Positions 1 to 64,000 of a DNA stretch of 64,000 bases are shown here, in pieces. The stretch's first letter is position 1. Each line of letters begins with the position of its first letter. The stretch is from NCBI GenBank assembly GCA_003050565.1, contig PEBW01000003.1, positions 213,347 through 277,346 on the forward strand. Reading direction: 5' to 3'. Position numbers and translations under genes: made by a program. The notes under the pieces are model-generated. The model was not told the origin of the DNA. It worked only from the letters and a program-made list of their open reading frames with translations, and did no database searches. This stretch comes from Brockia lithotrophica. GTDB lineage: Bacteria > Bacillota > Bacilli > Thermicanales > DSM-22653.

Positions 1-106
1 CCTTGAGGTCTTCGCGGAAGCGCGACTCCGGCCGAACCTGGTCGGGTTCCACGTTGAGGCGTTCGACGATCACGCCCTTGATCTTCTCGAAGAGTTCGTC
101 GCTCAT
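1..106 (-). CDS. acpP: Acyl carrier protein (partial, 3' end outside window)
   Basis: The first 35 codons of acyl carrier protein, the 4'-phosphopantetheine-bearing carrier of type II fatty-acid synthesis. The visible start, MSDELFEKIKGVIVERL followed by NVEPDQV, is typical of ACP. The Ser of the DSL attachment site lies beyond the window edge. An AAGGAGG ribosome binding site sits just upstream of the ATG. It is the last visible gene of the fapR-plsX-fabH-fabD-fabG run, 131 bp after fabG, and may have its own extended -10 promoter. Confidence 0.93.
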   Translation of the reverse strand, partial: MSDELFEKIKGVIVERLNVEPDQVRPESRFREDLK

Positions 107-128
107 GGGAAGGGCACCTCCTTGGGGG

Positions 129-137
129 ATTATACCA
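129..137 (-). promoter_or_regulatory. Extended -10 promoter candidate for acpP
   Basis: Reads TGGTATAAT on the minus strand, matching the TGnTATAAT extended -10 form, with no clear -35. The predicted start would leave a leader of only about 16 nt. It could boost acpP over the rest of the operon. Inference from motif only. Confidence 0.4.
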
Positions 138-237
138 CAGTCCGGGCAAGGTCCGCCTGGCAGGACGAGGCCGAGAGGCGAAAGGCACCTCGCCTCTGCA
201 GCGCGAGGAGCCTCCGCTGCCGTCCGTTCGGCAGCGT

Positions 238-981
238 CTACGTGACCATGCCCCCGTCGACGACGAGAACGTGCCCGGTGATGTACGCGGCGTCGTCTCC
301 GGCCAAAAAGCGGACGGCACGCGCCACATCCTCGGGAGAACCGAACCGCCCCGCGGGGATCAGGCGGAGGAGGGCCTCCTTAGCCGCCTCGGGAAGCGAC
401 TCCGTCATGTCCGTCTGGATGTACCCCGGGGCTACGGCGTTTACGGTGATCCCGCGGCTCGCGAGCTCCTTCGCCGCCGCCTTGGTGAGCCCGATGAGTC
501 CGGCCTTCGCCGCGGCGTAGTTTGCCTGACCCGGATTGCCCACGAGGCCGACGACGCTCGCGATGTTTACGATGCGCCCGCGGCGCGCACGCATCATGTG
601 CTTTGCCGCGGCGCGCATGAGGTAGAAAGGCCCCGAAAGGTTCGTCCGGAGCACCTCCTCCCACTCCTCGTCCTTCATGCGCAGGAGGAGGTTGTCGCGC
701 GTGATCCCCGCGTTATTCACGAGGATATCCAGGCGCCCAAAGCGATCCAAGGCGAGGGAGACGAGCCGTTCGGCCTCTTCGGGTCGGGCCACATCCCCTT
801 GCTCCGCAAAGGCTTCCGAACCCAGGCCGCGGATTTCCTCCACCACGGCTTCCGCCGCATCCCGCCGACCGCGGTAGACGACGAGAACGCGTGCCCCGCC
901 CCGGGCGAGTTCGAGGGCGATCGCCCGCCCGATCCCCCGCGAGGCACCGGTGACGAGGGCGACCCTCTCGGCAAGCTCCAC
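238..981 (-). CDS. fabG: 3-oxoacyl-[ACP] reductase FabG
   Basis: NADPH-dependent reduction of 3-ketoacyl-ACP in the elongation cycle; cytosolic short-chain dehydrogenase fold. Visible are the cofactor motif TGASRGIG near residues 11-18, NNAG in the 80s, YAAAK with the catalytic Tyr and Lys near 154-158, and a VDGG C-terminus. The 247 aa length fits the family. The GTG at 981 is chosen over the in-frame GTG three codons upstream because AAAGGAGG lies 8 nt before it and overlaps the upstream codon. Starts 48 bp after fabD. Confidence 0.95.
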   Translation of the reverse strand: MELAERVALVTGASRGIGRAIALELARGGARVLVVYRGRRDAAEAVVEEIRGLGSEAFAEQGDVARPEEAERLVSLALDRFGRLDILVNNAGITRDNLLLRMKDEEWEEVLRTNLSGPFYLMRAAAKHMMRARRGRIVNIASVVGLVGNPGQANYAAAKAGLIGLTKAAAKELASRGITVNAVAPGYIQTDMTESLPEAAKEALLRLIPAGRFGSPEDVARAVRFLAGDDAAYITGHVLVVDGGMVT

Positions 982-1029
982 GTAGGTCACCTCCTTTGGG
1001 ACGAAGTCCCGGAGAAACTCCGCACGTGC

Positions 1030-2019
1030 TTACGCGTCTTCCTCCACGTCGTTCGCGCTCCGAAGACGACCCGCGACGACCTGCGCTCCTGCCAGCGAGG
1101 CGACGTTGTACAGAGAAAACCCGGGATCCGTCTCGCGCACGAGCCCCGTGAGGACGCTCCGCGGGCCCACTTCCACGATCGTTTCCACGCCGAGGGCGCG
1201 GAGGGCGCGGACCGCATCCACCCAGCGCACGGGGCGAACGAGCTGTTCGAGAAGCGCCTCCCGAAGCTCCGCAGCGCTTCGCACGGGACGTGCCCAGGCG
1301 TTCACGAGGACGGGCACCGAAGGCTCCCTCAGGGCGACCTCGCGAAGGACCCGTCCCAGCTCCTTTTGGGCCGTCGCCATGTAGGACGAGTGGAAAGGAC
1401 CTGCAACGCGGAGGGGGACGACGCGCGGCGCGCCGAGCGCAAGGAGGCGGCGGCTCGCTTCCTCCACGCCCGCCGCACGCCCGGAGATGACCACCTGCTC
1501 CGGGGAATTCAAATTGGCCGCCTCCACGCCGAACGCTTCGCCGAGGGCGCTCACCTCTCGGCACACGGACTCCACAACTTCCGGCGAAAGGCCGACCACG
1601 GCGGCCATCGTCCCCGGATTTTGCCGCGCCGCCTCCGCCATCGCCAACCCCCGCGCGTGCGTGAGGCGAATTCCCTGGGCGAAGTCGAGGACGCCGGCGG
1701 CGTAGAGCGCCGCGTACTCGCCCAGGCTGTGACCGGCGACCACGACGGGGGGAGGGGCGCCGAGATCCCGAAGGGCGTCGAAGAGGAGAGTCTCCACGAG
1801 GAAAAGCGCCGGCTGGAGGACGACGGTCTCCGTGAGCTCCGCTTCGGGACCGCGGAGGACGACCTCCGCGAGGGAAATCCCCGTAAGGTCCTCCGCCAGG
1901 CGGAAGCGCTCGCGTGCCCACGGAAGCGCCTCCCAGAGGTCTCGCCCCATCCCCACCTTCTGCGCACCCTGGCCGGGAAAGACGTAGGCGACGGAAGGGA
2001 GGGAAAGGTCGCGGCTCAC
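1030..2019 (-). CDS. fabD: Malonyl-CoA:ACP transacylase FabD
   Basis: Transfers malonyl from CoA to ACP for chain elongation. The N-terminal FPGQGAQ motif and the nucleophile elbow GHSLGEY are both present, and 329 aa is slightly longer than usual (about 310). The GTG start overlaps the fabH TGA as GTGA, which implies translational coupling. Placed between fabH and fabG as in many Bacillota fap operons. Confidence 0.95.
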   Translation of the reverse strand: MSRDLSLPSVAYVFPGQGAQKVGMGRDLWEALPWARERFRLAEDLTGISLAEVVLRGPEAELTETVVLQPALFLVETLLFDALRDLGAPPPVVVAGHSLGEYAALYAAGVLDFAQGIRLTHARGLAMAEAARQNPGTMAAVVGLSPEVVESVCREVSALGEAFGVEAANLNSPEQVVISGRAAGVEEASRRLLALGAPRVVPLRVAGPFHSSYMATAQKELGRVLREVALREPSVPVLVNAWARPVRSAAELREALLEQLVRPVRWVDAVRALRALGVETIVEVGPRSVLTGLVRETDPGFSLYNVASLAGAQVVAGRLRSANDVEEDA

Positions 2020-3065
2020 GGCTCCGCCTTCCCCCGCGCAAGCGTCGCCGTCTCAAACTCCCCGGTCCCCAGCGGGGAAGGAACGCTCCAGCGAAGAACG
2101 GTTGCCGCCCACGTGAGCCCTCCGCCGAAGGCGACGAGGAGCACGACGTTTCCCGGAGAAAGGCGACCAGCGCGGTACGCTTCGTGCAACGCCACGGGCG
2201 TCGAGGCGGCCGACATGTTGCCGTACCGGTCGAGGTTTACGACGACCTTTCCGGAAGGGAGCTGAAAGCGCTCCTGCGCCGCGTCGATGATACGATAGTT
2301 AGCCTGGTGCGGCACGAGGAGGTCGAGGTCGTCCTTGGTAAGCCCCGCGCGCCGAAGCGCCTCCTCCGAAGCTTCCGCCATGATCCGCACGGCAAACTTG
2401 AAGACCTCGCGCCCGTTCATCTTGAGGAAGTGCTGGCGCTCCTCTACCGTTCGACGGGATGCGGGGAGGCGCGATCCCCCGGCGGGGAGTACGAGGAGGT
2501 CGGCCCCCCCACCGTCCGCACCCAAGACGAATGAGAGGAACCCGCCTTCGGCCACCGGTCCGACTACCGCCGCCCCCGCGCCGTCCCCGAAGAGGACGGC
2601 CGTAGTGCGGTCCTCCCAATCCGTGATCCGCGAAAGCACTTCCGCCCCGACCACGAGGACGTGGCGCGCCCGACCGGACTCGACGAAGGAGGCGGCGACG
2701 GCGAGGCCGTAGATGAACCCCGAACACGCCGCAGACATGTCGAACGCCCAGGCGTTCCAGGCGCCGAGCTTGCGCTGAAGGAGCGCGGCGGTAGAGGGGA
2801 ACACGTGGTCCGGCGTCGTCGTCGCCACGAGGATCCCGTCCAGATCTGCCGGACCGATTCCCGCCACTCGGAGCGCCTCTTCCGCCGCAGGATGGGCGAG
2901 GTCGGAAGCCGCCTGATCTTCCCGGGCGATGCGCCGTTCGCGGATCCCCGTACGCGTCCGGATCCACTCGTCGGAGGTGTCCATCCGCCTTTCGAGGTCG
3001 AAATTCGTGAGCACCTGCTCGGGGACGTAGGCCCCCGTCCCAAGAATTCCCGCGCGTACGGCCAC
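2016..3065 (-). CDS. fabH: Beta-ketoacyl-ACP synthase III FabH
   Basis: Condenses acyl-CoA with malonyl-ACP to start fatty-acid synthesis. The catalytic Cys is in SAACSGF, the His in VPHQAN and the Asn in RYGNMSA. The open frame continues upstream to 3143, but the GTG at 3065 has a GGGGGTGA ribosome binding site and gives the canonical start MAVRAGILGTGAYVP. The 349 aa product has a C-terminal extension of about 25 residues (ending GKAEP) beyond the usual family end; its role is unknown. Confidence 0.94.
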   Translation of the reverse strand: MAVRAGILGTGAYVPEQVLTNFDLERRMDTSDEWIRTRTGIRERRIAREDQAASDLAHPAAEEALRVAGIGPADLDGILVATTTPDHVFPSTAALLQRKLGAWNAWAFDMSAACSGFIYGLAVAASFVESGRARHVLVVGAEVLSRITDWEDRTTAVLFGDGAGAAVVGPVAEGGFLSFVLGADGGGADLLVLPAGGSRLPASRRTVEERQHFLKMNGREVFKFAVRIMAEASEEALRRAGLTKDDLDLLVPHQANYRIIDAAQERFQLPSGKVVVNLDRYGNMSAASTPVALHEAYRAGRLSPGNVVLLVAFGGGLTWAATVLRWSVPSPLGTGEFETATLARGKAEP

Positions 3066-3155
3066 GCGCTCACCCCCTACACGAACTCTCGGAAAACCGC
3101 ACACCGCTTCGGCAACTTCGGGTTGCAGGCCCGGACCGGGCACGCGGTCCCCACC

Positions 3156-4235
3156 TCAGATCCTTTCTCCCGTCCCGTCGCCCCCCGATCCGGATTCGGG
3201 GGGGATTTCGCCCCTCCCCGCCGCCAGGCTCTCGACCAGCTTCTCTTGGAGGTCCGCAGCGAGAAAGCGGCGGATCGTGCGGAGGGCGGCAACGAAGGCC
3301 TGCGCGTCGCTCGATCCGTGCGCCTTAAACACGGGACGCTTGAGGCCGAGGAGGGGAGAGGCGCCGTACTCCTTGTAGTCGAAACGACGCAAGACCTGCT
3401 TTACCGCCGGCAGCGCGAGAAGGGCGCCGAACCTCGCGCGTAGCGTGGACGTGAGCGCCTCCTTGAGGGCGTCGAGGGCGAACTGCGCCGTTCCCTCCAC
3501 CGCCTTGAGGAAGACGTTTCCGCTGAATCCGTCCGTGACGACGACGTCGGCCACGCCGAAGAGTACGTCTCGCGCCTCCACGTTGCCTACGAAGTTCACC
3601 GCAGGCGTAGAGCTGAGGAGGCGGTAGGCTTCCTTTGCCAGGGCGTTCCCCTTCCCTTCTTCCACACCCACGTTGAGAAGCCCGACGCGCGGACGTTGGA
3701 CGTCGAGGACGAAGCGAACGTACGTCTGCCCCAGGAGGGCGTAGTCGAGCAGGTGTTGGGGCTTCGCGTCTACGTTGGCGCCGACGTCCAGGACGAGGAC
3801 GCCACGGCCGTCGGCCGTGGGAAACACGGGGGCGAGCCCCGGACGCTCCACGCCCCGGATTCGCCCTACCTTGAGCAGTCCCCCGGCCATGACCGCCCCC
3901 GTACTCCCCGCACTCAAAAAGGCGTCCGCCTCCCCGGCGGCGAGGAGCTCCAGTCCGCGGGCGATGCTCGCGTTGGGCTTGCGCCGAAGCGCGCGCACCG
4001 GTTCCTCTTCGTTGGCGATCACCTCCGGGGCGTGCACGATCCTGCAGCGCCCCGCCTCCGAAGCGAGCCCCTGCCGGACGAGCGCCCCGCGCAAAAACGT
4101 CTCATCTCCGAGGAGGAGAAACTCCAGCTCGGCGAAGTCCTCTCGCCCGCACACCCGCTTCAGAGCTTCCAGAGGAGCCTCCGGCGCGTAGTCTCCCCCC
4201 GCCACGTCCCACGCGATCCGCCAGCGCCCGCTCAC
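3156..4235 (-). CDS. plsX: Phosphate acyltransferase PlsX
   Basis: Makes acyl-phosphate from acyl-ACP for phospholipid synthesis; peripheral membrane enzyme. The N-terminus WRIAWDVAGGDYAP matches the family's IAVDAMGGDxAP signature with some drift. GSTGAVMAGG and DVGANVDAKP are also typical. 359 aa. The GTG start overlaps the fapR stop (GTGA). A 90 bp gap separates it from fabH. Confidence 0.93.
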   Translation of the reverse strand: MSGRWRIAWDVAGGDYAPEAPLEALKRVCGREDFAELEFLLLGDETFLRGALVRQGLASEAGRCRIVHAPEVIANEEEPVRALRRKPNASIARGLELLAAGEADAFLSAGSTGAVMAGGLLKVGRIRGVERPGLAPVFPTADGRGVLVLDVGANVDAKPQHLLDYALLGQTYVRFVLDVQRPRVGLLNVGVEEGKGNALAKEAYRLLSSTPAVNFVGNVEARDVLFGVADVVVTDGFSGNVFLKAVEGTAQFALDALKEALTSTLRARFGALLALPAVKQVLRRFDYKEYGASPLLGLKRPVFKAHGSSDAQAFVAALRTIRRFLAADLQEKLVESLAAGRGEIPPESGSGGDGTGERI

Positions 4236-4828
4236 GACCGGTCCCCCCGCGCATGGGAAATCTCCTGCACGACGAACTCTCCGGAAAACACGGTTTCCCG
4301 CACGCCCTCCGGTCGCAGAGCCTCCGTGACGACGCGGACTCGCCGGCGCGGCCCGTCGCGGAGGACTACTTCCGCCTGCGCCACGAGGCGATCCCCCACA
4401 CGGGCGGGGCGAAGAAAGCGGACGCTCGCAGAAACCGTGACGGCGAGGGGGGCATCGACGAGCGCCACGGCGAGAGAATTCGCCTGCGCAAAGAGGATGT
4501 GCCCGCGGGCGATGTCCGCGTGGCGAAAGGTGTGGACGCGTTCCACCGCGAGGTGCGAACGCCCCCGTTCCTCGAGCCGAAGCTCCTCCAAAACGCCAAA
4601 GAGGTCCTCTTCCACGAGAGAGCGGAGGGAGGCGACTTCTCCTTGGGCTACCCGGCTCACGCGCGCGCGCATCTCGGGGATCCCGAGGGCGTGACGATCG
4701 AGGCGGATCGTCTGCACGCTCACTCCGAAGCGCCGGGCGAGTTCGTCGTCCGTGAGGAAGGGATCTTCCTCGAGAAGGCGTACGAGCTGCGCCCGCCGCT
4801 CCTCGCGGCGGGATCGCCCCCGGCGCAC
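4232..4828 (-). CDS. fapR: Fatty-acid/phospholipid synthesis repressor FapR
   Basis: Malonyl-CoA-responsive repressor: an N-terminal winged helix (DDELARRFGVSVQTIRLDR) and a C-terminal hot-dog domain (ARGHILFAQANSLAVAL). The frame is open to 4963, but the GTG at 4828 gives MRRGRSRREERRAQL, which aligns with the start of Bacillus FapR as I recall it, and a 198 aa protein close to the family length. The ribosome binding site there is weak. Any start further up would place the operator at 4905-4921 inside the gene. First gene of the fap operon. Confidence 0.92.
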   Translation of the reverse strand: MRRGRSRREERRAQLVRLLEEDPFLTDDELARRFGVSVQTIRLDRHALGIPEMRARVSRVAQGEVASLRSLVEEDLFGVLEELRLEERGRSHLAVERVHTFRHADIARGHILFAQANSLAVALVDAPLAVTVSASVRFLRPARVGDRLVAQAEVVLRDGPRRRVRVVTEALRPEGVRETVFSGEFVVQEISHARGDRS

Positions 4829-4904
4829 CTGCGCCCGAACGGAAGGAGAGTGTTGAGAGGATTCTCCCGTTTTTTTCCCCTCCCCCCGGCGCGGGCTGAC
4901 GGAA

Positions 4905-4921
4905 TTAGCACCAGGTGATAA
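4905..4921 (-). promoter_or_regulatory. FapR operator
   Basis: A 17-bp imperfect palindrome, TTAGCACCAGGTGATAA on the plus strand, with arms TTAGCACC and TTATCACC (7 of 8 identical). It agrees with the Bacillus FapR site TTAGTACCTRNTACTAA at about 13 of 17 positions. It lies 77-93 bp upstream of the preferred fapR start, just downstream of a weak candidate promoter (TTGTGC, 17 bp, TAAAGT). This is where autoregulation of the fap operon is expected. Confidence 0.75.
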
Positions 4922-4932
4922 AAGCTCCTCCT

Positions 4933-5238
4933 TCACTTTACACCACCCCGTCCTTCCGCACAAGAGGTCAACGCGATTTCTGCAAACAAGCGGTACCCCG
5001 ATTCCGTGAAGTGGATCCCATCGGCACCTACGTAGCTGCGGAAGTCCTCCCGGCTTAAGAGAAAGGCGCCGCGCAGGGGAACGTACGGAACCCCCAAGCG
5101 CTGGGCAACCCAGGCCACGGCCAGCGCGTAGCGCTCATGCCACCAGTGGATGCGCGTCACGGTGCCGAGCCACCTCAGGATCGCCTCGGCGCGCTCCGGG
5201 GGGGCCCGGGCGATCCAGGCGAAGTACCTCTCCGCCAC
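4933..5238 (-). pseudogene. Remnant of an SGNH/GDSL hydrolase, N-terminus missing
   Basis: The C-terminal end GADGIHFTESGYRLFAE is the SGNH-hydrolase block V with the catalytic Asp and His. The frame stays open upstream to about 5325 and encodes PIFLVPPPLVAERY, an internal strand of the same fold. No in-frame GDS nucleophile block is found, and the rpmF terminator lies immediately upstream. The frame without its first half cannot be an active esterase, so I read it as a decayed gene. A short GTG-started peptide of 101 aa cannot be excluded. Confidence 0.6.
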
Positions 5239-5363
5239 GAGGGGAGGAGGGACGAGGAAGATCGGTCCTGCGCGGACGAGCGGATTTCCAAGGGAAAGGC
5301 CCGGTCGCGACTTCAGCGTACCACAATTTCGCTCTCCCGAACGGGGTCGAGAACGTCCGAACG

Positions 5364-5394
5364 AAAAAGCCGCAAGGGATGATTCCCTTGCGGC
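5364..5394 (-). terminator. Rho-independent terminator after rpmF
   Basis: A perfect 11-bp stem (arms 5369-5379 and 5384-5394, loop of 4) is followed on the minus strand by five T. It starts about 60 bp after the rpmF stop and ends the DUF177-rpmF transcript before the fap operon. Confidence 0.9.
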
Positions 5395-5456
5395 CGACCG
5401 CCCGGGGAGATTACGGGTGTGAGGCGAAGAAGTTCGCGAAAGCCAGACGCGAAAGG

Positions 5457-5642
5457 TTATTCTTCGTCATCCGTGTCCAGGACGCGCACTCCCCTGTAGT
5501 ACCCACAGTGGGGGCAGACGCGGTGGGGAAGCTTGTACTCGCCGCACTGCTCGCAACGCACGAGCCCGGGAAGCTCCAACTTGTAGTGCGTGCGGCGGAG
5601 GCGCTTCTTCGTCTTCGAAGTCCTATGAAACGGTACGGCCAC
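5457..5642 (-). CDS. rpmF: 50S ribosomal protein L32
   Basis: Large-subunit protein of 61 aa starting [19 protein letters not shown]. It is the zinc-binding form, with Cys pairs CEQC and CPHC. It follows the DUF177 gene by 64 bp, the standard bacterial pairing, and is closed by a strong terminator. Confidence 0.97.
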
Positions 5643-5706
5643 GAAAGCTCACCTCGCCTCGATTTCCTTTCCCGCATTTCGCCAACGGCTTCGCCTAGGA
5701 AGGAGG

Positions 5707-6246
5707 TCAGTCCGATTCCTCGGGAATCAAGAGCGCGCGCAACGCCTCCAGGCGCGGATCGACCGCCTCGACCTTACAGCCGCACGGCCCTTCGTTGAGG
5801 TTTTTCCCGCACACGGAACACAAGCCCTTACAATCCTCCCGACAGAGGGGACGATCGGGGAGAGAAATGATGAGCCAGTCTTCCAGGTGCGGGAGGAGGT
5901 CGAAGGCGTCTTCCTCCACCCACTCGACGATCTCGCGCACGGGACGCTCTTCCGCAGGGGGAGGAGCGGCGCCGCGACGGAAGGCCTCGTCTACGGTTAC
6001 GCGAAACGATTGTTCGAACTCGCTCAGGCAGCGAACGCATGCGAGCCGCGCGGCAAAGGCGAGCGTTCCCGCCACGAAGACGGTTCCATCTTCCCACCAG
6101 GCAAATCCGTCGAAATGTGCCGGGGTGACTTCCCGCACCTCGGGCCGTGCGTACACTCGCTCCGATGGGGAAAAGGGGACGTAGAGCTCGAGCGGCGGAC
6201 GCCCCTCGAGGGCGCGCTCGCGGAGCTCGGAAAACGAAATGCGCAA
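5707..6246 (-). CDS. yceD: YceD/DUF177 family protein
   Basis: Conserved partner of rpmF, linked to 23S rRNA maturation in some bacteria. 179 aa. The N-terminus MRISFSELRERALEG, the central CVRCLSEF and the Cys-rich C-terminal segment around CREDCKGLCSVCG are typical. The start is a TTG preceded by GGGGGGAAGGA. Transcribed from a well-defined sigma-A promoter at 6279-6307. Confidence 0.9.
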   Translation of the reverse strand: MRISFSELRERALEGRPPLELYVPFSPSERVYARPEVREVTPAHFDGFAWWEDGTVFVAGTLAFAARLACVRCLSEFEQSFRVTVDEAFRRGAAPPPAEERPVREIVEWVEEDAFDLLPHLEDWLIISLPDRPLCREDCKGLCSVCGKNLNEGPCGCKVEAVDPRLEALRALLIPEESD

Positions 6247-6278
6247 CGTCCTTCCCCCCGCATCCAGATACGAGGGGT

Positions 6279-6307
6279 ATTGTATCCCGTCGTCGGCGCC
6301 GTGTCAA
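6279..6307 (-). promoter_or_regulatory. Sigma-A-type promoter of the DUF177-rpmF operon
   Basis: On the minus strand, TTGACA (6302-6307), a 17-bp spacer and TACAAT (6279-6284). The -35 matches the consensus fully and the -10 in five of six. The predicted start near 6272 is about 26 nt before the TTG codon. The -35 touches the start of the transposase remnant. Confidence 0.85.
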
Positions 6308-6525
6308 TGCGCAGGTCGTGCATTCTTGCAAATACCATCGGGTTTGGTGTCCGAAGTACCGCCGTCCCGTTCTCGAAGACGGGATGGACGTGCGGCTCAA
6401 GGAGATCCTCGTTGAGGTGGCGCGGGAGAGAAAGGCTGTGATCATCGACCTGGAGGTCATGCCGGACCACGTCCACCTGCTGGTAGTGGTGGATCCCCAG
6501 CTCGAAATCCACCGGCTAGTAAAGC
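6301..6525 (+). pseudogene. IS200/IS605-type TnpA transposase fragment
   Basis: About 75 codons of a Y1 HUH transposase without a normal start: KYHRVWCPKYRRPVLEDG, then LEVMPDHVHLLV with the metal-binding HxH. The frame loses similarity after IHRLVK, so the C-terminal helix with the catalytic Tyr is gone. Just past the break CGGCT/AGCCG (6513-6527) can form a small hairpin, perhaps an element-end relic. No second ORF (TnpB) is present. A dead remnant. Confidence 0.8.
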
Positions 6526-6547
6526 CGAGCCTTGCCAGAAGGTATAA

Positions 6548-6556
6548 TGGTACAAT
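6548..6556 (+). promoter_or_regulatory. Extended -10 promoter of the rhodanese gene
   Basis: TGGTACAAT overlaps a second -10-like TATAAT (6543-6548). No -35 is evident for either. It lies 70 bp before the ATG, directly after the transposase remnant. Confidence 0.5.
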
Positions 6557-6625
6557 AGAAACAAATGCGGCCCGCAGATCTCCTACGAGAATCCGGACGG
6601 GAACTGCCACCAAGGAGGGGGCAGG

Positions 6626-7144
6626 ATGCAGCGGAGACGCACACGTTGGATTCTCGCTACCTTCGTCGCGGTCCTCGCCTTTGCCCTCGTCCTCGTCGGC
6701 TGTGGAAAAACCCAAAGCGAAATCGTAAAGCCGCCCGAAGACGTCGCCAAGGCGAACCAGCCGCAATCCGTGCAGACGTGCGACGAGCAGGAAATCCTCC
6801 CCCAAAAGGTCGGTGACGACCAGAACGCCATGCGCTCCTCCTTCAACGCCGCCTACCTCGAACCGGACAAGGTCAAAGACGAGCTCGACGACTACTTCAT
6901 CGTCGACCTTCGGAAACCCGAGGATTACGATGCCGGCCACATCCCGGGCGCCCGCAACATTCCCGCTGCGGACATCCTCGCGAAGCTCGACACGTTGCCT
7001 AAAGACAAGCCGGTCCTCGTCTACTGCTACAAGGGGCAAACGGGTGCCCTCGTCACCGCCGACCTCCGCTCCCTCGGCTACGACGCCCACAACCTCTCGG
7101 GAGGCTTCGAAGCGTGGGTGGACGCCGAGTTGCCTGTGGATTGA
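6626..7144 (+). CDS. Rhodanese-domain lipoprotein
   Basis: Membrane-anchored sulfurtransferase-like protein of 172 aa. A basic N-terminus and hydrophobic core end in a lipobox (LVLVGC), predicting cleavage before Cys and display outside the membrane. A linker of about 50 residues leads to one rhodanese domain, with DLRKPEDYDAGHIPGA and the active loop CYKGQT carrying the catalytic Cys. The ribosome binding site is AAGGAGG. It stands alone and is closed by the terminator at 7282-7309. Likely handles sulfane sulfur or cyanide at the surface; the substrate is unknown. Confidence 0.88.
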   Translation: MQRRRTRWILATFVAVLAFALVLVGCGKTQSEIVKPPEDVAKANQPQSVQTCDEQEILPQKVGDDQNAMRSSFNAAYLEPDKVKDELDDYFIVDLRKPEDYDAGHIPGARNIPAADILAKLDTLPKDKPVLVYCYKGQTGALVTADLRSLGYDAHNLSGGFEAWVDAELPVD

Positions 7145-7281
7145 ACACCGCAGGATAAAACCCCGCTCAGGCGCAGACGGCCCCCGCGCCTTCGGGCGGT
7201 GGCGGCGGCGGTTGATCCGGAGAGGCGTTTGGTTACCCTTTCCCGCGGGTACTGGACGCGCACCGCAAAGGAGAGGTAAAT

Positions 7282-7309
7282 CGGCCGGGAAATTCCCGGC
7301 CGTTTTGTT
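7282..7309 (+). terminator. Rho-independent terminator after the rhodanese gene
   Basis: A GC-rich stem with arms CGGCCGGGAA and TTCCCGGCCG (7282-7302) is followed by TTTTGTTT. It ends against the stop codon of the convergent TorD-like gene. Confidence 0.85.
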
Positions 7310-7956
7310 TACCCGCCTTTCTTCTCTCCTGCGGGAGGATTCTCGGGTTCCGGCTCCTGGCGCAGGAGTTCCTCGAGCCAGGCGACGATTCGGGCGTAGC
7401 GTTCGCCCCGCGGCGTCGTTTCGAGTTCCGCGCGGAACTCGCCGAGCCAGTCGAGGTGTTCGCGGATGAACAGCCGGGCGGCTTCCGCTTCGCCGGCCTC
7501 GAAGAGAAAGGCGAGAAATTCGAGCTCGAGCGTGAGGTGATCGGGCATGCTCGCGTACTCGGGAGACAGGGCGATCCCCAACTCGTCGTACAGGTGGCGC
7601 ATGTGTACCGCAGGATCCCCGTAAAGGTACCCTTTCTGTCCCGCCATCGGAACTTCTGCCCCCGGATCTTCCGTCCACGGCTTGTAGATGGACTCCACCG
7701 GGGGGGCGTACGGGTGGATCGTGCCGGAGATGGCGCGGCGGTAGTCCTCCGCGAACTCTTCAAAGGACGGCCAGAGCTCGCGCAAATTCGGGGCCGAGGC
7801 CGTCACGGCGTACCCCGCCTCTGCAAACCAGCGGGCGAGTTCTTCGGGAAAGCGGGGAGAAGTGAATTCCCGGTAAAAACCTTCTTCGGGGGGCTTGAAG
7901 AACTCGGCGAAGAAACGGTAGAGCTCCGCCTTGGCGGAGCGGGAGCGGTCGTCCAT
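7309..7956 (-). CDS. TorD/DmsD-family molybdoenzyme chaperone
   Basis: All-helical cytoplasmic chaperone that folds and guards the catalytic subunit of DMSO-reductase-family enzymes. 215 aa. Family features are AELYRFFAEFFKPP at the start, YKPWTEDP in the middle and MPDHLTLELEFLAFL, which matches the conserved E/D-P-DH region. The open frame is longer, but the ATG at 7956 gives the normal family start and has GGAG 5 nt upstream. Last gene of the DUF5320-DUF134-polyferredoxin run, 143 bp after the ferredoxin gene. The client enzyme is not in the window. Confidence 0.83.
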   Translation of the reverse strand: MDDRSRSAKAELYRFFAEFFKPPEEGFYREFTSPRFPEELARWFAEAGYAVTASAPNLRELWPSFEEFAEDYRRAISGTIHPYAPPVESIYKPWTEDPGAEVPMAGQKGYLYGDPAVHMRHLYDELGIALSPEYASMPDHLTLELEFLAFLFEAGEAEAARLFIREHLDWLGEFRAELETTPRGERYARIVAWLEELLRQEPEPENPPAGEKKGG

Positions 7957-8099
7957 GCGTACTCCGGTCCGACGGCAGACAGTGAAGCGGTACGTCGAAC
8001 CGAACGCCACCTCCTCCTCCGATGCACTTCCCCTGCTCGCCCGGAAGCCCGAACGGACGGGGGCACATGTGCGCGCAAACCTGCGAACGGCCCGCTCCG

Positions 8100-9506
8100 T
8101 CACCTGCTCGGGCGCGGGGCGAACTGAGCGGCAAAGAAGTCCGGCGGGAGGCGCCGCGCGCGGCACACGGAACACAGACGTTCCGGATCTCCGGGGCGTG
8201 CGCGAAAGGGCCTGCCGCAACCGGCACACGTTTGCTCCTCGAAGACGACGAGCACGCGCTCCGGAAGGGGTGCAGACGCATTCCAACGAACGGCAATCGC
8301 CTTGCGCGGGCAGAGGACGGCGCACTTCTCGCATCCCAGGCAGCGCTCTTCGTCGAGGACGAGGGCCGCCTCGCCCGAACGGGAACGCCAGGAGAGGGCT
8401 TCCGTGGGACAGACGCGCGCACACACGTCGCAACTGTCGCACGTCTCCCCCACGGCGAGGGTGGCCGTGAGCGCAAACTTCTCCCCGTAGCGGTACGTGC
8501 GAAGGGAAGGGGGCGAGGAGAGCCGTCCCCGGTAGAGTCGCTTTTTCGCCAGGGCGCGCCCCGCTCCGTATCCGCTCACCTGCTCTTCCCCGGCGGGAGG
8601 ACGGCTCGGAGACGCGGTGATCTCCGCCGCCTCGCTCGCCGAAGGAGGGGGCGTTTCCTGCGGCCCCGCGAGGAGTTCGCGAATCCCCGGGGGAAGGAGG
8701 TGGCGAAACACCTCCCGGCGCCCGATCGCCTCTTGCGGGACAGATTCGGGCCTCGAGGATGCGTCGGCGGCACCCCTCCCCCCTCCTTCGGAACCCCCCG
8801 CAAGCGGAACAAACGTCACGGGCCGGCCGTAGCGGCGAAGGGCCTCCTCGAGGGCGCGGAGGTGGGCCTCCGCCTCTTCGTACCGCACGCCCCGCGGGCA
8901 GCGGCGGCAAGGGAGGAGGTCGACGGCCACGCGAAACTGCGGTCCGCCGCGTGAAGGGGAGGCCGAATCGGCGTCCTCCCGCCGATCTGCGCCGCCCGAC
9001 GCGGGCCTCCCCCCCCGAGGAAGGGAAGGGGGCGAAGAAGCCGTACTCGATGGGGAAACGCTTCCGGCATCGAAAAAGTGCGCCGGTTCGAGTTCAAGGA
9101 AGCAAGCGACGGGCCACGACGAACGCTCCCCGTGGGGAGAAAGGGTACAGGCGAGAAAAGGCGGGGATTCTCCCCGGGCACCTGCGGAAGGCGCATCCTC
9201 CACGACGACCGCGGCGTCGGGGAGCTCCCCCTCGCTCCGCGCGTCCCACCACCGACGCGCGTACGCCAAAGAATCGGGGGCGCCCTTTTTCATAAGGGCA
9301 CCGGTCGGACAAGCCCCCACGCAAGCCGCGCAGCCCGTGCAAGCCTCGGGATCGACGGAGACTACCGCCGACGCGCGCACGTCGATGCGGATGGCGCCAA
9401 AGAGGCAAGCACGTGCACACTCGTCACACACGACCTCGCGGCTTTTGGCGTTGAGGCAAACGCCGGGGCGGACGTCGAGCTTTTCTCCCGGAAAGAGGAG
9501 GTCCAT
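8100..9506 (-). CDS. Polyferredoxin with C-terminal zinc-ribbon-like motif
   Basis: Probable electron-transfer protein of 468 aa. From the N-terminus: a loose Cys set at residues 17, 27, 30 and 34, a classical CxxCxxCxxxCP cluster at 56-66, a low-complexity linker of nearly 300 residues, two more classical clusters at about 356-366 and 389-399, and a CxxC...CxxC pair at about 427-448 resembling a zinc ribbon. The ATG at 9506 is preferred to the GTG at 9512 because GAGG lies 8 nt before it. No signal peptide or Tat motif. The long linker is unusual for NapF- or HycB-type proteins. Confidence 0.75.
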   Translation of the reverse strand: MDLLFPGEKLDVRPGVCLNAKSREVVCDECARACLFGAIRIDVRASAVVSVDPEACTGCAACVGACPTGALMKKGAPDSLAYARRWWDARSEGELPDAAVVVEDAPSAGARGESPPFLACTLSPHGERSSWPVACFLELEPAHFFDAGSVSPSSTASSPPSLPRGGRPASGGADRREDADSASPSRGGPQFRVAVDLLPCRRCPRGVRYEEAEAHLRALEEALRRYGRPVTFVPLAGGSEGGGRGAADASSRPESVPQEAIGRREVFRHLLPPGIRELLAGPQETPPPSASEAAEITASPSRPPAGEEQVSGYGAGRALAKKRLYRGRLSSPPSLRTYRYGEKFALTATLAVGETCDSCDVCARVCPTEALSWRSRSGEAALVLDEERCLGCEKCAVLCPRKAIAVRWNASAPLPERVLVVFEEQTCAGCGRPFRARPGDPERLCSVCRARRLPPDFFAAQFAPRPSR

Positions 9507-9614
9507 CCACACGGCCTCATCCCTTCTTCCTCGGGTCAGATTTCCACCCCGAGATCGCGCCTTCCTGCGCGATCTCCTCGAAGCCTCCGGGATTTTCGCG
9601 GCGGCAAAGAAACT

Positions 9615-10007
9615 TCAAAGGCGCCCCCATCCGGGGGGCCACTCTTCGGCCCCCGTCTCACCGCCTGCGGACTCTTCGGGGCATTCTCCTCCACCCGCGG
9701 GGTTCCCGGTCTCCTCAGGCCTTCGTCCGTCCCCGTGGAGGATCAGCCGCTTCCCGAGGACGAGGGACTCCGCGACTTTGCGTCGCGCCTCCTGGTACAT
9801 CCGCTGTACGGTGGATCGGGCCACGCCCATGCGGGCAGCGCACTCCTCTTGGGTAAGCCCCTCGAGGTCGATCAGCCGAATCGTCTCGAGCTCCTCGAGA
9901 GGCATGTGAATCGTGCGCTCCCACGTCCAAGGACCCTGTCCCAGGGGACCGAATTCGCGGTACTCGGGCGAAAAGCACACGCGGCGGCGTTTGCGCGGTC
10001 TAGGCAT
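9615..10007 (-). CDS. DUF134-family helix-turn-helix protein
   Basis: Putative DNA-binding protein of 130 aa. The start MPRPRKRRRVCFSPEYREFGPLG is replaced here by its key parts: an Arg/Lys-rich PRPRK stretch, VCF and EFGPL. A sigma-factor-like HTH follows (LTQEECAARMGVARSTVQRMY). The C-terminal 40 residues are Gly/Glu/Pro-rich and look disordered. It is a candidate regulator of the cluster it sits in, 139 bp after the DUF5320-like gene. Targets are unknown. Confidence 0.78.
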   Translation of the reverse strand: MPRPRKRRRVCFSPEYREFGPLGQGPWTWERTIHMPLEELETIRLIDLEGLTQEECAARMGVARSTVQRMYQEARRKVAESLVLGKRLILHGDGRRPEETGNPAGGGECPEESAGGETGAEEWPPGWGRL

Positions 10008-10145
10008 TGCGTGCCCGGCGCTCCTTCGCAAATTCTCGTCTCTCTTATGCTCTCACGAAACGCCGGGCGGAGCAAGTCGCCGTCCCCGCGAAACACCGCC
10101 AATCTTCACAGACATACGCCGCGATCGACAGAAGCCCTTTTCCCC

Positions 10146-10421
10146 CTACTCCACCTTTTCGGATGCCCCGCCGTCTCCGCCGCCGCGGAGGGCATCTTCG
10201 ATCCACCGAAGCTCGGCGAGGAGCCGTTCCCGCCGGAGTTCCAGCGCGCGCCGCGACCAAGCCTGCGCGAGTTCCGGATTTACCGCTTCCATCCAGGGCC
10301 AGCGGCCCATCCCCTTCCACGGAGGCGGTCCGTACGGAACAACGCTCCAACCCGCGCCGACGCGTCCGCCGCGCCAACCCCAACCACGTCCGCCTCTGCC
10401 CCAAGCAAACCACGGCCTCAT
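10146..10421 (-). CDS. Small Gly/Trp-rich DUF5320-like protein
   Basis: A 91 aa protein with a Gly/Trp/Pro-rich first half (FAWGRGGRGWGWRGG) and a charged helical second half (RRERLLAELRWIEDAL). This layout fits DUF5320-type proteins, which I recall as frequent neighbours of DUF134 genes; the assignment is by composition. The ATG at 10421 is chosen over 10460 because of AGAGGTG upstream. First gene of its operon, 50 nt after the predicted transcript start. Function unknown. Confidence 0.62.
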   Translation of the reverse strand: MRPWFAWGRGGRGWGWRGGRVGAGWSVVPYGPPPWKGMGRWPWMEAVNPELAQAWSRRALELRRERLLAELRWIEDALRGGGDGGASEKVE

Positions 10422-10477
10422 CGCAAACACCTCTCGAACGGTGGGGTATGTTTTGGGCAAATGACCTTTTCAAGGCC

Positions 10478-10506
10478 ATTATACAGGTCCCGAACGAAGA
10501 GCACAA
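10478..10506 (-). promoter_or_regulatory. Promoter of the DUF5320-DUF134-polyferredoxin-torD operon
   Basis: TTGTGC (10501-10506), a 17-bp spacer and a perfect TATAAT (10478-10483) on the minus strand. Directly downstream is an imperfect palindrome, GGCCTTGAAAAGGTC, that could be an operator. The regulator is not known. Confidence 0.65.
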
Positions 10507-10542
10507 GGGGAACCTTCCGGCATGTTCCCGCGAGAAACGGGA

Positions 10543-10575
10543 AAAAGGAAAACCGGGGCCGCCGTGCGACCCCGG
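10543..10575 (-). terminator. Rho-independent terminator after the znuA remnant
   Basis: CCGGGG/CCCCGG arms with an 11-nt loop are followed on the minus strand by TTTTCCTTTTT. It separates the truncated transporter gene from the DUF5320 operon. Confidence 0.75.
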
Positions 10576-10608
10576 ATCCCGCACTTTGGACCTCAAGAAC
10601 TCTGGACC

Positions 10609-11400
10609 TTACTTCGCCTTCGCGCCCAAGAGCTTAGCAAATCCTTCCATATTTGCGCGGAACAGATCTTGGTACGTGACGCCCTTTTCGAACTGCTCCT
10701 TGGTCACCGTTCCGAACGCGTACAGAGGGACGACTTCGACGCCGGCCTCGCGGGCCACGGTTTCCGCCACGTCATCCTTGGTTCCGTAGATCGAACCGAC
10801 GGCGAGGACACCGCTCGCCTCGATTTGCTCGACGACCCTTTGTATCTGTCGCGCCGTAGGCGCTCCCTCCATTCCCAAAAGTCCGGCGATGGAGATCTGC
10901 TTGAGCCCGTACTCCTTGGCGATGTAGGAAAACGGGGGCCGAGAGACGTAAAACTCCCCGTACCTCGCCTCGTTCGCGAGGTTTCGGAAGTCCTTATCCA
11001 GGGCTTCGAGTGAGGCGATGTAGGCATCGCGCTTCTTCTCGTACTCCGCCTTGTGCGCGGGATCGACCGCCACGAGCGCCTCCGTGAACCGCTTGGCGAT
11101 CTCGATCATGTTGCGGGACGTCCAAAAGTGGGGGGCGACCTGTCCCTGCGCCCCTCCTTGGGTGGTCCCTTCTTGCTGATTGCCCGTGGCGCGCTGGATG
11201 AGTTCGAGACCCTGCGCGACTTCCACAACCTTGGTCTTTTGGGAGTCGACGTTCTCGAGAGCCCGCTGAATCCACGCGGCTTCCATACCTGCGCCGTTGT
11301 AGAAGAACAGGCTTGCGTCGGCTACCTTTTGGAGATCTTTGGGCGAGGGCTCAAAGCCGTGCGGTACCTGCCCAGGGGGCACGAGCTCGTACACGTCCAC
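10609..11400 (-). pseudogene. 5'-truncated zinc/manganese ABC transporter binding protein
   Basis: 263 codons of a ZnuA/TroA-family solute-binding protein, beginning at DVYELVPPGQVPHGFEPSP. In intact proteins this is preceded by a signal peptide and about 30 mature residues. Here the frame is open only to about 11442 (QIGGEY is still readable) and meets a stop where the patatin gene ends. Ligands HGFEP and PHFWTS remain, but the third site reads VSRPPFSYIAKEYG where the family has SHxAF, so that His is Arg. No permease or ATPase gene is adjacent. Probably non-functional. Confidence 0.75.
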
Positions 11401-11442
11401 GTACTCGCCGCCGATCTGCCGGGCGCGGATCGGACGTAAGCG

Positions 11443-12240
11443 TCAGGCGCCGCTCGTAGAGAACGACTCCTTGAAACGCGCGAGGAGCGCTTGGATTTCC
11501 GGGAGTTTTCGCCGGGCGGCGCGGCGGCCTTCTTCGACGATTTCTGAAACGTGTTCCAAGCGCAAGGCAGGAAAATGCCCCACCTGGGGTGTGATGAGAA
11601 CGTCCGCGGCGTGGGCCTTTGCGCGAAAGATGTGGTCTTCCATGATTTCGAGGCTCTGGTAGATTACGTCGTACATCCCCGTGATCCGCGGTTTCCCGGG
11701 CTTCAAGGCGACGTCGACGCCGATCACGACGTCTGCCCCCATCTCGCGCAAGACGGCGAGGGGCACACGTTCCACGACGCCGCCGTCGACGAGGATCCGC
11801 CCCTGGTAGAACACCGGCTCGAAGATCCCGGGAATCGCCGCGCTCGCCCGAACGGCGATGTCCGCAGGTCCTTGGCGAAAGACCACGGGTTCACCCCGCT
11901 CGAGGTCTGTGGCCACGATCGCCGTCGGAATCTCCAGGGCCTCGAGGGGCTTCCCGTGGGTGATGAGACGGACGAACTCTCCCACCCGTTCCCCCTTGAG
12001 GAGTCCCCAGCGGGGCGGCGTGAAGTCGAGAAAGAGGCGCTGCTCCACCGAAGTAGCGAAACGCACGAGGCGATCGAGCGGGAGACGGTTCGCGTACGCC
12101 ACGGCGACGACGGCCCCCATGCTGCTCCCCGAAAGGAAATCTACGGGAACCCCCGCTTCCTCGAATACCTGAAGCACGCCCAAATGCGCGAGGCCGCGGG
12201 CACCTCCGGCTCCTAAGGCGAGACCGATACGTGGCCGCAT
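11443..12240 (-). CDS. Patatin-like phospholipase (RssA/YchK type)
   Basis: Cytosolic acyl hydrolase with a Ser-Asp dyad, 265 aa. GAGGARGLAHLGVL forms the oxyanion loop, GSSMGAVV holds the nucleophile and VDGGVVERVP holds the Asp. The ATG at 12240 has GTGGAG upstream and gives the standard start MRPRIGLALGAGGARG; the longer open frame to 12375 crosses the promoter. Substrate unknown. Confidence 0.88.
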   Translation of the reverse strand: MRPRIGLALGAGGARGLAHLGVLQVFEEAGVPVDFLSGSSMGAVVAVAYANRLPLDRLVRFATSVEQRLFLDFTPPRWGLLKGERVGEFVRLITHGKPLEALEIPTAIVATDLERGEPVVFRQGPADIAVRASAAIPGIFEPVFYQGRILVDGGVVERVPLAVLREMGADVVIGVDVALKPGKPRITGMYDVIYQSLEIMEDHIFRAKAHAADVLITPQVGHFPALRLEHVSEIVEEGRRAARRKLPEIQALLARFKESFSTSGA

Positions 12241-12334
12241 GGCTCCACCCGGCCGCACGCCGAAGCCCTTGCTGCGGCCGGTGACTCCCCCCTTCCCCCC
12301 ACAGGTGGACTGAGGCTGCCTTCCCTGCCTCACC

Positions 12335-12343
12335 ATTGTACCA
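12335..12343 (-). promoter_or_regulatory. Extended -10 promoter of the patatin gene
   Basis: TGGTACAAT on the minus strand, 95 bp before the ATG, with no recognisable -35. The remaining 185 bp up to ylbJ hold only a small TATACATGTACA near-palindrome around 12495 that could belong to a sporulation promoter. Nothing else is recognised. Confidence 0.5.
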
Positions 12344-12527
12344 CGTTCGCTCAAACGCCTATTCCTCGGCCGCACTTCTCGGACAAACGCACGCGATAAC
12401 CTCGGGCGAGGGGGGGACCCGCGAAAACCGGAACGGAATAAGGAAGCGAGGCCGGAAATAAGGCCGTAGGGACTGGAATGACGGGGACGGGGATATACAT
12501 GTACAAATCCAGAGGAGGTACGGAGAG

Positions 12528-13706
12528 GTGAGCAAAGCGGCTCCCGTCCGCGGAATCGCGATCGCCCTTCTCGCAGCCGTGGCTTTGGGAATGCTCGTCT
12601 ACCCCGCCGAAGCGCTGCGCGCCGCCCGCCGGGGTCTGGAACTTTGGGCCAACGTGGTTCTCCCCGCCACCTTTCCCTTTCTCGTCCTCGCAGAACTTTC
12701 CATCGCCTGGGAAGTCCCCCAAGCCCTCGCCGTCCTCAGCGCTCCCTTCGTTCGCGCGCTCTTCCGCCTCCCGGGGACGGCGGCCTTTCCCTTCCTGTTC
12801 GGACTTTTCTCGGGCTACCCCACGACGGCGAAGGTCGCCTCCCGCCTCGTCCAAGAAGGACTGCTCGACCGCGCGAGCGCCGCGCGCCTGACGGCCTTCC
12901 TCACGAGCGCCGATCCTTTGTTCCTCGGTGCCGCCGTGGCCACCGGCCTCCTCGGTCGACCCGAACTCACCCCCTACCTCTTCGCGCTGCACTACGGGAC
13001 GTCCGTAGGTCTGGGTCTTTTTTCCCGCTTTTCACCCTTCGAACGCCGCAGGCGTACAGAAGACACGTTGTCCTGCCTTCCACGTGATGCCCCCGATTCC
13101 ACTTTTCGGGGACAGCCGCACGAATCCTTGGGAAGGACCTTTGCCCGCGCCGTCCACGAGGCCGCCTACACCCTCATCGCCATCGGCGGAATCATGACCT
13201 TTATTGCCGTAGCGCTGCAAACCGCAATGCTCGAACTTTCCTGGTGCGCAGGGAGGGTATCCGAAGCGTCCCTCCCGAGCGCAGCAAAGGGAATCCTTAC
13301 GGGGCTTTTCGAAGTTACGCTGGGGCTTGCGGAGATCGCCCGATCCCCTCTCCGCGAAAATGAACGGATCGCCCTCGTCCTCTTTCTCCTCGGGTGGGGA
13401 GGACTTTCCGTACACGTGCAGGTCGCCGCCTTCCTCGCCGAAGCCGGGGTGAGTTTCCGCGCCTTTCCCATCTATCGGCTCCTCCACGGGACCCTCTCCG
13501 CCGCGCTCTCCTTTCTTGTTTGGCCGCACGTAGAACCGTGGTTGTCTCCCGCGATCCCTGCGACGGCGCCGCTTTCCGAAAAGCTTCTCGGGTCCGAAGG
13601 TTCCCCCCCGGGGAACCTGTGGATCCCCTCCCTCGGGCTTGCCGCGATCCTCGCCCTCGGCCTCGCATTGGGTAGCCGCTACCGCAGGCGCTCAGCCGCC
13701 CTCTGA
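12528..13706 (+). CDS. ylbJ: Sporulation integral membrane protein YlbJ
   Basis: 392 aa polytopic membrane protein of the nucleoside-recognition/Gate family, needed for spore cortex formation in Bacillus. Visible are LPATFPFLVLAELSI, the SGYPTTAKVASRL loop and TSADPLFLGAAVATG, all YlbJ hallmarks, and about eight hydrophobic segments. GTG start with AGAGGAGGT 8 nt upstream. Its 3' end overlaps the convergent DUF523 gene by 15 bp. Confidence 0.9.
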   Translation: MSKAAPVRGIAIALLAAVALGMLVYPAEALRAARRGLELWANVVLPATFPFLVLAELSIAWEVPQALAVLSAPFVRALFRLPGTAAFPFLFGLFSGYPTTAKVASRLVQEGLLDRASAARLTAFLTSADPLFLGAAVATGLLGRPELTPYLFALHYGTSVGLGLFSRFSPFERRRRTEDTLSCLPRDAPDSTFRGQPHESLGRTFARAVHEAAYTLIAIGGIMTFIAVALQTAMLELSWCAGRVSEASLPSAAKGILTGLFEVTLGLAEIARSPLRENERIALVLFLLGWGGLSVHVQVAAFLAEAGVSFRAFPIYRLLHGTLSAALSFLVWPHVEPWLSPAIPATAPLSEKLLGSEGSPPGNLWIPSLGLAAILALGLALGSRYRRRSAAL

Positions 13707-14201
13707 GGAAGCTCCTGCGGGAAATTCTTCGTCGGAAAGGACTTCGAGACCGTTCTGCGCGAGGTAGTAGGCGGCAACCCCCATGCCGGAAATGAGACGA
13801 CGTTGAAATGTCCCGTCGTAGACCTCGCGCACGCCGCAGGAAGGGCTCCTTTCCTTGAGAATCGCCGCCCGAGCACCGAACATCCGGGCGAGGCGCAGCG
13901 TTTCCTCGGCTCCGCGGAGGAACGACGACGTGACGTCTTCTCCCGCCGCATTCCGCACGGCGGCTCGGCCTTCCCACACCGCCCGCGCATCTCCCCCCTC
14001 GATTTCTGCGGGAATGCGTGGCGTGGGGAGGCCGCCGAGTTGTTCGGGGCACACGGGTATCGCTTTCCCCTGCCGAACGAGATCGAGCAGGGGCTCCCGG
14101 AGGTTCGTCCCTCCGTCGTAGCGACAGCGAACGCCCAAAAGACAGGCGCTCACGGCGTAGCGCTCGAAAGGCGCACACCTCCCCGGCGACGACCGCTCCA
14201 C
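13692..14201 (-). CDS. DUF523 family protein
   Basis: Small conserved protein (169 aa), function unknown. Signature VSACLLGVRCRYDG near the N-terminus, CPEQLGGLPTPR, and SPSCG with further conserved Cys, suggesting a metal or Fe-S site. The GTG at 14201 follows GAGGGGG with 8 nt spacing; the frame is open to 14234. A candidate promoter lies at 14371-14399. Confidence 0.85.
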   Translation of the reverse strand: MERSSPGRCAPFERYAVSACLLGVRCRYDGGTNLREPLLDLVRQGKAIPVCPEQLGGLPTPRIPAEIEGGDARAVWEGRAAVRNAAGEDVTSSFLRGAEETLRLARMFGARAAILKERSPSCGVREVYDGTFQRRLISGMGVAAYYLAQNGLEVLSDEEFPAGASSEGG

Positions 14202-14370
14202 GGAAAAATCCCCCTCGAAAGAGTTTCGGTCCACCCCGCGGAGAAGTGGTCTAACTCCCCTTCCCCATCTTTGCGCGGAAGGTCCGCTTCGGAAAAGATG
14301 GGAGCCGTGTGGCCACCCCTGCGTTCACCCGACGGGTTTAAGAGATCGGCAAAAGTTGCTTCTACGGCGT

Positions 14371-14399
14371 ACTCTATCGAGGGCAAACCTCGCGGTCAA
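14371..14399 (-). promoter_or_regulatory. Candidate promoter of the DUF523 gene
   Basis: TTGACC (14394-14399), a 17-bp spacer and TAGAGT (14371-14376). It leaves a leader of about 160 nt in which nothing else was recognised. Confidence 0.4.
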
Positions 14400-14427
14400 G
14401 GTTCTTCCGCGACGAGCGGTGGAAATT

Positions 14428-15750
14428 TCACGCCCACGGCTCTCCCCCCTTTTGCGGAAGTTGTCCTTCCCGCCTTTCGCCCATGCGGGGAAAGAGCTTT
14501 CCCAGGACGAAGGCGTTCACCAAAAGAAGCGCCGCGGAAAGCGGGAAGACCATCCGAAGGGAACTCACGTCTGCCACCGCACCGCCGAAGAGAGGGCCGA
14601 GAAAATTTCCGAGATTGGCCGCACTCGTGGCGTAGCCAAAGGTTCGACTCTCAAAACCTTCGGGGGCGCATAGGCGGAGGACGGCATTCAGGGAAGGGCT
14701 GATGCCCCCCAACGCCATCCCGAGGAGGAGGCGCAAGACGAGGAGAGAAGCGATGCCGCGGACGAAAGCGTGGGGAAAGAGGACCATCGCGGCAAGGACG
14801 AGGCTTCCCACGAGCACGCGCTGAGCTCCCAGGCGGTCCGTGGCACGGCCTAGGAACGGTGCCGCAACCATGTTGGCGAGCGCCGTAAGTCCCATGACCA
14901 CGCCCGCCCAAAAGGAAGCCCCGGAATCCGATCCGACCAGTTCGGCGACAAAGAGGGAGAGAAGAGGGTAAATCGCGACGAAGGCGAACTGGACCAGGAA
15001 ATTCGTGAGAAAAAGCACGGCGAGGTCCGGACGAAGGAGGAGGGACGCTCCGCGGCTCCCTCTTTCGCGCGCAGGAGGCGGGGGAGTACGCACGTCGCTC
15101 ACGCCGAAGAGGACGAGGAACGAAACGGCGAAGAGGGAAACGCCCGTGAGGAGGAAAAGCGTACGGTAGCCGAAGTGCTCGGCGAGGAGCCCACCAAGGG
15201 CGGGGCCGACGATCGTACCGGCGACGCTGCCCGACTGCAACACGCCGAGAGCCCACCCCACGCGTTCCCGCGGGGCAGAAACGGCCATGAGCGCCACCGA
15301 GGCGGGAACGATGCCGGAGATAAACCCGTTGAGAAAGCGGAGAACGAAGAGTTCGCCCGGCGTATGCACGAACGCCATGAGGGTGTTCGTAACCGCCATC
15401 CCAAATCCGGAGCGCAAAACCATGAGCTTGCGACCCATGCGGTCCGCAAGCGCACCCCAGATAGGCGCCATGACAAAGGAGGAAAAAAAGCTCACGCTGT
15501 AGATCGCTCCGGACCAGAAGTGGAGGTGGGGGGAGTTCCGAAGCCCTAAATCGGAAGCGAGGAAGAGGGGCAAAAACGGAATCAACTGACTGAACCCTAC
15601 GGCCACAAAGAAGAGGGAAATCGTGAGGACGACGAGGTTTTTCCGCCAGGGTTGAAACTCGGCCTGCGATTCCTCCGCGTGCGTCCGAAAAGCGGCGAAG
15701 TCGGAAGACGACGCCGGCACGCCGCGCGCTTTCTCTCCCGCGTTTTCCAC
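14428..15750 (-). CDS. MFS drug-exporter-like transporter
   Basis: Major facilitator superfamily protein of 440 aa with 12 predicted helices. Motif A between TM2 and TM3 reads GALADRMGRKLMVL, and a second copy reads GRATDRLGAQRVL. The motif C region is GSVAGTIVGPALGGLLAEHFG, here noted as antiporter-like; it resembles the DHA1/MdtG-type drug exporters. The GTG at 15750 has GGGAAG upstream, and the promoter at 15870-15899 rules out the longer frame starting at 15867. Substrate unknown. Confidence 0.85.
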   Translation of the reverse strand: MENAGEKARGVPASSSDFAAFRTHAEESQAEFQPWRKNLVVLTISLFFVAVGFSQLIPFLPLFLASDLGLRNSPHLHFWSGAIYSVSFFSSFVMAPIWGALADRMGRKLMVLRSGFGMAVTNTLMAFVHTPGELFVLRFLNGFISGIVPASVALMAVSAPRERVGWALGVLQSGSVAGTIVGPALGGLLAEHFGYRTLFLLTGVSLFAVSFLVLFGVSDVRTPPPPARERGSRGASLLLRPDLAVLFLTNFLVQFAFVAIYPLLSLFVAELVGSDSGASFWAGVVMGLTALANMVAAPFLGRATDRLGAQRVLVGSLVLAAMVLFPHAFVRGIASLLVLRLLLGMALGGISPSLNAVLRLCAPEGFESRTFGYATSAANLGNFLGPLFGGAVADVSSLRMVFPLSAALLLVNAFVLGKLFPRMGERREGQLPQKGGEPWA

Positions 15751-15869
15751 GTTCGCGTTCTTCCCTTCCCGTGCTTCGACGCATCGACCTTCCCGCCAAA
15801 CGGCAGAGGGGGCACAGAGCTTCGGACCCTGCGCCCCCTTCCACGCCGCACGTGCAAGCCACGTCACCC

Positions 15870-15899
15870 ATTATATATTTCGAGGAACGAAAAATTCAA
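15870..15899 (-). promoter_or_regulatory. Promoter of the MFS transporter gene
   Basis: TTGAAT (15894-15899), an 18-bp spacer and a perfect TATAAT (15870-15875) on the minus strand. It overlaps the last codons and stop of the small upstream gene. Predicted start near 15863. Confidence 0.7.
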
Positions 15900-16188
15900 G
15901 AGACGAATCTCCCGGTTGGGGCTTGGCGGTAGACGCGGTGCACGTGGTGCAGGTTCCTCTGCCCTCGCCGCGCACCCGAAAAGGGTCGTCGGCGAAAACT
16001 TCGCGAAGCTCCTCCTCCACGGAACGCAGAAGTTCGTCCACGGGTCGGCGAAGGCGAGCGAGAGGAAAAGGAAGGGGAGCCTCTCTTCCCGCCCTTTTTA
16101 CCGCACGGGAGAAGTCCTTCCACGCCTGCGTGGACAACACGGCGCCCACCAAAGCGTCTACGGCTTGCCAAAATTCTTCCTCTTCCAC
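15871..16188 (-). CDS. Small hypothetical protein
   Basis: 105 aa, not recognised. The N-terminal half is acidic and helical (MEEEEFWQAVDALVGAV), with a charged VEEELREVFADD segment and a CTTC pair near the C-terminus. Codon choice resembles neighbouring genes. The GTG start has GGGGAAGGT almost abutting it. Its end contains the MFS promoter. May be real; no function can be given. Confidence 0.45.
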   Translation of the reverse strand: MEEEEFWQAVDALVGAVLSTQAWKDFSRAVKRAGREAPLPFPLARLRRPVDELLRSVEEELREVFADDPFRVRGEGRGTCTTCTASTAKPQPGDSSLEFFVPRNI

Positions 16189-16268
16189 ACCTTCCCCGGC
16201 TCGGAATCCACTTCCCGATGCCGGTCGTCACCTCCCCACTTCACGCGGTCATCCCGTCGGGCCACCTG

Positions 16269-16586
16269 TCATAGGGGGGCATTGCGCGGTGCCCCGCCGT
16301 GCGGAACGGCGATTTCCAAGACGTGCTCGGAGAGCAGGTCCCCATGCGAATTGTACATCCGCACCCGAGCGGTATGGCTCCCGGGGGAGAGGCCGCGCAC
16401 GACGTAGGCCCGTGCCGACGTACGACCTACCTCCCGTCCGTCTACGAACACCGCAAACTCTGAGCCGGATCCTCCTTCGAATACGGAAAACTCGAGAAAG
16501 AGGTCGTACCCGCGGACCGTGGCACGAACGGCTAAACCGGAAACGGATCCGGGGCTAGTCTTCCCCGGAAAGCGCCGCATCTGCAC
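16269..16586 (-). CDS. Hypothetical beta-rich protein
   Basis: 105 aa, not recognised. Predicted strands alternate with turns (VRGYDLFLEFSVFEGG, FAVFVDGREVGRT, SHTARVRMYNSHGDLL), like an Ig or fibronectin-type beta sandwich. No signal peptide. The start overlaps the end of the upstream methyltransferase gene by 32 bp, so translation may be coupled; a later start is possible. No clear ribosome binding site. Confidence 0.5.
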   Translation of the reverse strand: MQMRRFPGKTSPGSVSGLAVRATVRGYDLFLEFSVFEGGSGSEFAVFVDGREVGRTSARAYVVRGLSPGSHTARVRMYNSHGDLLSEHVLEIAVPHGGAPRNAPL

Positions 16587-17706
16587 GTTCGCGCGTCCGT
16601 GCCGGGACGAGGACGAGTACGGCGAAGCGCTCGCCCATCCCCTCGGGATGAACGAGGTAGGCGAGCGAGCGGAGAAGGGCGTGAGAACCGGCTTCTGAGG
16701 GGAGGACCCCCAACTGCTCCATCCCCCTTTCGCCCAAGGAGTTCACAAGCCACGTTCCAAGGGGCGAGAGGGCGACGGACGTAAAACCCGCCCGGACGGC
16801 CGCCGCGCGCACGTACGCCCAGGGAACGTCGTACGTCAGGTCACAGGTACCCGGAAATTGTCGTCGCGGGTCGACGATTCGGTGCGCGGCGTAGGCGCGA
16901 AGGGTCCCTTCCTGCGGCCACGGAGAACCGCCTTCCCGACCGTAGTCGACAAAAAAGAGGAACTCCGGCGAAATACGCCGTCGGAGTTCGGAAAGCCAGC
17001 GGGAAAGGCCCAGGGGAACTTCCCCGGCGGTTCCCTCTCCGAGACCTTCGAGCGCCTGCTCTTCTTCCGGAGACAAGGAAATGGGGTCCCCCGGCTCTTC
17101 CGTAAAGACCACCCGATCTCGGCGAACGGGGGAATCGGAGACGCACCACCGAAGGCGGAGCAGTTCCCCTCCTCGCCGGAGGACCCGCTCCGCAGGAAAG
17201 GCGTCGAGGAGCTCGTGGGCGAACACCCATACCCGCTTCCCGTGCAGCGAGGGGAGGTCATCCACATCGGGGAAAATTCCTACCTCGACTCCCGTTTCGG
17301 GCAAAGCGGAGAGGCGGTCTGCGAGCTGGTCGCGAAAGTGAGGATTTCCTTCGACCGCAAACGCAGACAAGGGACGGTCTTCCTTCGGCGCAAGGTGGGC
17401 CCACGTTCGGAGAAACGTCTCGAGAAAGCGGCCGTCCCCCGCACCGATCTCGACGAACACTTCCGGAGGGCGTACGCCGTACATTTGCGGCAAGGATCGG
17501 GCGACGGCATACGCCCACGCGGCGCCGTACCCGCGTCCGACGTGACTTGCCGTAAAGAAATCTCCGGTACGTCCGAGCTTTCCCGCGGTCCGGTAGTACC
17601 CGCACTCCGGGTGGTAAAGCCAAAAGTCCATGAGTTCCGCAAAGGGAAGGCAGCGGCGCCCGCCCCGCCAAGTCTCCCACACCTCGAGGCACTTCTTCTC
17701 GTTCAT
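16555..17706 (-). CDS. SAM-dependent methyltransferase, MidA/NDUFAF7-like (DUF185)
   Basis: 383 aa. Family features are FAELMDFWLYHPECGYY near residue 25, the SAM-binding loop VEIGAGDGRFLETF, ANELLDAFP-like AHELLDAFPAERV, and FFVDYGREG. The mitochondrial homologue NDUFAF7 methylates an Arg of complex I; the bacterial substrate is not established. The ATG at 17706 follows AGAGGTGAGGGTG. Confidence 0.85.
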   Translation of the reverse strand: MNEKKCLEVWETWRGGRRCLPFAELMDFWLYHPECGYYRTAGKLGRTGDFFTASHVGRGYGAAWAYAVARSLPQMYGVRPPEVFVEIGAGDGRFLETFLRTWAHLAPKEDRPLSAFAVEGNPHFRDQLADRLSALPETGVEVGIFPDVDDLPSLHGKRVWVFAHELLDAFPAERVLRRGGELLRLRWCVSDSPVRRDRVVFTEEPGDPISLSPEEEQALEGLGEGTAGEVPLGLSRWLSELRRRISPEFLFFVDYGREGGSPWPQEGTLRAYAAHRIVDPRRQFPGTCDLTYDVPWAYVRAAAVRAGFTSVALSPLGTWLVNSLGERGMEQLGVLPSEAGSHALLRSLAYLVHPEGMGERFAVLVLVPARTRERADAALSGED

Positions 17707-17900
17707 CGGCACACCCTCACCTCTTCTTTGCGTACGACTCGGCGTGCGACGCGCATTCGCGGCGGGTAACGCGGGGCAAAACCCCCTTCATCTCATCGCC
17801 GAAGGAATGCACACGGTTGCAACGCACAAACTAAGGAAGGTCCCCGCCGTTCGCGGTGCACTTCGAGAATCGGCACCTCTCCCGAAACGGAGGAAATCCC

Positions 17901-18488
17901 ATGAAGCGCGTCCTTCTCGCCGTCGGAATCGTCGCCCTTCTCTTCGGACTCCTATGGGCAAAGGAAAGCGGCCACATCTGGGCTTCCGGGCAAGCCCGAG
18001 ACTCCGCATCCTCTCCCTCCCCGACCGGAGGACCGCCGAACGTCGGAGTGGGTCAAGGTGGCCGCCCACCCGAAGCGGTGACCGATGCGAAGACCGCCCG
18101 CGAAGTCTCAGACCGCCTCGTATCCCTCGCCCTGCGCGACCCTTACGTCACCCGTGCCGCCGCGGTCGTCGCCGGCGACTACGCGGTCGTCGCCATCGAA
18201 GTTCCCGCGCACCTCGACGCCTCGCAGGTGAACACGACGAAGTACGCCGTGGCGGAAACGCTGCGCCAGGACCCCTACGGAGCCAAGGCCGTCGTCGTCG
18301 CCGACCCCGATCTCTACGGGCGCATCGAGGAACTCTCCCGTGCCGCCCGAGAGGGAAGGCCGTTCCAGGCGGTGCTCGACGAGCTCGCCGACATCGTCGC
18401 CCGCATCTCTCCGCAACCGTCGCGCCCCGAGCTTCCCAAGACACCCGCCCCCCAAGCTCCGGAAGCTCCCTCCTCTTCCCGCCGCTAG
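17901..18488 (+). CDS. YhcN/YlaJ-family sporulation protein
   Basis: 195 aa exported protein. The signal-like N-terminus MKRVLLAVGIVALLFGLLW has no lipobox Cys, unlike the Bacillus lipoproteins. A Ser/Pro/Gly linker leads to the YhcN/YlaJ domain (VTRAAAVVAGDYAVVAIEV, then VNTTKYAVAETLR) and a Pro-rich tail. CGGAGG lies 8 nt before the ATG, which excludes the longer frame from 17856. Probably made in sporulation; role unknown. Confidence 0.82.
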   Translation: MKRVLLAVGIVALLFGLLWAKESGHIWASGQARDSASSPSPTGGPPNVGVGQGGRPPEAVTDAKTAREVSDRLVSLALRDPYVTRAAAVVAGDYAVVAIEVPAHLDASQVNTTKYAVAETLRQDPYGAKAVVVADPDLYGRIEELSRAAREGRPFQAVLDELADIVARISPQPSRPELPKTPAPQAPEAPSSSRR

Positions 18489-18633
18489 GGGCGCACTCGG
18501 AAACGGCCGCATGCGGGACGTCGGGGGACGTCCCGAACCTCCGCGCTTGTCGTACAATGGAGCAGAGGATCCCTCGCTTCCGGCTCCATACGCCCCTTCC
18601 CCGAACGAGAACGGCGCGGAAGGAAGGACGGAC

Positions 18634-19014
18634 ATGGGCGGAACCCCCAGGACGACGCACGGGAAGGGAGAACTGCAAACGAAAGCCGATCCTCCGCCCG
18701 AGGTGCCGGAAGGGGAGGGCGGTGAACTCGTCACCCGCGAGCACCGCCTGAAAGAGCTCGAAGGGCTTATCGCCCGTCGAGCCTCTCAGGTGGAACTTTT
18801 GGATGCCCTGTACTCGCTCACCTCACCTCGGCGGGTGATCTGGATGAACTTTCTCGCCGGGATTAGCCGCGGCCTCGGGATCACGATCGGGGCGACGATC
18901 GTCTTTTTCGTGGTCGTCGCCATCCTCCGCCACTTCGTCACGCTGCCGGTGATCGGGAAGTTCATCGCCCAAATCCTCGACTTCGTCGACGCCCACCGAA
19001 ACCTTCCGCGCTAA
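18634..19014 (+). CDS. DUF5665 membrane protein
   Basis: 126 aa. A charged N-terminal helix (EHRLKELEGLIARR) precedes NFLAGISRGLGITIG and one strong hydrophobic segment (ATIVFFVVVAILRHF), then LPVIGKFIAQILDFV, which matches DUF5665. AAGGAAGG precedes the ATG. A -10-like TACAAT lies at 18553-18558. Its last 192 bp are overlapped on the opposite strand by the gene at 18823-19488. Confidence 0.8.
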   Translation: MGGTPRTTHGKGELQTKADPPPEVPEGEGGELVTREHRLKELEGLIARRASQVELLDALYSLTSPRRVIWMNFLAGISRGLGITIGATIVFFVVVAILRHFVTLPVIGKFIAQILDFVDAHRNLPR

Positions 19015-19488
19015 ACCGCCTCCTTCGGGCACGGCGGAGGAGTCCTGACCGACGTCCACGTCTTCCGAGGCTTCCGGTGCGGCGGCGAGCACGGCCTCCA
19101 GAGGGACGAATTCCGCCTCCCCGCCTTCGTCGACCAGGTCTTCGGGAAGAAGGAAATCGGAAGGGGCGTCGGTCGTGGAAACGGCGACCTCCTCGGGAAA
19201 GACCGCGCCGTAGCGCGGATCGCGTCGGATCGCCTCGATCAAGAGATCGGAAGCCCACCGCTGGACCTCCCAAATCGCCTCCTCCCCGCCTCCCTCCCGG
19301 AGGTAGCGCACGCGCACGCGGCGGGACCCAAGCGCTACGGCAAGCGGGACGATGCCGTGGTCTTTCCGGAGAATCTCGCGAAAGAGGGACTCCGTCCGCC
19401 GCGCCGGACGATCGGCAGGGCGTTCCTGCACGACGCGGAAGATTTGAAGCCACTGCATGAAATCTCGCTCGCGCAAACTTTCTTCCAC
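18823..19488 (-). CDS. Hypothetical protein, antisense-overlapping DUF5665
   Basis: 221 aa, not recognised. The N-terminal 110 residues look like a genuine fold (MQWLQIFRVVQER, ESLFREILRKDHGIVPLAVAL, VRVRYLREGG, WASDLLIEAIRRDPRYGAVF). An acidic linker follows. The last 64 residues are highly charged and come from the complement of the DUF5665 gene. The GTG at 19488 has GGGGGG upstream; an ATG at 19458 is an alternative. Codon use in 19020-19480 resembles real genes here. Either a true antisense overlap or loss of an original stop. Confidence 0.5.
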   Translation of the reverse strand: MEESLRERDFMQWLQIFRVVQERPADRPARRTESLFREILRKDHGIVPLAVALGSRRVRVRYLREGGGEEAIWEVQRWASDLLIEAIRRDPRYGAVFPEEVAVSTTDAPSDFLLPEDLVDEGGEAEFVPLEAVLAAAPEASEDVDVGQDSSAVPEGGGLARKVSVGVDEVEDLGDELPDHRQRDEVAEDGDDHEKDDRRPDRDPEAAANPGEKVHPDHPPR

Positions 19489-19724
19489 CGTCTTTTCCCC
19501 CCGCTGAGGGCCACACGTGGACGCCCCAACTTTGTTCGTCTGTCCCCGGGGGCGATCCCGTCGAAGGCGCACCCGTACGTACTCCCAAACCGAGGCGGCG
19601 AAACCCTCACGAGCAGAACGATACACGAACGGACCTCGCGGCGTCTCGCCGGAGGTCCGAACCGTGCGCGTCTCACCTCTTGCGCGTTTCGTGGGGAGGT
19701 CCGGAGAGGGCCGCACGCCTTCGC

Positions 19725-20318
19725 CTACAGCTCGTAGAGGAGCATTTCGCGGCGAAGGAGGACGAGGCGCGACTTGGCGCGTTCTGCGCCTTCCGCATCT
19801 CCCCGGCGCAGGGAGTCGCCCAGCTCGTCGAGCGCGGCGTCTATTTCCTCGCGCAGGGCGGGGATCCGCTCCTCGACGTCCGTGCGCGTAAGCGCCTCCA
19901 TGACCTTCTCAGCCGTCGCCCAATCCTTCTTGTCGAGAAGGACTTTACGTTGGTTTCCGCTGATTTCCGTTATCCGCACGACTTCTCCGTACTGGACGTG
20001 CTGAACCACGAGGACTTCCTTGCTGTAGTACTTGATCGTCGCGTGTCCCCGATGGCGCACGACGAAGTCACGAAAAGCCTCGGCCGCGCTCTTCTGGGAA
20101 AACTGGACGCGGCGGGTGACGAGGCGCAGCTCTCCGTTGCGGCGACGAAACACGAGCTCGACGACTTGCTCGCCCTCGATCCGGAGAACCCGGTCGTTTC
20201 CCCGCTCGATCTCCTGCACCCGAACCCCGCGGTTCCGCAAATCCTCCAGGAAACCGTTCACCTCGTCTTCGGTCACCCAGAGCTCGACGTCGCTCGCTTC
20301 CAAGAGGAACGCCGCCAC
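19725..20318 (-). CDS. Conserved-looking hypothetical protein
   Basis: 197 aa, soluble, not recognised. An N-terminal mixed alpha/beta region (VELWVTEDEVNGFLEDLRNRG, EQVVELVFRRRNGELRLVTRR) is followed by a long charged helical tail (VEERIPALREEIDAALDEL, ERAKSRLVLLRREMLL). It has its own extended -10 promoter. No signal, metal or nucleotide motif. Confidence 0.72.
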   Translation of the reverse strand: MAAFLLEASDVELWVTEDEVNGFLEDLRNRGVRVQEIERGNDRVLRIEGEQVVELVFRRRNGELRLVTRRVQFSQKSAAEAFRDFVVRHRGHATIKYYSKEVLVVQHVQYGEVVRITEISGNQRKVLLDKKDWATAEKVMEALTRTDVEERIPALREEIDAALDELGDSLRRGDAEGAERAKSRLVLLRREMLLYEL

Positions 20319-20380
20319 CGCGCCCTCCCCCTTCCGGGCTTATGTTCTGCGAATTCAAACATCTGCCGGAGAGTAGTCCT

Positions 20381-20389
20381 ATTGTACCA
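20381..20389 (-). promoter_or_regulatory. Extended -10 promoter of the 19725-20318 gene
   Basis: TGGTACAAT on the minus strand with a poor -35 (TTGCGC, 18 bp upstream). It lies 63 bp before the ATG. Confidence 0.55.
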
Positions 20390-20463
20390 CCGCGAGCAAC
20401 CGATGCGCAAGACATGATCCTTCCGGCAAATCCTGCCGCGACGGGGAGCAAAAGAGGGGGGGT

Positions 20464-20943
20464 CTACGCGTGCGTACGTCCACGGCTGTCTTCCGAGGGT
20501 TCGGGGCGCGGTGCGGCAAAGGACTGCCGGAAAGCGTGCCCCTCGGCGAGGAGACGGGCACAATACTCCATGATTTCTTTGCGTCGGACGATGCCGATGA
20601 AGATGTCCCGCGCGTCGACCACGGGAACGAAGTTTTGCTCCGTGGCGAGCGAGATGAGGTCCTCGATGCGCGCGTCGATGCGCACCGCTGCGTGATTTTT
20701 GTACCAGCGTACGTCGCCCACGCGGATCGTGTGAACGCTTTCAAAAGGGTGCTCCGGGTTCTCCACGAGGTAGCGCAAGGCGTCGCCCTCGGAAAAGGTA
20801 CCGGCGTACCTCCCGTCGTCGTCGACGACGGGAACGGCGTTGTACCCGTGTCCGTGCATGAGCTCGATCGCCCGCCGCAAGGTCATCCGCGGCGTCACGT
20901 ACACGACCTCGCGCTTCGGAATCAAGAAAAAGGCGATGTGCAT
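20464..20943 (-). CDS. CBS-domain pair protein
   Basis: 159 aa, two CBS motifs forming one Bateman module: VVYVTPRMTLRRAIELMHGHGYNAVPVVDDDG and then ARIEDLISLATEQNFVPVVD are shortened here to their cores YNAVPVVDD and NFVPVVD. Such stand-alone proteins bind adenine nucleotides and modulate partners. A TATAAT -10 lies at 20976-20981, only about 30 bp upstream, with GGAGG between. Confidence 0.85.
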   Translation of the reverse strand: MHIAFFLIPKREVVYVTPRMTLRRAIELMHGHGYNAVPVVDDDGRYAGTFSEGDALRYLVENPEHPFESVHTIRVGDVRWYKNHAAVRIDARIEDLISLATEQNFVPVVDARDIFIGIVRRKEIMEYCARLLAEGHAFRQSFAAPRPEPSEDSRGRTHA

Positions 20944-21091
20944 CGCTGCACATCCCTCCTTCCTCCGCTAAGGCCATTATACTATACACCCCACCCCCGC
21001 TCATGCCGGAAAAGGAAACGAATATTTCTCGGCTCGGGGGGAAAAAACTCGGCCCGGCCCGGCCAAGGGTCTTCCCCTCGCGGCCCATGGG

Positions 21092-21100
21092 TGCTATACT
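21092..21100 (+). promoter_or_regulatory. Extended -10 promoter of the decarboxylase gene
   Basis: TGCTATACT (TGn plus TATACT). Predicted start near 21107, giving a leader of about 120 nt that holds a short ORF and a hairpin. Confidence 0.5.
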
Positions 21101-21149
21101 CTGCCCGTACTCGGAACGGAACTCCACCGCGCAGCGGGTGCGTGGGGAG

Positions 21150-21206
21150 ATGCGCCTTCCGATCGACTTTTTCGACGTTCCGGACCCGGCACTCGGGTCC
21201 GAATAG
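21150..21206 (+). other. Possible leader peptide upstream of the decarboxylase
   Basis: An 18-codon ORF, MRLPIDFFDVPDPALGSE, with GGGGAG abutting its ATG. It ends 20 bp before the decarboxylase GTG. A 7-bp GC-rich hairpin (CGGACCC 21181-21187, GGGTCCG 21195-21201) lies inside its last codons, just before the main ribosome binding site. A translating ribosome would open it. No Arg or Lys run is present, so what it would sense is unclear. Confidence 0.35.
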
Positions 21207-21226
21207 CGGCCGCGGAGGTGAGGACC

Positions 21227-22753
21227 GTGTCCAACTTCCCGTTCCCGCCCGCTTCCGGCGAACAACCGCCGTACGCGCAGGACGAACCCCGACGAGTCCT
21301 CGACCCCACGCGGCACCGCCGCGCTCCCATTCTCGAGGCGCTCGCCGCCCACTCCGCGCGCACCCGTGCCGCCTTCCACATCCCGGGACACAAAGGCGGC
21401 CGGGGCATGGACCCCGAATTCCGGCGCATCTTGGGAGATCAAGCCCTCGCCTTCGACCTGATCAACATCGCCCCGCTGGACGACCTGCACGCACCTACGG
21501 GAGCGATTCGCGAAGCGGAAGCGCTGGCCGCGGAGCTCTACGCCGCCGAAGATGCGTTCTTTTCCGTGCAGGGGACGACGACAGCCATTGAAGCCATGCT
21601 CCTCGCGGCCCTCCGTCCGGGGGAGAAGGTCCTCCTGCCACGCAACGTGCACAAATCCGTCCTCTCCGGCCTCATCCTGAGTGGCGCGATTCCCGTCTTC
21701 CTCGCTCCGGAAGCTGACCCCGTTCTCGGGATCCTCCACGGGCTCACGCCCGAGGTCGTCGCCCGCGCCCTGGACGAGCACCCCGATGCCCGCGCCCTTC
21801 TCCTCGTGCACCCGACGTACTACGGTACGGGATCCCCCCTCGAAACGATCGTCTCCCTCGCCCATTCCCGCGGAATCCCCGTGCTCGTAGATGCCGCCCA
21901 CGGCGCGCACCTTCCCTTCCATCCGGACCTTCCCGTATTCCCCACCTTCGCCGGAGCGGACCTTGTGGCGGTGAGCATGCACAAGCTCGGAGGTGCGCTC
22001 ACGCAAGCTTCCCTTCTCCTCCGCCAGGGTTCCTTCGTCCCGCGGGAACGCGTACGGGCGAGCATGAACCTCCTCCAGACGACGTCTTCTTCGTACCTCC
22101 TCCTCGCCTCCCTCGACGCGGCACGCCGCTTTCTCGCCCTCGAAGGAAGGCGACGGGTAGGGCGTGCCGTGCGCCTGGCGCTCCGTGCCCGCGAGGAAGC
22201 AGAGCGTCTGGGCGGGCTGTACATCCCCGGGCCGTTCCGTCCGGAACTGGGGTTTAGCTTTGACCCGACGAAGTTCCTCGTCCACGTCGCCGACCTGGGT
22301 CTGAGCGGCGCGGAAGTGGAACGCATCCTCCGCGAGCGCTTCGCCATAGAGGTCGAACTTTCCGACCCTTTTAACGTCCTCTTCGTGATCTCTGTGGGCG
22401 ACACGGAACGGAGCATCGCCCTTCTCCTTCAGGCCTTAAAGTACCTCGTGCGGGAAGAGAAACGCGACGTTCCCAAAGTCATGCCCTTTCTCCTTCCTCC
22501 CGAAGCGCCGCTCGTGATCTCGCCCCGTGAGGCCTACTTTGCCGAAGGAGAGCTCGTCCCTCTCGAAGAGGCCGAGGGGCGAATTTCGGGAGAAGCGGTC
22601 GTCACGTACCCGCCGGGAATCCCCCTCGTCCTGCCGGGAGAGCGTTGGACTTCCCAGCTTCTCGCCTACCTGGAGTTCGCACGTTCCCGAGGGGTGGAAG
22701 TGCGGGGGACGTCGCACCCGAAAGCACACGTCGTACGGGTCGTGGTCGAGTGA
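21227..22753 (+). CDS. Orn/Lys/Arg decarboxylase family protein
   Basis: PLP enzyme of fold type I, 508 aa, similar to Bacillus SpeA/YaaO; it probably decarboxylates arginine or lysine. Visible are AFHIPGHKGG, the ring-stacking region AEDAFFSVQGTTTAIEAML, VDAAHGAHLPF with the pyridine-binding Asp, and the Schiff-base Lys in SMHKLGGALTQ. The GTG at 21227 is 5 nt after GGAGGTGA; the upstream GTG at 21218 lies inside that site. With speE at 57978 it could supply polyamines. The exact substrate cannot be read from sequence. Confidence 0.88.
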   Translation: MSNFPFPPASGEQPPYAQDEPRRVLDPTRHRRAPILEALAAHSARTRAAFHIPGHKGGRGMDPEFRRILGDQALAFDLINIAPLDDLHAPTGAIREAEALAAELYAAEDAFFSVQGTTTAIEAMLLAALRPGEKVLLPRNVHKSVLSGLILSGAIPVFLAPEADPVLGILHGLTPEVVARALDEHPDARALLLVHPTYYGTGSPLETIVSLAHSRGIPVLVDAAHGAHLPFHPDLPVFPTFAGADLVAVSMHKLGGALTQASLLLRQGSFVPRERVRASMNLLQTTSSSYLLLASLDAARRFLALEGRRRVGRAVRLALRAREEAERLGGLYIPGPFRPELGFSFDPTKFLVHVADLGLSGAEVERILRERFAIEVELSDPFNVLFVISVGDTERSIALLLQALKYLVREEKRDVPKVMPFLLPPEAPLVISPREAYFAEGELVPLEEAEGRISGEAVVTYPPGIPLVLPGERWTSQLLAYLEFARSRGVEVRGTSHPKAHVVRVVVE

Positions 22754-22805
22754 CGGGGGTAGCGCTTCCCTGCCGCGTAAGGCCCCGCTTCCCGGGGTTG
22801 CGTAC

Positions 22806-22838
22806 AAAGAGGGTCGGGAGTTGTCCCCGACCCTCTTT
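22806..22838. terminator. Bidirectional terminator between speA-like gene and SR1P gene
   Basis: A 13-bp perfect stem, AAAGAGGGTCGGG and CCCGACCCTCTTT, with short T-rich flanks on both strands. It lies between two convergent genes and can serve both. Confidence 0.85.
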
Positions 22839-22850
22839 GGTCAGTTCGTC

Positions 22851-22982
22851 CTAGTCTTCGTCCTCGCAAGGCTCCGGACGGTGTTCGCACTCCGGGGCCA
22901 CGCCGTAGAGGACCACCACCCGATCGTTTTCGAAGTACTCGATCGTCCGCCCGCAGTACTGGCATACGACCTGCCCGAGCAC
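22851..22982 (-). CDS. SR1P-like microprotein
   Basis: 43 aa, similar to Bacillus SR1P, which is encoded on the dual-function RNA SR1 and binds GapA to promote RNase J1-linked RNA decay. The core VVCQYCGRTIEYFENDRV followed by VVLYG matches the family layout (VCQDC, IEYFED, VTTLYG). Later Cys are present in PECEHRPEPCEDED. The GTG at 22982 has GGGGAGGG 7 nt upstream. The 140-nt leader, sigma-A-type promoter and adjacent terminator suggest a discrete short transcript. Confidence 0.82.
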   Translation of the reverse strand: MLGQVVCQYCGRTIEYFENDRVVVLYGVAPECEHRPEPCEDED

Positions 22983-23130
22983 CCCGGTACCCTCCCCGTT
23001 CCCTCTCCCTTTCTCCGGTCTTGTCTCCGGTCTCGCGCTCCGCACGGGAAGCGCTTTCGTCGCCGGGCGGCAAAAATTCCCGCCGCGAAATAGCACAATG
23101 CCTGCTCGGTTTCCTATTGTGTCCACCTAC

Positions 23131-23160
23131 ATGATATTCCGTATAGCACATTCGCGTCAA
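23131..23160 (-). promoter_or_regulatory. Sigma-A-type promoter of the SR1P transcript
   Basis: TTGACG (23155-23160), an 18-bp spacer and TATCAT (23131-23136); five of six positions match in each hexamer. Predicted start near 23124, giving an RNA of about 310 nt if it ends at the terminator at 22806. Confidence 0.75.
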
Positions 23161-23349
23161 GGGGAAGGTGGGTCGTTCCTTCTCCGGCGTTCTGCCAATT
23201 TCGGGAAAGAGTACACCGCCGCAACCGGTCCCTTGCGCAGGCGAAAAGAAACGAACCCCCCACCCTCACGGCTCCCTTTTCCTGCTTCGTAGGGCCGGGC
23301 CGAGAGAGGCCGAAGAGCCTACGCCGCGTTTCGGAACGATCCCCCGGCG

Positions 23350-23379
23350 TTGTTTCGGAAAAGGGTGGTTTGGTAAGAT
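23350..23379 (+). promoter_or_regulatory. Promoter of the DUF1885-like gene
   Basis: TTGTTT (23350-23355), an 18-bp spacer and TAAGAT (23374-23379), with TGG directly before the -10 (extended form). It lies 35 bp before the GTG. Confidence 0.5.
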
Positions 23380-23413
23380 GGATGCGAAAACGCAAGGGTG
23401 AGGAGGGATCCGG

Positions 23414-23833
23414 GTGCGGCGGAGCACATTCGTCGTCTGGCCCAAGGGCGAAGGGGAAGAAGTTTCCCTCGAGGCATTGCGCGCTGCCCTCGAGGAATAC
23501 CGCGGGCGCCTGGAAAAGACCGGCGAGAAGCTTGACGCCCCTTACACCACGTGGGCCTTTCCGTACGAAATCGAGGAGCGGGAACGAGATGGAATCCGCT
23601 ACCTGTACCTTCGCGGAAAAGGTGTCACCGCCCAAGAATATGCGGGACTCCTCCTCACCGCCGGAAGCGCGGACGCTCAAAACGTCGTCCAGATCACCGT
23701 CGCCCGGGGGGGCACGGACGGCGACTTCGCCAAAGCCAACGAACTTGCCCGGTTCCTCGCGCGCAGGTGGAAGGCGGAAATCGTCCTCTTTACGGGCAAG
23801 GTAAAGCGGCAGTACGCCCACGCCAAGCGCTGA
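23414..23833 (+). CDS. DUF1885-like protein
   Basis: 139 aa cytoplasmic protein. The pattern EEYRGRLEKTGEKLDAPY, AFPYEIEE, LYLRGK and GDFAKANELARFLARR corresponds to the Bacillus DUF1885 family as I remember it. No catalytic motif is apparent. GTG start after GAGGAGGGATCC. Function unknown. Confidence 0.7.
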   Translation: MRRSTFVVWPKGEGEEVSLEALRAALEEYRGRLEKTGEKLDAPYTTWAFPYEIEERERDGIRYLYLRGKGVTAQEYAGLLLTAGSADAQNVVQITVARGGTDGDFAKANELARFLARRWKAEIVLFTGKVKRQYAHAKR

Positions 23834-23893
23834 CCTGCGGAACTCTTGGGTTCCGGTCGGGCGCCCGAACGAACCTCCGGAGGCGAGGGAAAC

Positions 23894-24400
23894 GTGGATC
23901 AAGGACGATTCCCCGCGAGGGGAGATGCGATTTCCGTCTCGCCCGTCGCCGACGAATCGGCAACACGAGGGTGTTTTGCTGTGCGCCGGGAGGTGTTCGT
24001 GGAGGAGCAGGGCGTTCCCGAAGAGCTCGAATGGGACGAGGTGGACCGACGAGGAGGGGCCGTGTACTTTGCCGCCGTCGCCGAGGGGGCGGTGATCGGC
24101 TGCCTGCGCCTTCGCCCTCTCGGAGGTCCTACGCTCAAGGTCGAGCGACTTGCCGTACGCGCTCCGTGGCGGGGACGCGGCGTCGGCTCGGCGCTCATGG
24201 AAGCGGCGGAGCGCTGGGCGCAAGAGCGCGGGTACCGCCGCTTGATCGTGCACGCCCAGGTCCAAGTCGTCGACTTTTACCGGCGCCTCGGGTACGCCAA
24301 AATTCCCCGCCCTCCTTTCGAAGAGGCGGGGATCCTCCACGTGGCGATGGAAAAGGCTTTATCTCCCGGAACGATCCGCGAAGGCCTTACAGGCCCATGA
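23894..24400 (+). CDS. GNAT-family N-acetyltransferase
   Basis: 168 aa. FVEEQGVPEELEWDEVD at the N-terminus is the ElaA-like substrate loop, and the acetyl-CoA motif reads VRAPWRGRGVGSALM. The GTG at 23894 has GCGAGGG upstream; the open frame from 23846 lacks one. Acceptor unknown. Its 3' end overlaps convergent fabI by 14 bp. Confidence 0.85.
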   Translation: MDQGRFPARGDAISVSPVADESATRGCFAVRREVFVEEQGVPEELEWDEVDRRGGAVYFAAVAEGAVIGCLRLRPLGGPTLKVERLAVRAPWRGRGVGSALMEAAERWAQERGYRRLIVHAQVQVVDFYRRLGYAKIPRPPFEEAGILHVAMEKALSPGTIREGLTGP

Positions 24401-25169
24401 TCCCGTAACCGGCATCGACGTAGAGGACTTCGCCGGTGATCCCCGACGACCAATCGGTGAGGAGGAACAAGGCAGCATTTGCCACCTCTTCCGCCGTGAT
24501 GTTCCGACGAAGAGGGGCGCGCTCTTCCACAATTCCGAGGATTCGGGTAAACCCGGCAATCCCCCGGGCGGAGAGGGTACGTACGGGACCGGCGGACACG
24601 GCGTTCACGCGGACGCCGTCTTCACCTAGGTCGTAGGCGAGGTAGCGCACGGAAGCCTCGAGCGCGGCTTTGGCGACGCCCATTACGTTGTAGTGCGGCA
24701 CGACGCGTTCGCTTCCCAGATACGTGAGGGTGACGACGGCAGCGCCGGGGTGGAACGCCGGGCGCAGGGCCCGAGCGAGGGCTACCAGCGAATACACGCT
24801 CACGTTGTGCGCGAGGAGAAATCCCTCGCGCGAAGTGTCGATAAAGGCGCCGTCGAGTTCCTCCTTGCGGGCAAAGGCTACGGAGTGAACGAGCCCCGCG
24901 AGGGAAATCCCTTCCTCGCGTACGAAGGTGGCGAGCGCTTCGATATCCGCGTCACGCTCGACGTCGACGGAAAAGAGGCGATGGTTCCCCTCCCCGGGAA
25001 GTGCAGGGATGAGCCTGCGGAGCGCTTCGCCGGAGCGCTCGAGGCGGTAGGTAAAGAGGAGGTTTGCCCCTCCTGCGGCGAGCTTTTCCGCGATCGCCCA
25101 AGCAATGCTGCGCTCGTTCGTCACGCCGGTCACCACGTACGTGCGTCCGGCCAGGTCGAGGCAGAGCAT
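24387..25169 (-). CDS. fabI: Enoyl-[ACP] reductase FabI
   Basis: NADH-dependent last step of the elongation cycle and target of triclosan-type inhibitors. 260 aa. Visible are VTGVTNERSIAWAIAEKL (cofactor loop), LVHSVAFARK, and the catalytic Tyr-x6-Lys in YNVMGVAK with an upstream conserved Tyr in YLGSERVVPHY. The ATG at 25169 has GGGAGGTG 8 nt upstream. It lies outside the fap operon with its own promoter. Confidence 0.95.
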   Translation of the reverse strand: MLCLDLAGRTYVVTGVTNERSIAWAIAEKLAAGGANLLFTYRLERSGEALRRLIPALPGEGNHRLFSVDVERDADIEALATFVREEGISLAGLVHSVAFARKEELDGAFIDTSREGFLLAHNVSVYSLVALARALRPAFHPGAAVVTLTYLGSERVVPHYNVMGVAKAALEASVRYLAYDLGEDGVRVNAVSAGPVRTLSARGIAGFTRILGIVEERAPLRRNITAEEVANAALFLLTDWSSGITGEVLYVDAGYGIMGL

Positions 25170-25197
25170 AGAGTCCACACCTCCCGACGTTGGCCGG

Positions 25198-25206
25198 AGT
25201 ATACCA
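25198..25206 (-). promoter_or_regulatory. Extended -10 promoter of fabI
   Basis: TGGTATACT on the minus strand, 29 bp before the ATG. No -35 and no FapR-like palindrome was seen here. Confidence 0.5.
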
Positions 25207-25253
25207 GAGCGCGTCCCCCGTCGCAAGACGGTCAGGGACGCGCCCTTCTTTCG

Positions 25254-25787
25254 TCAGGAAACCGGCACCGCAAGGGATTCTGCGGGCAACGGCTCCACTT
25301 CCGCGACCACGTACTCCACCTCCCGTCCGGACATCCGGTAGAGCTGCGACGCACGCAACAGGCCGTGGTAGATGGCATACGGGAGGGTCACATCGCGAAG
25401 GCGGAGGACCTCCGCGTAATCGCCCGGACGGTTCCGCGGGGCAATGCGGATGAGGTACCCGGTACCCGATCGGAAGTCGCGTCCGCCCGCCAAGACGACG
25501 TACCCGAGGTCCTGCAAGATTTCTCCGAGGTCGAACATTCCCAGATCGTCGTAGTCGCGCAGCCCTTTTCCCTCGAAGAGGGCGTACCAGGCGTCTTCCA
25601 GGGTACGCATGGGGCGATTGGTCGGCTTTTCCACGCGGACGACGGCTCCGTCCGGATACACAAAAACGAGGCGGCCCCGGTAGGAAAGCACGGCCTCGTC
25701 GCTCTGCAAGCGGTCGGCAAAGAGGAAGTGCTGGGCGGGGAAGAGCAGGCGAAAGATCTGCGCCACGGACAAGGCTTCGACTTCCAT
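25254..25787 (-). CDS. Hypothetical protein
   Basis: 177 aa, not recognised. Mixed alpha/beta, no signal peptide or membrane segment; contains YRGRLVFVYPDGAVVRVEKP and RDYDDLGMFDLGEILQDLGY. The ATG at 25787 follows GGGGGAAGGG closely. It lies 89 bp after ytfJ, so may share the ytfI-ytfJ transcript. Confidence 0.65.
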   Translation of the reverse strand: MEVEALSVAQIFRLLFPAQHFLFADRLQSDEAVLSYRGRLVFVYPDGAVVRVEKPTNRPMRTLEDAWYALFEGKGLRDYDDLGMFDLGEILQDLGYVVLAGGRDFRSGTGYLIRIAPRNRPGDYAEVLRLRDVTLPYAIYHGLLRASQLYRMSGREVEYVVAEVEPLPAESLAVPVS

Positions 25788-25876
25788 CCCTTCCCCCTCC
25801 CCTCCGGTCTTCCGAAACACGCTGGGAGGGGCGCCGGCCGACCAAAACGGGGTGAGGGAAGGTGAGGGAAGGTTTT

Positions 25877-26296
25877 CTACGCGTACGGGCCGGGCGGGAC
25901 TTCGCGGTTCGAATTCCGCCCCCTGCCCCGTGTGAGGAGGTCCTCGATCTTTTGGAGTACTTCGGGAGCGAGGTCCAAGAGCCGATCGTACAGGTGAATG
26001 CGCGGCTCGAGCGGGACGAAGCGGACTTCTTCCCGGCCGATCACGAGAAATCCCACGGGCGTAATCGTCACTCCGCCTCCGGAACCTCCGCCGAAGGGGA
26101 GCGTCTCTTCCGACGCGTCCGCCGTCTGAAACTCCGAGCCGCCGGCGACGAAGCCGAAGCCCACGCGACTTACGGGTAGGACTACGCTTCCGTCGGGCGT
26201 CTCGATGGGGTCGCCGACGATCGTCGAGACGTCGACCATCCCCTGGATATTTTCCATGGCCGTGCTCATGAGGCTCTGAATCGGGTGCTCGCTCAT
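25877..26296 (-). CDS. ytfJ: GerW/YtfJ-family sporulation protein
   Basis: 139 aa. The start SEHPIQSLMSTAMENIQGMV, the strand pair VVLPVSRVGFGFVAGGSEF, the Gly-rich FGGGSGGGVTITPVGFLVI and IHLYDRLLDLAPEV are diagnostic. In Bacillus GerW affects spore germination. Its ATG overlaps the stop of the upstream DUF2953 gene, matching the ytfI-ytfJ pair. Confidence 0.93.
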   Translation of the reverse strand: MSEHPIQSLMSTAMENIQGMVDVSTIVGDPIETPDGSVVLPVSRVGFGFVAGGSEFQTADASEETLPFGGGSGGGVTITPVGFLVIGREEVRFVPLEPRIHLYDRLLDLAPEVLQKIEDLLTRGRGRNSNREVPPGPYA

Positions 26297-27054
26297 CCTC
26301 CGTCCCGTCCTTTGCGGTACATCTGGTAGAAGTACAGCGCCGCACGTATAGCGTGGACCGGAGGGATCCGGACTATTCCTTCTGCCCTCCCGGAAAACCC
26401 GGCCTGGGAAAACGCAGGGTGAACCGAGAGCGTGGGGCGGCGGAGGAAGGGCACGAACGAACTCGCCCACCCCAACAGGACGCCCAGAACTCCCCAAAGA
26501 AGGCCCGCGAGGTACGCCGTCGTAGCCGCATCTCCCGTCCCGATCGCGAGCCAAACGGAAAGATCTTCGATGCGACCGTGGCGCAAGGCTCGACGGAACC
26601 GCGCGTACGCGGCTGGGCATTCCCGCCGCCCGCGCAAGACCGCCCGCACGCGTTCGGCGGCCCCCGAGCGCCCTTTCCCCGTCCGTACGGCGCCTTCGGC
26701 GGAGTTCCCTTCCGCTTTCGGACGGTTCTCCCCGCCGCCGGGAGCTTGGGGAGCGCGCTGCTCTAAGGGGAAATCCGGATCCGAAGTGCGGCCGGGGGAA
26801 GAAGAAACCGAGCTCTCGAGGCCGGAAGAGAGGAGCGCGAGGAGTGGTTCGGGAGGCGCGAGGTGGAAGCGAAAAGTTCGGCGCGCGATTCCCAGGGCCA
26901 GGACGACGTCCGCCTCGCCCAGCAGGTGGTCGCCTTGTCCTTTCCAAGTAAGGGCAAAGCGGAGACGCATCGGTGCAAGGAAAAGGAGAAGGCCCAAGAG
27001 AATCGCCGCACTGCCTACCACGCCGAGTACGAGCCCCAGCCGAACTCCGAGCAT
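26293..27054 (-). CDS. DUF2953 membrane protein (YtfI-like)
   Basis: About 253 aa. An N-terminal membrane segment (LGLVLGVVGSAAILLGLLL), a disordered Pro/Gly/Ser linker around residues 90-140, and a C-terminal hydrophobic region ending RIPPVHAIRAALYFYQMYRKGR, which matches DUF2953. Start uncertain: ATG 27054, TTG 27060 or GTG 27078, all served by GGGGGGAAG. Translationally coupled to ytfJ. Confidence 0.8.
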   Translation of the reverse strand: MLGVRLGLVLGVVGSAAILLGLLLFLAPMRLRFALTWKGQGDHLLGEADVVLALGIARRTFRFHLAPPEPLLALLSSGLESSVSSSPGRTSDPDFPLEQRAPQAPGGGENRPKAEGNSAEGAVRTGKGRSGAAERVRAVLRGRRECPAAYARFRRALRHGRIEDLSVWLAIGTGDAATTAYLAGLLWGVLGVLLGWASSFVPFLRRPTLSVHPAFSQAGFSGRAEGIVRIPPVHAIRAALYFYQMYRKGRDGG

Positions 27055-27300
27055 CTCCAAAGGCACTTCCCCCCGCACGTCGCCGGGTACCGTATATCGT
27101 TCCCCGAAGCGAACTCCGCGCGCGCCGCAAGGGGCCGGTTGCCCTTGGAAAAATGATGCAGGGAGGACTTCCGCCTCCCCCCGAATGCGAAGAGGTGGCG
27201 GACGATGCCGCCACCCGAGCCAGCCGTATGTTGTTTGGGAATTCCAAATTCCCCCTGTGGGGAGTTTGCGGTCGCGACGGGAGCCGAGCGGGAAACCCGC

Positions 27301-27507
27301 TTAGCGGCCGGCGAGGTGCTGCTGGGCGTACTGGACGAGACGCTTCGTGATCTCCCCGCCGACCGAACCGTTCGCCCGCGACGTGGTGTCGGCGCCGAGC
27401 TGCACCCCGAATTCCGAGGCGATCTCGTACTTCATCTGGTCGAGCGCCTGCGCCGCCTGGGGAACGAGGAGTCGGTTCGTGCTGCGCGTACGGCTTTCCT
27501 GCGCCAT
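27301..27507 (-). CDS. Alpha/beta-type small acid-soluble spore protein
   Basis: 68 aa DNA-binding protein that coats spore DNA. Contains the GPR protease site region [12 protein letters not shown] and the second conserved block [16 protein letters not shown]. The ATG at 27507 has GGGAGGTG 6 nt upstream. Upstream, GCATGA and CGATATGA about 19 bp apart resemble a sigma-G promoter weakly. Confidence 0.95.
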
Positions 27508-27575
27508 CTTTTTCACCTCCCTCGCGTGGGCTACTCATATCGTCTTCGCCTCTCCACTCTTTCATGCGCTGAAAC

Positions 27576-28811
27576 TTATGCCATGGAAGGGGGTAGGGAA
27601 AGAAGGACCGAGTCCCACGCCTTAGGCGAACGCGTGAGCACTTCCACGCCGGCTTCGGCGAGGGCGACGACGTCCTCGATGCGCACCCCGCCTACGCCGG
27701 GGATGTATACCCCCGGCTCCACGGTGAACACGTGGCCGGAAGTTGCCCGCTCTTGGGAATCGGGGGCGACCTGGGGTGCCTCGTGGATTTCGAGACCGAG
27801 GCCGTGGCCGGTACGGTGGACGAAGTACTCTGCCAGCCCGTATCGTTCCAAGACGCCGCGGGCCGCGCGGTCAACCTCCGCGTAGGGGCGGCCTACGGCC
27901 ACCGCGGCGAGCGCCGCCGTCTGAGCTTCCTCCACGGCACGGTAAAGGCGTTCCCACGTCTGACGCTCTTCCCGAGGCGCGGGACCCGCTCCCACGAGGA
28001 CGTACGTACGCGTGAGGTCGCCGGCGTACCCACAACACGTGACGCCGACGTCGACGAGGAGGAGCGACCACGGCCGGAGGGGGGCGTCTCCGGGTACGCC
28101 GTGCGGGAGAGCCGTGCGCTCGCCGGTAAGGACGATGGGGTCAAAGGCAAACGGTCCGAAGCCCGCCTCGTCCCGAAGGCGCTCGAGGATGCGCACGGCC
28201 TCCCTCTCGCTCATCCCCGGGCGAAGTTCCCGGATCCATGCTGCGAGAAGCGCGTCGGTGTCGCGGGCAGCGCGGGCGAGAGCTGCGAGCTCTTCCGGCC
28301 CTTTCACGGCGCGCATTTCGCGCAGGGCCCCGTCCACGGAGCAGAGACGGTGGGGGGAGAGGCCTTCCCGGGCGAGCCCCGCGGCAAGCCTGGCGGCGCG
28401 GGCGAGCGTGAGGTGTTCCTCCTCCACCCCGATCCGAATCTCCTTTCCCGTCCCGCCGGGCAAATCTCCCCGAGCGAGGACTTTGCGCACGTGCGCGCCG
28501 ACGGCGCGGTAGGGATCTTCCCCGTCGCGGTAGCGGAGCACGGGCAGGTCTCCCGCGACGTCCTCCACCGCCGGGACGACGAGGAGGGACTCCCCCTCCG
28601 GGAAGAGGAGGAGGCCTACGAAGCGCTCATGGGGTTCGAGGAACATGCCCGTGAGGTAGGCGATGTGCAGCGGGCGCGTGACGAGGGCAAAGGCAATCCC
28701 CTCGTCGCGCAAAAACGCAGCGAGCCTGCGGCGCCTTTCGGCAGGAGCGCGCGCTTCGTCCTTCCGCGGGTCGTTCGGAAACTTCGGGAAAACGGGATTT
28801 GCCGCGCCCAC
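27576..28811 (-). CDS. Xaa-Pro aminopeptidase/dipeptidase (M24)
   Basis: Metallopeptidase with pita-bread fold, 411 aa. Metal ligands are in VDVGV (Asp), AGDLTRTY (Asp), TGHGLGLEIHE (His), VEPGVY (Glu) and GVRIED (Glu). The N-terminal domain, with LVTRPLHIAYLTG, is about 40 residues longer than in typical 360 aa members. The GTG at 28811 has AAGGAG 9 nt upstream. Probably PepQ-like peptide turnover. Confidence 0.9.
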   Translation of the reverse strand: MGAANPVFPKFPNDPRKDEARAPAERRRRLAAFLRDEGIAFALVTRPLHIAYLTGMFLEPHERFVGLLLFPEGESLLVVPAVEDVAGDLPVLRYRDGEDPYRAVGAHVRKVLARGDLPGGTGKEIRIGVEEEHLTLARAARLAAGLAREGLSPHRLCSVDGALREMRAVKGPEELAALARAARDTDALLAAWIRELRPGMSEREAVRILERLRDEAGFGPFAFDPIVLTGERTALPHGVPGDAPLRPWSLLLVDVGVTCCGYAGDLTRTYVLVGAGPAPREERQTWERLYRAVEEAQTAALAAVAVGRPYAEVDRAARGVLERYGLAEYFVHRTGHGLGLEIHEAPQVAPDSQERATSGHVFTVEPGVYIPGVGGVRIEDVVALAEAGVEVLTRSPKAWDSVLLSLPPSMA

Positions 28812-28871
28812 GTCCCGCACTCCTTCCCAACAAAGGTTCGGGAAACTCGGATGAGTGGGAGAAATGCGGTA

Positions 28872-28880
28872 TGGTACAAT
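28872..28880 (+). promoter_or_regulatory. Extended -10 promoter of the first universal stress protein gene
   Basis: TGGTACAAT, 75 bp before the GTG. The element is nested in GGTAT...ATACC (28869-28884), a short inverted repeat that could be an operator. Confidence 0.55.
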
Positions 28881-28954
28881 ACCCGTAGAGGCGCCTTTCT
28901 CGGGCCTTGCGCCAAAGGTGCCGGTGGACAGAATTTGCGAGGGAGGGAACCCCC

Positions 28955-29404
28955 GTGTTTCAACGCATCCTCGTCGCCTACGACGGATCCGAACACGCCA
29001 AGCGCGCGCTCGAAACCGCCGCAAGTATCGCCCGCATGACCCCCGGCGCGGAACTCCACGTCGTCCACGTCGTCCGCTTCGACCCCTTCGAAGAAGGCGT
29101 CTTTACGGAAATGCAGTCCTTCTCCTCCATGTCGCGCTCCGACTATCGCGGAATCGTCCTCAAAGAAGGCGAGCGGCGCATCGAGGAAGCGAAGAAGCGC
29201 CTCGAAAGGGAGTCCTTTGCCGTACATTCGGCGGTCTTGGAGGGGGACCCCGCCCGAAGGATCGTAGAGTACGCGGAAGAAAAGGGGATCGACCTCATCG
29301 TCGTCGGCCGAAGGGGGCTCACCATGCTCCAAGAACTCTTCCTGGGAAGCGTGAGCCACCGCATCGCACAACTCGCGAAGTGTTCGATCCTCATCGCGAA
29401 GTAG
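28955..29404 (+). CDS. Universal stress protein (UspA family)
   Basis: 149 aa ATP-binding-type Usp. The N-terminus FQRILVAYDGSEHAKRA and the nucleotide motif GRRGLTMLQELFLGSVS (Gly-x2-Gly-x9-Gly-Ser) are both intact. GTG start after GCGAGGGAGG. A second member lies at 51727-52155. Confidence 0.93.
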   Translation: MFQRILVAYDGSEHAKRALETAASIARMTPGAELHVVHVVRFDPFEEGVFTEMQSFSSMSRSDYRGIVLKEGERRIEEAKKRLERESFAVHSAVLEGDPARRIVEYAEEKGIDLIVVGRRGLTMLQELFLGSVSHRIAQLAKCSILIAK

Positions 29405-29439
29405 TCTGCGGAAAAAGATGGGCTCTCCCCACCTCGCCC

Positions 29440-30756
29440 TCAGAGGTAGAAGGAGAGCCCCTCGTCTTCTTCGACGGTGGGGTCCGAGGAAAGCGCTCCC
29501 GCCGCACGTTCGCCCCCGACGTCCGCCTGAAGCGTCACCGACTCCACCGTCGCCAATGCCCGGGCCACAAGGCCGGAAATGTCGAGTCCGCTTCGCTCCT
29601 CGACGGCGCGCACTTCCGCGAGCCGCGGCCGCGTCTTGGGATGGCGGGGGAGAAAGAGCGTGCACGTATCTTCGTGGGGAAGGACGGAAGTCTCGTACGT
29701 CCCGATCTTCCGCGCCCGGTCGATGATCTCCGTCTTGTCCAAGCCCACGAGGGGTCGGAGAACGGGGAGCTCCGCCGCATCTTCGATCGCCGCCAGTGCC
29801 TCGAGCGTCTGCGAGGCGACCTGCCCGAGGCTCTCGCCGGTCACGATGGCGAGCGCCCGCCGCTCTCTTGCGAGTTCCGTGGCGATACGCATCATGAAGC
29901 GCCGCAAGATCACGGTGCGCAAAGCCTCGGGGATCGCGTCGCGGAGAGCGAGGAGGATTTCGGTGAGCGAGACGAAGTGCACGCGAAACTCGTCGGACCA
30001 GGCGGCGAGGATGCGACCCAAGGCGAGGACCTTGTCCTTCGCCTCCGGCTTTGTGTACGGCGGGCTGTGAAAGTGGACGGCCTCGATGCGCACCCCGCGC
30101 CGCATCACGTACCATCCGGCCACGGGGCTGTCGATGCCTCCGGACAAGAGGAGGAGGGCCTTCCCGTTCGTCCCCAGAGGAAGGCCGCCCGGCCCGGGGA
30201 TCCGAGCCGCGTACACGTACGTGCCCTCCGGACGGATTTCTACGGCGATCTCGAGATCCGGATGGTTCACGTCTACCCGTAGGCCCCCGGAGCGCGGGAG
30301 GAGGTACCCCCCGATCGCCGGCAGAAGTTCCGGGACGCGCAGGGGAAAGCGCGGGTCGGTCCTCCGGGCGGAAACCTTAAACGTGCGTACCCCGGGACGC
30401 CTCGCCACCTCCGCCCGGAGGACCGCGAGGGCGGCGGCGCGGATCGCCTCGAGGTCGTTTTCTGCTCGCCGGGCAAGCGAGAAGGAAAAGATGCCAAACA
30501 CCCGCTCGAGCCGCCGCGCCGCCTCCACGAGCACGGGTTCGGGGCCGTGGATGTACATCCGCCCGAACGTCCGCCGAATGCGCACGGGCGCGAGACCCTC
30601 CAACGCCCGGCGTACGCGCGCGTGAAGGACGCGCTCGAAGTCCCGGCGGTTCTTTCCCTTCAGGGCGAGCTCGCCGTAGCGCACGAGAAGGGTGTCGTAG
30701 GGAGATTCTCCGCCGTCTCCCCAGAGATGTTCCAAAAGAGTCGTCTCTTCGCCCAC
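29440..30756 (-). CDS. thiI: tRNA 4-thiouridine synthase ThiI
   Basis: Adenylates tRNA U8 and inserts sulfur; also used in thiamine synthesis in some species. 438 aa: ferredoxin-like and THUMP regions (RRAENDLEAIRAAAL), then the PP-loop SGGIDSPVAGW and the conserved Cys in HEDTCTLFLP. No C-terminal rhodanese domain, as in Bacillus, so sulfur should come from the adjacent cysteine desulfurase. The GTG at 30756 has AAGGAGG 6 nt upstream. Confidence 0.95.
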   Translation of the reverse strand: MGEETTLLEHLWGDGGESPYDTLLVRYGELALKGKNRRDFERVLHARVRRALEGLAPVRIRRTFGRMYIHGPEPVLVEAARRLERVFGIFSFSLARRAENDLEAIRAAALAVLRAEVARRPGVRTFKVSARRTDPRFPLRVPELLPAIGGYLLPRSGGLRVDVNHPDLEIAVEIRPEGTYVYAARIPGPGGLPLGTNGKALLLLSGGIDSPVAGWYVMRRGVRIEAVHFHSPPYTKPEAKDKVLALGRILAAWSDEFRVHFVSLTEILLALRDAIPEALRTVILRRFMMRIATELARERRALAIVTGESLGQVASQTLEALAAIEDAAELPVLRPLVGLDKTEIIDRARKIGTYETSVLPHEDTCTLFLPRHPKTRPRLAEVRAVEERSGLDISGLVARALATVESVTLQADVGGERAAGALSSDPTVEEDEGLSFYL

Positions 30757-30835
30757 GCCCACCCTCCTTTCCGAGAAAGACCTTCGGGGCGGAGAGCCCC
30801 GGCGGTCGTTCATCCCGATTTCGGGGACGCCCTCC

Positions 30836-31972
30836 CTACGAAAGGGCCCGCAGGTCGCGTAGGGCGCGGTCAAAGCGGGAGAGGATCTCCTCCGCCGCCT
30901 CCGGCTCCAGATCTTCGGCAAAACTCAAGCGAATGCTCCCGAGGACGAGTTCCGCAGGGAGCCGCATGGCCGTGAGCACGTGGGAACGGGGCGCGCGGCT
31001 CCGGCAGGCGGAGCGCGTCCCCACGTACACGCCGTGCGCCGACAAGGCGCGCACGAGTACTTCCCCTCGTAAGCCGGGAAAAGAAACGTTCAAGATGTGG
31101 GGAGCGCGGACGAGGCGTGGGGAGAGGACCACCGCTCCTCGGGCTTCCAGTCCTTCTCTCAGCCGTTCGGAGAGGGCTTGCGCTCGTGCGACAAACGTCG
31201 CTCGGCGTTCCTCCACGAGGCGGAGGGCTCGGGCAAACGCCGCGGCCGCGGCGACGTCGGGCGTGCCCGGATGCAGCACGCCTACCTCCTGAACGTCGTC
31301 CCCGTAGAGCCGAGGGGGAGGGAGTCCCTTCCGAACGAAGAGGAGCCCCGTCCTTCGAGGACCGTGAAGCTTGTGGCCCGAGAGGGTGAGGTAGTCGATC
31401 CTCGCCGTGCGGATGGGGAGAGAGAGTACCGCGGCGGCCTGCACGGCGTCCACGTGAAAGCGCACGTTCGGACGATCGCGGAGTCCCGCGCCGATTTCCT
31501 CGATGGGGTGGATGCTGCCCGTCTCGTGGTTCACGTACATTACGCTCACGAGAAACGTCTCCGGCGTGAGCGCCGCAAGCACGTCCCGCGCCCGAAGCGT
31601 CCCGGACCGATCGGGTGCGACGTAGGTCACGCGGAAGCCCTGACGTTCGAGGCGTGCGAGCGGCTCGAGAACCGAAGGATGTTCGACGGCGGTGGTCACG
31701 ATGTGGCGCCGTCCTTCGGGTGCAGAAGAAGCCGCACCTAAGAGGACCGCCGCGTTTGCCTCAGTCGCTCCGTTCGTGAAAAACACTTCTTCGGGTTCCA
31801 CGCCCAAGAGCTCGGCTACCTGCCTGCGGGCGACTTCGAGAAGCGCGAACGCCCGGCGCCCCAGTTCGTGCGGCGAACCCGGGTGCGCAAAGCGTTCCTG
31901 CCAAGCTCGGGCGTACGCATCTACGACTTCCGGCCAAGGTGGCGTCGTCGCTGCCGCGTCGAGGTAAAACAT
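30836..31972 (-). CDS. Cysteine desulfurase (NifS/NifZ-like)
   Basis: PLP enzyme of 378 aa that passes persulfide sulfur to ThiI. LDAAATTPPWPEV at the start, VEHPSVLEPL, the Schiff-base Lys in SGHKLHGP and the catalytic Cys in GTRSACRSRA are visible. It is 79 bp upstream of thiI on the same strand, as nifZ-thiI in Bacillus. ATG at 31972 chosen; the ribosome binding site is weak (GGTGAG). Confidence 0.92.
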   Translation of the reverse strand: MFYLDAAATTPPWPEVVDAYARAWQERFAHPGSPHELGRRAFALLEVARRQVAELLGVEPEEVFFTNGATEANAAVLLGAASSAPEGRRHIVTTAVEHPSVLEPLARLERQGFRVTYVAPDRSGTLRARDVLAALTPETFLVSVMYVNHETGSIHPIEEIGAGLRDRPNVRFHVDAVQAAAVLSLPIRTARIDYLTLSGHKLHGPRRTGLLFVRKGLPPPRLYGDDVQEVGVLHPGTPDVAAAAAFARALRLVEERRATFVARAQALSERLREGLEARGAVVLSPRLVRAPHILNVSFPGLRGEVLVRALSAHGVYVGTRSACRSRAPRSHVLTAMRLPAELVLGSIRLSFAEDLEPEAAEEILSRFDRALRDLRALS

Positions 31973-31990
31973 GGGTGGCTCACCGCGTCC

Positions 31991-31999
31991 ATTGTAGCA
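31991..31999 (-). promoter_or_regulatory. Extended -10 promoter of the cysteine desulfurase-thiI pair
   Basis: TGCTACAAT on the minus strand, 19 bp before the ATG, without a -35. The leader would be only about 12 nt. Confidence 0.45.
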
Positions 32000-32164
32000 C
32001 AAGGAGGACAAAAAACCAGTCCTCCCCTCAGCCCCACAGGCAGCCGATCGGAGGACCGAGAACTCAGAAGCTTACCCTGACGGGATGGGCGACCGCCCGC
32101 CGGGTAATGCGCGGGAAGCTACCACCCTCGTCGGGGGGCGTCTGAGGGGTTCTTTCCTGCTCCG

Positions 32165-32398
32165 TCACGAAAAATTCCTCCCCTCAGCCGTTCGGCGCAG
32201 CTGAAACGTCGCGCAGCGCGTGTCCGAACTTTTCTGCGCCGCAGGACCACGGGCCTGCGCGCCGAGAACGGCAAATTCCGCGTGAAACCGCTCTACGGCC
32301 GGCGCGTCGATGTCGATCCGCACCTGGGGAGCAGCGCAACGATTCCCTTCGCGCCAGTAGGCACACGACGACACCGTGCAGACGACTTCCGGCGCCAC
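32165..32398 (-). CDS. DUF1540 small cysteine-rich protein
   Basis: 77 aa. VVCTVSSCAYWREGNRCAAPQV and a C-terminal SDTRCATF give the four-Cys pattern of DUF1540, probably a zinc-binding knuckle; here it occurs once. GTG start with GGGAGGTG upstream. Such proteins are common in spore formers; function unknown. Confidence 0.85.
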   Translation of the reverse strand: MAPEVVCTVSSCAYWREGNRCAAPQVRIDIDAPAVERFHAEFAVLGAQARGPAAQKSSDTRCATFQLRRTAEGRNFS

Positions 32399-32753
32399 GC
32401 CCTTTCACCTCCCAAGGGGGTACCTGCTCGGGTATACGCGCGTGCTTTTGCTCGGGGTCAGGCGGCGACGTCGTCGAGCCCGTTTCCGCTGCCCCCGTTA
32501 GCGTGCCTCGACCGAAGAAGCCTCTCCCGCGAACTTTTTTCCAGGGCAAAAACCGGCTCAAAGCGAAAGCCGGCGCGCCCCCGGGAAGAACCCGAACACG
32601 CGCCGGCGCATAGGTTGGGGCGGAACAACCACCCCCTCACTCCACCACCGTGGGCCGCTCGGGCGGCCCTCTTTGTGTGAACTCCGAGAAGTTCGGCGTA
32701 CGCGAAGTCCGCCTTTACCCGCACGACCCAAGAGCTTCCCGGAAGAGGAAAGT
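32399..32753. other. Intergenic stretch between DUF1540 and HAD genes
   Basis: 355 bp with no supported gene; the open frames here look like shadows. A GC-rich hairpin (GGGCCGC 32652-32658, GCGGCCC 32663-32669) is followed by TCTTTGTG on the plus strand, although no plus-strand gene ends here. It may help end the HAD transcript. Confidence 0.5.
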
Positions 32754-33602
32754 TTACGGCGCAAGTAATGGCACGTACCCCGTCTCTACGAGAAAGTCGT
32801 GGAAGATCTCTTCCAGCGCGCGCGCAGCACCCTCTTCGTCGTTGGAAGGCGCCACGAAGTCGGCGACGGCCTTTACGGCGTCTACGGCGTTCCCCATGGC
32901 GACGCCCAAGCCGGCCTTTTGGATCATCTCGACATCGTTCCACTCGTCCCCCAGGGCGACGACGGAATCGAGGGGGATCCCGTAGGTCAGGGCGAGGCGT
33001 TCCATGGCCGCACCCTTGTTCACCCCGTAGCGCACACCCTCGATCCATTCCCAACTCGTCTTGAAAAACCGGATCCGCCCGTCCATGGCGGCGTTGAGTT
33101 CTCGGTAGAGGAGCTCCTTGTCCTCCGGAATCCTCCGGGGCCTGAGGAGGAGGTTGGTTACCGGATCGGACACCGGCTTGTCGAGGGAGATGAGCTTGGG
33201 GGGAAGGTTGCGGTAGTCCGTAAACGTCTCGAAGATTTCGTGATCGTAGGTGAGAACGTAGTAGCCGTGAATCGATTCGAAGAGGAGGTTTTGCAGTCGG
33301 CCGCTCTTTTGGACGACCCGAAAGAATTCCTGGAGCCACGCCCAAGGAATCGGATGGTACTCCGCAGGTGCGCCGTACAGGTGGGAAAACACAACGGCAC
33401 CGTTTAACGTGACCACGGGGGACCCCAGGCGAACGTCGCGGAGGAACTCGCGGACGGCAAAAATCGCCCTCCCCGTAGAGATGACCACGGGAATTCCGTG
33501 GGCATCGAGGTGTTGGACGAGGTGGGCGGTGCGCGGCGTGATCCGCTTTTCGGACGTGAGGGCCGTCCCGTCGAGGTCGAGGAAGATCATCCGGTACCGC
33601 AT
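32754..33602 (-). CDS. HAD-superfamily phosphatase (Cof/YkrA type)
   Basis: 282 aa class IIB HAD hydrolase. Motif I FLDLDGTALTSEKRI, motif II ISTGRA, motif III region YGVNKGAAM and motif IV GDEWNDVEMI are all present. Likely a sugar-phosphate or FMN phosphatase; the substrate is unknown. AAGGAG lies 6 nt before the ATG at 33602. Confidence 0.9.
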   Translation of the reverse strand: MRYRMIFLDLDGTALTSEKRITPRTAHLVQHLDAHGIPVVISTGRAIFAVREFLRDVRLGSPVVTLNGAVVFSHLYGAPAEYHPIPWAWLQEFFRVVQKSGRLQNLLFESIHGYYVLTYDHEIFETFTDYRNLPPKLISLDKPVSDPVTNLLLRPRRIPEDKELLYRELNAAMDGRIRFFKTSWEWIEGVRYGVNKGAAMERLALTYGIPLDSVVALGDEWNDVEMIQKAGLGVAMGNAVDAVKAVADFVAPSNDEEGAARALEEIFHDFLVETGYVPLLAP

Positions 33603-33667
33603 TTTCATCTCCTTCCGCACGGCACTTCCCCCGACACCTCTCGGGCGGGTAGGGGCGAAACCGCGCG

Positions 33668-33676
33668 TGGTACAAT
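33668..33676 (+). promoter_or_regulatory. Extended -10 promoter of the flavin reductase gene
   Basis: TGGTACAAT, 72 bp before the GTG, no -35. It sits between the divergent HAD and reductase genes. Confidence 0.55.
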
Positions 33677-33747
33677 GAAGCGGGCAGCGTAGATCTTACC
33701 ACAAATTTTCCCGGGCGGCACGAGGCCGCGCCTCGGAGGGATTGTGC

Positions 33748-34695
33748 GTGTCGGAAACCTACGCCGTGGTGATCGTCGGCGGCGGTGCCGCGGGAATCGG
33801 AGCGGCTCTGGGGCTCGCTTCCTTGGGTATCCCCCACCTCCTCGTAGAACGAGGGGAATTAGGAGGACAGCTCCGCGCCGTGGGAGGTCTCCTGCGCGAC
33901 ATCCCGGGCGCCGAGGAAGTCGAAGCCGAACGACTGTGCAACCTTTGGCGCCGCCGCCTGCGCGCAGAAGGAACGCCCGTCCTCCGGACGGAAGTCGCGT
34001 ACGTCGATGTACAACCCGACCCCGAAGCGCGCTACGCGCTGCATCTCGCGGGAAATGAAACGCTCCGCGCACGCTTCCTCCTTCTCGCCACGGGAGCCCT
34101 CCCTCGTCGCCTCGGAATTCCCGGAGAAGATCTCGTTCCGGAAGCCTATACCCTATCCACGAGCCGAAACCCGGAACGTTTTGCGGGACTCCACGTAGCC
34201 ATCGTCGGCGGCGGCGACCGCGCCCTGGAAGGTGGCCTCAACCTCCTTCCTCACGCACGCCGGATCACGCTCATCACCCGCAGTCGACGCCTCAGGGGAC
34301 GGCCGGCGTGGGCAAAACGGCTCCTCTCCGCAGAACACGTCACGTGGCGCCCCGAAACCCGTCTCACCCGCATCGCGCGCGACGCGGATGGCACGCTCCT
34401 TCTTACCCTTGCCCCTTCGGAATCCCCCCAAGAGGTACTCCGCGTCGACGCCCTCCTCCTTCGCCTCGGGATGGCCGCCCACGTCCCCCCGCTCGGCAAA
34501 GCCCTCGCCTCCGCCCTCGAGCGCCGCGAAGACGGCTCTCTGCGCACCGGAGAAGGGGGCGAAACATCCCTTGCGGGGGTGTACGCCGCAGGCGACGTAG
34601 CCACGCCTCCGCCTTTCCGAAGCGTGGCCAACGCCTGGGCCCAGGGCCTTCGAGCGGCCAAGGCCATTGCCTTGGCGCTTTGGGAACGCCAATGA
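33748..34695 (+). CDS. Thioredoxin reductase-like FAD/NAD(P)H oxidoreductase
   Basis: 315 aa. FAD motif VIVGGGAAGIGAA, NAD(P) motif AIVGGGDRALEG and AGVYAAGDVATPP are clear. The redox CxxC of thioredoxin reductase is absent (STSRNPE at the corresponding region), which fits the YumC/YcgT-type ferredoxin-NADP reductases. GTG start 8 nt after GGAGG. It could feed electrons to ferredoxins. Confidence 0.87.
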   Translation: MSETYAVVIVGGGAAGIGAALGLASLGIPHLLVERGELGGQLRAVGGLLRDIPGAEEVEAERLCNLWRRRLRAEGTPVLRTEVAYVDVQPDPEARYALHLAGNETLRARFLLLATGALPRRLGIPGEDLVPEAYTLSTSRNPERFAGLHVAIVGGGDRALEGGLNLLPHARRITLITRSRRLRGRPAWAKRLLSAEHVTWRPETRLTRIARDADGTLLLTLAPSESPQEVLRVDALLLRLGMAAHVPPLGKALASALERREDGSLRTGEGGETSLAGVYAAGDVATPPPFRSVANAWAQGLRAAKAIALALWERQ

Positions 34696-34756
34696 GTCCT
34701 CAGGTGACGTCCGCACCCGCACGTTCGGAAGTTTAAAACTCGCCGAGGGAGACCAC

Positions 34757-35251
34757 ATGTATGCTTTCCCCGACCGTTCGGGAAATCGGATCGAGCTCGC
34801 CTTCGAAGGAAGCGAAGGGGAATTCCCGACCGAAACACCCACCGACGTCCTCGTGATCCCCCAGATCGGCAAAGGTCTCGTCTTTACCCGCCACCGAACC
34901 CGAGGGATCGAGCTCCCCGGAGGAAAAATCCTCCCCGGAGAACCACCCCTTCTCGCGGCGGCGCGGGAAGCTTACGAAGAAGCGGGGATTTCCTTTCGCG
35001 CGCTCCGTCGGATCGGGGGCTACAGGATCCGCTCTCCAGAAGGCGCCCTCCTCCACGTAAAGCTCCTCTTCTGGGGAGAGGTAGAGGCCCTTCTGCCGTT
35101 TCCCGCAACGAGCGACGGCCTGGAAGCTCTGGTCTTTCCGGAACCGCCGTCCCCTCCCCTCCCCGTTCCTCCCTTCAGTCCGTACCTGGGCGACGACCTG
35201 TACGGACACATCCTCGCCTACGGGAGGAAAAACGGCTGGCTCCTCCCTTGA
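34757..35251 (+). CDS. NUDIX hydrolase, YtkD-like
   Basis: 164 aa. The NUDIX box runs from GGKILPGEPP to REAYEEAGI with all catalytic Glu present. The N-terminus MYAFPDRSGNRIELAF resembles Bacillus YtkD, which cleans oxidised purine nucleoside triphosphates. The ATG at 34757 follows GAGGGAG; the frame further up overlaps the previous gene. Confidence 0.86.
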   Translation: MYAFPDRSGNRIELAFEGSEGEFPTETPTDVLVIPQIGKGLVFTRHRTRGIELPGGKILPGEPPLLAAAREAYEEAGISFRALRRIGGYRIRSPEGALLHVKLLFWGEVEALLPFPATSDGLEALVFPEPPSPPLPVPPFSPYLGDDLYGHILAYGRKNGWLLP

Positions 35252-35272
35252 GGCGGTGACGTCAAAAAGGAG

Positions 35273-37342
35273 CTATGGGGCCGTCCCCTGGAAGACCCCG
35301 AGCTTCGTTCCCGTGTCTAAGGCGCGCCGGGCAAATGTCTGTGCCTCCCGGAAGCGCCCGTCCCAAAAGGCGTTCTCCGCCTCCATGAGCCACCGGCCGA
35401 CCTCCGGGACGTCGAAGCGGTAGGCGTTGAGGTGGAGGACGGTTCGCTCCGCTTCCCGAAGGGCCTGGAGATCGGCGTGCGTCTCTTCTTCCACCGCCTC
35501 GACGAGCTCGAGGTAAGTCCGAAATTCCTCTTTCACCTGAGCGAGGTCGAGGGGGCGCAGGGAAAGACGTCCCTCCCACGCGGGAAGCTCCTGCTCGAGG
35601 ACGGCGAGGCGCTCGTGGTACGGCGTGCGGTCCGTGTAGAATACGCGTTCGATCTCCTGCGAGAGGCGGCGAAGCCGCGACCCCACCTCTTCGAGCCGGC
35701 GCCGGAGTTCGGCTTCTTCGCGGGAGATACCTTCCAACCACTCGATGTACCCACGCATTCCCCGCCTCGCCTCTGCTGTGGATTCGAGGAGCCGGTCGAG
35801 GGACGCCTCGGCTTCGCGGAATTCCCGCGCGCGTACCTGCTTCTCGACCGCATCGCGGGCGCGCACCAGAGACTCGTACTCCGCCGCCTGCGCGGCCAGC
35901 TCGGTCCGCACCTCCGCGGGAAGGATGTACCGTTCCTCGAGCTTTTCTACGAGGGCGGCGGCGGCGGAGAGGAGATCCCGAAATTCGCCCAGTTCCTCAC
36001 GGAGGGCCGCCAGTTGGGCGTCTACCTTCGCCCGCCGATGCCGTTCCGCGGCGAGGAGTTCTTCGAGGAGGTCCTTCCTCCGCGCAAAGGCTTCGCCTAC
36101 GTCGCGGAGCGAAGGAAGGTCCCCGCGGTCCCAAAGGGGGGGAAGGCGATGCCAGAGGAGCTTCATCGCCCGAAGGTGCTCCTCCGCCTCTCCCGCCTCG
36201 GCAAGCGGGGCGGCCTCTGTGAGGGTACGCAGTTCGGCTTCGAGGCGTTTGATCGCCTTCGGCATCTCCTCCTCGATTCTTTCGCCCCAGACCACGAGTT
36301 GGCGCACTTCGTCCCGAATTTCCCCGTAGGCATTCCGCAGACGGCGGATCGTCTCGGGCAAGGGCGGTCGACCTTCCTTGAACCGAAGGGCAAGATCGGC
36401 CACCTCTCTTTGCAAGGCGGTCCGCCGTTCCTCGAGCCGCGTGAGGCGCAAACCGAGCTTCGCGCGGACTTCGGCGAGCAAAGCCGCGGTGCGTTCGTCT
36501 TCTTCTACGAGCGTGCGAAATTCCTCCGCGCCCGAAGCAGTCGCATTTCCAAGGGGGAATTCTCGAACGAAGTGCGGGGGCAAAGGCGGGGCAGGCGCGG
36601 GCGCCCGTACGTCGCCTTCCACCTCTCTCCGTTCGTCTGCCGCATGGGAAACCTCGCGCTCTCCCGCAGGTTGCTCCCCGCGTTCCGCCGCACGCGTCGC
36701 CTCCTGCGAAAAAGTTTCGCCGCCGTCGGGCTCCTCGCCTTTTTCCTCCTCCCCGGGAAGAGCTCCCCCGGTTTTAGGGGGACGCGTGACCGCAGGGGGC
36801 AGAACGAGGTAGCGCCCGCCTTCCTCGAGCAAGTTGCGAGCAAACGCGATCGCCGACTCCAGCGCAAAAACCTTGCGAAAGATTCCCGCCGCCTGCGCGC
36901 GCGTAAGTTCTTCGACGGCTTCCGGTATGGAGCGCGTGCGAAAATCTTCGGTGCGGTGGAGAAATGCCTCTCGGCGGAGGAGCAGGGTCGGATCGCCTTC
37001 CAACTCCTCCCCTTCCCGAGGAAAGAGGTCCCTTTCGACCTTTTTCAGAGCTTCCTCGAGAAAGCGAAGCTCTTCGATGAGTTCGGCAGCTTCCTCCTCT
37101 AGCGAACGCTTCCGCCGCCACATCCCGTACGGCAAGGTGGCGAGAAGGAGAACGGCCAGGAAAAAAAAGAGGATCCCCGGCCAAGAGGCAAGGGCCGCCC
37201 GAAACCCTTCTCCTCCAAACGTCCCCCCCGCTTCCGCTGCCGCGCCGACGGGGGCGACAAGGGTCGTCAGAGCCTTGTACTCCCGAACCAATTCCGAAAA
37301 CCGGCACCTGCGCCTTTCCTTATCCGCCCTCCCTCGAGCCAT
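35273..37342 (-). CDS. EzrA-like septation ring regulator
   Basis: 689 aa. One membrane segment (WPGILFFFLAVLLLATLPYGM, residues about 54-74, shown in part) is followed by more than 550 residues of coiled coil. This resembles EzrA, which restrains FtsZ rings, and its closeness to cysteine desulfurase and thiI matches Bacillus gene order. Differences are a 53-residue N-terminal segment before the membrane helix and a Pro/Glu-rich insert around 190-240. Homology rests on architecture and position. Confidence 0.65.
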   Translation of the reverse strand: MARGRADKERRRCRFSELVREYKALTTLVAPVGAAAEAGGTFGGEGFRAALASWPGILFFFLAVLLLATLPYGMWRRKRSLEEEAAELIEELRFLEEALKKVERDLFPREGEELEGDPTLLLRREAFLHRTEDFRTRSIPEAVEELTRAQAAGIFRKVFALESAIAFARNLLEEGGRYLVLPPAVTRPPKTGGALPGEEEKGEEPDGGETFSQEATRAAERGEQPAGEREVSHAADERREVEGDVRAPAPAPPLPPHFVREFPLGNATASGAEEFRTLVEEDERTAALLAEVRAKLGLRLTRLEERRTALQREVADLALRFKEGRPPLPETIRRLRNAYGEIRDEVRQLVVWGERIEEEMPKAIKRLEAELRTLTEAAPLAEAGEAEEHLRAMKLLWHRLPPLWDRGDLPSLRDVGEAFARRKDLLEELLAAERHRRAKVDAQLAALREELGEFRDLLSAAAALVEKLEERYILPAEVRTELAAQAAEYESLVRARDAVEKQVRAREFREAEASLDRLLESTAEARRGMRGYIEWLEGISREEAELRRRLEEVGSRLRRLSQEIERVFYTDRTPYHERLAVLEQELPAWEGRLSLRPLDLAQVKEEFRTYLELVEAVEEETHADLQALREAERTVLHLNAYRFDVPEVGRWLMEAENAFWDGRFREAQTFARRALDTGTKLGVFQGTAP

Positions 37343-37602
37343 CTCCCCTCCCCCTTACCTGTTCCCCGTATCCGGGGAAGGACTTTTCGTGTTTGCGGTT
37401 CCTTACCGGACGGCAAAGGAATCGGGGGCCTTCCTCGGATTTTCGACCACGCGTACCTGCGAACGATGTCGAAATCGGAGCCCGTCGTCCGGAACTTCTC
37501 GCGTATTGGGTTCGACGCTCCGCACCGCGGTTCCTGCTTTGTCGGCAGATATGTGAGGGCAGCCGGAGATCGAGGCGGGGGACGGCGAAATCCGGGGCCC
37601 GC

Positions 37603-38520
37603 TCACGGATGTTCGATGCCCAAAAGATCGGGAAATTGCACCTCCCGGTCGAAAGCGCGGAAGCGAAACACCAAGGTATGTACTTCCTCCTCGGGTTTGA
37701 AAACCGTGCCTTCCGGAGGTTCGAGGCGGACCTGCTCTTCGTACCGCAGTTCCACAGGATTTCTGGTCTCGGCGTCGAGAAAGAGGAGATAGTGCGCCCC
37801 CATCGTCGGCGGTGGGGAGGGGACCTCCGGCAAAAGAGGAGCAGAAAGACGAGCCCCAGGCTCGTCACGTGGCTCCGGTAAAGGCGCGCCCGAGGCCCGG
37901 TCGCGGGCGAGAGCGGCACCGTCCAGGAAGATTTCCCAAACTTCCTGGCGCTGGCGGGAAGACGCGTGGGTTGCCGGAACGACACGGACGGCGTAGCGTA
38001 CGAGGCGTTCCGCGTGGTTTCGCGGATCCCAACGCGAAAGCTCTTCGCGGGCTACCCCTTGTTCCTCAGGAGAAACCAAGTGCCAGGCGGCTTCGTCGGC
38101 GAACCGGAGGTACGTCCGACCCTCCCGTTCGAAAAAGGCGACCTCGTCGTAGGGGGTGACCTCCTGGGCCCCTGCCTTCGCCTCGGGCATTCCGCTCGCG
38201 ACGGCGACGGAAAAGCCGCGGGCGGGATCGTGAACGCCCGTGAGGCGAGCCGCGAGGACGGGATTTCCTTCCTTCGTTCGAACTTCCGTTTCTCCGGAAA
38301 AGGCGTACCTCTTCTCCTCCAGGAGGCGCAAAGCAACGGCGATCCGGTCGAGATTTTCGACGTGCGAGGGTCCCTCGGTCGTTTGGGGCGTGCCGTCCGC
38401 GCGCGCGTTCCCGATAAACTGCCGCCCCCCGGGACGCGCGAACGCTTCGCTTCCCAATGCGAGTACGAAGAGTGCTCCCAGAACAAAAAAGGAGAAGCGT
38501 CGCGCCGACGGGAATCTCAT
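37603..38520 (-). CDS. Secreted protein of unknown function
   Basis: 305 aa. A Sec-type signal peptide (RRFSFFVLGALFVLALGSEAFA) precedes a mature domain rich in beta strands (RYAFSGETEVRTKEGNPVL, TYLRFADEAAWHLV, LFLDAETRNPVELRYEE). The layout recalls LolA/RseB-like lipid-binding folds, but no motif proves this. ATG 38520 chosen because the signal peptide begins there. A 260-bp stretch with only a small hairpin near 37360 separates it from the EzrA-like gene. Confidence 0.6.
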   Translation of the reverse strand: MRFPSARRFSFFVLGALFVLALGSEAFARPGGRQFIGNARADGTPQTTEGPSHVENLDRIAVALRLLEEKRYAFSGETEVRTKEGNPVLAARLTGVHDPARGFSVAVASGMPEAKAGAQEVTPYDEVAFFEREGRTYLRFADEAAWHLVSPEEQGVAREELSRWDPRNHAERLVRYAVRVVPATHASSRQRQEVWEIFLDGAALARDRASGAPLPEPRDEPGARLSAPLLPEVPSPPPTMGAHYLLFLDAETRNPVELRYEEQVRLEPPEGTVFKPEEEVHTLVFRFRAFDREVQFPDLLGIEHP

Positions 38521-38578
38521 CCCGCACATCCCCTCCCTTTCCGAGAGTTCGCCCCTACTTTTCCCCGTACGCGTGAAT

Positions 38579-39547
38579 TTATGCCCTTTCGGAAAGGGGT
38601 ACCCGGCGAACGCGGTCGGGGGGCAGGAAATGAGCACAGGGTCGACCGGACGGACAAGCCTCCCATTCGAGGCGCAAGAACCCTTCGCGAACGAGTACGT
38701 CGAGGTACAAAGCAACCTCGACGGCCGCCTTTGCAGGATCTTTTCGAACCGCTCGGGGAAAGAGTTCCCGGGCAACCTCGAAGGCGGTAGAAGGGCGGTG
38801 CACTCGGTCGCGCACGAGGAGGAGACGGTCCTCCACCTGTCGGGCGACGTGGCGGAGAAGGTCTTTTCCCTCTTCTACGGGTTCCCCGTGCCCGGGGTAC
38901 AGGACGAAATCTTCGAGAGACTCGAGCCTTCGCAGAGAATCTCGGAGTGCGACGAGGAGGTTGGCCGAAAAAAGCGTACTTTCGCCGAAGGAAAGGTACG
39001 CCAAGGCGTCGCCGCAGGACAGCGTTGGGACGGCACGTCCCGGCAGGAGTAGGTCGCCGGAAAAGAGGGCCCGACGGCGAGGAAGGTAAACTCCCAGGCC
39101 GTCCCACGTGTGCCCCGGCAGCGCGAGAACCAGCGCCTCCTCCGCTTCGGGAAGAGACGAGCTCTCCCCGACGAAACGCTCTTTTCCCGGAAGGAGCTCG
39201 ATTTCCCGGGAAATACGGCCGCAGGTGGACTCCGCGCGTGCAACGCCGAGCGCTCCGAGTCCCGGGGGCGAAGAACGCGGGATTGGGGGGCGGACGTATA
39301 CGGGTAGTCCCCGGAGCATCAAATCCCTCGCACCGCCGGCGTGGGCGGGGTGACGGTGGGTGAGGACAATTCCTCGAAGATCCTCGGGCTCTGTAGACCC
39401 TCCGAGGATTGCGTCGAGCTGGGATATTCCGTATCCCGTATCGATGAGCCACCGCGCGTTTCCCCTTTCGAGGAGGTATACGTTGGTGGTACGGGTGTGC
39501 GCGCGCCCGGCAGCAGGAGGATAAAGAGAAAACCGGCGGATGTCCAT
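38579..39547 (-). CDS. Metallo-beta-lactamase-fold protein with altered metal motif
   Basis: 322 aa. The fold is clear: [31 protein letters not shown] and YPGHGEP. The signature HxHxDH reads H64-R-H66-P-A68-H69, so the Asp that binds the second metal and acts in catalysis is Ala. A winged-helix-like C-terminal domain ([20 protein letters not shown]) resembles LACTB2-type proteins. It may bind one metal or be a non-enzymatic relative. ATG after GGTGATCGCGT. Confidence 0.8.
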
Positions 39548-39626
39548 ACGCGATCACCAAGCAAAGATTGTACCAGTATTGCTCCCGACGTGCCCCGAGG
39601 CAGAACGACGAAACCGCAGTGCAACC

Positions 39627-39655
39627 TTGACAAACCGGGGCCCTCAAGGTATTCT
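39627..39655 (+). promoter_or_regulatory. Sigma-A promoter of rpsD
   Basis: TTGACA (39627-39632), exactly 17 bp, then TATTCT (39650-39655). Predicted start near 39662, giving a leader of about 84 nt. Bacillus S4 represses its own mRNA by binding the leader; this leader could act the same way. Confidence 0.8.
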
Positions 39656-39745
39656 GTACGTTGTGACTCTGCCGCTACGGAGCGAACGAATGCAACCGCA
39701 CACTGCGGACAAAAGAGCAGGGCTGACGGAAAGGAGCAAAGGCGT

Positions 39746-40357
39746 ATGGCGCGCTATACGGGTCCGATTTGGAGGATCAGCCGTCGCCTGGGGATTTCCC
39801 TCACGGGAACGGGGAAAGAGTTGCAAAAGCGGCCGTTCCCGCCCGGCCAGCACGGATCCCAGGCCCAGCGGCGAAAGCTGAGCGAGTACGGAATGCAACT
39901 TCAGGAAAAGCAGAAGCTCCGCTTCCTCTACGGCGTTCCCGAGAGGCAGTTTCACAACCTCTTCCGCAAGGCTTCGCGGATGCCCGGAAATACGGGGGAA
40001 AACTTCCTCGTCCTCTTGGAGCGGCGGCTCGACAACCTCGTGTTTCGCCTCGGGCTCGCCCGCACGAGGCGACAGGCAAGGCAACTGGTCACCCACGGCC
40101 ACATCACCGTAAACGGACAACGCGTGAACATCCCCTCCTACCTCGTAAAGGTGGGGGATACGATCGGCCTCACGGAAAAGGGAAAGCAGCTCCGCGTGGT
40201 AAGGGAAGCGTTGGCCGAGCGCGTCTACTTGCCCGAATACCTTTCTTGGGACGAGACCAAACTCGAAGGACGGCTGGAACGCCTTCCCTTGCGCGAAGAA
40301 CTGCCGCAGGAGATCAACGAGACGCTCGTCGTCGAGTTTTACAGCCGCCGTGGGTAA
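39746..40357 (+). CDS. rpsD: 30S ribosomal protein S4
   Basis: Primary 16S rRNA-binding protein, 203 aa. [16 protein letters not shown] at the start, PPGQHG, and the S4 RNA-binding domain ([18 protein letters not shown], then [14 protein letters not shown]) are typical. It lacks the N-terminal zinc Cys set, as many Bacillota S4 do. AAAGGAG precedes the ATG by 9 nt. Monocistronic between its promoter and the terminator at 40369. Confidence 0.98.
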
Positions 40358-40368
40358 TCTCCAACGGC

Positions 40369-40402
40369 AAAACCCCGGGAGGGCTCTCTCCCGGGGTTTT
40401 TT
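40369..40402. terminator. Terminator shared by rpsD and tyrS
   Basis: CCCCGGGAG/CTCCCGGGG stem with a 6-nt loop, TTTTTT after it on the plus strand and TTTT on the minus strand. It lies between the convergent stops. Confidence 0.92.
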
Positions 40403-40435
40403 ATCGCCGTCGGTGCAAGGGGATAGGCACGGACT

Positions 40436-41737
40436 CTACGGACCCGCGTCTTGCGAGAGGCGAATGCGGCGGAAGTTCCGGCGACCCACTTGGACAACCT
40501 GTCCGTCGCGGGGATAGACGCGCGCGCGCGGATCTTCGACGCGTTCGCCGTCGATGCGCACCGCCCCCTGCTCGACGAAACGGCGCGCTTCGCTCGTTGA
40601 GGCGGCCAACCCGAGGCGCACGAGAAGGGATAAAAGGCCCACTCCGCCTTCGGGGATTTCCGCAGAGGCCAACCGCACCTCTTCGAGTTGCTCGGGGAGG
40701 TCGCGCCTTTGAAAGACGCGGGTGAAGTGCTCCTCCGCCCGCCGCGCCGCTTCTCTCCCGTGGTACTGGGCGACGATTCGCCGGGCCAGGTCCTTCTTGG
40801 CGTGCATCGGGTGTACCGTGCCCGCCGCCATCCCCTCTTCCACGCGCCGCACCTCTTCCTCGGGCACGTCCGTGAGGAGGAGTGCATAACGAGGGACGAG
40901 GAAGTCGGGGATGGACATGATCTTTCCGAACATCTCCTCGGGTGGGTCCTGAACCCCGACGTAATTCCCCAGGGACTTCGACATCTTGCGCGCGCCGTCG
41001 AGGCCTTCGAGCAGGGGCATGAGCATGAGGATCTGCCCGGGTTGCCCGTAACTCTCCTGCAGGTGGCGGCCTACGAGAAAGTTAAACTTCTGGTCCGTCC
41101 CCCCGAGTTCCACGTCGCACCGAAGCACCACCGAATCGTACCCCTGGAGGAGGGGGTAGAGGAATTCGTGCAGGGCGATGGGACGGCCGGACACGAAGCG
41201 CTCGCGAAAGTCTTCGCGCTCCAACATGCGCGCCACGGTCATCCGGGACATGAGCTCGATCGTCTGGGCGAGGGTGAGGGGGGCAAGCCACGTGGCGTTA
41301 AAGTGCAACTCGACGCGCGAGACGTCGAGGACGCGGGAGAACTGTTCGAGGTACGTGCGGGCGTTCTCCCGCACTTCCTCCTCCGTGAGCGCGCGCCGCG
41401 TCTCGGAGCGACCGGTCGGATCGCCAATCCGCCCCGTAAAGTCCCCGATTACGAGCTGCACGACGTGCCCGAGCTCCTGAAAATCCTTGAGCTTGCGGAG
41501 GACGACGGTGTGCCCCAGGTGAATGTCCGGGGCAGAAGGATCGAGGCCCAGCTTCACCCGAAGGGGGCGACCGTCGCGCACGCTCCGCGCAAGGCGAACG
41601 GCGAATTCCTCGAGCGGCGTAATTTCTGCGGTCCCGCGGACGAGGCGCGAAAAGGCTTGCGCGAAGCGCTCCGCCACCGCAGGTTCGAGTTTTTCCTCGT
41701 GGATCACCCTCTCGAGCACGGCGGAAGCTTCCGGCAT
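40436..41737 (-). CDS. tyrS: Tyrosyl-tRNA synthetase
   Basis: Class I synthetase, about 433 aa. KLGLDPSAPDIHLGHT with the HIGH-type HLGH and ARKMSKSLGN with the KMSKS loop are present. The C-terminal S4 domain (STSEARRFVEQGAVRIDGE) binds tRNA. The KLGLDPSAPDIHLGH style marks the TyrZ-like subgroup. Start uncertain: MPEASAVLERV at 41737 is plausible, and the frame is open to a TTG at 41809. No T-box was recognised upstream. Confidence 0.94.
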   Translation of the reverse strand: MPEASAVLERVIHEEKLEPAVAERFAQAFSRLVRGTAEITPLEEFAVRLARSVRDGRPLRVKLGLDPSAPDIHLGHTVVLRKLKDFQELGHVVQLVIGDFTGRIGDPTGRSETRRALTEEEVRENARTYLEQFSRVLDVSRVELHFNATWLAPLTLAQTIELMSRMTVARMLEREDFRERFVSGRPIALHEFLYPLLQGYDSVVLRCDVELGGTDQKFNFLVGRHLQESYGQPGQILMLMPLLEGLDGARKMSKSLGNYVGVQDPPEEMFGKIMSIPDFLVPRYALLLTDVPEEEVRRVEEGMAAGTVHPMHAKKDLARRIVAQYHGREAARRAEEHFTRVFQRRDLPEQLEEVRLASAEIPEGGVGLLSLLVRLGLAASTSEARRFVEQGAVRIDGERVEDPRARVYPRDGQVVQVGRRNFRRIRLSQDAGP

Positions 41738-41913
41738 CCGAGGCGTTTTCGGTTCGGGACGGTGCTCCTTCCCCTCCTGCGATGAAGCAAAAGAGCGTTC
41801 GCCGTTCAATCTTTCCCTCTCCTTCTCCCTCTCCTTCTTACGACCTCACAAAAAGTCCGCATGTCTCTGCCGGCCGGAAAGCGCGACCGCACGCGAAAAG
41901 ATCGTCGGCCACA

Positions 41914-41922
41914 AGTATACCA
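41914..41922 (-). promoter_or_regulatory. Extended -10 promoter of tyrS
   Basis: TGGTATACT on the minus strand. It is back to back with the penicillin-binding protein promoter 44 bp away. Confidence 0.5.
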
Positions 41923-41965
41923 AAGGCGCCCGAAGAGGGAAACGCGGACCCCTTCGGAACGGACG

Positions 41966-41974
41966 TGGTATAAT
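41966..41974 (+). promoter_or_regulatory. Extended -10 promoter of the penicillin-binding protein gene
   Basis: TGGTATAAT, a perfect extended -10, 25 bp before the ATG, leaving a leader of about 18 nt that holds the ribosome binding site. Confidence 0.6.
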
Positions 41975-41998
41975 GAACCCGCCAAAGGAGGGGTGCGG

Positions 41999-44900
41999 AT
42001 GTCTACGCGCGGAAATTCCGGCGGCGACGAACCGACTCTCGTGTTTTCTTCGGCACATCGTCCCCCGGAAGGCGAAGATCGACCTCCTCTGTCCGGACGT
42101 ACTCCGAACGGAAAAAGAAGGCCGCCGATCTGGCGGTACGTAGGATACGGTTTTGTCACGCTCGCCGTCCTTGCGGTGGCCTTTGCCTTGGCCGGTTTCG
42201 GCATCGCTTTGGGAATCGTGGCTTCTGTCTTTCAGAAAGAAGAGCTCCCTTCGTACGAAGCGATGAAGGAAGCACTCTTTTCGGGAAACCTCGCGAGTTA
42301 CGCCTACGACCGAAAGGGAAAGCTCATCGGGCAACTTCCTTCGGTGGAGACGCGCATCCCGACAAAGCTACCCGAGATTTCCCCGTACGTCGTCGAAGCG
42401 CTCATCGCCGCGGAAGATAAGAACTTCTATTCCCACCACGGGGTAAGCCTTCGCGGGATTGCCCGCGCAGCGCTTCAACAGCTTACCCGGAGCGAGATTC
42501 AGACGGGGGGCAGCACGCTTACCCAACAGCTCGTCAAGCAGACGCTGCTCGAGGACCTCTACCGCCAGGAAATCAGCGGCGAGGTAAAGGGCGAAGAACT
42601 TACGCGTCTGAAGTACAGGCGAAAGTTTGCGGAAATCTTCCTCGCCCTGCACGTCGAACGTTACTTTACCAAGGAGCAGATCCTCGAAGCCTACCTAAAC
42701 AAGATGTACTTCGGCAAAGCCCAGGGTCAAAACCTCTACGGAATCGAAGCCGCCGCCCGAGGGTATTTCGGTGTGCCCGCCAAAGATCTGAACCTGCCCC
42801 AGGCGGCCTACCTCGTGGGTATGCTTCAATCTCCAGGACTGTACGATCCGTACGATCCGGAAGGCCTCAAACGCGGCATCGACCGCATGCGCTACGTGCT
42901 CGAGAGCATGCGAAAGCTCGGAAAGATCACCGAAGAGGAATACCGGGACGCACTGAATTACGACATCGCGGGGAGCTTAAAGTCGGACCTTCCCCAGATC
43001 AGCTCGAACCGCTACCCGATCCTCACGGAGGAAATCCTCGACGAGGCCGCCGAAGCACTCGCCGCCCGGGAAATCAAAAAGCTCGGGCAAAATCCAGAGC
43101 AAGTTCGACGGGAGGCGCCGGCAGAATGGAAGGACCTCGTGCAGCGAAAGCGCGACTTCCTGAACACGGCCGGCGTCCACATCGTCACGACGATCGACCT
43201 CGATCTGTACGACGCCTTTCAAGACGTGGCCCAAAATGCGGTAAAGTACCTGCCGGACACGAAGATCTCCGTAACCTCGAAAGATGCCCAAGGAAAGGAA
43301 GTCCGGAAAGAGATCCCCTCGGTACAACAGTTTGCCGCCGTGCTCATCGACAACCGCACGGGGGCCGTCCTCGCGGAAATTCCCAACCGAAAGCCCCCGA
43401 CGGTAGACCCCGAATACGGGAAACGCTACCTCTCCTTTGCCCGCAACCAACCGTATTCCCCCGGATCTTCCATTAAGCCCATCCTCGCCTACGGTCCGGC
43501 GCTGGAGGAAGGGATTCTCCCCGGCATCGATTCCCCCGTGGAGGACACCCCCGTCGTCCTCCCCGACGGCCAAAAGGGCGAACACGTCGTCTACAACTAC
43601 AACCTTTCGCCGTTCAAGGGCCTCATGACCGCCCGTCAGGCGCTTTGGGAATCGCGAAACCCGCCGGCGGTTCGCCTTTTCCATCAGGTGGGGATGGAGC
43701 GCGCCTTCTCCTATGCGGAGGCGGCGGGGATCTCCACAATCACCCCAGAAGACAAGCGGGAATCCCAGGTGGCAGCCATCGGAGGATTGCGCGAAGGGAC
43801 TACGCTGTACGAGCTCACGGGCGCCTTCACGGTATTTCCCAACCAGGGGATCTTGAAGAAACCGTACATGATCGAGCGGATCACCGACGCAAGCGGCCGC
43901 GAGCTCTACCGCCACGAAGAAGAGGTCCGGCAGGTGTTTTCCCCGGAGACCGCCTACATGATCACGGATGCCCTGCGCGGCGTCGTCACGAACGGGACGG
44001 CCTCCGCCCTGGGAGCAAAGTTGCGAAGCGCCTACGGCGACGTGCCGGTGGCCGGTAAGACCGGGACGAGCGAGAACGATCAGGACTTCTGGTTCATCGG
44101 CTACACGCCGACCTTCACGCTGGGGGTTTGGGGCGGGTACGACATTCGAAACAAAGACCAATCGAGCGCCACGAGCCTAAACCGCGGCGGGACCCGCTTC
44201 GACCACCTCACCCCTTGGTTTACCTTGTACCAAAAGACGGTGCAGATCCTCCCCGAGCTCAACCCTCAGGGGAAATCCTTTCCCCGCCCGAATACCCTGG
44301 TCACGGTAAACATCTGCCTCCCCTCGGGAAAGCTCCCCTCGGAAACCTGCCAAAAGGCCGTGGGCAAGGTCCCCAAGGTGCAGATCGTACCCGGGCTCTT
44401 CCCGCGAGACCGCGTACCTACGGAACGAGACGACCGCGTCGTGGAGGCTCGCCTCGTCGTCGTAGGGGATAAGGAGTACCTCGCCCGCAACGACACGCCG
44501 GACGACCTCGTCCTCAAAGAAGTGCGGGTAAAGCGCGACCCCCTCCAGCTCCCCAAACGCGTCCGCATGCTCATCTCCCCCTACCCTACGGATTGGAGCA
44601 ATCACCTTCCGGAGGAAACCGACCCGCGCGCACCAACGGGGAAGGCTCCGAGTCCTCCGCAGGGGCTCACCGCAACCTTCGACGGCAACACCGTCGTACT
44701 CCGCTGGAACGCGAACGGAGAACCGGACATCGCGGGGTACCGCGTGTTCCGCATCGACGCCACGGGGGAGACGCACATCGCCAGCGTGATGAGCCACCAG
44801 CCGCTCGAAGTACACGATCCTTCGCCCACGCCGCTTTCCGCCTACCAGGTCGTGGCCGTCACGGTCGACGGCCGAACCTCGCCTCCGTCTAACCCGGTAA

Positions 44901-45307
44901 GCCCGTTCGACCTGAGCAAACCGCCCAAAGGCGTACCTTCTCCCCCAAAAGACGTTCGCGCGACTCGACAAGCGGACGGTACGATCGCCGTAAGTTGGCA
45001 GCCCAACGCGGAAAAGGACCACGTGACCCACTATTCCGTATACGCCGGGGATACGGACCACGGGCCGTGGGCAAAACTAGGCGACACAACCGATCCGTCC
45101 TTCACCTTTACCCCCACGGCCTCCCAGGCGTACATACGGGTGACCGCAACAAACGACGCAGGAGAGTCCGAGCCGAGCAAGGCGGTCCCTCTTCCCCAAT
45201 CCCAACCGACCAGCCCGCCTCAAGAGGAAACGACTCCTCCGCCTGCGGGAAATCGCGAGGGGACCCGAGGAATCCTGAACCTCCTACCCTCGCAGCCGAG
45301 ACGTTAG
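41999..45307 (+). CDS. Class A penicillin-binding protein with two fibronectin III domains
   Basis: Bifunctional peptidoglycan synthase, 1102 aa, anchored by one membrane helix (residues about 45-70). The glycosyltransferase (GT51) domain has EDKNFYSHHG near 138-147 and GGSTLTQQLVKQ. The transpeptidase has SSIK near 489, SRN near 551 and KTGTSEN near 687. Two fibronectin type III domains follow (about 884-970 and 980-1065), then a Pro/Gln-rich tail. AAAGGAGG precedes the ATG at 41999. Resembles PBP1/PBP4-type enzymes; the double FN3 tail is less common. Confidence 0.94.
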   Translation: MSTRGNSGGDEPTLVFSSAHRPPEGEDRPPLSGRTPNGKRRPPIWRYVGYGFVTLAVLAVAFALAGFGIALGIVASVFQKEELPSYEAMKEALFSGNLASYAYDRKGKLIGQLPSVETRIPTKLPEISPYVVEALIAAEDKNFYSHHGVSLRGIARAALQQLTRSEIQTGGSTLTQQLVKQTLLEDLYRQEISGEVKGEELTRLKYRRKFAEIFLALHVERYFTKEQILEAYLNKMYFGKAQGQNLYGIEAAARGYFGVPAKDLNLPQAAYLVGMLQSPGLYDPYDPEGLKRGIDRMRYVLESMRKLGKITEEEYRDALNYDIAGSLKSDLPQISSNRYPILTEEILDEAAEALAAREIKKLGQNPEQVRREAPAEWKDLVQRKRDFLNTAGVHIVTTIDLDLYDAFQDVAQNAVKYLPDTKISVTSKDAQGKEVRKEIPSVQQFAAVLIDNRTGAVLAEIPNRKPPTVDPEYGKRYLSFARNQPYSPGSSIKPILAYGPALEEGILPGIDSPVEDTPVVLPDGQKGEHVVYNYNLSPFKGLMTARQALWESRNPPAVRLFHQVGMERAFSYAEAAGISTITPEDKRESQVAAIGGLREGTTLYELTGAFTVFPNQGILKKPYMIERITDASGRELYRHEEEVRQVFSPETAYMITDALRGVVTNGTASALGAKLRSAYGDVPVAGKTGTSENDQDFWFIGYTPTFTLGVWGGYDIRNKDQSSATSLNRGGTRFDHLTPWFTLYQKTVQILPELNPQGKSFPRPNTLVTVNICLPSGKLPSETCQKAVGKVPKVQIVPGLFPRDRVPTERDDRVVEARLVVVGDKEYLARNDTPDDLVLKEVRVKRDPLQLPKRVRMLISPYPTDWSNHLPEETDPRAPTGKAPSPPQGLTATFDGNTVVLRWNANGEPDIAGYRVFRIDATGETHIASVMSHQPLEVHDPSPTPLSAYQVVAVTVDGRTSPPSNPVSPFDLSKPPKGVPSPPKDVRATRQADGTIAVSWQPNAEKDHVTHYSVYAGDTDHGPWAKLGDTTDPSFTFTPTASQAYIRVTATNDAGESEPSKAVPLPQSQPTSPPQEETTPPPAGNREGTRGILNLLPSQPRR

Positions 45308-45319
45308 CCGCGGGAAGGA

Positions 45320-45349
45320 AAGGGCCCGGTCCTTTGCGACCGGGCCCTT
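45320..45349 (+). terminator. Candidate terminator after the penicillin-binding protein gene
   Basis: A perfect 12-bp stem, AAGGGCCCGGTC and GACCGGGCCCTT, 12 bp after the stop, followed by a weak T-tract (CTCTGTCC). Confidence 0.7.
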
Positions 45350-45529
45350 CTCTGTCCCTCGGATGGGAATTCCCCCTGCGACCCGCGGGAGCCCGCGGAG
45401 GAAATCTCCGTATGCGATCCGCGCAAGCCCCGGGCTTACGCTATAATCGAAAGTAAGCGGCCGCAAAGTGCGACAAATTCGAAAGGCCGAGGGAACGGCA
45501 AAACCACGCACGACGGTAGGAGGGCCTTC

Positions 45530-45805
45530 ATGAAACGCCTCTTTCTCCGCATCGTGGGTCGCGTGCAAGGGGTTGGGTACCGCGCGTTCGTCCTCCGGGA
45601 AGCGACGCGACGGGGCATCACGGGATGGGTGCGCAACGAACCCGACGGCACGGTCACCGCGGAAGTGCAAGGGGACGATCGTTCCTTGAGCGACCTCCTG
45701 CTCGCCCTCGAGGAAGGGCCCCCTGCCGCCCGAGTCGACGACCTCGTGATCGAGGAGCGTCCCGTGGTCCCCGAGGAAAAGTCCTTCCGCATCGCCTACC
45801 GATGA
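45530..45805 (+). CDS. acyP: Acylphosphatase
   Basis: 91 aa enzyme hydrolysing carboxyl-phosphate bonds. VGRVQGVGYRAFVLREA holds the catalytic Arg and phosphate loop, and GWVRNEPDGTVTAEVQG holds the catalytic Asn. GTAGGAGGG precedes the ATG. A TATAAT lies at 45442-45447 without a good -35. Confidence 0.96.
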   Translation: MKRLFLRIVGRVQGVGYRAFVLREATRRGITGWVRNEPDGTVTAEVQGDDRSLSDLLLALEEGPPAARVDDLVIEERPVVPEEKSFRIAYR

Positions 45806-45903
45806 GCGGAAAGCTCGAAAGGGTCCCCGACCTACACCGTCCGTCGCGTCCGTTTGCAAGGGTGCGAAAGGAAGCATCCTCGGCTTCGCTTCGCTCCCGC
45901 GAT

Positions 45904-47439
45904 CTAGGCGACCCGCGCCCGCCGAAATAAGGCGACGAGCTCCACATGCGGCGTGTGGGGAAACATGTCCACAGGGGTCACAGAGACGAGTGCGTAGCCG
46001 CCGACCGTGAAGCGTGCGGCGTCTTCGGCAAAGGTCGCGGGATTACAAGAGACGTACACGATTGCATCCGGTGCCGCAGCGAGGACGGCGCGGACGGTTC
46101 GCGTCCCCGCTCCCGCCCGCGGAGGGTCCAGGAGGAGGAGCGACGGCGTACGTCCCCATTCCCGCAAGAGCTGGCCCAAACCTTCCCCTGCGTCGGCACG
46201 GCGAAACTCTACGTTCGTTACGGCATTTTGCGCCGCGTTGCGGCGCGCCGCCTCTACGGAGGCGGAAACGACCTCGATGCCTACCGCCCTTTCCGCCACG
46301 CGGGCGAGGGGAAGGGTAAACGTGCCCACCCCCGAATACAGATCGACGACCAAGGCCTTCGCCGCGGGATCCAAGGCTTCGCGAACGTAGGCAAGCGCCG
46401 TGGAAACGAGGGCTTCCGCCTGAAGGGGATTTGTCTGGAAGAACGTCTCGAGCTCGAGACGGTAGCGAAATCCCCCGAGGAGCTCTTCGATGTACGGTCG
46501 TCCTTCGAGCACGTGAAGGCGCTCGACCTGAACGGCGTCGGAAAGACTACGGTTTTCCGCCCAAAGAAGCCCGCGAAGGCCGGGAAAGGTGCGCCGAAGT
46601 TCGGCGCCGAGCTCGGTGAGCGAGGAAGCATATCCGTCGGGTGCCTCCGTCGCTACGAGGGCGACGAGAAGTTCGCCAGTGGCAAAGGCTTTGCGCACGA
46701 CGAGGTGGCGCAAAAGACCGGCGTGGCGGTCCTTGTCGTAGCCGGGAAGACCTCGCTCGCGCGCCCAGAGCCCTACGACTTCCCGCACGCGGTCGATGTC
46801 CGGATGGGCGATGTGGCACTCGGACAGCGGGAGAACTTCGCGGTACATCCCCCTGGCGTGGAGACCGGGGATTCCGTCGGGACGAAACGTAAATTCCATT
46901 TTGTTCCGGTAACCCCAGGGATGAGCCATCCCGCGGATGGGATGCACCACCGCATCGCTTATGCCCTGTGCGATCAGGAGACGGCGCACTTTGTCCTCTT
47001 TGTAGGCGAGTTGAAGCTCGTACGCCGCGTGTTGGAGCATGCACCCTCCGCAGACACCGAAGTGTTTACAGCGCGGGGCGACACGGTCTCCGTGGGAAAC
47101 GAGGACCACTTCCGGCCACCCACGCAGGACGCCCTTTTTCTGCGGGCGTAGGTCGACGCGCACGAAGACCTCTTCCCCGGAGAGGACGTAGGGGACGACG
47201 ACGTCGCGTGGCTTGCCGCGGTACGCGCGGTTCGCTCCGGAAACGCTTTGGTCCGAAGGTCGTCCGCGAAGATCGTCCCCCTCCGCCGCCCGCGAATCTC
47301 CGAAAGGCGGGAGCCCTTCAAGCCCCTCCCAGCCTGGGGTCCCCGGCTCGAGGCGGAAACGCCCTTGTCCTTGTTCGTCTAATTCGCGAATTCGCTCCCG
47401 CACCCAAAGCACGTCCCGAGCCTTTTGCTCGTGGGGCAC
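45904..47439 (-). CDS. 23S rRNA (uracil-C5)-methyltransferase, RlmD/RlmCD type
   Basis: SAM-dependent RNA m5U methyltransferase, 511 aa. The Fe-S Cys set RCKHFGVCGGCMLQH, the SAM motif DLYSGVGTFTLPLA, DPPRAG and the catalytic Cys in VSCNPATFAED are present. The TRAM region at the N-terminus (EEVFVRVDLRPQKKG) is recognisable. The frame runs far into hflX antisense, but the GTG at 47439 (or TTG 47442) follows GGGAGG. Target uracil not assignable. Confidence 0.9.
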   Translation of the reverse strand: MPHEQKARDVLWVRERIRELDEQGQGRFRLEPGTPGWEGLEGLPPFGDSRAAEGDDLRGRPSDQSVSGANRAYRGKPRDVVVPYVLSGEEVFVRVDLRPQKKGVLRGWPEVVLVSHGDRVAPRCKHFGVCGGCMLQHAAYELQLAYKEDKVRRLLIAQGISDAVVHPIRGMAHPWGYRNKMEFTFRPDGIPGLHARGMYREVLPLSECHIAHPDIDRVREVVGLWARERGLPGYDKDRHAGLLRHLVVRKAFATGELLVALVATEAPDGYASSLTELGAELRRTFPGLRGLLWAENRSLSDAVQVERLHVLEGRPYIEELLGGFRYRLELETFFQTNPLQAEALVSTALAYVREALDPAAKALVVDLYSGVGTFTLPLARVAERAVGIEVVSASVEAARRNAAQNAVTNVEFRRADAGEGLGQLLREWGRTPSLLLLDPPRAGAGTRTVRAVLAAAPDAIVYVSCNPATFAEDAARFTVGGYALVSVTPVDMFPHTPHVELVALFRRARVA

Positions 47440-47541
47440 CAACCGATCCCTCCCGAGACAACGACTCTTTCCTGAACACGTGGCTAGAAACCCCGAAATC
47501 GCCCCGCTCGCAGGGGTAAATTTCCGACAGGAGGCGTTCCG

Positions 47542-48708
47542 GTGGGCAAAACTCCGCGAAATTCCTCCACACCCGCGCGAACGCGCGCCCTCCTCGCGGC
47601 GTTTTTCTCTCCCGAAGACTGGGGCGAGCGGGAGTCGCGTCTCGCCGAAGACCGCCGGCTCGCCGAAACCGCCGGCGCAGAGGTGGTCGCGACCGTCGTC
47701 CACCGCAGGGAAAAACCCGAAGCGGCGACGCTCTTCGGGCGGGGGAAGATCGAAGAAATCCGTACCCTCCTCCAAGACGTGGGGGCGGAACTCGTCCTCG
47801 TAAACCGCTCCCTCACCCCCACGCAGCTGAGAAACCTCGAACGAGCCTGGGAGCTCCCCGTCGTCGACCGCGTGCAGCTCATCCTCGACATCTTCGCCCA
47901 GCGGGCCCGCACGCGCGAGAGCCAGATTCAGGTGGAACTTGCCCAGCTCCAGTACCTCCTCCCCCGTCTCGCGGGACGGGGCGAGTCCCTCTCCCGGCTA
48001 GGGGGCGGAATCGGCACGCGCGGTCCCGGCGAGACGAAGCTCGAAGTCGATCAACGGCGGATTCGCCGCCGCATTCACCTTCTCCGCAAACGGCTCGAGG
48101 AAGTCGAGCGCTCTCGCGCCACGCAAAGGCGTACCCGCCTGCGCCGCGGGGTTCCTCAAGTGGCCCTCGTAGGGTACACGAACGCCGGAAAATCTACGCT
48201 CTTTCGGGCGCTCACGGGGGCCGACGTGCTCGTGGAAGACCGCCTTTTCGCTACGCTGGACACGGCCGCCCGGCGCCTCCGCCTTCCTTCGGGGCGCACG
48301 GTCGTCCTCCTCGACACCGTCGGCTTCGTCCGCGACCTTCCCACGTTCCTCGTCGCCGCCTTTCGCTCCACCCTCGAGGTAGTCCGAGAAGCCGACCTCC
48401 TCCTTCACGTCGTGGACGTGTCGGAAGACGACTGGGAGGAGAAGATGCGCGTCGCCGAGGAACACCTAAGCGCCCTGGGAGCGCAGGACATCCCGCGCCT
48501 TTTGCTCCTAAACAAGAAGGACCGCCTTCCTCCCGAGAAGTGGCCCACACCTGCGGGCCTTTTCCCGGACTCCTCCCGGGCAGTCCTCCTCCTCTCCGCT
48601 ACCGACCCCCACGACCTCGCGCGGCTCAGGACGGAGTTGGATTCCTTCTTTGCGCGTGCGGGGACGGTCAGCTTAGAAGCGCCTCCTCCACCCACGCCGC
48701 CCGCATAA
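47542..48708 (+). CDS. hflX: GTPase HflX
   Basis: Ribosome-splitting GTPase, 388 aa. The N-terminal nucleotide-binding domain has LFGRGKIEEI and VDRVQLILDIFAQRA. The linker GGGIGTRGPGETKLE is followed by G1 GYTNAGKST, G3 DTVGFVRDLP and G4 NKKD. AGGAGG precedes the GTG. Its 3' end overlaps the convergent flavoprotein gene by 41 bp. Confidence 0.95.
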   Translation: MGKTPRNSSTPARTRALLAAFFSPEDWGERESRLAEDRRLAETAGAEVVATVVHRREKPEAATLFGRGKIEEIRTLLQDVGAELVLVNRSLTPTQLRNLERAWELPVVDRVQLILDIFAQRARTRESQIQVELAQLQYLLPRLAGRGESLSRLGGGIGTRGPGETKLEVDQRRIRRRIHLLRKRLEEVERSRATQRRTRLRRGVPQVALVGYTNAGKSTLFRALTGADVLVEDRLFATLDTAARRLRLPSGRTVVLLDTVGFVRDLPTFLVAAFRSTLEVVREADLLLHVVDVSEDDWEEKMRVAEEHLSALGAQDIPRLLLLNKKDRLPPEKWPTPAGLFPDSSRAVLLLSATDPHDLARLRTELDSFFARAGTVSLEAPPPPTPPA

Positions 48709-49843
48709 TTCGCGAAGGAGTGAGGAAATCGAGCGGGAGGGTCTCCCGCCGCCTGCGGAGGATCCGCTCCGCCAACCCAAAGCCTACGGCCGGGGCGAGA
48801 CCTACGCCGTAGGTCCCAAATCCCGCGGCAACCCAAAGACCTTCCGCACGTGGGCACGGCCCGACGATCGGGCTGTAATCCCGGACGTGCACGTCGTGGA
48901 CGGCAGTTCGTCCGGAGAGAAGTCGGGTGCCGTGCCCGTAGGGACCGAGACGCCGCAGGACCGCAAGTGCCGCCTCTTCTTCGCGGGCATGCCCTGCAGG
49001 AACGCTCAGGAGGAGCTCCTCTCCGCGCAGGACGGCCATTTCCCCCCCGGGAAAGAGGAGGAAGGGGAGCGGGGGGAGGGACTTCGCCGCTTCGTTTCTC
49101 TCGAAGGCAAAGGAGTACACCGCCCGTCGCCGACTTTCCACGGGAAGGTGCTCTCCTGCCGCGGCGGCAAGCTTCGGGCTCCACGCTCCCGCCGCAAGAA
49201 CCACGCGCGGAACCTTCCAACGCACCCGCGCACGTTCCCCGACGAGGACGGCCTCCACGCCGACGAGGCGGCCGCCTTCGACGAGGACCCGCTCCACTTC
49301 GGCTTGAACGGCCTCCACTTCGAGTTCCTTTAGCTTGCGGTAGAGGGCCGCATGAACTCGCGGCACGTCGAGTACGCCGTCGCCGGGACAGTACAGGCCT
49401 CCGACGATGGACTCCTCGGGTTCCCACCCCAGGAGCTGGGGTAGAGCTTCCCGCCCCACCCATTCGGGCACCAATCCCCAGGTGCGCAGGCGGCTGTGCA
49501 TCGCGTGCAGGACCGACCAATTTCGACCGTCCGCGAGGAGGAGGTAGCCCACAGGGCGGAAAGGAGGTGCATCCGCACCCTCGTCAAAGGGAAGGTACCG
49601 GTCGATATCGCGGTACACCTCGTGGCCGAATTGCGCCAGGCGGACGTTCACCTGAGAGAGGAAGCAGCGCCGTATCCCACCCATGCTGTGCCGCGTCGAA
49701 CCCCAGAGAAAGGCGAAATCGCGCTCCACGAGAACGATGCGTCCCGTAAACCCCAAAGCTCGAAGGAAATAGGCGACGCTCGCCCCCACGATCCCACCGC
49801 CGACGAGGAGGACGTCGGCGGAAAGCATACGGCGCGAAAACAT
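48668..49843 (-). CDS. FAD-dependent amino-acid oxidase-like protein (DAO family)
   Basis: 391 aa glycine/sarcosine oxidase-type flavoprotein. The dinucleotide motif DVLLVGGGIVGASVAYFL at the start, STRHSMGG near the flavin site, VVLAAGAWSP and GFGTYGVGLAPAVG at the end fit the family. No signal peptide. Oxidase or dehydrogenase substrate unknown. ATG after AGAGGAGGGG. Confidence 0.87.
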   Translation of the reverse strand: MFSRRMLSADVLLVGGGIVGASVAYFLRALGFTGRIVLVERDFAFLWGSTRHSMGGIRRCFLSQVNVRLAQFGHEVYRDIDRYLPFDEGADAPPFRPVGYLLLADGRNWSVLHAMHSRLRTWGLVPEWVGREALPQLLGWEPEESIVGGLYCPGDGVLDVPRVHAALYRKLKELEVEAVQAEVERVLVEGGRLVGVEAVLVGERARVRWKVPRVVLAAGAWSPKLAAAAGEHLPVESRRRAVYSFAFERNEAAKSLPPLPFLLFPGGEMAVLRGEELLLSVPAGHAREEEAALAVLRRLGPYGHGTRLLSGRTAVHDVHVRDYSPIVGPCPRAEGLWVAAGFGTYGVGLAPAVGFGLAERILRRRRETLPLDFLTPSRIMRAAWVEEALLS

Positions 49844-49874
49844 CCGTTCCCCTCCTCTCCCGACCGTCCTGCCG

Positions 49875-50936
49875 TCAACCCGAATCTTCCGAGGTGCTTT
49901 GGCGAAAGAGGTACTCCATGACGCCGTAGGCGTTCAGGTAGATATCGTGGCGGTACGCCGTCTCCCTACGGAAGATCTCCCTTGCCCGCTCGCCCCCGCG
50001 ACCTTGTGCACCGATTTCCCGCAAAATTCGTTCCCAGAGCATCTCCGAGAGCTGCTCTACGGCTTGGGCGAAAATCGCGGCCTTCTCCGCCTCTTCCCCT
50101 TCCCGCCACGGGCGGAGGTAGCGGCGAAGTACGAACTCCCCGTCTTCCAGGTAGCGAGGAAGCCACTTCCCGAGCTGACCGAAGACGTCCTCCACGGCCT
50201 CCGTTTCCCCGAAATGGGAGAAGAAGAGACGGCGGGGCTTGAGGGCGCGAAGCCTTTCCCACGTCCGGCGCATCGCCTCGGGATCGAATTGCGAGGGTAC
50301 CGTAGAGGGCAAGACGAGAAAGGTTCCCGTCCAAGCGAGGCGGCTGTACCACACCCCGGCAGCGTCTCCTGTAAAGACCCCTTCTGCGTGCGGAGCGTAA
50401 ATGGCAATGTGGTGGGGGGCGTGTCCGGGAGCATCGTAAAAGAAAAGCCGCCGTCCCTCGGACAGCAAAAGAAAATCGCCGTCCTGAACGGTGCGAACGC
50501 GATCGGGATCCACGGGAAGGACGGGCGCGTAAAACTCGTCGAATCGACCCCGGTAGAGCTCGCGCACCGCAGCGATGAGACGCCGAGGGTCCACCAGGTG
50601 CCGCGCCCCGCGCGGGTGCACGATCACCTCGGCTTCCCGCGCTTCTTTGAGGAATAGACCTACCGCTCCGGCGTGGTCGAGGTGGATGTGGGTGAGAATC
50701 ACCGTGCGGATGTCCCGGGGGCTCATTCCGAGCGTCGTGAGCCCCTTGAGGAGGAAGGGGAAGCTCACGGCCGGCCCGGTTTCGATGAGAATCCCTTCCT
50801 CGGGAAAGACGTAGGCTGCCGTCCGTTCGGGAAGGAACCAGTCGCACAGGTCGATCATGTGCAGTCCTCGGCCAAGCGGTGTTACGCTGCCGCAACGCGC
50901 CTGGACGTCTACGCTCGCCGATCCTTCGATTTCCAT
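49875..50936 (-). CDS. Metallo-beta-lactamase-fold hydrolase
   Basis: 353 aa with an intact dimetal motif H83-I-H85-L-D87-H88, then DAPGHAPHHIAIY, FTGDAAG and FFSHFGET. A helical C-terminal region of about 90 residues (EKAAIFAQAVEQLSEML) follows. Similar to YqjP-like hydrolases; substrate unknown. It lies 31 bp upstream of the oxidase-like gene on the same strand, so the two may form an operon. Confidence 0.87.
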   Translation of the reverse strand: MEIEGSASVDVQARCGSVTPLGRGLHMIDLCDWFLPERTAAYVFPEEGILIETGPAVSFPFLLKGLTTLGMSPRDIRTVILTHIHLDHAGAVGLFLKEAREAEVIVHPRGARHLVDPRRLIAAVRELYRGRFDEFYAPVLPVDPDRVRTVQDGDFLLLSEGRRLFFYDAPGHAPHHIAIYAPHAEGVFTGDAAGVWYSRLAWTGTFLVLPSTVPSQFDPEAMRRTWERLRALKPRRLFFSHFGETEAVEDVFGQLGKWLPRYLEDGEFVLRRYLRPWREGEEAEKAAIFAQAVEQLSEMLWERILREIGAQGRGGERAREIFRRETAYRHDIYLNAYGVMEYLFRQSTSEDSG

Positions 50937-51006
50937 TCCTTCACCCAGCCTTCAGACCCGTCCCGGGTCGCAATTCGACTTTTCTAAAAGGAAGGAGAGA
51001 TCTCCC

Positions 51007-51699
51007 ATGGCCGCGGGATGGAACCGGCCTCTCTTTCGCGATCGGGAGGAGGCGGGAAAGAGGCTCTCCGCCGAACTACAGAGGCGCTTCCCCCGCCTTA
51101 CCGCCCGTAACGCGCTCCTCCTCGCCATTCCCCGCGGCGGCGTTGAAGTTGCCGCCGCGATAGCCGCCGTGCTCGGAATCCCCCTCGACGTGCTCGTCGT
51201 GCGCAAGATCGGCGCCCCGTTCCATCCCGAACTCGCCGTGGGCGCCGTAGGCCCGGACGGGCGCCGCGTACTGAACCGCGACGTCATACGCCAACTGGGC
51301 CTTCGGGAAGAGGACTTTGCCGAACAAGAAAAGCGGGCCCGCGCGGAACTCGCGGCACGCCTGCGCCTGTACGGATTCCGCGGACTCCCTTCGCCACACC
51401 CCACCTATTGTATCGTCGTGGACGACGGAATCGCCACGGGCGCAACGGCGAAAAGCGCCCTTCTCTGGCTTCGCCAGGCAGCTCCGGCGAGCCGGTCGAT
51501 CCTCGCCGCGCCCGTGGCCCCTCCCGACACGGTGGAAGAACTCCGTCCGTACGCGGACGACATCCTCGTCCTCGCCACGCCCTCCCCCTTCGGTGCCGTA
51601 GGGGCCTACTACGAAAGGTTTCCCCAGGTGAGCGACGAACGCGTCCTCGATCTTCTTCTCCGCTACCGAAACGGGACGGAGCCGCGCCCTACGCCCTGA
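51007..51699 (+). CDS. Phosphoribosyltransferase-family protein
   Basis: 230 aa, type I PRTase fold. LLAIPRGGVEVAAAIAAVL opens the core and the PRPP loop reads CIVVDDGIATGATA. VVRKIGAPFHPELAVGAV is typical of COG1926-type proteins. Substrate unknown. GAAGGAGAG precedes the ATG. Divergent from the hydrolase gene. Confidence 0.87.
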   Translation: MAAGWNRPLFRDREEAGKRLSAELQRRFPRLTARNALLLAIPRGGVEVAAAIAAVLGIPLDVLVVRKIGAPFHPELAVGAVGPDGRRVLNRDVIRQLGLREEDFAEQEKRARAELAARLRLYGFRGLPSPHPTYCIVVDDGIATGATAKSALLWLRQAAPASRSILAAPVAPPDTVEELRPYADDILVLATPSPFGAVGAYYERFPQVSDERVLDLLLRYRNGTEPRPTP

Positions 51700-51726
51700 G
51701 CTCCCCGTCCGCCCGAGGAGCGAGGC

Positions 51727-52155
51727 TCAGTGAATGACGAGCACGGGGATTTCCGAAAGATGGAGGATCCGTTGGCTTACGCTCCCGAGAAAGATTTCCT
51801 GCAGCGGGTTGAGGCCGCGGCGTCCGACGACGATGAGATCGGCACCGAACTCTCGTGCGCGGCGTACGACCTCGGAAGCCGGGTCTCCCACTTCTACGTG
51901 GATTTCGTACGGGATCCCTTTTTCGCGTAGCGGCGCCGCATCTTCCTCCACCTCGTCGCGCGAGCGCTTTTCCACGACGCCCTGGGGGTCGAGGTCGGGT
52001 ACCATAAACTCCGTGAAGATGTACCTGGGTAGCGGAGACGTCACGCGGACCAGCGCCACGCGCACGTCCCCGTCGCTCAGTTTTTCCGCTACGTAGCGAA
52101 CGGCTTTCCGCGCTCCTTCCGAACCGTCCGTGGCGACGACGATGCGACGAAACAT
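51727..52155 (-). CDS. Universal stress protein (UspA family)
   Basis: 142 aa ATP-binding-type Usp with FRRIVVATDGSEGARKA and GRRGLNPLQEIFLGSVS. AAAGGAG precedes the ATG at 52155. Its C-terminal motif is very like that of the copy at 28955, suggesting paralogy. Confidence 0.92.
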   Translation of the reverse strand: MFRRIVVATDGSEGARKAVRYVAEKLSDGDVRVALVRVTSPLPRYIFTEFMVPDLDPQGVVEKRSRDEVEEDAAPLREKGIPYEIHVEVGDPASEVVRRAREFGADLIVVGRRGLNPLQEIFLGSVSQRILHLSEIPVLVIH

Positions 52156-52466
52156 GGAAACCGCTCCTTTCTCGCACGATGGGTACACCGGCCCTTTCTC
52201 TCCTTATTTTACTTGAGAAGTCCCTCGAGGTTTGTACCCAAAAAGACAGGCTTTCGTCGCGGCGCGACGAGCACCCTCGGCAGATGGTACCTCGTTTCCA
52301 TGCGGTGTTACACGAGAAATTGGTTCCTTACAACTCTCTTACAAACGGTCCTGCTTTCTACGGAGAGCTGGCTTTTCCTCCGCGGGGTATGGTACAATTT
52401 TTGTGACACGAAAGGTATACCAAGCGGGCTCGTCTGGCCCCACTCCACACGAGCGAGGGGACTCCC
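52156..52466. other. Intergenic stretch between usp and nikR
   Basis: 311 bp, AT-richer than the surroundings. It holds the nikR promoter at 52390-52398 and a -10-like TAAAAT for usp near 52208. GGTAT (52387) and ATACC (52413) flank the nikR start region and could be operator half-sites. No gene was seen. Confidence 0.5.
52390..52398 (+). promoter_or_regulatory. Extended -10 promoter of nikR
   Basis: TGGTACAAT, 68 bp before the ATG, without a recognisable -35. Confidence 0.55.
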
Positions 52467-53015
52467 ATGAGCGACGACCTCGTCCGATTCGGCGTATCCT
52501 TTCCGGGAAACCTCCTTCGCCAATTCGACGCCTTCCTCGCCGAGCAGGGCTACAGCAACCGTTCGGAGGCCATCCGCGACCTCGTGCGGAAGGCGATCCT
52601 CGACCCCAAAAAGGTCGACCCGGAGGCGGTGGTGGCCGGGGCGATCATCGTCGCCTATGATCACCACGTCAGCAATCTCCCCGTCGTGCTCATGGAACTC
52701 GAGCACACGTTTTACGACGTGATCATCACCACCGTGCACGTCCACCTCACGCTCACGCAGTGCATGGAAGTAGTCCTCGTGCGGGGAAAGTTCGCCCGCC
52801 TAGAAGCGCTGCACGAGCAAATTCAGACGCTCCGAGGCGTAACCTTTAGCGAGCTCACCGTCACGTACCTAAAGGACCAACTCCGACTCGAGGATCGCTC
52901 GGTCGTCCGCCTGAACTACGACCTCAAGCACGAACACGCCGGGGAAACATTGGAGGAAAACCCGAGCGGTACCTTCCCCTCAGGTCCCGGAGTTCGCACG
53001 GAACGCTCGTCGTAA
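52467..53015 (+). CDS. nikR: Nickel-responsive regulator NikR
   Basis: Ribbon-helix-helix repressor, 182 aa. The DNA-binding domain is residues 4-45 (RFGVSFPGNLLRQFDAFL, SNRSEAIRDLV). The nickel ligands of E. coli NikR (His76, His87, His89, Cys95) correspond to His80, His91, His93 and Cys99 here. A C-terminal extension of about 40 residues beyond the usual end has unknown function. GCGAGGGGA precedes the ATG. No nickel transporter or nickel enzyme gene is adjacent. Confidence 0.93.
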   Translation: MSDDLVRFGVSFPGNLLRQFDAFLAEQGYSNRSEAIRDLVRKAILDPKKVDPEAVVAGAIIVAYDHHVSNLPVVLMELEHTFYDVIITTVHVHLTLTQCMEVVLVRGKFARLEALHEQIQTLRGVTFSELTVTYLKDQLRLEDRSVVRLNYDLKHEHAGETLEENPSGTFPSGPGVRTERSS

Positions 53016-53088
53016 AGCCCTCCCTTCGTTCCTTTTCGACCCAGGGGAAACCGCCCGCATCCCAAACTTCACCCCTACGAAAATTCGG

Positions 53089-53113
53089 AAACGGCGCACC
53101 GACGCCGTTTTTT
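53089..53113 (+). terminator. Rho-independent terminator after nikR
   Basis: AACGGCG/CGCCGTT stem with a 6-nt loop, followed by T6, about 75 bp after the nikR stop. Confidence 0.85.
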
Positions 53114-53208
53114 CTTTCTCGCTCGAAACCGGGCCGTCTGGGCTTCGGAGGCGAGGCGACGAACGAAGCCGCGTTCACAAAATCAACGGAGATCTCCTTG
53201 GACACACC

Positions 53209-53238
53209 TTGACACCCCGAAGCGACCCCTGATACGAT
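53209..53238 (+). promoter_or_regulatory. Sigma-A-type promoter of the feo operon
   Basis: TTGACA (53209-53214), an 18-bp spacer and TACGAT (53233-53238). The predicted start is near 53245, just before the Fur-box-like site. Confidence 0.7.
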
Positions 53239-53249
53239 AGGTTCGCCAG

Positions 53250-53268
53250 GAAAATGAGAATCGTTCTT
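53250..53268 (+). promoter_or_regulatory. Fur-box-like operator of feoAB
   Basis: Agrees with the 19-bp Fur consensus GATAATGATAATCATTATC at about 14 of 19 positions, core AATGAGAATCGTT. Its place at the predicted transcript start fits iron repression of ferrous uptake. Confidence 0.65.
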
Positions 53269-53348
53269 GATAATTGGCAAATGCCCTTTTTTTCAACACC
53301 AATTTTTAAAGCGCTTTCACGTTGGAATCGTTCAAAGGAGGGTCCACC

Positions 53349-53585
53349 GTGAACGAGTTGCCCACCCTGGACACCCTACCCGTAGGCGGACGAGGCAAAG
53401 TCGCTCGCATCGCCGCCCCGGGGCACATCCGCCAACGGCTTTTCACCATGGGAATTACTCCCGGTACCACCCTCACCGTGCGGGGCGTCGCGCCCCTCGG
53501 CGACCCCATCGACGTCGAAGTTCGCGGGTACGACCTGAGCCTCCGCCGCGAGGAAGCAAAGTACATCTACGTCGAGGTGATCTGA
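53349..53585 (+). CDS. feoA: FeoA family protein (first copy)
   Basis: 78 aa SH3-like protein assisting FeoB. LDTLPVGGRGKVARI and RLFTMGITPGTTLTV are typical. GTG start after AAAGGAGGG. It is followed one base later by a second FeoA gene. Confidence 0.9.
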   Translation: MNELPTLDTLPVGGRGKVARIAAPGHIRQRLFTMGITPGTTLTVRGVAPLGDPIDVEVRGYDLSLRREEAKYIYVEVI

Positions 53586-53586
53586 T

Positions 53587-53832
53587 ATGAGCGCACGCAA
53601 CGCGGTTCCGCTCGCCCTCCTCCGTCCCAACGAACAGGGTGTCATTGCCGACATCGTCGGAGGAACGGAAGCGAACGTACGCCTCCTGGAACTCGGGTTT
53701 ACACGGGGACGGGAGGTTCGCGTTCTCAAGAACGATTTCGGACCGCTCATCGTCGCCCTGAACGGACAGCGAATCGCCCTCGGGCACGGGATGGCGCAAA
53801 AGGTCCTCGTCCGACTCTCCTGCCCGTCGTAG
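53587..53832 (+). CDS. FeoA family protein (second copy)
   Basis: 81 aa FeoA paralogue with GVIADIVGG, VRLLELGFTRGREVRVL and the C-terminal LGHGMAQKVLVRL, the conserved strand. ATG follows GAGGTGATCTG within the end of the first copy. Two FeoA proteins may act as a pair on FeoB. Confidence 0.88.
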   Translation: MSARNAVPLALLRPNEQGVIADIVGGTEANVRLLELGFTRGREVRVLKNDFGPLIVALNGQRIALGHGMAQKVLVRLSCPS

Positions 53833-53981
53833 CATCGCCCCTCGACACCGCCGGGGTACACATTGGGCGAGCGCACCCGGGAATTCCCGCTCGGAATCGA
53901 ACGCGCGCCTTCGCGAAAATCCGCATAGGGCAAACGTGGTGCGTACCAAAACCCTGGTGTTTTTGCAAAGGAGAGGTGGGA

Positions 53982-56027
53982 ATGGAATTGGCCCACACGA
54001 CGCAGACGGTGACGATCGCCGTCGCCGGAAACCCGAACTCGGGCAAGACGACGCTCTTCAACGCCCTTACGGGACTACGGCACCGCGTGGGGAACTGGCC
54101 GGGAGTCACCGTAGAGAAGAAGGAAGGGCGCTACCGCGACCCCACAAGCGGCCGCGAGGTAATCCTCGTCGATCTTCCCGGGATCTACGGGTTGGGGGCC
54201 TACGCGGAGGATGAGCGCGTGGCCCGCGACTATCTCGTAGGCGAGCGTCCCGATGTCCTGATCAACGTCGTCGACGCTACGAACCTCGAGCGCAACCTCT
54301 TCCTCACCGTCCAGCTCCTCGAACTCACCCCCCGCGTCGTCCTCGCCCTGAACATGTGGGATGAAGTCGAGGCTCGGGGGATAAAAATCCGCACGGATCT
54401 CCTGAGCGAACGCCTGGGCGTCCTCGCCGTCCTTACCGTGGCCACGAAAAAGCAGGGGCTCGACACGCTCATGGAGGTTGCCCTCGACGTCGCCTCTCAC
54501 TCCGTGCGCGAACCGCTGCGGATCGACTACGGGCCGGAAGTGGAAGAAGCCCTCACACGCCTCGTCCCCCTTCTCGAAAGCGTGTCCGAACTGGCGACGA
54601 AGTACCCCCTTCGGTGGCTCGCCGTAAAGTACCTCGAGGGAGACGAACACCTCGTCCGCGAGGTTGAGGACAAACTCCCGCGGGAAGCTCTCGCGGAAGC
54701 GCGGGCGGTCCGCGCCCACCTGCGCGAGCGCCTGGGGGAAGACCCGGAAGTCGTCATCGCCGACCGCCGCTATGCGTTCATCGAACGCATCCTCTGCGAC
54801 GTCGTCGAGCGCCCCCAAGAAGTGGATACGCTCACCTTCTCCGATCGCCTCGACCGGATCCTCACCCACCGGATCTGGGGGATCCCCATCTTCCTCCTCC
54901 TCATGTTCCTCGTCTTCGAATTCACCTTCGCCCTGGGGAATCCTCTGAGCGACCTCTTGGAAGAGGCATTTTCTTGGCTCGGGGACGCGACCGGGGAGTA
55001 CCTCACCGACTTGGGCGTTCACGACACGGTCGTCTCCCTCGTGACGAACGGAATCATCAACGGGGTCGGCGCCGTGGTCGTCTTCTTCCCGCCGATCTTT
55101 TTCATGTTCCTCGCCATCGCCCTCCTCGAAGATTCCGGCTACATGGCCCGCGCGGCGTATGTCATGGACCGCTTTATGCGCGCCATCGGCCTCCACGGAA
55201 AGTCCTTCATCCCCATGCTCCTCGGCTTCGGATGCAACGTACCCGCGATCCTCGCGACGCGTACGCTCGAAAGTCGGGCGGATCGCCTCACGACGATCTT
55301 CGTAACCCCCTTCATGTCTTGCACGGCGCGCCTTGCCGTCTTCGTTCTCCTTGCGGGAGCGTTCTTCCCGGACCACGCGGGGCTCGTCGTCTTTTCCCTC
55401 TATCTCCTGGGAATCGTCGTCGCCGTCGCCGTTGCGAAATTTCTCCGCACCTTTGTCTTTACGGGCGAATCGGCGCCGTTTATCCTCGAGCTCCCACCCT
55501 ACCGCTTCCCCGACGTACGCACTCTCCTTTTGCACACGTGGGATCGGGCCAAGGGATTTCTGCGCAAGGCGGGGACGATCATCGTCGCCATCGTGATCCT
55601 CATCTGGGCCCTCGGAAACCTGCCGCCGGGCGTAGAGGAATACAGCGAGGAGAGTTACATCGGACGGATCGGACGAGCCGTAGCTCCCGTCCTCGCCCCC
55701 GCGGGCTTCGGCACCTGGGAGGCAGGAGTCGCACTCCTCGCCGGCGTCCTCGCCAAGGAAACCGTGAACTCCGCCTTCTCCGCCGTGTACGGCGTCGACC
55801 CCGCGGAACTGGGTACGGCCCTTGCGGACCACTTCACCCCCCTTGCGGCGTACGCGTTCATGGTCATGACGCTCCTCTACATCCCCTGCGCGGCAACGAT
55901 TGCGGCGATCCGACAAGAAACGCAAAGCTGGAAGTTAACGCTCATCGCCCTCGTGTTCACAACGCTCATCGGGTATACCCTTGCCGTCCTCGTATACCAG
56001 ATCGGTCGTCTCCTGGGGCTCGCGTAA
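53982..56027 (+). CDS. feoB: Ferrous iron transporter FeoB
   Basis: 681 aa membrane GTPase importing Fe(II). The N-terminal G domain has GNPNSGKTTLFNALTG, DLPGIYGLG and LNMWDE; a guanine-dissociation-inhibitor-like helical domain follows; then about eight membrane helices with two Gate domains (PMLLGFGCNVPAI, MSCTARLAVF, GTWEAGVALLAGVLAKE). The ATG at 53982 has AAGGAG 8 nt upstream. The 149-bp gap to the second feoA has no clear promoter. Confidence 0.96.
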   Translation: MELAHTTQTVTIAVAGNPNSGKTTLFNALTGLRHRVGNWPGVTVEKKEGRYRDPTSGREVILVDLPGIYGLGAYAEDERVARDYLVGERPDVLINVVDATNLERNLFLTVQLLELTPRVVLALNMWDEVEARGIKIRTDLLSERLGVLAVLTVATKKQGLDTLMEVALDVASHSVREPLRIDYGPEVEEALTRLVPLLESVSELATKYPLRWLAVKYLEGDEHLVREVEDKLPREALAEARAVRAHLRERLGEDPEVVIADRRYAFIERILCDVVERPQEVDTLTFSDRLDRILTHRIWGIPIFLLLMFLVFEFTFALGNPLSDLLEEAFSWLGDATGEYLTDLGVHDTVVSLVTNGIINGVGAVVVFFPPIFFMFLAIALLEDSGYMARAAYVMDRFMRAIGLHGKSFIPMLLGFGCNVPAILATRTLESRADRLTTIFVTPFMSCTARLAVFVLLAGAFFPDHAGLVVFSLYLLGIVVAVAVAKFLRTFVFTGESAPFILELPPYRFPDVRTLLLHTWDRAKGFLRKAGTIIVAIVILIWALGNLPPGVEEYSEESYIGRIGRAVAPVLAPAGFGTWEAGVALLAGVLAKETVNSAFSAVYGVDPAELGTALADHFTPLAAYAFMVMTLLYIPCAATIAAIRQETQSWKLTLIALVFTTLIGYTLAVLVYQIGRLLGLA

Positions 56028-56085
56028 CTGGTCGGAGGATGCATGACCTCGGCCGACGCCTCGAACGATCCCCACCTCGTCTGCG

Positions 56086-56724
56086 GTGTTTCTGTACGGG
56101 CCTCAGAAAGGCGTGCCGCAAAAGGATCTCCAAGAACTCGACCGCCGCATGAAGCGCTTTGCCACGCTCCTCCTTAGGGCCCGCGCCGAAGCGCGCGAAG
56201 ACCTCCTCGCCTTCCCCGGTGCGGGGGCGGCAGGGGGGCTCGGCTTTGCCCTCGCCCTGCTGGGGGCCCGCCTTTTCCCGGGAGCGGATACGATTGCCGA
56301 ACGCATCGGACTCCCCCGGGCCATTGCAGACGCGGATTTCGTCCTCACGGGAGAAGGACAAAGCGACGTGCAAGCGCTTCAGGGAAAGGTTCCGATTGCC
56401 GTTGCCCGACTCGCGTCCGCACAAGGAAAACCCGTATTCCTCCTCTCCGGAAGCCTGGGCGAAGGAGCCAACGAGCTCCTCCCCTATTTCGCCTGCCTTC
56501 AGGCCGCCGTCGCCCGACCCACGACGCTTGCCGAGCTCCTTCCGCGGGCGGCGGAAGACCTCTACGAAGCCGCCGTACGTCTGTTCCACTGCATCGCCCG
56601 GCGGGAAAACACCGGAAGGCTCGGGCAGCGTTCCGTCGCACGGACGATCCGAAAAAACGGTCGATCGGGACAAGACAAGGCTCCGCCCTTGCCGTACAAT
56701 GATATCGGAGGTGAAAGCCCGTGA
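56086..56724 (+). pseudogene. C-terminal fragment of a glycerate kinase
   Basis: The frame begins at VFLYGPQKGVPQKD, which is an internal segment of GlxK/GarK-type glycerate kinases, and continues through GAGAAGGLGFALALLGA, FVLTGEGQSD and FLLSGSLGEGAN. The first half (start IVIAPDSFKG in intact proteins) is missing, and a stop lies in frame near 56043. The last 35 codons look unrelated and run into mogA. No function expected. Confidence 0.8.
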
Positions 56725-57251
56725 CATCCGAGTCCCGACTTCCCTTTCCCGACGAACACGCGCACTTCGGAGAGGACATCGCCTCCCTCTCCTTTGCTGT
56801 GGTTACGGTGAGCGACACCCGAACCCCGGAAACCGACCGCGGCGGACGGTGGATCCGAGAACGTCTGGAAGAGTCGGGACATCGGGTCGTCTACACCCGC
56901 ATCGTCCCCGACGAGGTGGAAGCCATTCGCCAGGCGCTCGAGGAGGCCCTTGCCTCGGAAGCCTTCGGCGTGCTCTTTACCGGGGGAAGCGGCGTCACCG
57001 CCCGCGACGTCACCGTTGAGGCCGTACTTCCGCGCCTGGAAAAGGTGCTCCCCGGGTTTGGCGAACTCTTTCGCATGCTGAGCTTTCGTGAGATCCACGC
57101 CCGTGCCATGCTCTCGCGCGCGGAAGCGGGCGTCGTCGGACGAAAGGCCGTGTTCCTCCTTCCCGGATCCCTCAACGCCGTCCGCCTCGCCGTAGAGGAA
57201 CTCATCCTTCCCGTCGCCAAACACCTCTTCTTCGAACTTCGTCGGCAGTAG
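56721..57251 (+). CDS. Molybdopterin adenylyltransferase (MogA/MoaB family)
   Basis: 176 aa, molybdenum-cofactor synthesis. FAVVTVSDTRTPETDRGG opens the fold and the signature reads FTGGSGVTARDVT, with Ser where TGGTG is usual. FREIHARAMLSRAEAGVVG and FLLPGSLNAVRLAVEELI are typical. GTG start after GGAGGTGAAAGCCC; a -10-like TACAAT lies about 25 bp upstream. It fits a cell that makes molybdoenzymes, as the TorD-like gene suggests. Confidence 0.9.
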   Translation: MTSESRLPFPDEHAHFGEDIASLSFAVVTVSDTRTPETDRGGRWIRERLEESGHRVVYTRIVPDEVEAIRQALEEALASEAFGVLFTGGSGVTARDVTVEAVLPRLEKVLPGFGELFRMLSFREIHARAMLSRAEAGVVGRKAVFLLPGSLNAVRLAVEELILPVAKHLFFELRRQ

Positions 57252-57333
57252 GAACTCGGTCCGGATCCCCCGTTCGCGCGGACCGGCCGGTGGGTGGCAG
57301 GCCGCCACAAAAATGCCACAACTCTCCCTACGA

Positions 57334-57347
57334 CCCTATGGGAGGGG
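57334..57347 (+). promoter_or_regulatory. Possible CsoR/CstR-type operator
   Basis: CCCTATGGGAGGGG upstream of the repressor gene. The CCCTATGGG core resembles the GC-tract/TAT operators of the CsoR/RcnR/CstR family. A -10-like TAGAAT lies about 15 bp downstream. Inference from motif shape and position. Confidence 0.4.
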
Positions 57348-57467
57348 AAACCTTCATGGTTTAGAATGTGAATACAGGAACAATCCGCGGGAAAAGAGCG
57401 CTTTGCAGAAACCCCTCAGGGCAAAAAGGGCCGGGGTGCAGGCCGTTGAAAGGGGAGGGAGAGGACG

Positions 57468-57827
57468 ATGACCGTTCGGATGGATGGCGACGTGCGCCCT
57501 ACGAAACCGGAGTCACCTGAACCCGACCGAGGGCGCGGGTACGTGGGGTACGAAGCCAGCGCCGGAGCTCTTTACGACCGCAAGGTGCGCAACCGACTGA
57601 AGCGCGTGGAAGGACAGATCCGCGGAGTGCTTCGGATGATGGAGGAGCGCCGGAGCTGCGCCGAGGTAATCTATCAGCTCTCTGCAGCCCGGACGGCCCT
57701 CGATCGTGCGATTCTCTACCTCATCGGGAACTACATGGAGCAGTGCATGCGCGGCAACCTCGAACGCGGAGAAACGATCGACGGCTCCGTGGAAGAGGCC
57801 ATCCGCCTCCTCCTCAAGACGCGGTGA
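57468..57827 (+). CDS. CsoR/CstR-family transcriptional repressor
   Basis: 119 aa all-helical repressor (DUF156). RNRLKRVEGQIRGVLRMMEE is the conserved first helix. The two family Cys are at 64 and 93 with the correct 29-residue spacing. The copper-binding His, four residues before the second Cys, is Tyr89. Loss of that His argues against a copper sensor and suits a dithiol/persulfide sensor like CstR. A disordered 30-residue N-terminal tail is extra. GGGGAGGGAGAGG precedes the ATG. Confidence 0.85.
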   Translation: MTVRMDGDVRPTKPESPEPDRGRGYVGYEASAGALYDRKVRNRLKRVEGQIRGVLRMMEERRSCAEVIYQLSAARTALDRAILYLIGNYMEQCMRGNLERGETIDGSVEEAIRLLLKTR

Positions 57828-57915
57828 GGAGGACGTTTCACGCATACCCCCGCCGAACTTCGAGGCGCGCTCGCCTTGCCCCGAAAGAGCCTATCGGGGG
57901 CGGGGCGAGTTTTTA

Positions 57916-57924
57916 TGCTATACT
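57916..57924 (+). promoter_or_regulatory. Extended -10 promoter of speE
   Basis: TGCTATACT, 54 bp before the speE start, without a -35. Confidence 0.5.
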
Positions 57925-57977
57925 TGCGTTGGCGCCACACCCGTGCCGCACGAAATACGATTCGAGGTGAACGCACG

Positions 57978-58874
57978 TTGACGTCTATCCCGCCTCCCAA
58001 GCACCTCGTTCGTAGAGAGGACGGGCTCTGGCTCGTCGACACCGAAGAAGGGGGGAGCACGCTCCTCGGCTTTCGAATTCGCGAGGTGCTCTTCGAGGCC
58101 CAAACCCCGCATCAGCACATCCTCGTACTCGACAGCTTCGATTATGGCAAGATGCTCGTTCTCGACGGGATCGTGCAGACGACGGTGCGCGACGGGTTTA
58201 TCTACAACGAGATGATCGCCCATCCCCCCCTCCTCTTTCACCCCGATCCCCGCCGGGTCCTCATCGTCGGAGGAGGCGACCTCGGAGCAGCGCGGGAGGT
58301 TTTAAAATACCCCGAAGTCGAATCGCTCGTCCTCGTAGAGATCGACGCCCAGGTCGTCGAGGCGGCGCGAACCCATCTCCCCGAAATCGCCGGTAGCGGG
58401 GACGATCCCCGCCTCGTCCTCCACACGGAAGACGGCATGCGCTTCCTTGAGGCGACGCTCCCCGCCCAATTCGACGTGATTCTCGTAGACTCCTCCGACC
58501 CCATTGGGCCCGCCGTAGGACTCTTTCGACCCGAGTTTTACGCGGCGGCCAAGCGCGCCTTGCGCCCCGGGGGAATCCTCGTCGTCCAAAGCGAGTCACC
58601 GCTTTACCACCGGTCTACCGGCGAGAACGTCCTCTCCGCCCTCCGGTCGCTCTTCGCCACCGTCCGTCCTTACTGGAGCGTCGTGCCGACGTACGCCGGC
58701 GGCTTCTGGATGTTCACGCTGGCCACGGACCTCGACGAACTTTCCTTCCGCCGTACCCTCCCCGCGGATACGAAATTCGCCACGCCTTCCTTTATTCGGA
58801 CGGCCTTTGACCTCCCGCCCTTCCTCCGCGAATGGACGGAAAACCTCCCGCCTTCCCCTCCCGCGAAAAGGTGA
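57978..58874 (+). CDS. speE: Spermidine synthase (aminopropyltransferase)
   Basis: 298 aa. Transfers aminopropyl from decarboxylated SAM to putrescine. LDGIVQTTVRDGFIYNEMIAH holds substrate-binding residues, the SAM-type loop is VGGGDLGAAREVLKYP (Leu where GGGDGG is usual), and the catalytic Asp region is LVDSSDPIGP. The TTG at 57978 has GAGGTGA 7-9 nt upstream; the longer frame crosses the promoter. Closed by a terminator. Confidence 0.92.
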   Translation: MTSIPPPKHLVRREDGLWLVDTEEGGSTLLGFRIREVLFEAQTPHQHILVLDSFDYGKMLVLDGIVQTTVRDGFIYNEMIAHPPLLFHPDPRRVLIVGGGDLGAAREVLKYPEVESLVLVEIDAQVVEAARTHLPEIAGSGDDPRLVLHTEDGMRFLEATLPAQFDVILVDSSDPIGPAVGLFRPEFYAAAKRALRPGGILVVQSESPLYHRSTGENVLSALRSLFATVRPYWSVVPTYAGGFWMFTLATDLDELSFRRTLPADTKFATPSFIRTAFDLPPFLREWTENLPPSPPAKR

Positions 58875-58910
58875 GGGAGGGGATACGGAATACCGCCGAA
58901 TTTGGAAAAT

Positions 58911-58940
58911 TGCGCCGGCCCGGGACCGGCGCAGTTTTTT
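58911..58940 (+). terminator. Rho-independent terminator after speE
   Basis: TGCGCCGG/CCGGCGCA stem with a 7-nt loop and T6, 37 bp after the stop. Confidence 0.88.
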
Positions 58941-58941
58941 C

Positions 58942-58970
58942 TTGCGGCACATTTCGGAGAGCCGTATAAT
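58942..58970 (+). promoter_or_regulatory. Promoter of the glnQ-glnH-permease operon
   Basis: TTGCGG (58942-58947), a 17-bp spacer and a perfect TATAAT (58965-58970), directly after the speE terminator. The leader of about 147 nt has a small CGCCG/CGGCG hairpin near 59050. Confidence 0.65.
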
Positions 58971-59123
58971 GCTTGTATACATGCCCAGGTGCACCCTTCG
59001 CTGCTCCTACATCACCTTTCTTTTCACCTCTCCGAACAGCACGCCGCCGAATCCGGCGCTTCCCGTCGGCCGAGGAGGGATGGTCCGCGGCAAAAGATTT
59101 CGGAAAGGTGGAGCGAAGCCGAG

Positions 59124-59879
59124 ATGATTGAATTTGTTCGTGTAAACAAATTTTTCGGCAAGCTTCACGTCCTCAAAAACATCGATCTCTTCATACCGCG
59201 TGGCGAAGTGGTGGTCATCGTCGGTCCGTCCGGGTCGGGGAAAAGCACGCTCCTTCGGACGATCAACGCCCTAGAACGCATCGACAGCGGCGAAGTACGC
59301 GTAGACGGCGTGAGCGTACACGACCCGAAGACCGACGTACGCGCCCTCCGCAAGCAGATCGGCATGGTCTTCCAGCACTTCAACCTCTACCCCCACCTCA
59401 CGGCACTGGAAAACATCGTCCTCGCGCCGACCAAAGTGCTGAGAATGGAGCGGAAAGAGGCGGAGGCCATGGCGCTGCAGATTCTGGAAAAGGTGGGGCT
59501 CAGGGAGAAGGCGCACGCGTATCCCGGTCAACTCTCCGGCGGCCAGCAGCAGCGGGTGGCGATCGCCCGCGCCCTTGCCATGCGCCCCAAAATCATGCTC
59601 TTCGACGAACCGACCTCCGCGCTCGATCCGGAGATGGTCGGTGAGGTGCTCGAAGTGATGCGCGAGCTCGCCGCCGAAGGGATGACGATGGTAGTCGTCA
59701 CCCACGAGATGGACTTCGCCTACGACGTAGCGCACCGCGTGGTCTTCATGGACCACGGGGAAATCGTGGAGGTGGCCCCGCCGGAAGAATTCTTCCGCGA
59801 ACCGCGCGAAGAGCGGGCGCGGCAGTTTTTGCGCCGAATCCTGCGCCGTCGAATCGGGGCTAGCGCGTATCCCGATTAG
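59124..59879 (+). CDS. glnQ: Polar amino-acid ABC transporter ATPase
   Basis: 251 aa. Walker [11 protein letters not shown]-loop [13 protein letters not shown], signature [15 protein letters not shown], Walker [14 protein letters not shown] and switch His in VVTHEMDFA are all intact. Very like GlnQ/ArtP-type ATPases. GGTGGAG precedes the ATG. First gene of the operon. Confidence 0.95.
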
Positions 59880-59989
59880 GACCTACAGAAGGGTAAACCG
59901 CGGGACCGCTCGCGCCTGAAGAGGTTGGGGAGACCTGCATGGAGTGCCCAGAAATTCGTCATCTCCAACGAAAAAGGAGGCGCTGCCTG

Positions 59990-60889
59990 ATGTTCGAGAA
60001 ACTCTCGTGGAGGAAATTGGGTGCCGTCCTCCTCGCCCTGCTTCTCATCGCAGGCCTCGCTGCCTGCGGCCAAGGAGGGTCGTCTTCCCCCGGTGGCGGC
60101 AAAGACACAGGAGCGTCTACGGGAAGCCCGACGCTTGACGCCATTAAACAACGCGGAAAGCTCGTCGCGGGGGTGAAGTACGACACGAAACTCTTCGGCT
60201 ATAAAGACCCCGCGACGGGCAAGGTGGAAGGCTTCGACGTCGACCTCGCTCGCCTCCTCGCCGAAAAGATCTTGGGCGACCCCAACAAGGTGGAACTCGT
60301 CGAGGTCACTTCGAAGACGCGGATCCCCATGCTGAAAAACGGCGACATCGACGTGATCATCGCGACGATGACGATCACGAAGAAGCGGATGGAAGAAATC
60401 GACTTCTCCAACGCGTATTACGTCGCCGGGCAATCCCTCCTCGTGCCCAAGGGATCCCGAATCCGAGGCATTCAAGACCTCGACGAAACCACGACCGTGA
60501 TCGGTGTAAAGGGTTCGACGAGCGTACAAAACATCCGGGAGAAGGCTCCCAAGGCCAACGTAGCGGAGTACGATAACTACGCCGACGCGTTTAACGCCCT
60601 GCGGAGTGGAAAGGGCGATGCCCTCACGACGGACAACGTGATCCTCCTGGGAATGCGCCAGCAAGATCCGAATTACGTACTCGTCGGCGGGCTCTTCACC
60701 ACGGAACCTTACGGGATTGGAATTCGCAAAGGCGACCAAGTCTTCGTGAAGTACGTAAACGACTTTCTCAAGGAAATCAAGGCCAACGGAAAGTACGCGG
60801 AAATCTACAAGAAGTGGCTTCAAGAAGAACCCCAAGAGAAAGACCTCAAGGCCATCGACGGCGACTTCACGATACCCGAAGGTTCGTAA
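59990..60889 (+). CDS. glnH: Amino-acid ABC transporter substrate-binding lipoprotein
   Basis: 299 aa. Lipoprotein signal ending LIAGLAAC, then a Gly/Ser linker and a type II periplasmic-binding fold (GKLVAGVKYDTKLFGYKD, GFDVDLARLLAEKILGD, IIATMTITKKRMEEIDFS). The Arg-containing IATMTITKKR region binds the ligand carboxylate in this family. The exact amino acid (Gln, Glu, Arg) cannot be told. AAGGAGG precedes the ATG by 9 nt. Confidence 0.93.
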   Translation: MFEKLSWRKLGAVLLALLLIAGLAACGQGGSSSPGGGKDTGASTGSPTLDAIKQRGKLVAGVKYDTKLFGYKDPATGKVEGFDVDLARLLAEKILGDPNKVELVEVTSKTRIPMLKNGDIDVIIATMTITKKRMEEIDFSNAYYVAGQSLLVPKGSRIRGIQDLDETTTVIGVKGSTSVQNIREKAPKANVAEYDNYADAFNALRSGKGDALTTDNVILLGMRQQDPNYVLVGGLFTTEPYGIGIRKGDQVFVKYVNDFLKEIKANGKYAEIYKKWLQEEPQEKDLKAIDGDFTIPEGS

Positions 60890-60935
60890 GCCGAGCGTCC
60901 GAGCCGCGCGACGCAAGAACCCGGGTTCTCAGGAG

Positions 60936-60957
60936 AAGGGGGGCTACGGTCCCCCTT
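60936..60957 (+). other. Hairpin between glnH and the first permease gene
   Basis: AAGGGGG/CCCCCTT stem with an 8-nt loop and no T-run. It may stabilise the glnH message or lower read-through, keeping binding protein in excess over permease. A palindrome, AGAACCCGGGTTCT, lies just upstream. Confidence 0.5.
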
Positions 60958-61023
60958 CCCTCGTCTTCCGAGACGTCTCCCCGTACACGCTCCCCCTCCG
61001 ATTTTCATGCCGGAGGTGTCCCC

Positions 61024-61704
61024 ATGGTCTACCTCGAGCTCCTGCGCGAATACGGAGGCCTCTTTTGGAGCGGATTTCGCACCACGCTCGGCGTAAGCGT
61101 CGTCTCCCTCTTGGGGAGTTTGATTCTCGGCACGCTCATCGCCGGCCTTCGCATGTTTCCCTACGCCCCCGTAGCCGCCGTGGGCCGCGCCTACGTGGAG
61201 TTCGTCCGAAACATCCCCCTCCTCCTCATCGCCTTTTTCTTTTACTTCGGGCTCGCTCCGTTTCACATCAACTTGGACGGAATCGTGGCCGGTACCCTTG
61301 CCCTTACGATCTACACGGCGGCCTTCATCGCGGAAGCGATCCGTGCGGGAATCCACTCCCTCCCCAGAGGGCAGTGGGAAGCGGGGTACGCCACGGGCCT
61401 CTCCTACGCGCAAATCCTGCGCTACATCATCCTTCCCCAGGCGTTCCGCCTCGTCCTTCCCCCTCTGGGAAATCAGTTCGTCAACCTCGTGAAGAACTCT
61501 TCCATCCTAAGCCTCATCGCCGGGCCGGAACTCCTCTACCAGGGCGAGGCCATCGCAAACATGACGTTTAAAACCCTCCCCGTGTACACGCTCGTCGCAG
61601 CTTTCTACCTCCTGCTCACGATCCCTCTCAGCCAGCTCGTGCGCTATCTGGAAAAGCGACTGGGCGGCAAGGAACTCGTCCTCGAGAGGGGGGAGGCGGC
61701 GTGA
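61024..61704 (+). CDS. Amino-acid ABC transporter permease
   Basis: 226 aa HisM-family inner-membrane subunit with about five helices. The coupling (EAA) loop reads EAGYATGLSYAQILRYIILPQAFR. GGAGGTG precedes the ATG. Its stop overlaps the next permease start. Confidence 0.93.
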   Translation: MVYLELLREYGGLFWSGFRTTLGVSVVSLLGSLILGTLIAGLRMFPYAPVAAVGRAYVEFVRNIPLLLIAFFFYFGLAPFHINLDGIVAGTLALTIYTAAFIAEAIRAGIHSLPRGQWEAGYATGLSYAQILRYIILPQAFRLVLPPLGNQFVNLVKNSSILSLIAGPELLYQGEAIANMTFKTLPVYTLVAAFYLLLTIPLSQLVRYLEKRLGGKELVLERGEAA

Positions 61705-62366
61705 TCGAAGCCTGGCTCGAAGCGCTCCAGCCGGCGCACTTGAACTTTCTCCTTCAGGGGTTTCAAATCACCCTCGAAGTCGCCCTCATCTCCATCGCGC
61801 TCAGCTACGCCATCGGCATCCTCCTCGGGGCAACTCGGTACCTCGGCGTCCCCGGCCTCTCGCCGCTCTTTACCGTTGCGGTGGAGATCCTGCGGAATCT
61901 CCCCATCCTCTACCTCCTCATCTTTGCCCGCTTCGTCCTTCCGACCTTCGGGATCCGCCTCGACCCCTTTTGGTCGGCCGTCGTGGGGCTCACCGCCTTT
62001 GAAGCGGCGATGATCTCGGAAATCGTCCGGGCCGGACTTGCCTCCGTCGACCGCGGACAGATCGAGGCGGCGACGGCCAGCGGCCTGACGCGCCTGCAGA
62101 TCCTCCGCTACATCGCCCTTCCTCAAGCCCTCGTGCGCATGATCCCGCCCACCGTGAGTCAGTTCATCTCTCTCCTGAAAGACACCTCCCTCGCCGTCGC
62201 CATCTCTTTGCCCGAACTCATGCACAACGCGCAGATCATCTACAACGGCGATCCCGTGAAGTACGTACTCCCCATCCTCGCGGCCACGGCGATTCTCTAC
62301 TTCGGCGTGAACTTCCTCCTCTCGCAAATCGCCCACGTCCTCGAACGTCGCCTCCTCCGTACCTGA
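61701..62366 (+). CDS. Amino-acid ABC transporter permease (second subunit)
   Basis: 221 aa HisM-family permease with coupling loop EAATASGLTRLQILRYIALPQAL. The GTG start overlaps the previous TGA by four bases, implying 1:1 synthesis of the two subunits. Together they form the heterodimeric channel for GlnQ. Confidence 0.93.
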   Translation: MIEAWLEALQPAHLNFLLQGFQITLEVALISIALSYAIGILLGATRYLGVPGLSPLFTVAVEILRNLPILYLLIFARFVLPTFGIRLDPFWSAVVGLTAFEAAMISEIVRAGLASVDRGQIEAATASGLTRLQILRYIALPQALVRMIPPTVSQFISLLKDTSLAVAISLPELMHNAQIIYNGDPVKYVLPILAATAILYFGVNFLLSQIAHVLERRLLRT

Positions 62367-62462
62367 AGAGCCAGAAAAAAACAAAGCGGCTGCGGCGAAA
62401 CAAACGATCTGCGCGAACGGATTCCTTTTACCACCGAAGGGAGAATGGGCCTCTGTGTGCTT

Positions 62463-63530
62463 TCACCGAAGAAAGAAAAACCCGAGGACGATCTCGAGAA
62501 AGATGAGGAGGAGGATCAACGTGTCGATGAGCATGAAGCGGTTGGTCATGTAAGAGTCGCTCAAAAGTTCGTAGTTCCTTTCGAGGATTTCCATTTTTTC
62601 GCGAATGCTCGCCGACCATTCCTCTACGCGCAGGAGTTCGAGGGCGACCTGATAGAGGCGGAGGTAGTACACGTCCTGGGTTACTTTGACGGCGTTGCGC
62701 ACGCGGCTCGTAAACTCCGCCGTCTCGACGAGAAGTTCCATGATGTAGCGCATGACCTCTTCGTGCCGCCGCAGGCTAAAAAAACCCCACGACCGCTGAT
62801 TTTCGAGGATCTCGTAAAGCTTCGTAAGCTCGCTGTCGAGGAGGTCGTCGTAGTAGCGGAGTTCGAGAAACTGGGCGTGGGCAAACTCCAGAAGCGCGCC
62901 CACGTCGGGAGCTTCCTCCGGATCGTTCGTCCACGCCGCGACGGAGGTGACGATCACGGCATCGTCCGTGTACGATACGCGGTGCCTCAGAACTTCACGG
63001 CGCATGGCCTCGCTTAAACGCTCCGCTTCTCCCAAAAGGAGCTCCGCCGCGTCTCGTTCCTTGGGCCATTCGGGGAGGACGTACAAGGTGAACTCGTGAA
63101 CGTATTCCGGAGATCCTTCTCCTTCGAGAGCCCCGGCCAGAGACCGGACGATGTCATCCCGCACATTCGTGAAGATCCGCTCGAAGGGGTCGTCTTCCTC
63201 GTCTTCGTTGAGTTCCACGGCCAACCGTTTCACGTCCTCGACGTCCCAGTCTTCCGGGAGAGTTATGCGGGCGACAAGGCTGAGAACGCCAAAGTCGTAC
63301 AGGCGAGCGCGAATGCGTCCCCGGAGCATCCGGCTGCGTAGAGGGATTTCAACCTCCCCGAGATCCACGGTTACGGGGAGGTTTTTGATCTCCAGGGAAC
63401 GCGGCCGCACCTTGAGAAGGCGCATACGCCGTACGGGCGCTTCGCGGTGAACGAAAAGACCCTCGACCTCGTCCAGGTGGATCTCCTGTGCCACGTCGAA
63501 AAACCGGTACACCCACACTTCCCCGCGCAT
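62463..63530 (-). CDS. DUF155/RMD1-like protein with C-terminal membrane anchor
   Basis: 355 aa. The C-terminal half (VTQDVYYLRLYQVALELL, ASIREKMEILERNYELLSDSY) and final membrane helix (TLILLLIFLEIVLGFFFL) resemble the RMD1/DUF155 family, known from eukaryotic mitochondria and some bacteria; the match is by pattern. The N-terminal half is mixed alpha/beta, soluble. ATG at 63530 chosen; GGGAGTG is about 9 nt upstream. Function unknown. Confidence 0.65.
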   Translation of the reverse strand: MRGEVWVYRFFDVAQEIHLDEVEGLFVHREAPVRRMRLLKVRPRSLEIKNLPVTVDLGEVEIPLRSRMLRGRIRARLYDFGVLSLVARITLPEDWDVEDVKRLAVELNEDEEDDPFERIFTNVRDDIVRSLAGALEGEGSPEYVHEFTLYVLPEWPKERDAAELLLGEAERLSEAMRREVLRHRVSYTDDAVIVTSVAAWTNDPEEAPDVGALLEFAHAQFLELRYYDDLLDSELTKLYEILENQRSWGFFSLRRHEEVMRYIMELLVETAEFTSRVRNAVKVTQDVYYLRLYQVALELLRVEEWSASIREKMEILERNYELLSDSYMTNRFMLIDTLILLLIFLEIVLGFFFLR

Positions 63531-63538
63531 CGATTCCG

Positions 63539-64000
63539 TCACTCCCGGCGCGCCGATCTCCCTCCGGAAAGGTGATCGGGGGAAAGAAAAATCTCCGAAA
63601 CGGGCGCAGGCAAAGAAGGTCCTTCGTAGCGTCGTTCCCACGCATCGAGGACGCGGGATAGAAATTCGGGCATCTTCTTTCCAAGTTCGTCACGGACGAA
63701 GCGGAACGCGCGAAGGCGCTCTTCTTCTGTTCCGTGGACGCGAGCCGGGTCGGGCAAAGGCCAAAACTCGCGGCGTACGTGAGGAGGCGTGTACGGACAA
63801 CGTTCTTCTGCATCCCCGCAAAGCGTGACGGCGTAAAACGCTCGATGCAACAAATCTCGATCGATCGCCTTGGATGTATGGCCAGATATGTCGATCCCTA
63901 CCTCCGCCATGACGCGGATCGCCAAAGGGTGAACAAAGCTCGGTTCAAACCCTGCACTTGCCACCACAACTCGGTCTCCCGCAAGATGCCGTAGCCACCC
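63539..64000 (-). CDS. arsC: Arsenate reductase, thioredoxin-coupled ArsC (partial, 5' end outside window)
   Basis: 153 codons of a low-molecular-weight phosphatase-fold ArsC. The visible frame enters at GWLRHLAGDRVVVASAGFEP, which follows the missing P-loop CxxNxxR. The redox Cys pair is in VTLCGDAEERCPYTPP and the FWPLPDPAR loop with the catalytic Asp is intact. The C-terminal tail of about 15 residues is extra. Stop lies 8 bp from the DUF155-like gene start. Confidence 0.9.
   Translation of the reverse strand, partial: GWLRHLAGDRVVVASAGFEPSFVHPLAIRVMAEVGIDISGHTSKAIDRDLLHRAFYAVTLCGDAEERCPYTPPHVRREFWPLPDPARVHGTEEERLRAFRFVRDELGKKMPEFLSRVLDAWERRYEGPSLPAPVSEIFLSPDHLSGGRSARRE

Follow-up and report, generated by a model that had tools for sequence, protein, structure and literature searches.

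SR1 of Bacillus controls arginine catabolism, including RocD, through AhrC, a function reported to be conserved in the tested Bacillales (PMC7430163), and it also encodes the microprotein SR1P. An SR1P-like open reading frame in Brockia lithotrophica raises the question of whether both functions of SR1 have been kept in a host that, unlike B. subtilis, is a thermophilic chemolithoautotroph. B. lithotrophica is obligately anaerobic and spore-forming, grows at 46-78 °C, uses the Calvin cycle, and reportedly lacks sugar fermentation (PMC5928048); this hot-spring bacterium probably draws on hydrogen, sulfur, and CO2 for growth. This temperature range, together with a GC content of 64.1% for the 64,000-nucleotide stretch of DNA analyzed here (the window), agrees with the GC-rich, probably thermophilic lineage proposed in the initial annotation.

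The SR1P gene and its transcription unit

The features of the predicted transcription unit and its convergent neighbour, in window coordinates, are as follows:

22851..22982, minus strand: SR1P open reading frame, 43 amino acids with a GTG start, MLGQVVCQYCGRTIEYFENDRVVVLYGVAPECEHRPEPCEDED (Pfam PF13790, sister-genome comparison)
22991..22995, minus strand: Shine-Dalgarno sequence GGAGG, 8 nt 5' of the SR1P GTG
23155..23160, minus strand: -35 hexamer TTGACG of the SR1P promoter (promoter scan; conserved in the sister species)
23131..23136, minus strand: -10 hexamer TATCAT (promoter scan)
23124, minus strand: predicted transcription start, placed 7 nt past the -10 hexamer
22983..23124, minus strand: leader of about 141 nt, which folds like shuffled sequence and holds operator-like blocks
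22805..22839, minus strand: 15-bp hairpin, a probable terminator with a weak U-tract (folding)
21218..22753, plus strand: Orn/Lys/Arg decarboxylase of the speA type, convergent neighbour (homology)

A profile search with PF13790 gave the 43-codon gene, described initially as SR1P-like, a score of 45.1 bits against a gathering cut-off of 26 (E=1.1e-11), which places it in the family, and C7, C10, L25, and Y26 of the CxxC and LY core motifs are all found in the Brockia protein. Judged by its sequence, the window ORF is a genuine SR1P gene, and it is the single copy that a profile search detected in the 12 contigs (1,687,502 bases) of the source genome. In a congeneric sister genome the same gene begins with ATG where the window has GTG; the two ORFs are 91% identical at the nucleotide level, with seven synonymous codon differences (the stop codon being one) and four non-synonymous ones (the start codon being one). 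A 91-amino acid ORF from an in-frame start further upstream is not favoured, both because the profile match begins at residue 3 of the 43-residue form and because the sister genome has ATG at the start of that shorter form.

The promoter, TTGACG-18-TATCAT, matches the sigma-A type at 10 of 12 positions, and one such promoter was found where 0.1 was expected from shuffled sequence, which bears out the earlier description of a good sigma-A-type promoter. The strong terminator that had been claimed held up in its stem (-28.0 kcal/mol, z=-6.9 versus shuffles, for the hairpin at 22839-22805) but not in its U-tract, which is nearly absent (UUUGUACG), and a simple terminator scan reported none at the SR1P locus. 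Flanked by TTTG on either side, the hairpin is close to symmetrical and may end the transcripts of both SR1P and the convergent speA-type gene. From the predicted start and the hairpin we obtained an RNA of about 320 nt with a leader of 141-142 nt, supporting the proposed discrete promoter-to-terminator unit as a prediction. Like SR1 of B. subtilis, this would be a small discrete RNA with a terminal hairpin, although it is longer than the SR1 RNA of that species (205). An Rfam search of the region returned no family at the gathering threshold, its best match (E=0.097) lying far under its cut-off.

CcpN-like and cre-like sites at SR1P promoters

The CcpN regulon of B. subtilis comprises sr1, gapB, and pckA. 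The Brockia locus resembles SR1/SR1P of that species (PF13790) in its homologous protein, in a sigma-A promoter overlapped by CcpN-like boxes, and in a CcpA-type site:

23140..23150, minus strand: CcpN-like box 1, TGTGCTATACG, within the -35/-10 spacer (motif scans; the gapB promoter has a box at the same position)
23087..23097, minus strand: CcpN-like box 2, TGTGCTATTTC, located 53 bp further downstream than box 1, with a spacing of 54 bp in the sister genome
23047..23058, minus strand: cre-like (CcpA) site, GAAAGCGCTTCC, which the sister genome shares without change

The two boxes lie one and two mismatches from TRTGHYATAYW, which we take to be the CcpN box consensus and used for the scans. 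These covered 50 SR1P loci (the L001-L034 set, L036-L053, and L066-L068, with L035 left out as a duplicate of L011); a further match, L051 from Candidatus Raskinella, was a false positive consisting of a long unrelated protein and was dropped. In the 200 nt upstream, 49 of the 50 loci carry a CcpN-like box with no more than one mismatch, compared with 13.7 in dinucleotide shuffles and 2/50 in a flanking control, and 35 loci have an exact box versus 0.9 in shuffles, although AT-rich promoters could mimic such boxes in AT-rich relatives. At 42 of the 50 loci a box starts 4-15 nt past a TTGA[CA] motif. The two-box pattern occurs once in each Brockia genome, both times at SR1P, and nowhere in a reversed control. 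A second pattern, AATGTGNYATACNGNAT, was taken from the SR1P promoters of Brockia's family and is less reliant on the assumed consensus; with two mismatches allowed it matched four sites in the source genome, two of them being the promoters of SR1P and gapB, and no site in the reversed control. Both promoters hold the box inside the spacer (TTGACG-cgaatgtgctatacggaa-TATCAT at SR1P and TTGAGA-aatgtgacatacggatg-TAGAAT at gapB), the gapB arrangement being present in both Brockia species, while the motif scan found no CcpN-like box at gapA.

The genome encodes CcpN (NCBIfam equivalog NF053704, 304 bits versus a cut-off of 260) in the gene order ccpN-ppsR-ppdK. As in the B. subtilis CcpN regulon, the CcpN equivalog adjoins ppsR and the SR1P and gapB promoters carry boxes; unlike in that regulon, the box sits between the -35 and -10 hexamers of both genes and ppdK follows ccpN-ppsR. 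A CcpN-like box with one mismatch also lies just upstream of ccpN itself (L056:3098-3110, G000:C3), possibly reflecting autoregulation.

A CcpA is likewise encoded (445.9 bits versus a cut-off of 442.35). Cre-like sites with at most one mismatch were found in the 110 nt preceding the start codon at 23 of the 50 loci, compared with 2.05 in shuffles and 1 in the control region; the Brockia site has two mismatches to the loose consensus, and two-mismatch sites arise by chance in 19.5 of 50 shuffled loci. Across the set these sites often lie in the leader, just past the predicted start, whereas in B. subtilis the site is reported upstream. In Brockia, too, it lies downstream of the start, while the CcpA site of B. 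subtilis is reported to precede the start site by about 260 bp (PMC7430163). Overall, there is good sequence evidence for putative control of the SR1P sigma-A promoter by CcpN (and CcpA).

The leader and the ahrC arm

The initial annotation had suggested that the long leader could be the regulatory part of the RNA, and had raised base-pairing with ahrC mRNA. The leader folds no better than shuffled sequence (z=-0.28), and it is 62% identical between the two Brockia genomes, compared with 91% for the SR1P ORF. Among its conserved blocks are GACACAAT at the start, box 2 (CATTGTGCTATTT), and the cre-like site. A structured riboregulator was rejected on the shuffle-like folding and the lack of an Rfam match, and because the conserved blocks resemble CcpN and cre sites in DNA, operator DNA is a better reading of the leader than regulatory RNA.

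The ArgR/AhrC gene is present in the source genome, and this, along with the conservation of SR1-ahrC in the tested Bacillales noted above, is what would be expected if Brockia had a full dual-function SR1 whose RNA pairs with ahrC or with another mRNA (kinA-type), perhaps through the long leader. In the pairing prediction, a test of limited power, the SR1P RNA and ahrC scored z=+0.9 (global) and -0.9 (local) versus shuffles and ahrC ranked 9th of 42 mRNA starts, so the base-pairing claim was not borne out; neither Brockia genome gave pairing above shuffles, and none of three variants of the test, the first a crude one with whole-length duplexes, gave a signal. The same crude test is able to detect pairing, since in one comparison genome (G365), which encodes a 39-amino acid B. 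subtilis-like SR1P, it gave z=-3.0 for SR1-ahrC complementarity, although this was the sole clear signal among several Bacillus-like comparison genomes. A profile search of both Brockia genomes found no RocD above the cut-off, while RocD was found above it in three relatives (G002, G003, and G005). As the two Brockia genomes have estimated completeness of 97% and 99%, an assembly gap is unlikely to account for this, and we infer that the whole roc branch may have been lost. Brockia thus differs from B. subtilis in having no ahrC pairing detectable by this weak test and in apparently missing RocD, and the ahrC arm appears to have been lost. Given these results and the drift of the leader relative to the ORF, we regard a dual-function RNA as unlikely.

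We instead consider it fairly probable that the locus produces a CcpN-repressed mRNA for SR1P, which would act through GapA and RNase J, and that the leader serves as operator DNA and an untranslated leader with no ahrC base-pairing role. With RocD apparently missing, the two functions of SR1 may be uncoupled in Brockia, which would then provide a natural test of which of them selection keeps.

SR1P, its predicted partners, and its distribution

RNase J (667.9 bits versus a cut-off of 400) and two GAPDHs, GapA and GapB, are encoded in the genome. SR1P homologues of several species interacted experimentally with B. subtilis GapA, for which Lys332 is reported to be decisive in SR1P binding (PMC8152036). 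Brockia GapA aligns with the B. stearothermophilus enzyme at 505 bits and has an Arg aligned with its C-terminal Lys; it is taken to keep a basic residue at the position that we equate with Lys332. With these partners, CcpN, perhaps along with CcpA, would repress both SR1P and gapB when glycolytic or high-energy signals dominate, and gluconeogenic or autotrophic growth would allow SR1P to be made. SR1P would then bind GapA, whose catabolic role is no longer needed under such conditions, and promote its association with RNase J, tying RNA decay to carbon status. Against this reading stand the Arg of Brockia GapA in place of Lys and the departure of the boxes and the cre-like site from consensus. 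The glycolytic signal for CcpN is also hard to name, since sugar fermentation is reportedly absent from the host (PMC5928048).

SR1P might also have been kept for a job other than the GapA-RNase J association, such as metal binding through a tetracysteine site with another partner. CxxC is present in all 50 SR1P homologues and at least four cysteines in 49, commonly spaced C-x2-C-x18..21-C-x2..6-C, which suggests that SR1P may be a metal-binding microprotein; the SR1 review (PMC8152036) mentions neither zinc nor cysteine. The predicted structure is a beta-hairpin (pLDDT 76), and a structure search with this model gave no significant match, all E values being above 0.5; the non-significant matches are mostly Fur/PerR-type regulators, including a PerR with a Zn(Cys)4 site. 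With the experimental GapA interactions of several homologues, and with GapA and RNase J both encoded here, a separate job for SR1P seems quite improbable.

The CcpN-repressed SR1P mRNA has a broader implication, which we put forward tentatively: that a CcpN-SR1P-GapA/RNase J switch survives the loss of its roc output in an obligate chemolithoautotroph, with SR1 reduced to a plain mRNA. If so, CcpN would serve as an energy or carbon-status switch between internal sugar breakdown and a Calvin-cycle/gluconeogenic mode of growth in which GapB and SR1P are both on, and the protein arm of SR1, rather than its sRNA arm, would be the durable one. The retention of SR1P and its apparent CcpN control while part of the arginine pathway looks lost suggests that SR1P and the CcpN switch form the durable core of the system.

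Brockia SR1P adds a new member to an established family, in a host where it was not expected. Published searches found SR1P confined to Bacillales, or to Bacillus and Geobacillus (PMC8152036, PMC8501984), while the order of Brockia in the current NCBI classification is Thermicanales. Of 61 genomes, the source and 60 relatives, 32 gave an SR1P match, and these span many families of the class; a phylum-wide draw found it in 7 of 398 genomes, all seven within the same class; a named scan found it in Aneurinibacillus, Shouchella, Metabacillus, Peribacillus, Paenibacillus sp. J31TS4, and others. Here the range of SR1P takes in a thermophilic autotroph in Thermicanales and many other families of Bacilli, with putative CcpN control visible in the sequence. 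One member of Brockia's family (G004, of the same genus as G002) gave no SR1P match in a genome that is 99% complete, and the gene is thus lost or diverged in some close relatives. That absence and the apparent loss of the roc branch would suit a decaying relic whose function has gone in an autotroph, but this is highly improbable given an SR1P that is intact in both Brockia genomes, with mostly synonymous differences, and operator boxes that are conserved while the remaining leader drifts.

The convergent speA-type gene ends, as aligned, 101 bp from the SR1P stop codon, a neighbourhood shared with other SR1 loci. The sr1 gene of B. subtilis has the same convergent speA neighbour, and a speA-type decarboxylase lies convergently downstream at most of the 50 SR1P loci. 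An identical genomic location of SR1 homologues has been described in reviews (PMC8152036). Other SR1P loci of Bacilli (Aneurinibacillus, Shouchella, Metabacillus, and G003) resemble that of Brockia in their CxxC microprotein, CcpN-like boxes, and mostly a speA neighbour, although by promoter prediction their leaders are usually shorter (28-78 nt), with exceptions such as G003 (127 nt). Around the Brockia locus there are also genes for a DUF1885 protein (23414-23833, plus strand), a FabI-type enoyl-ACP reductase (24387-25226, minus strand), and a CBS-domain protein (20464-20943, minus strand) that is weakly CbpB-like, at 74 bits under a cut-off of 125.
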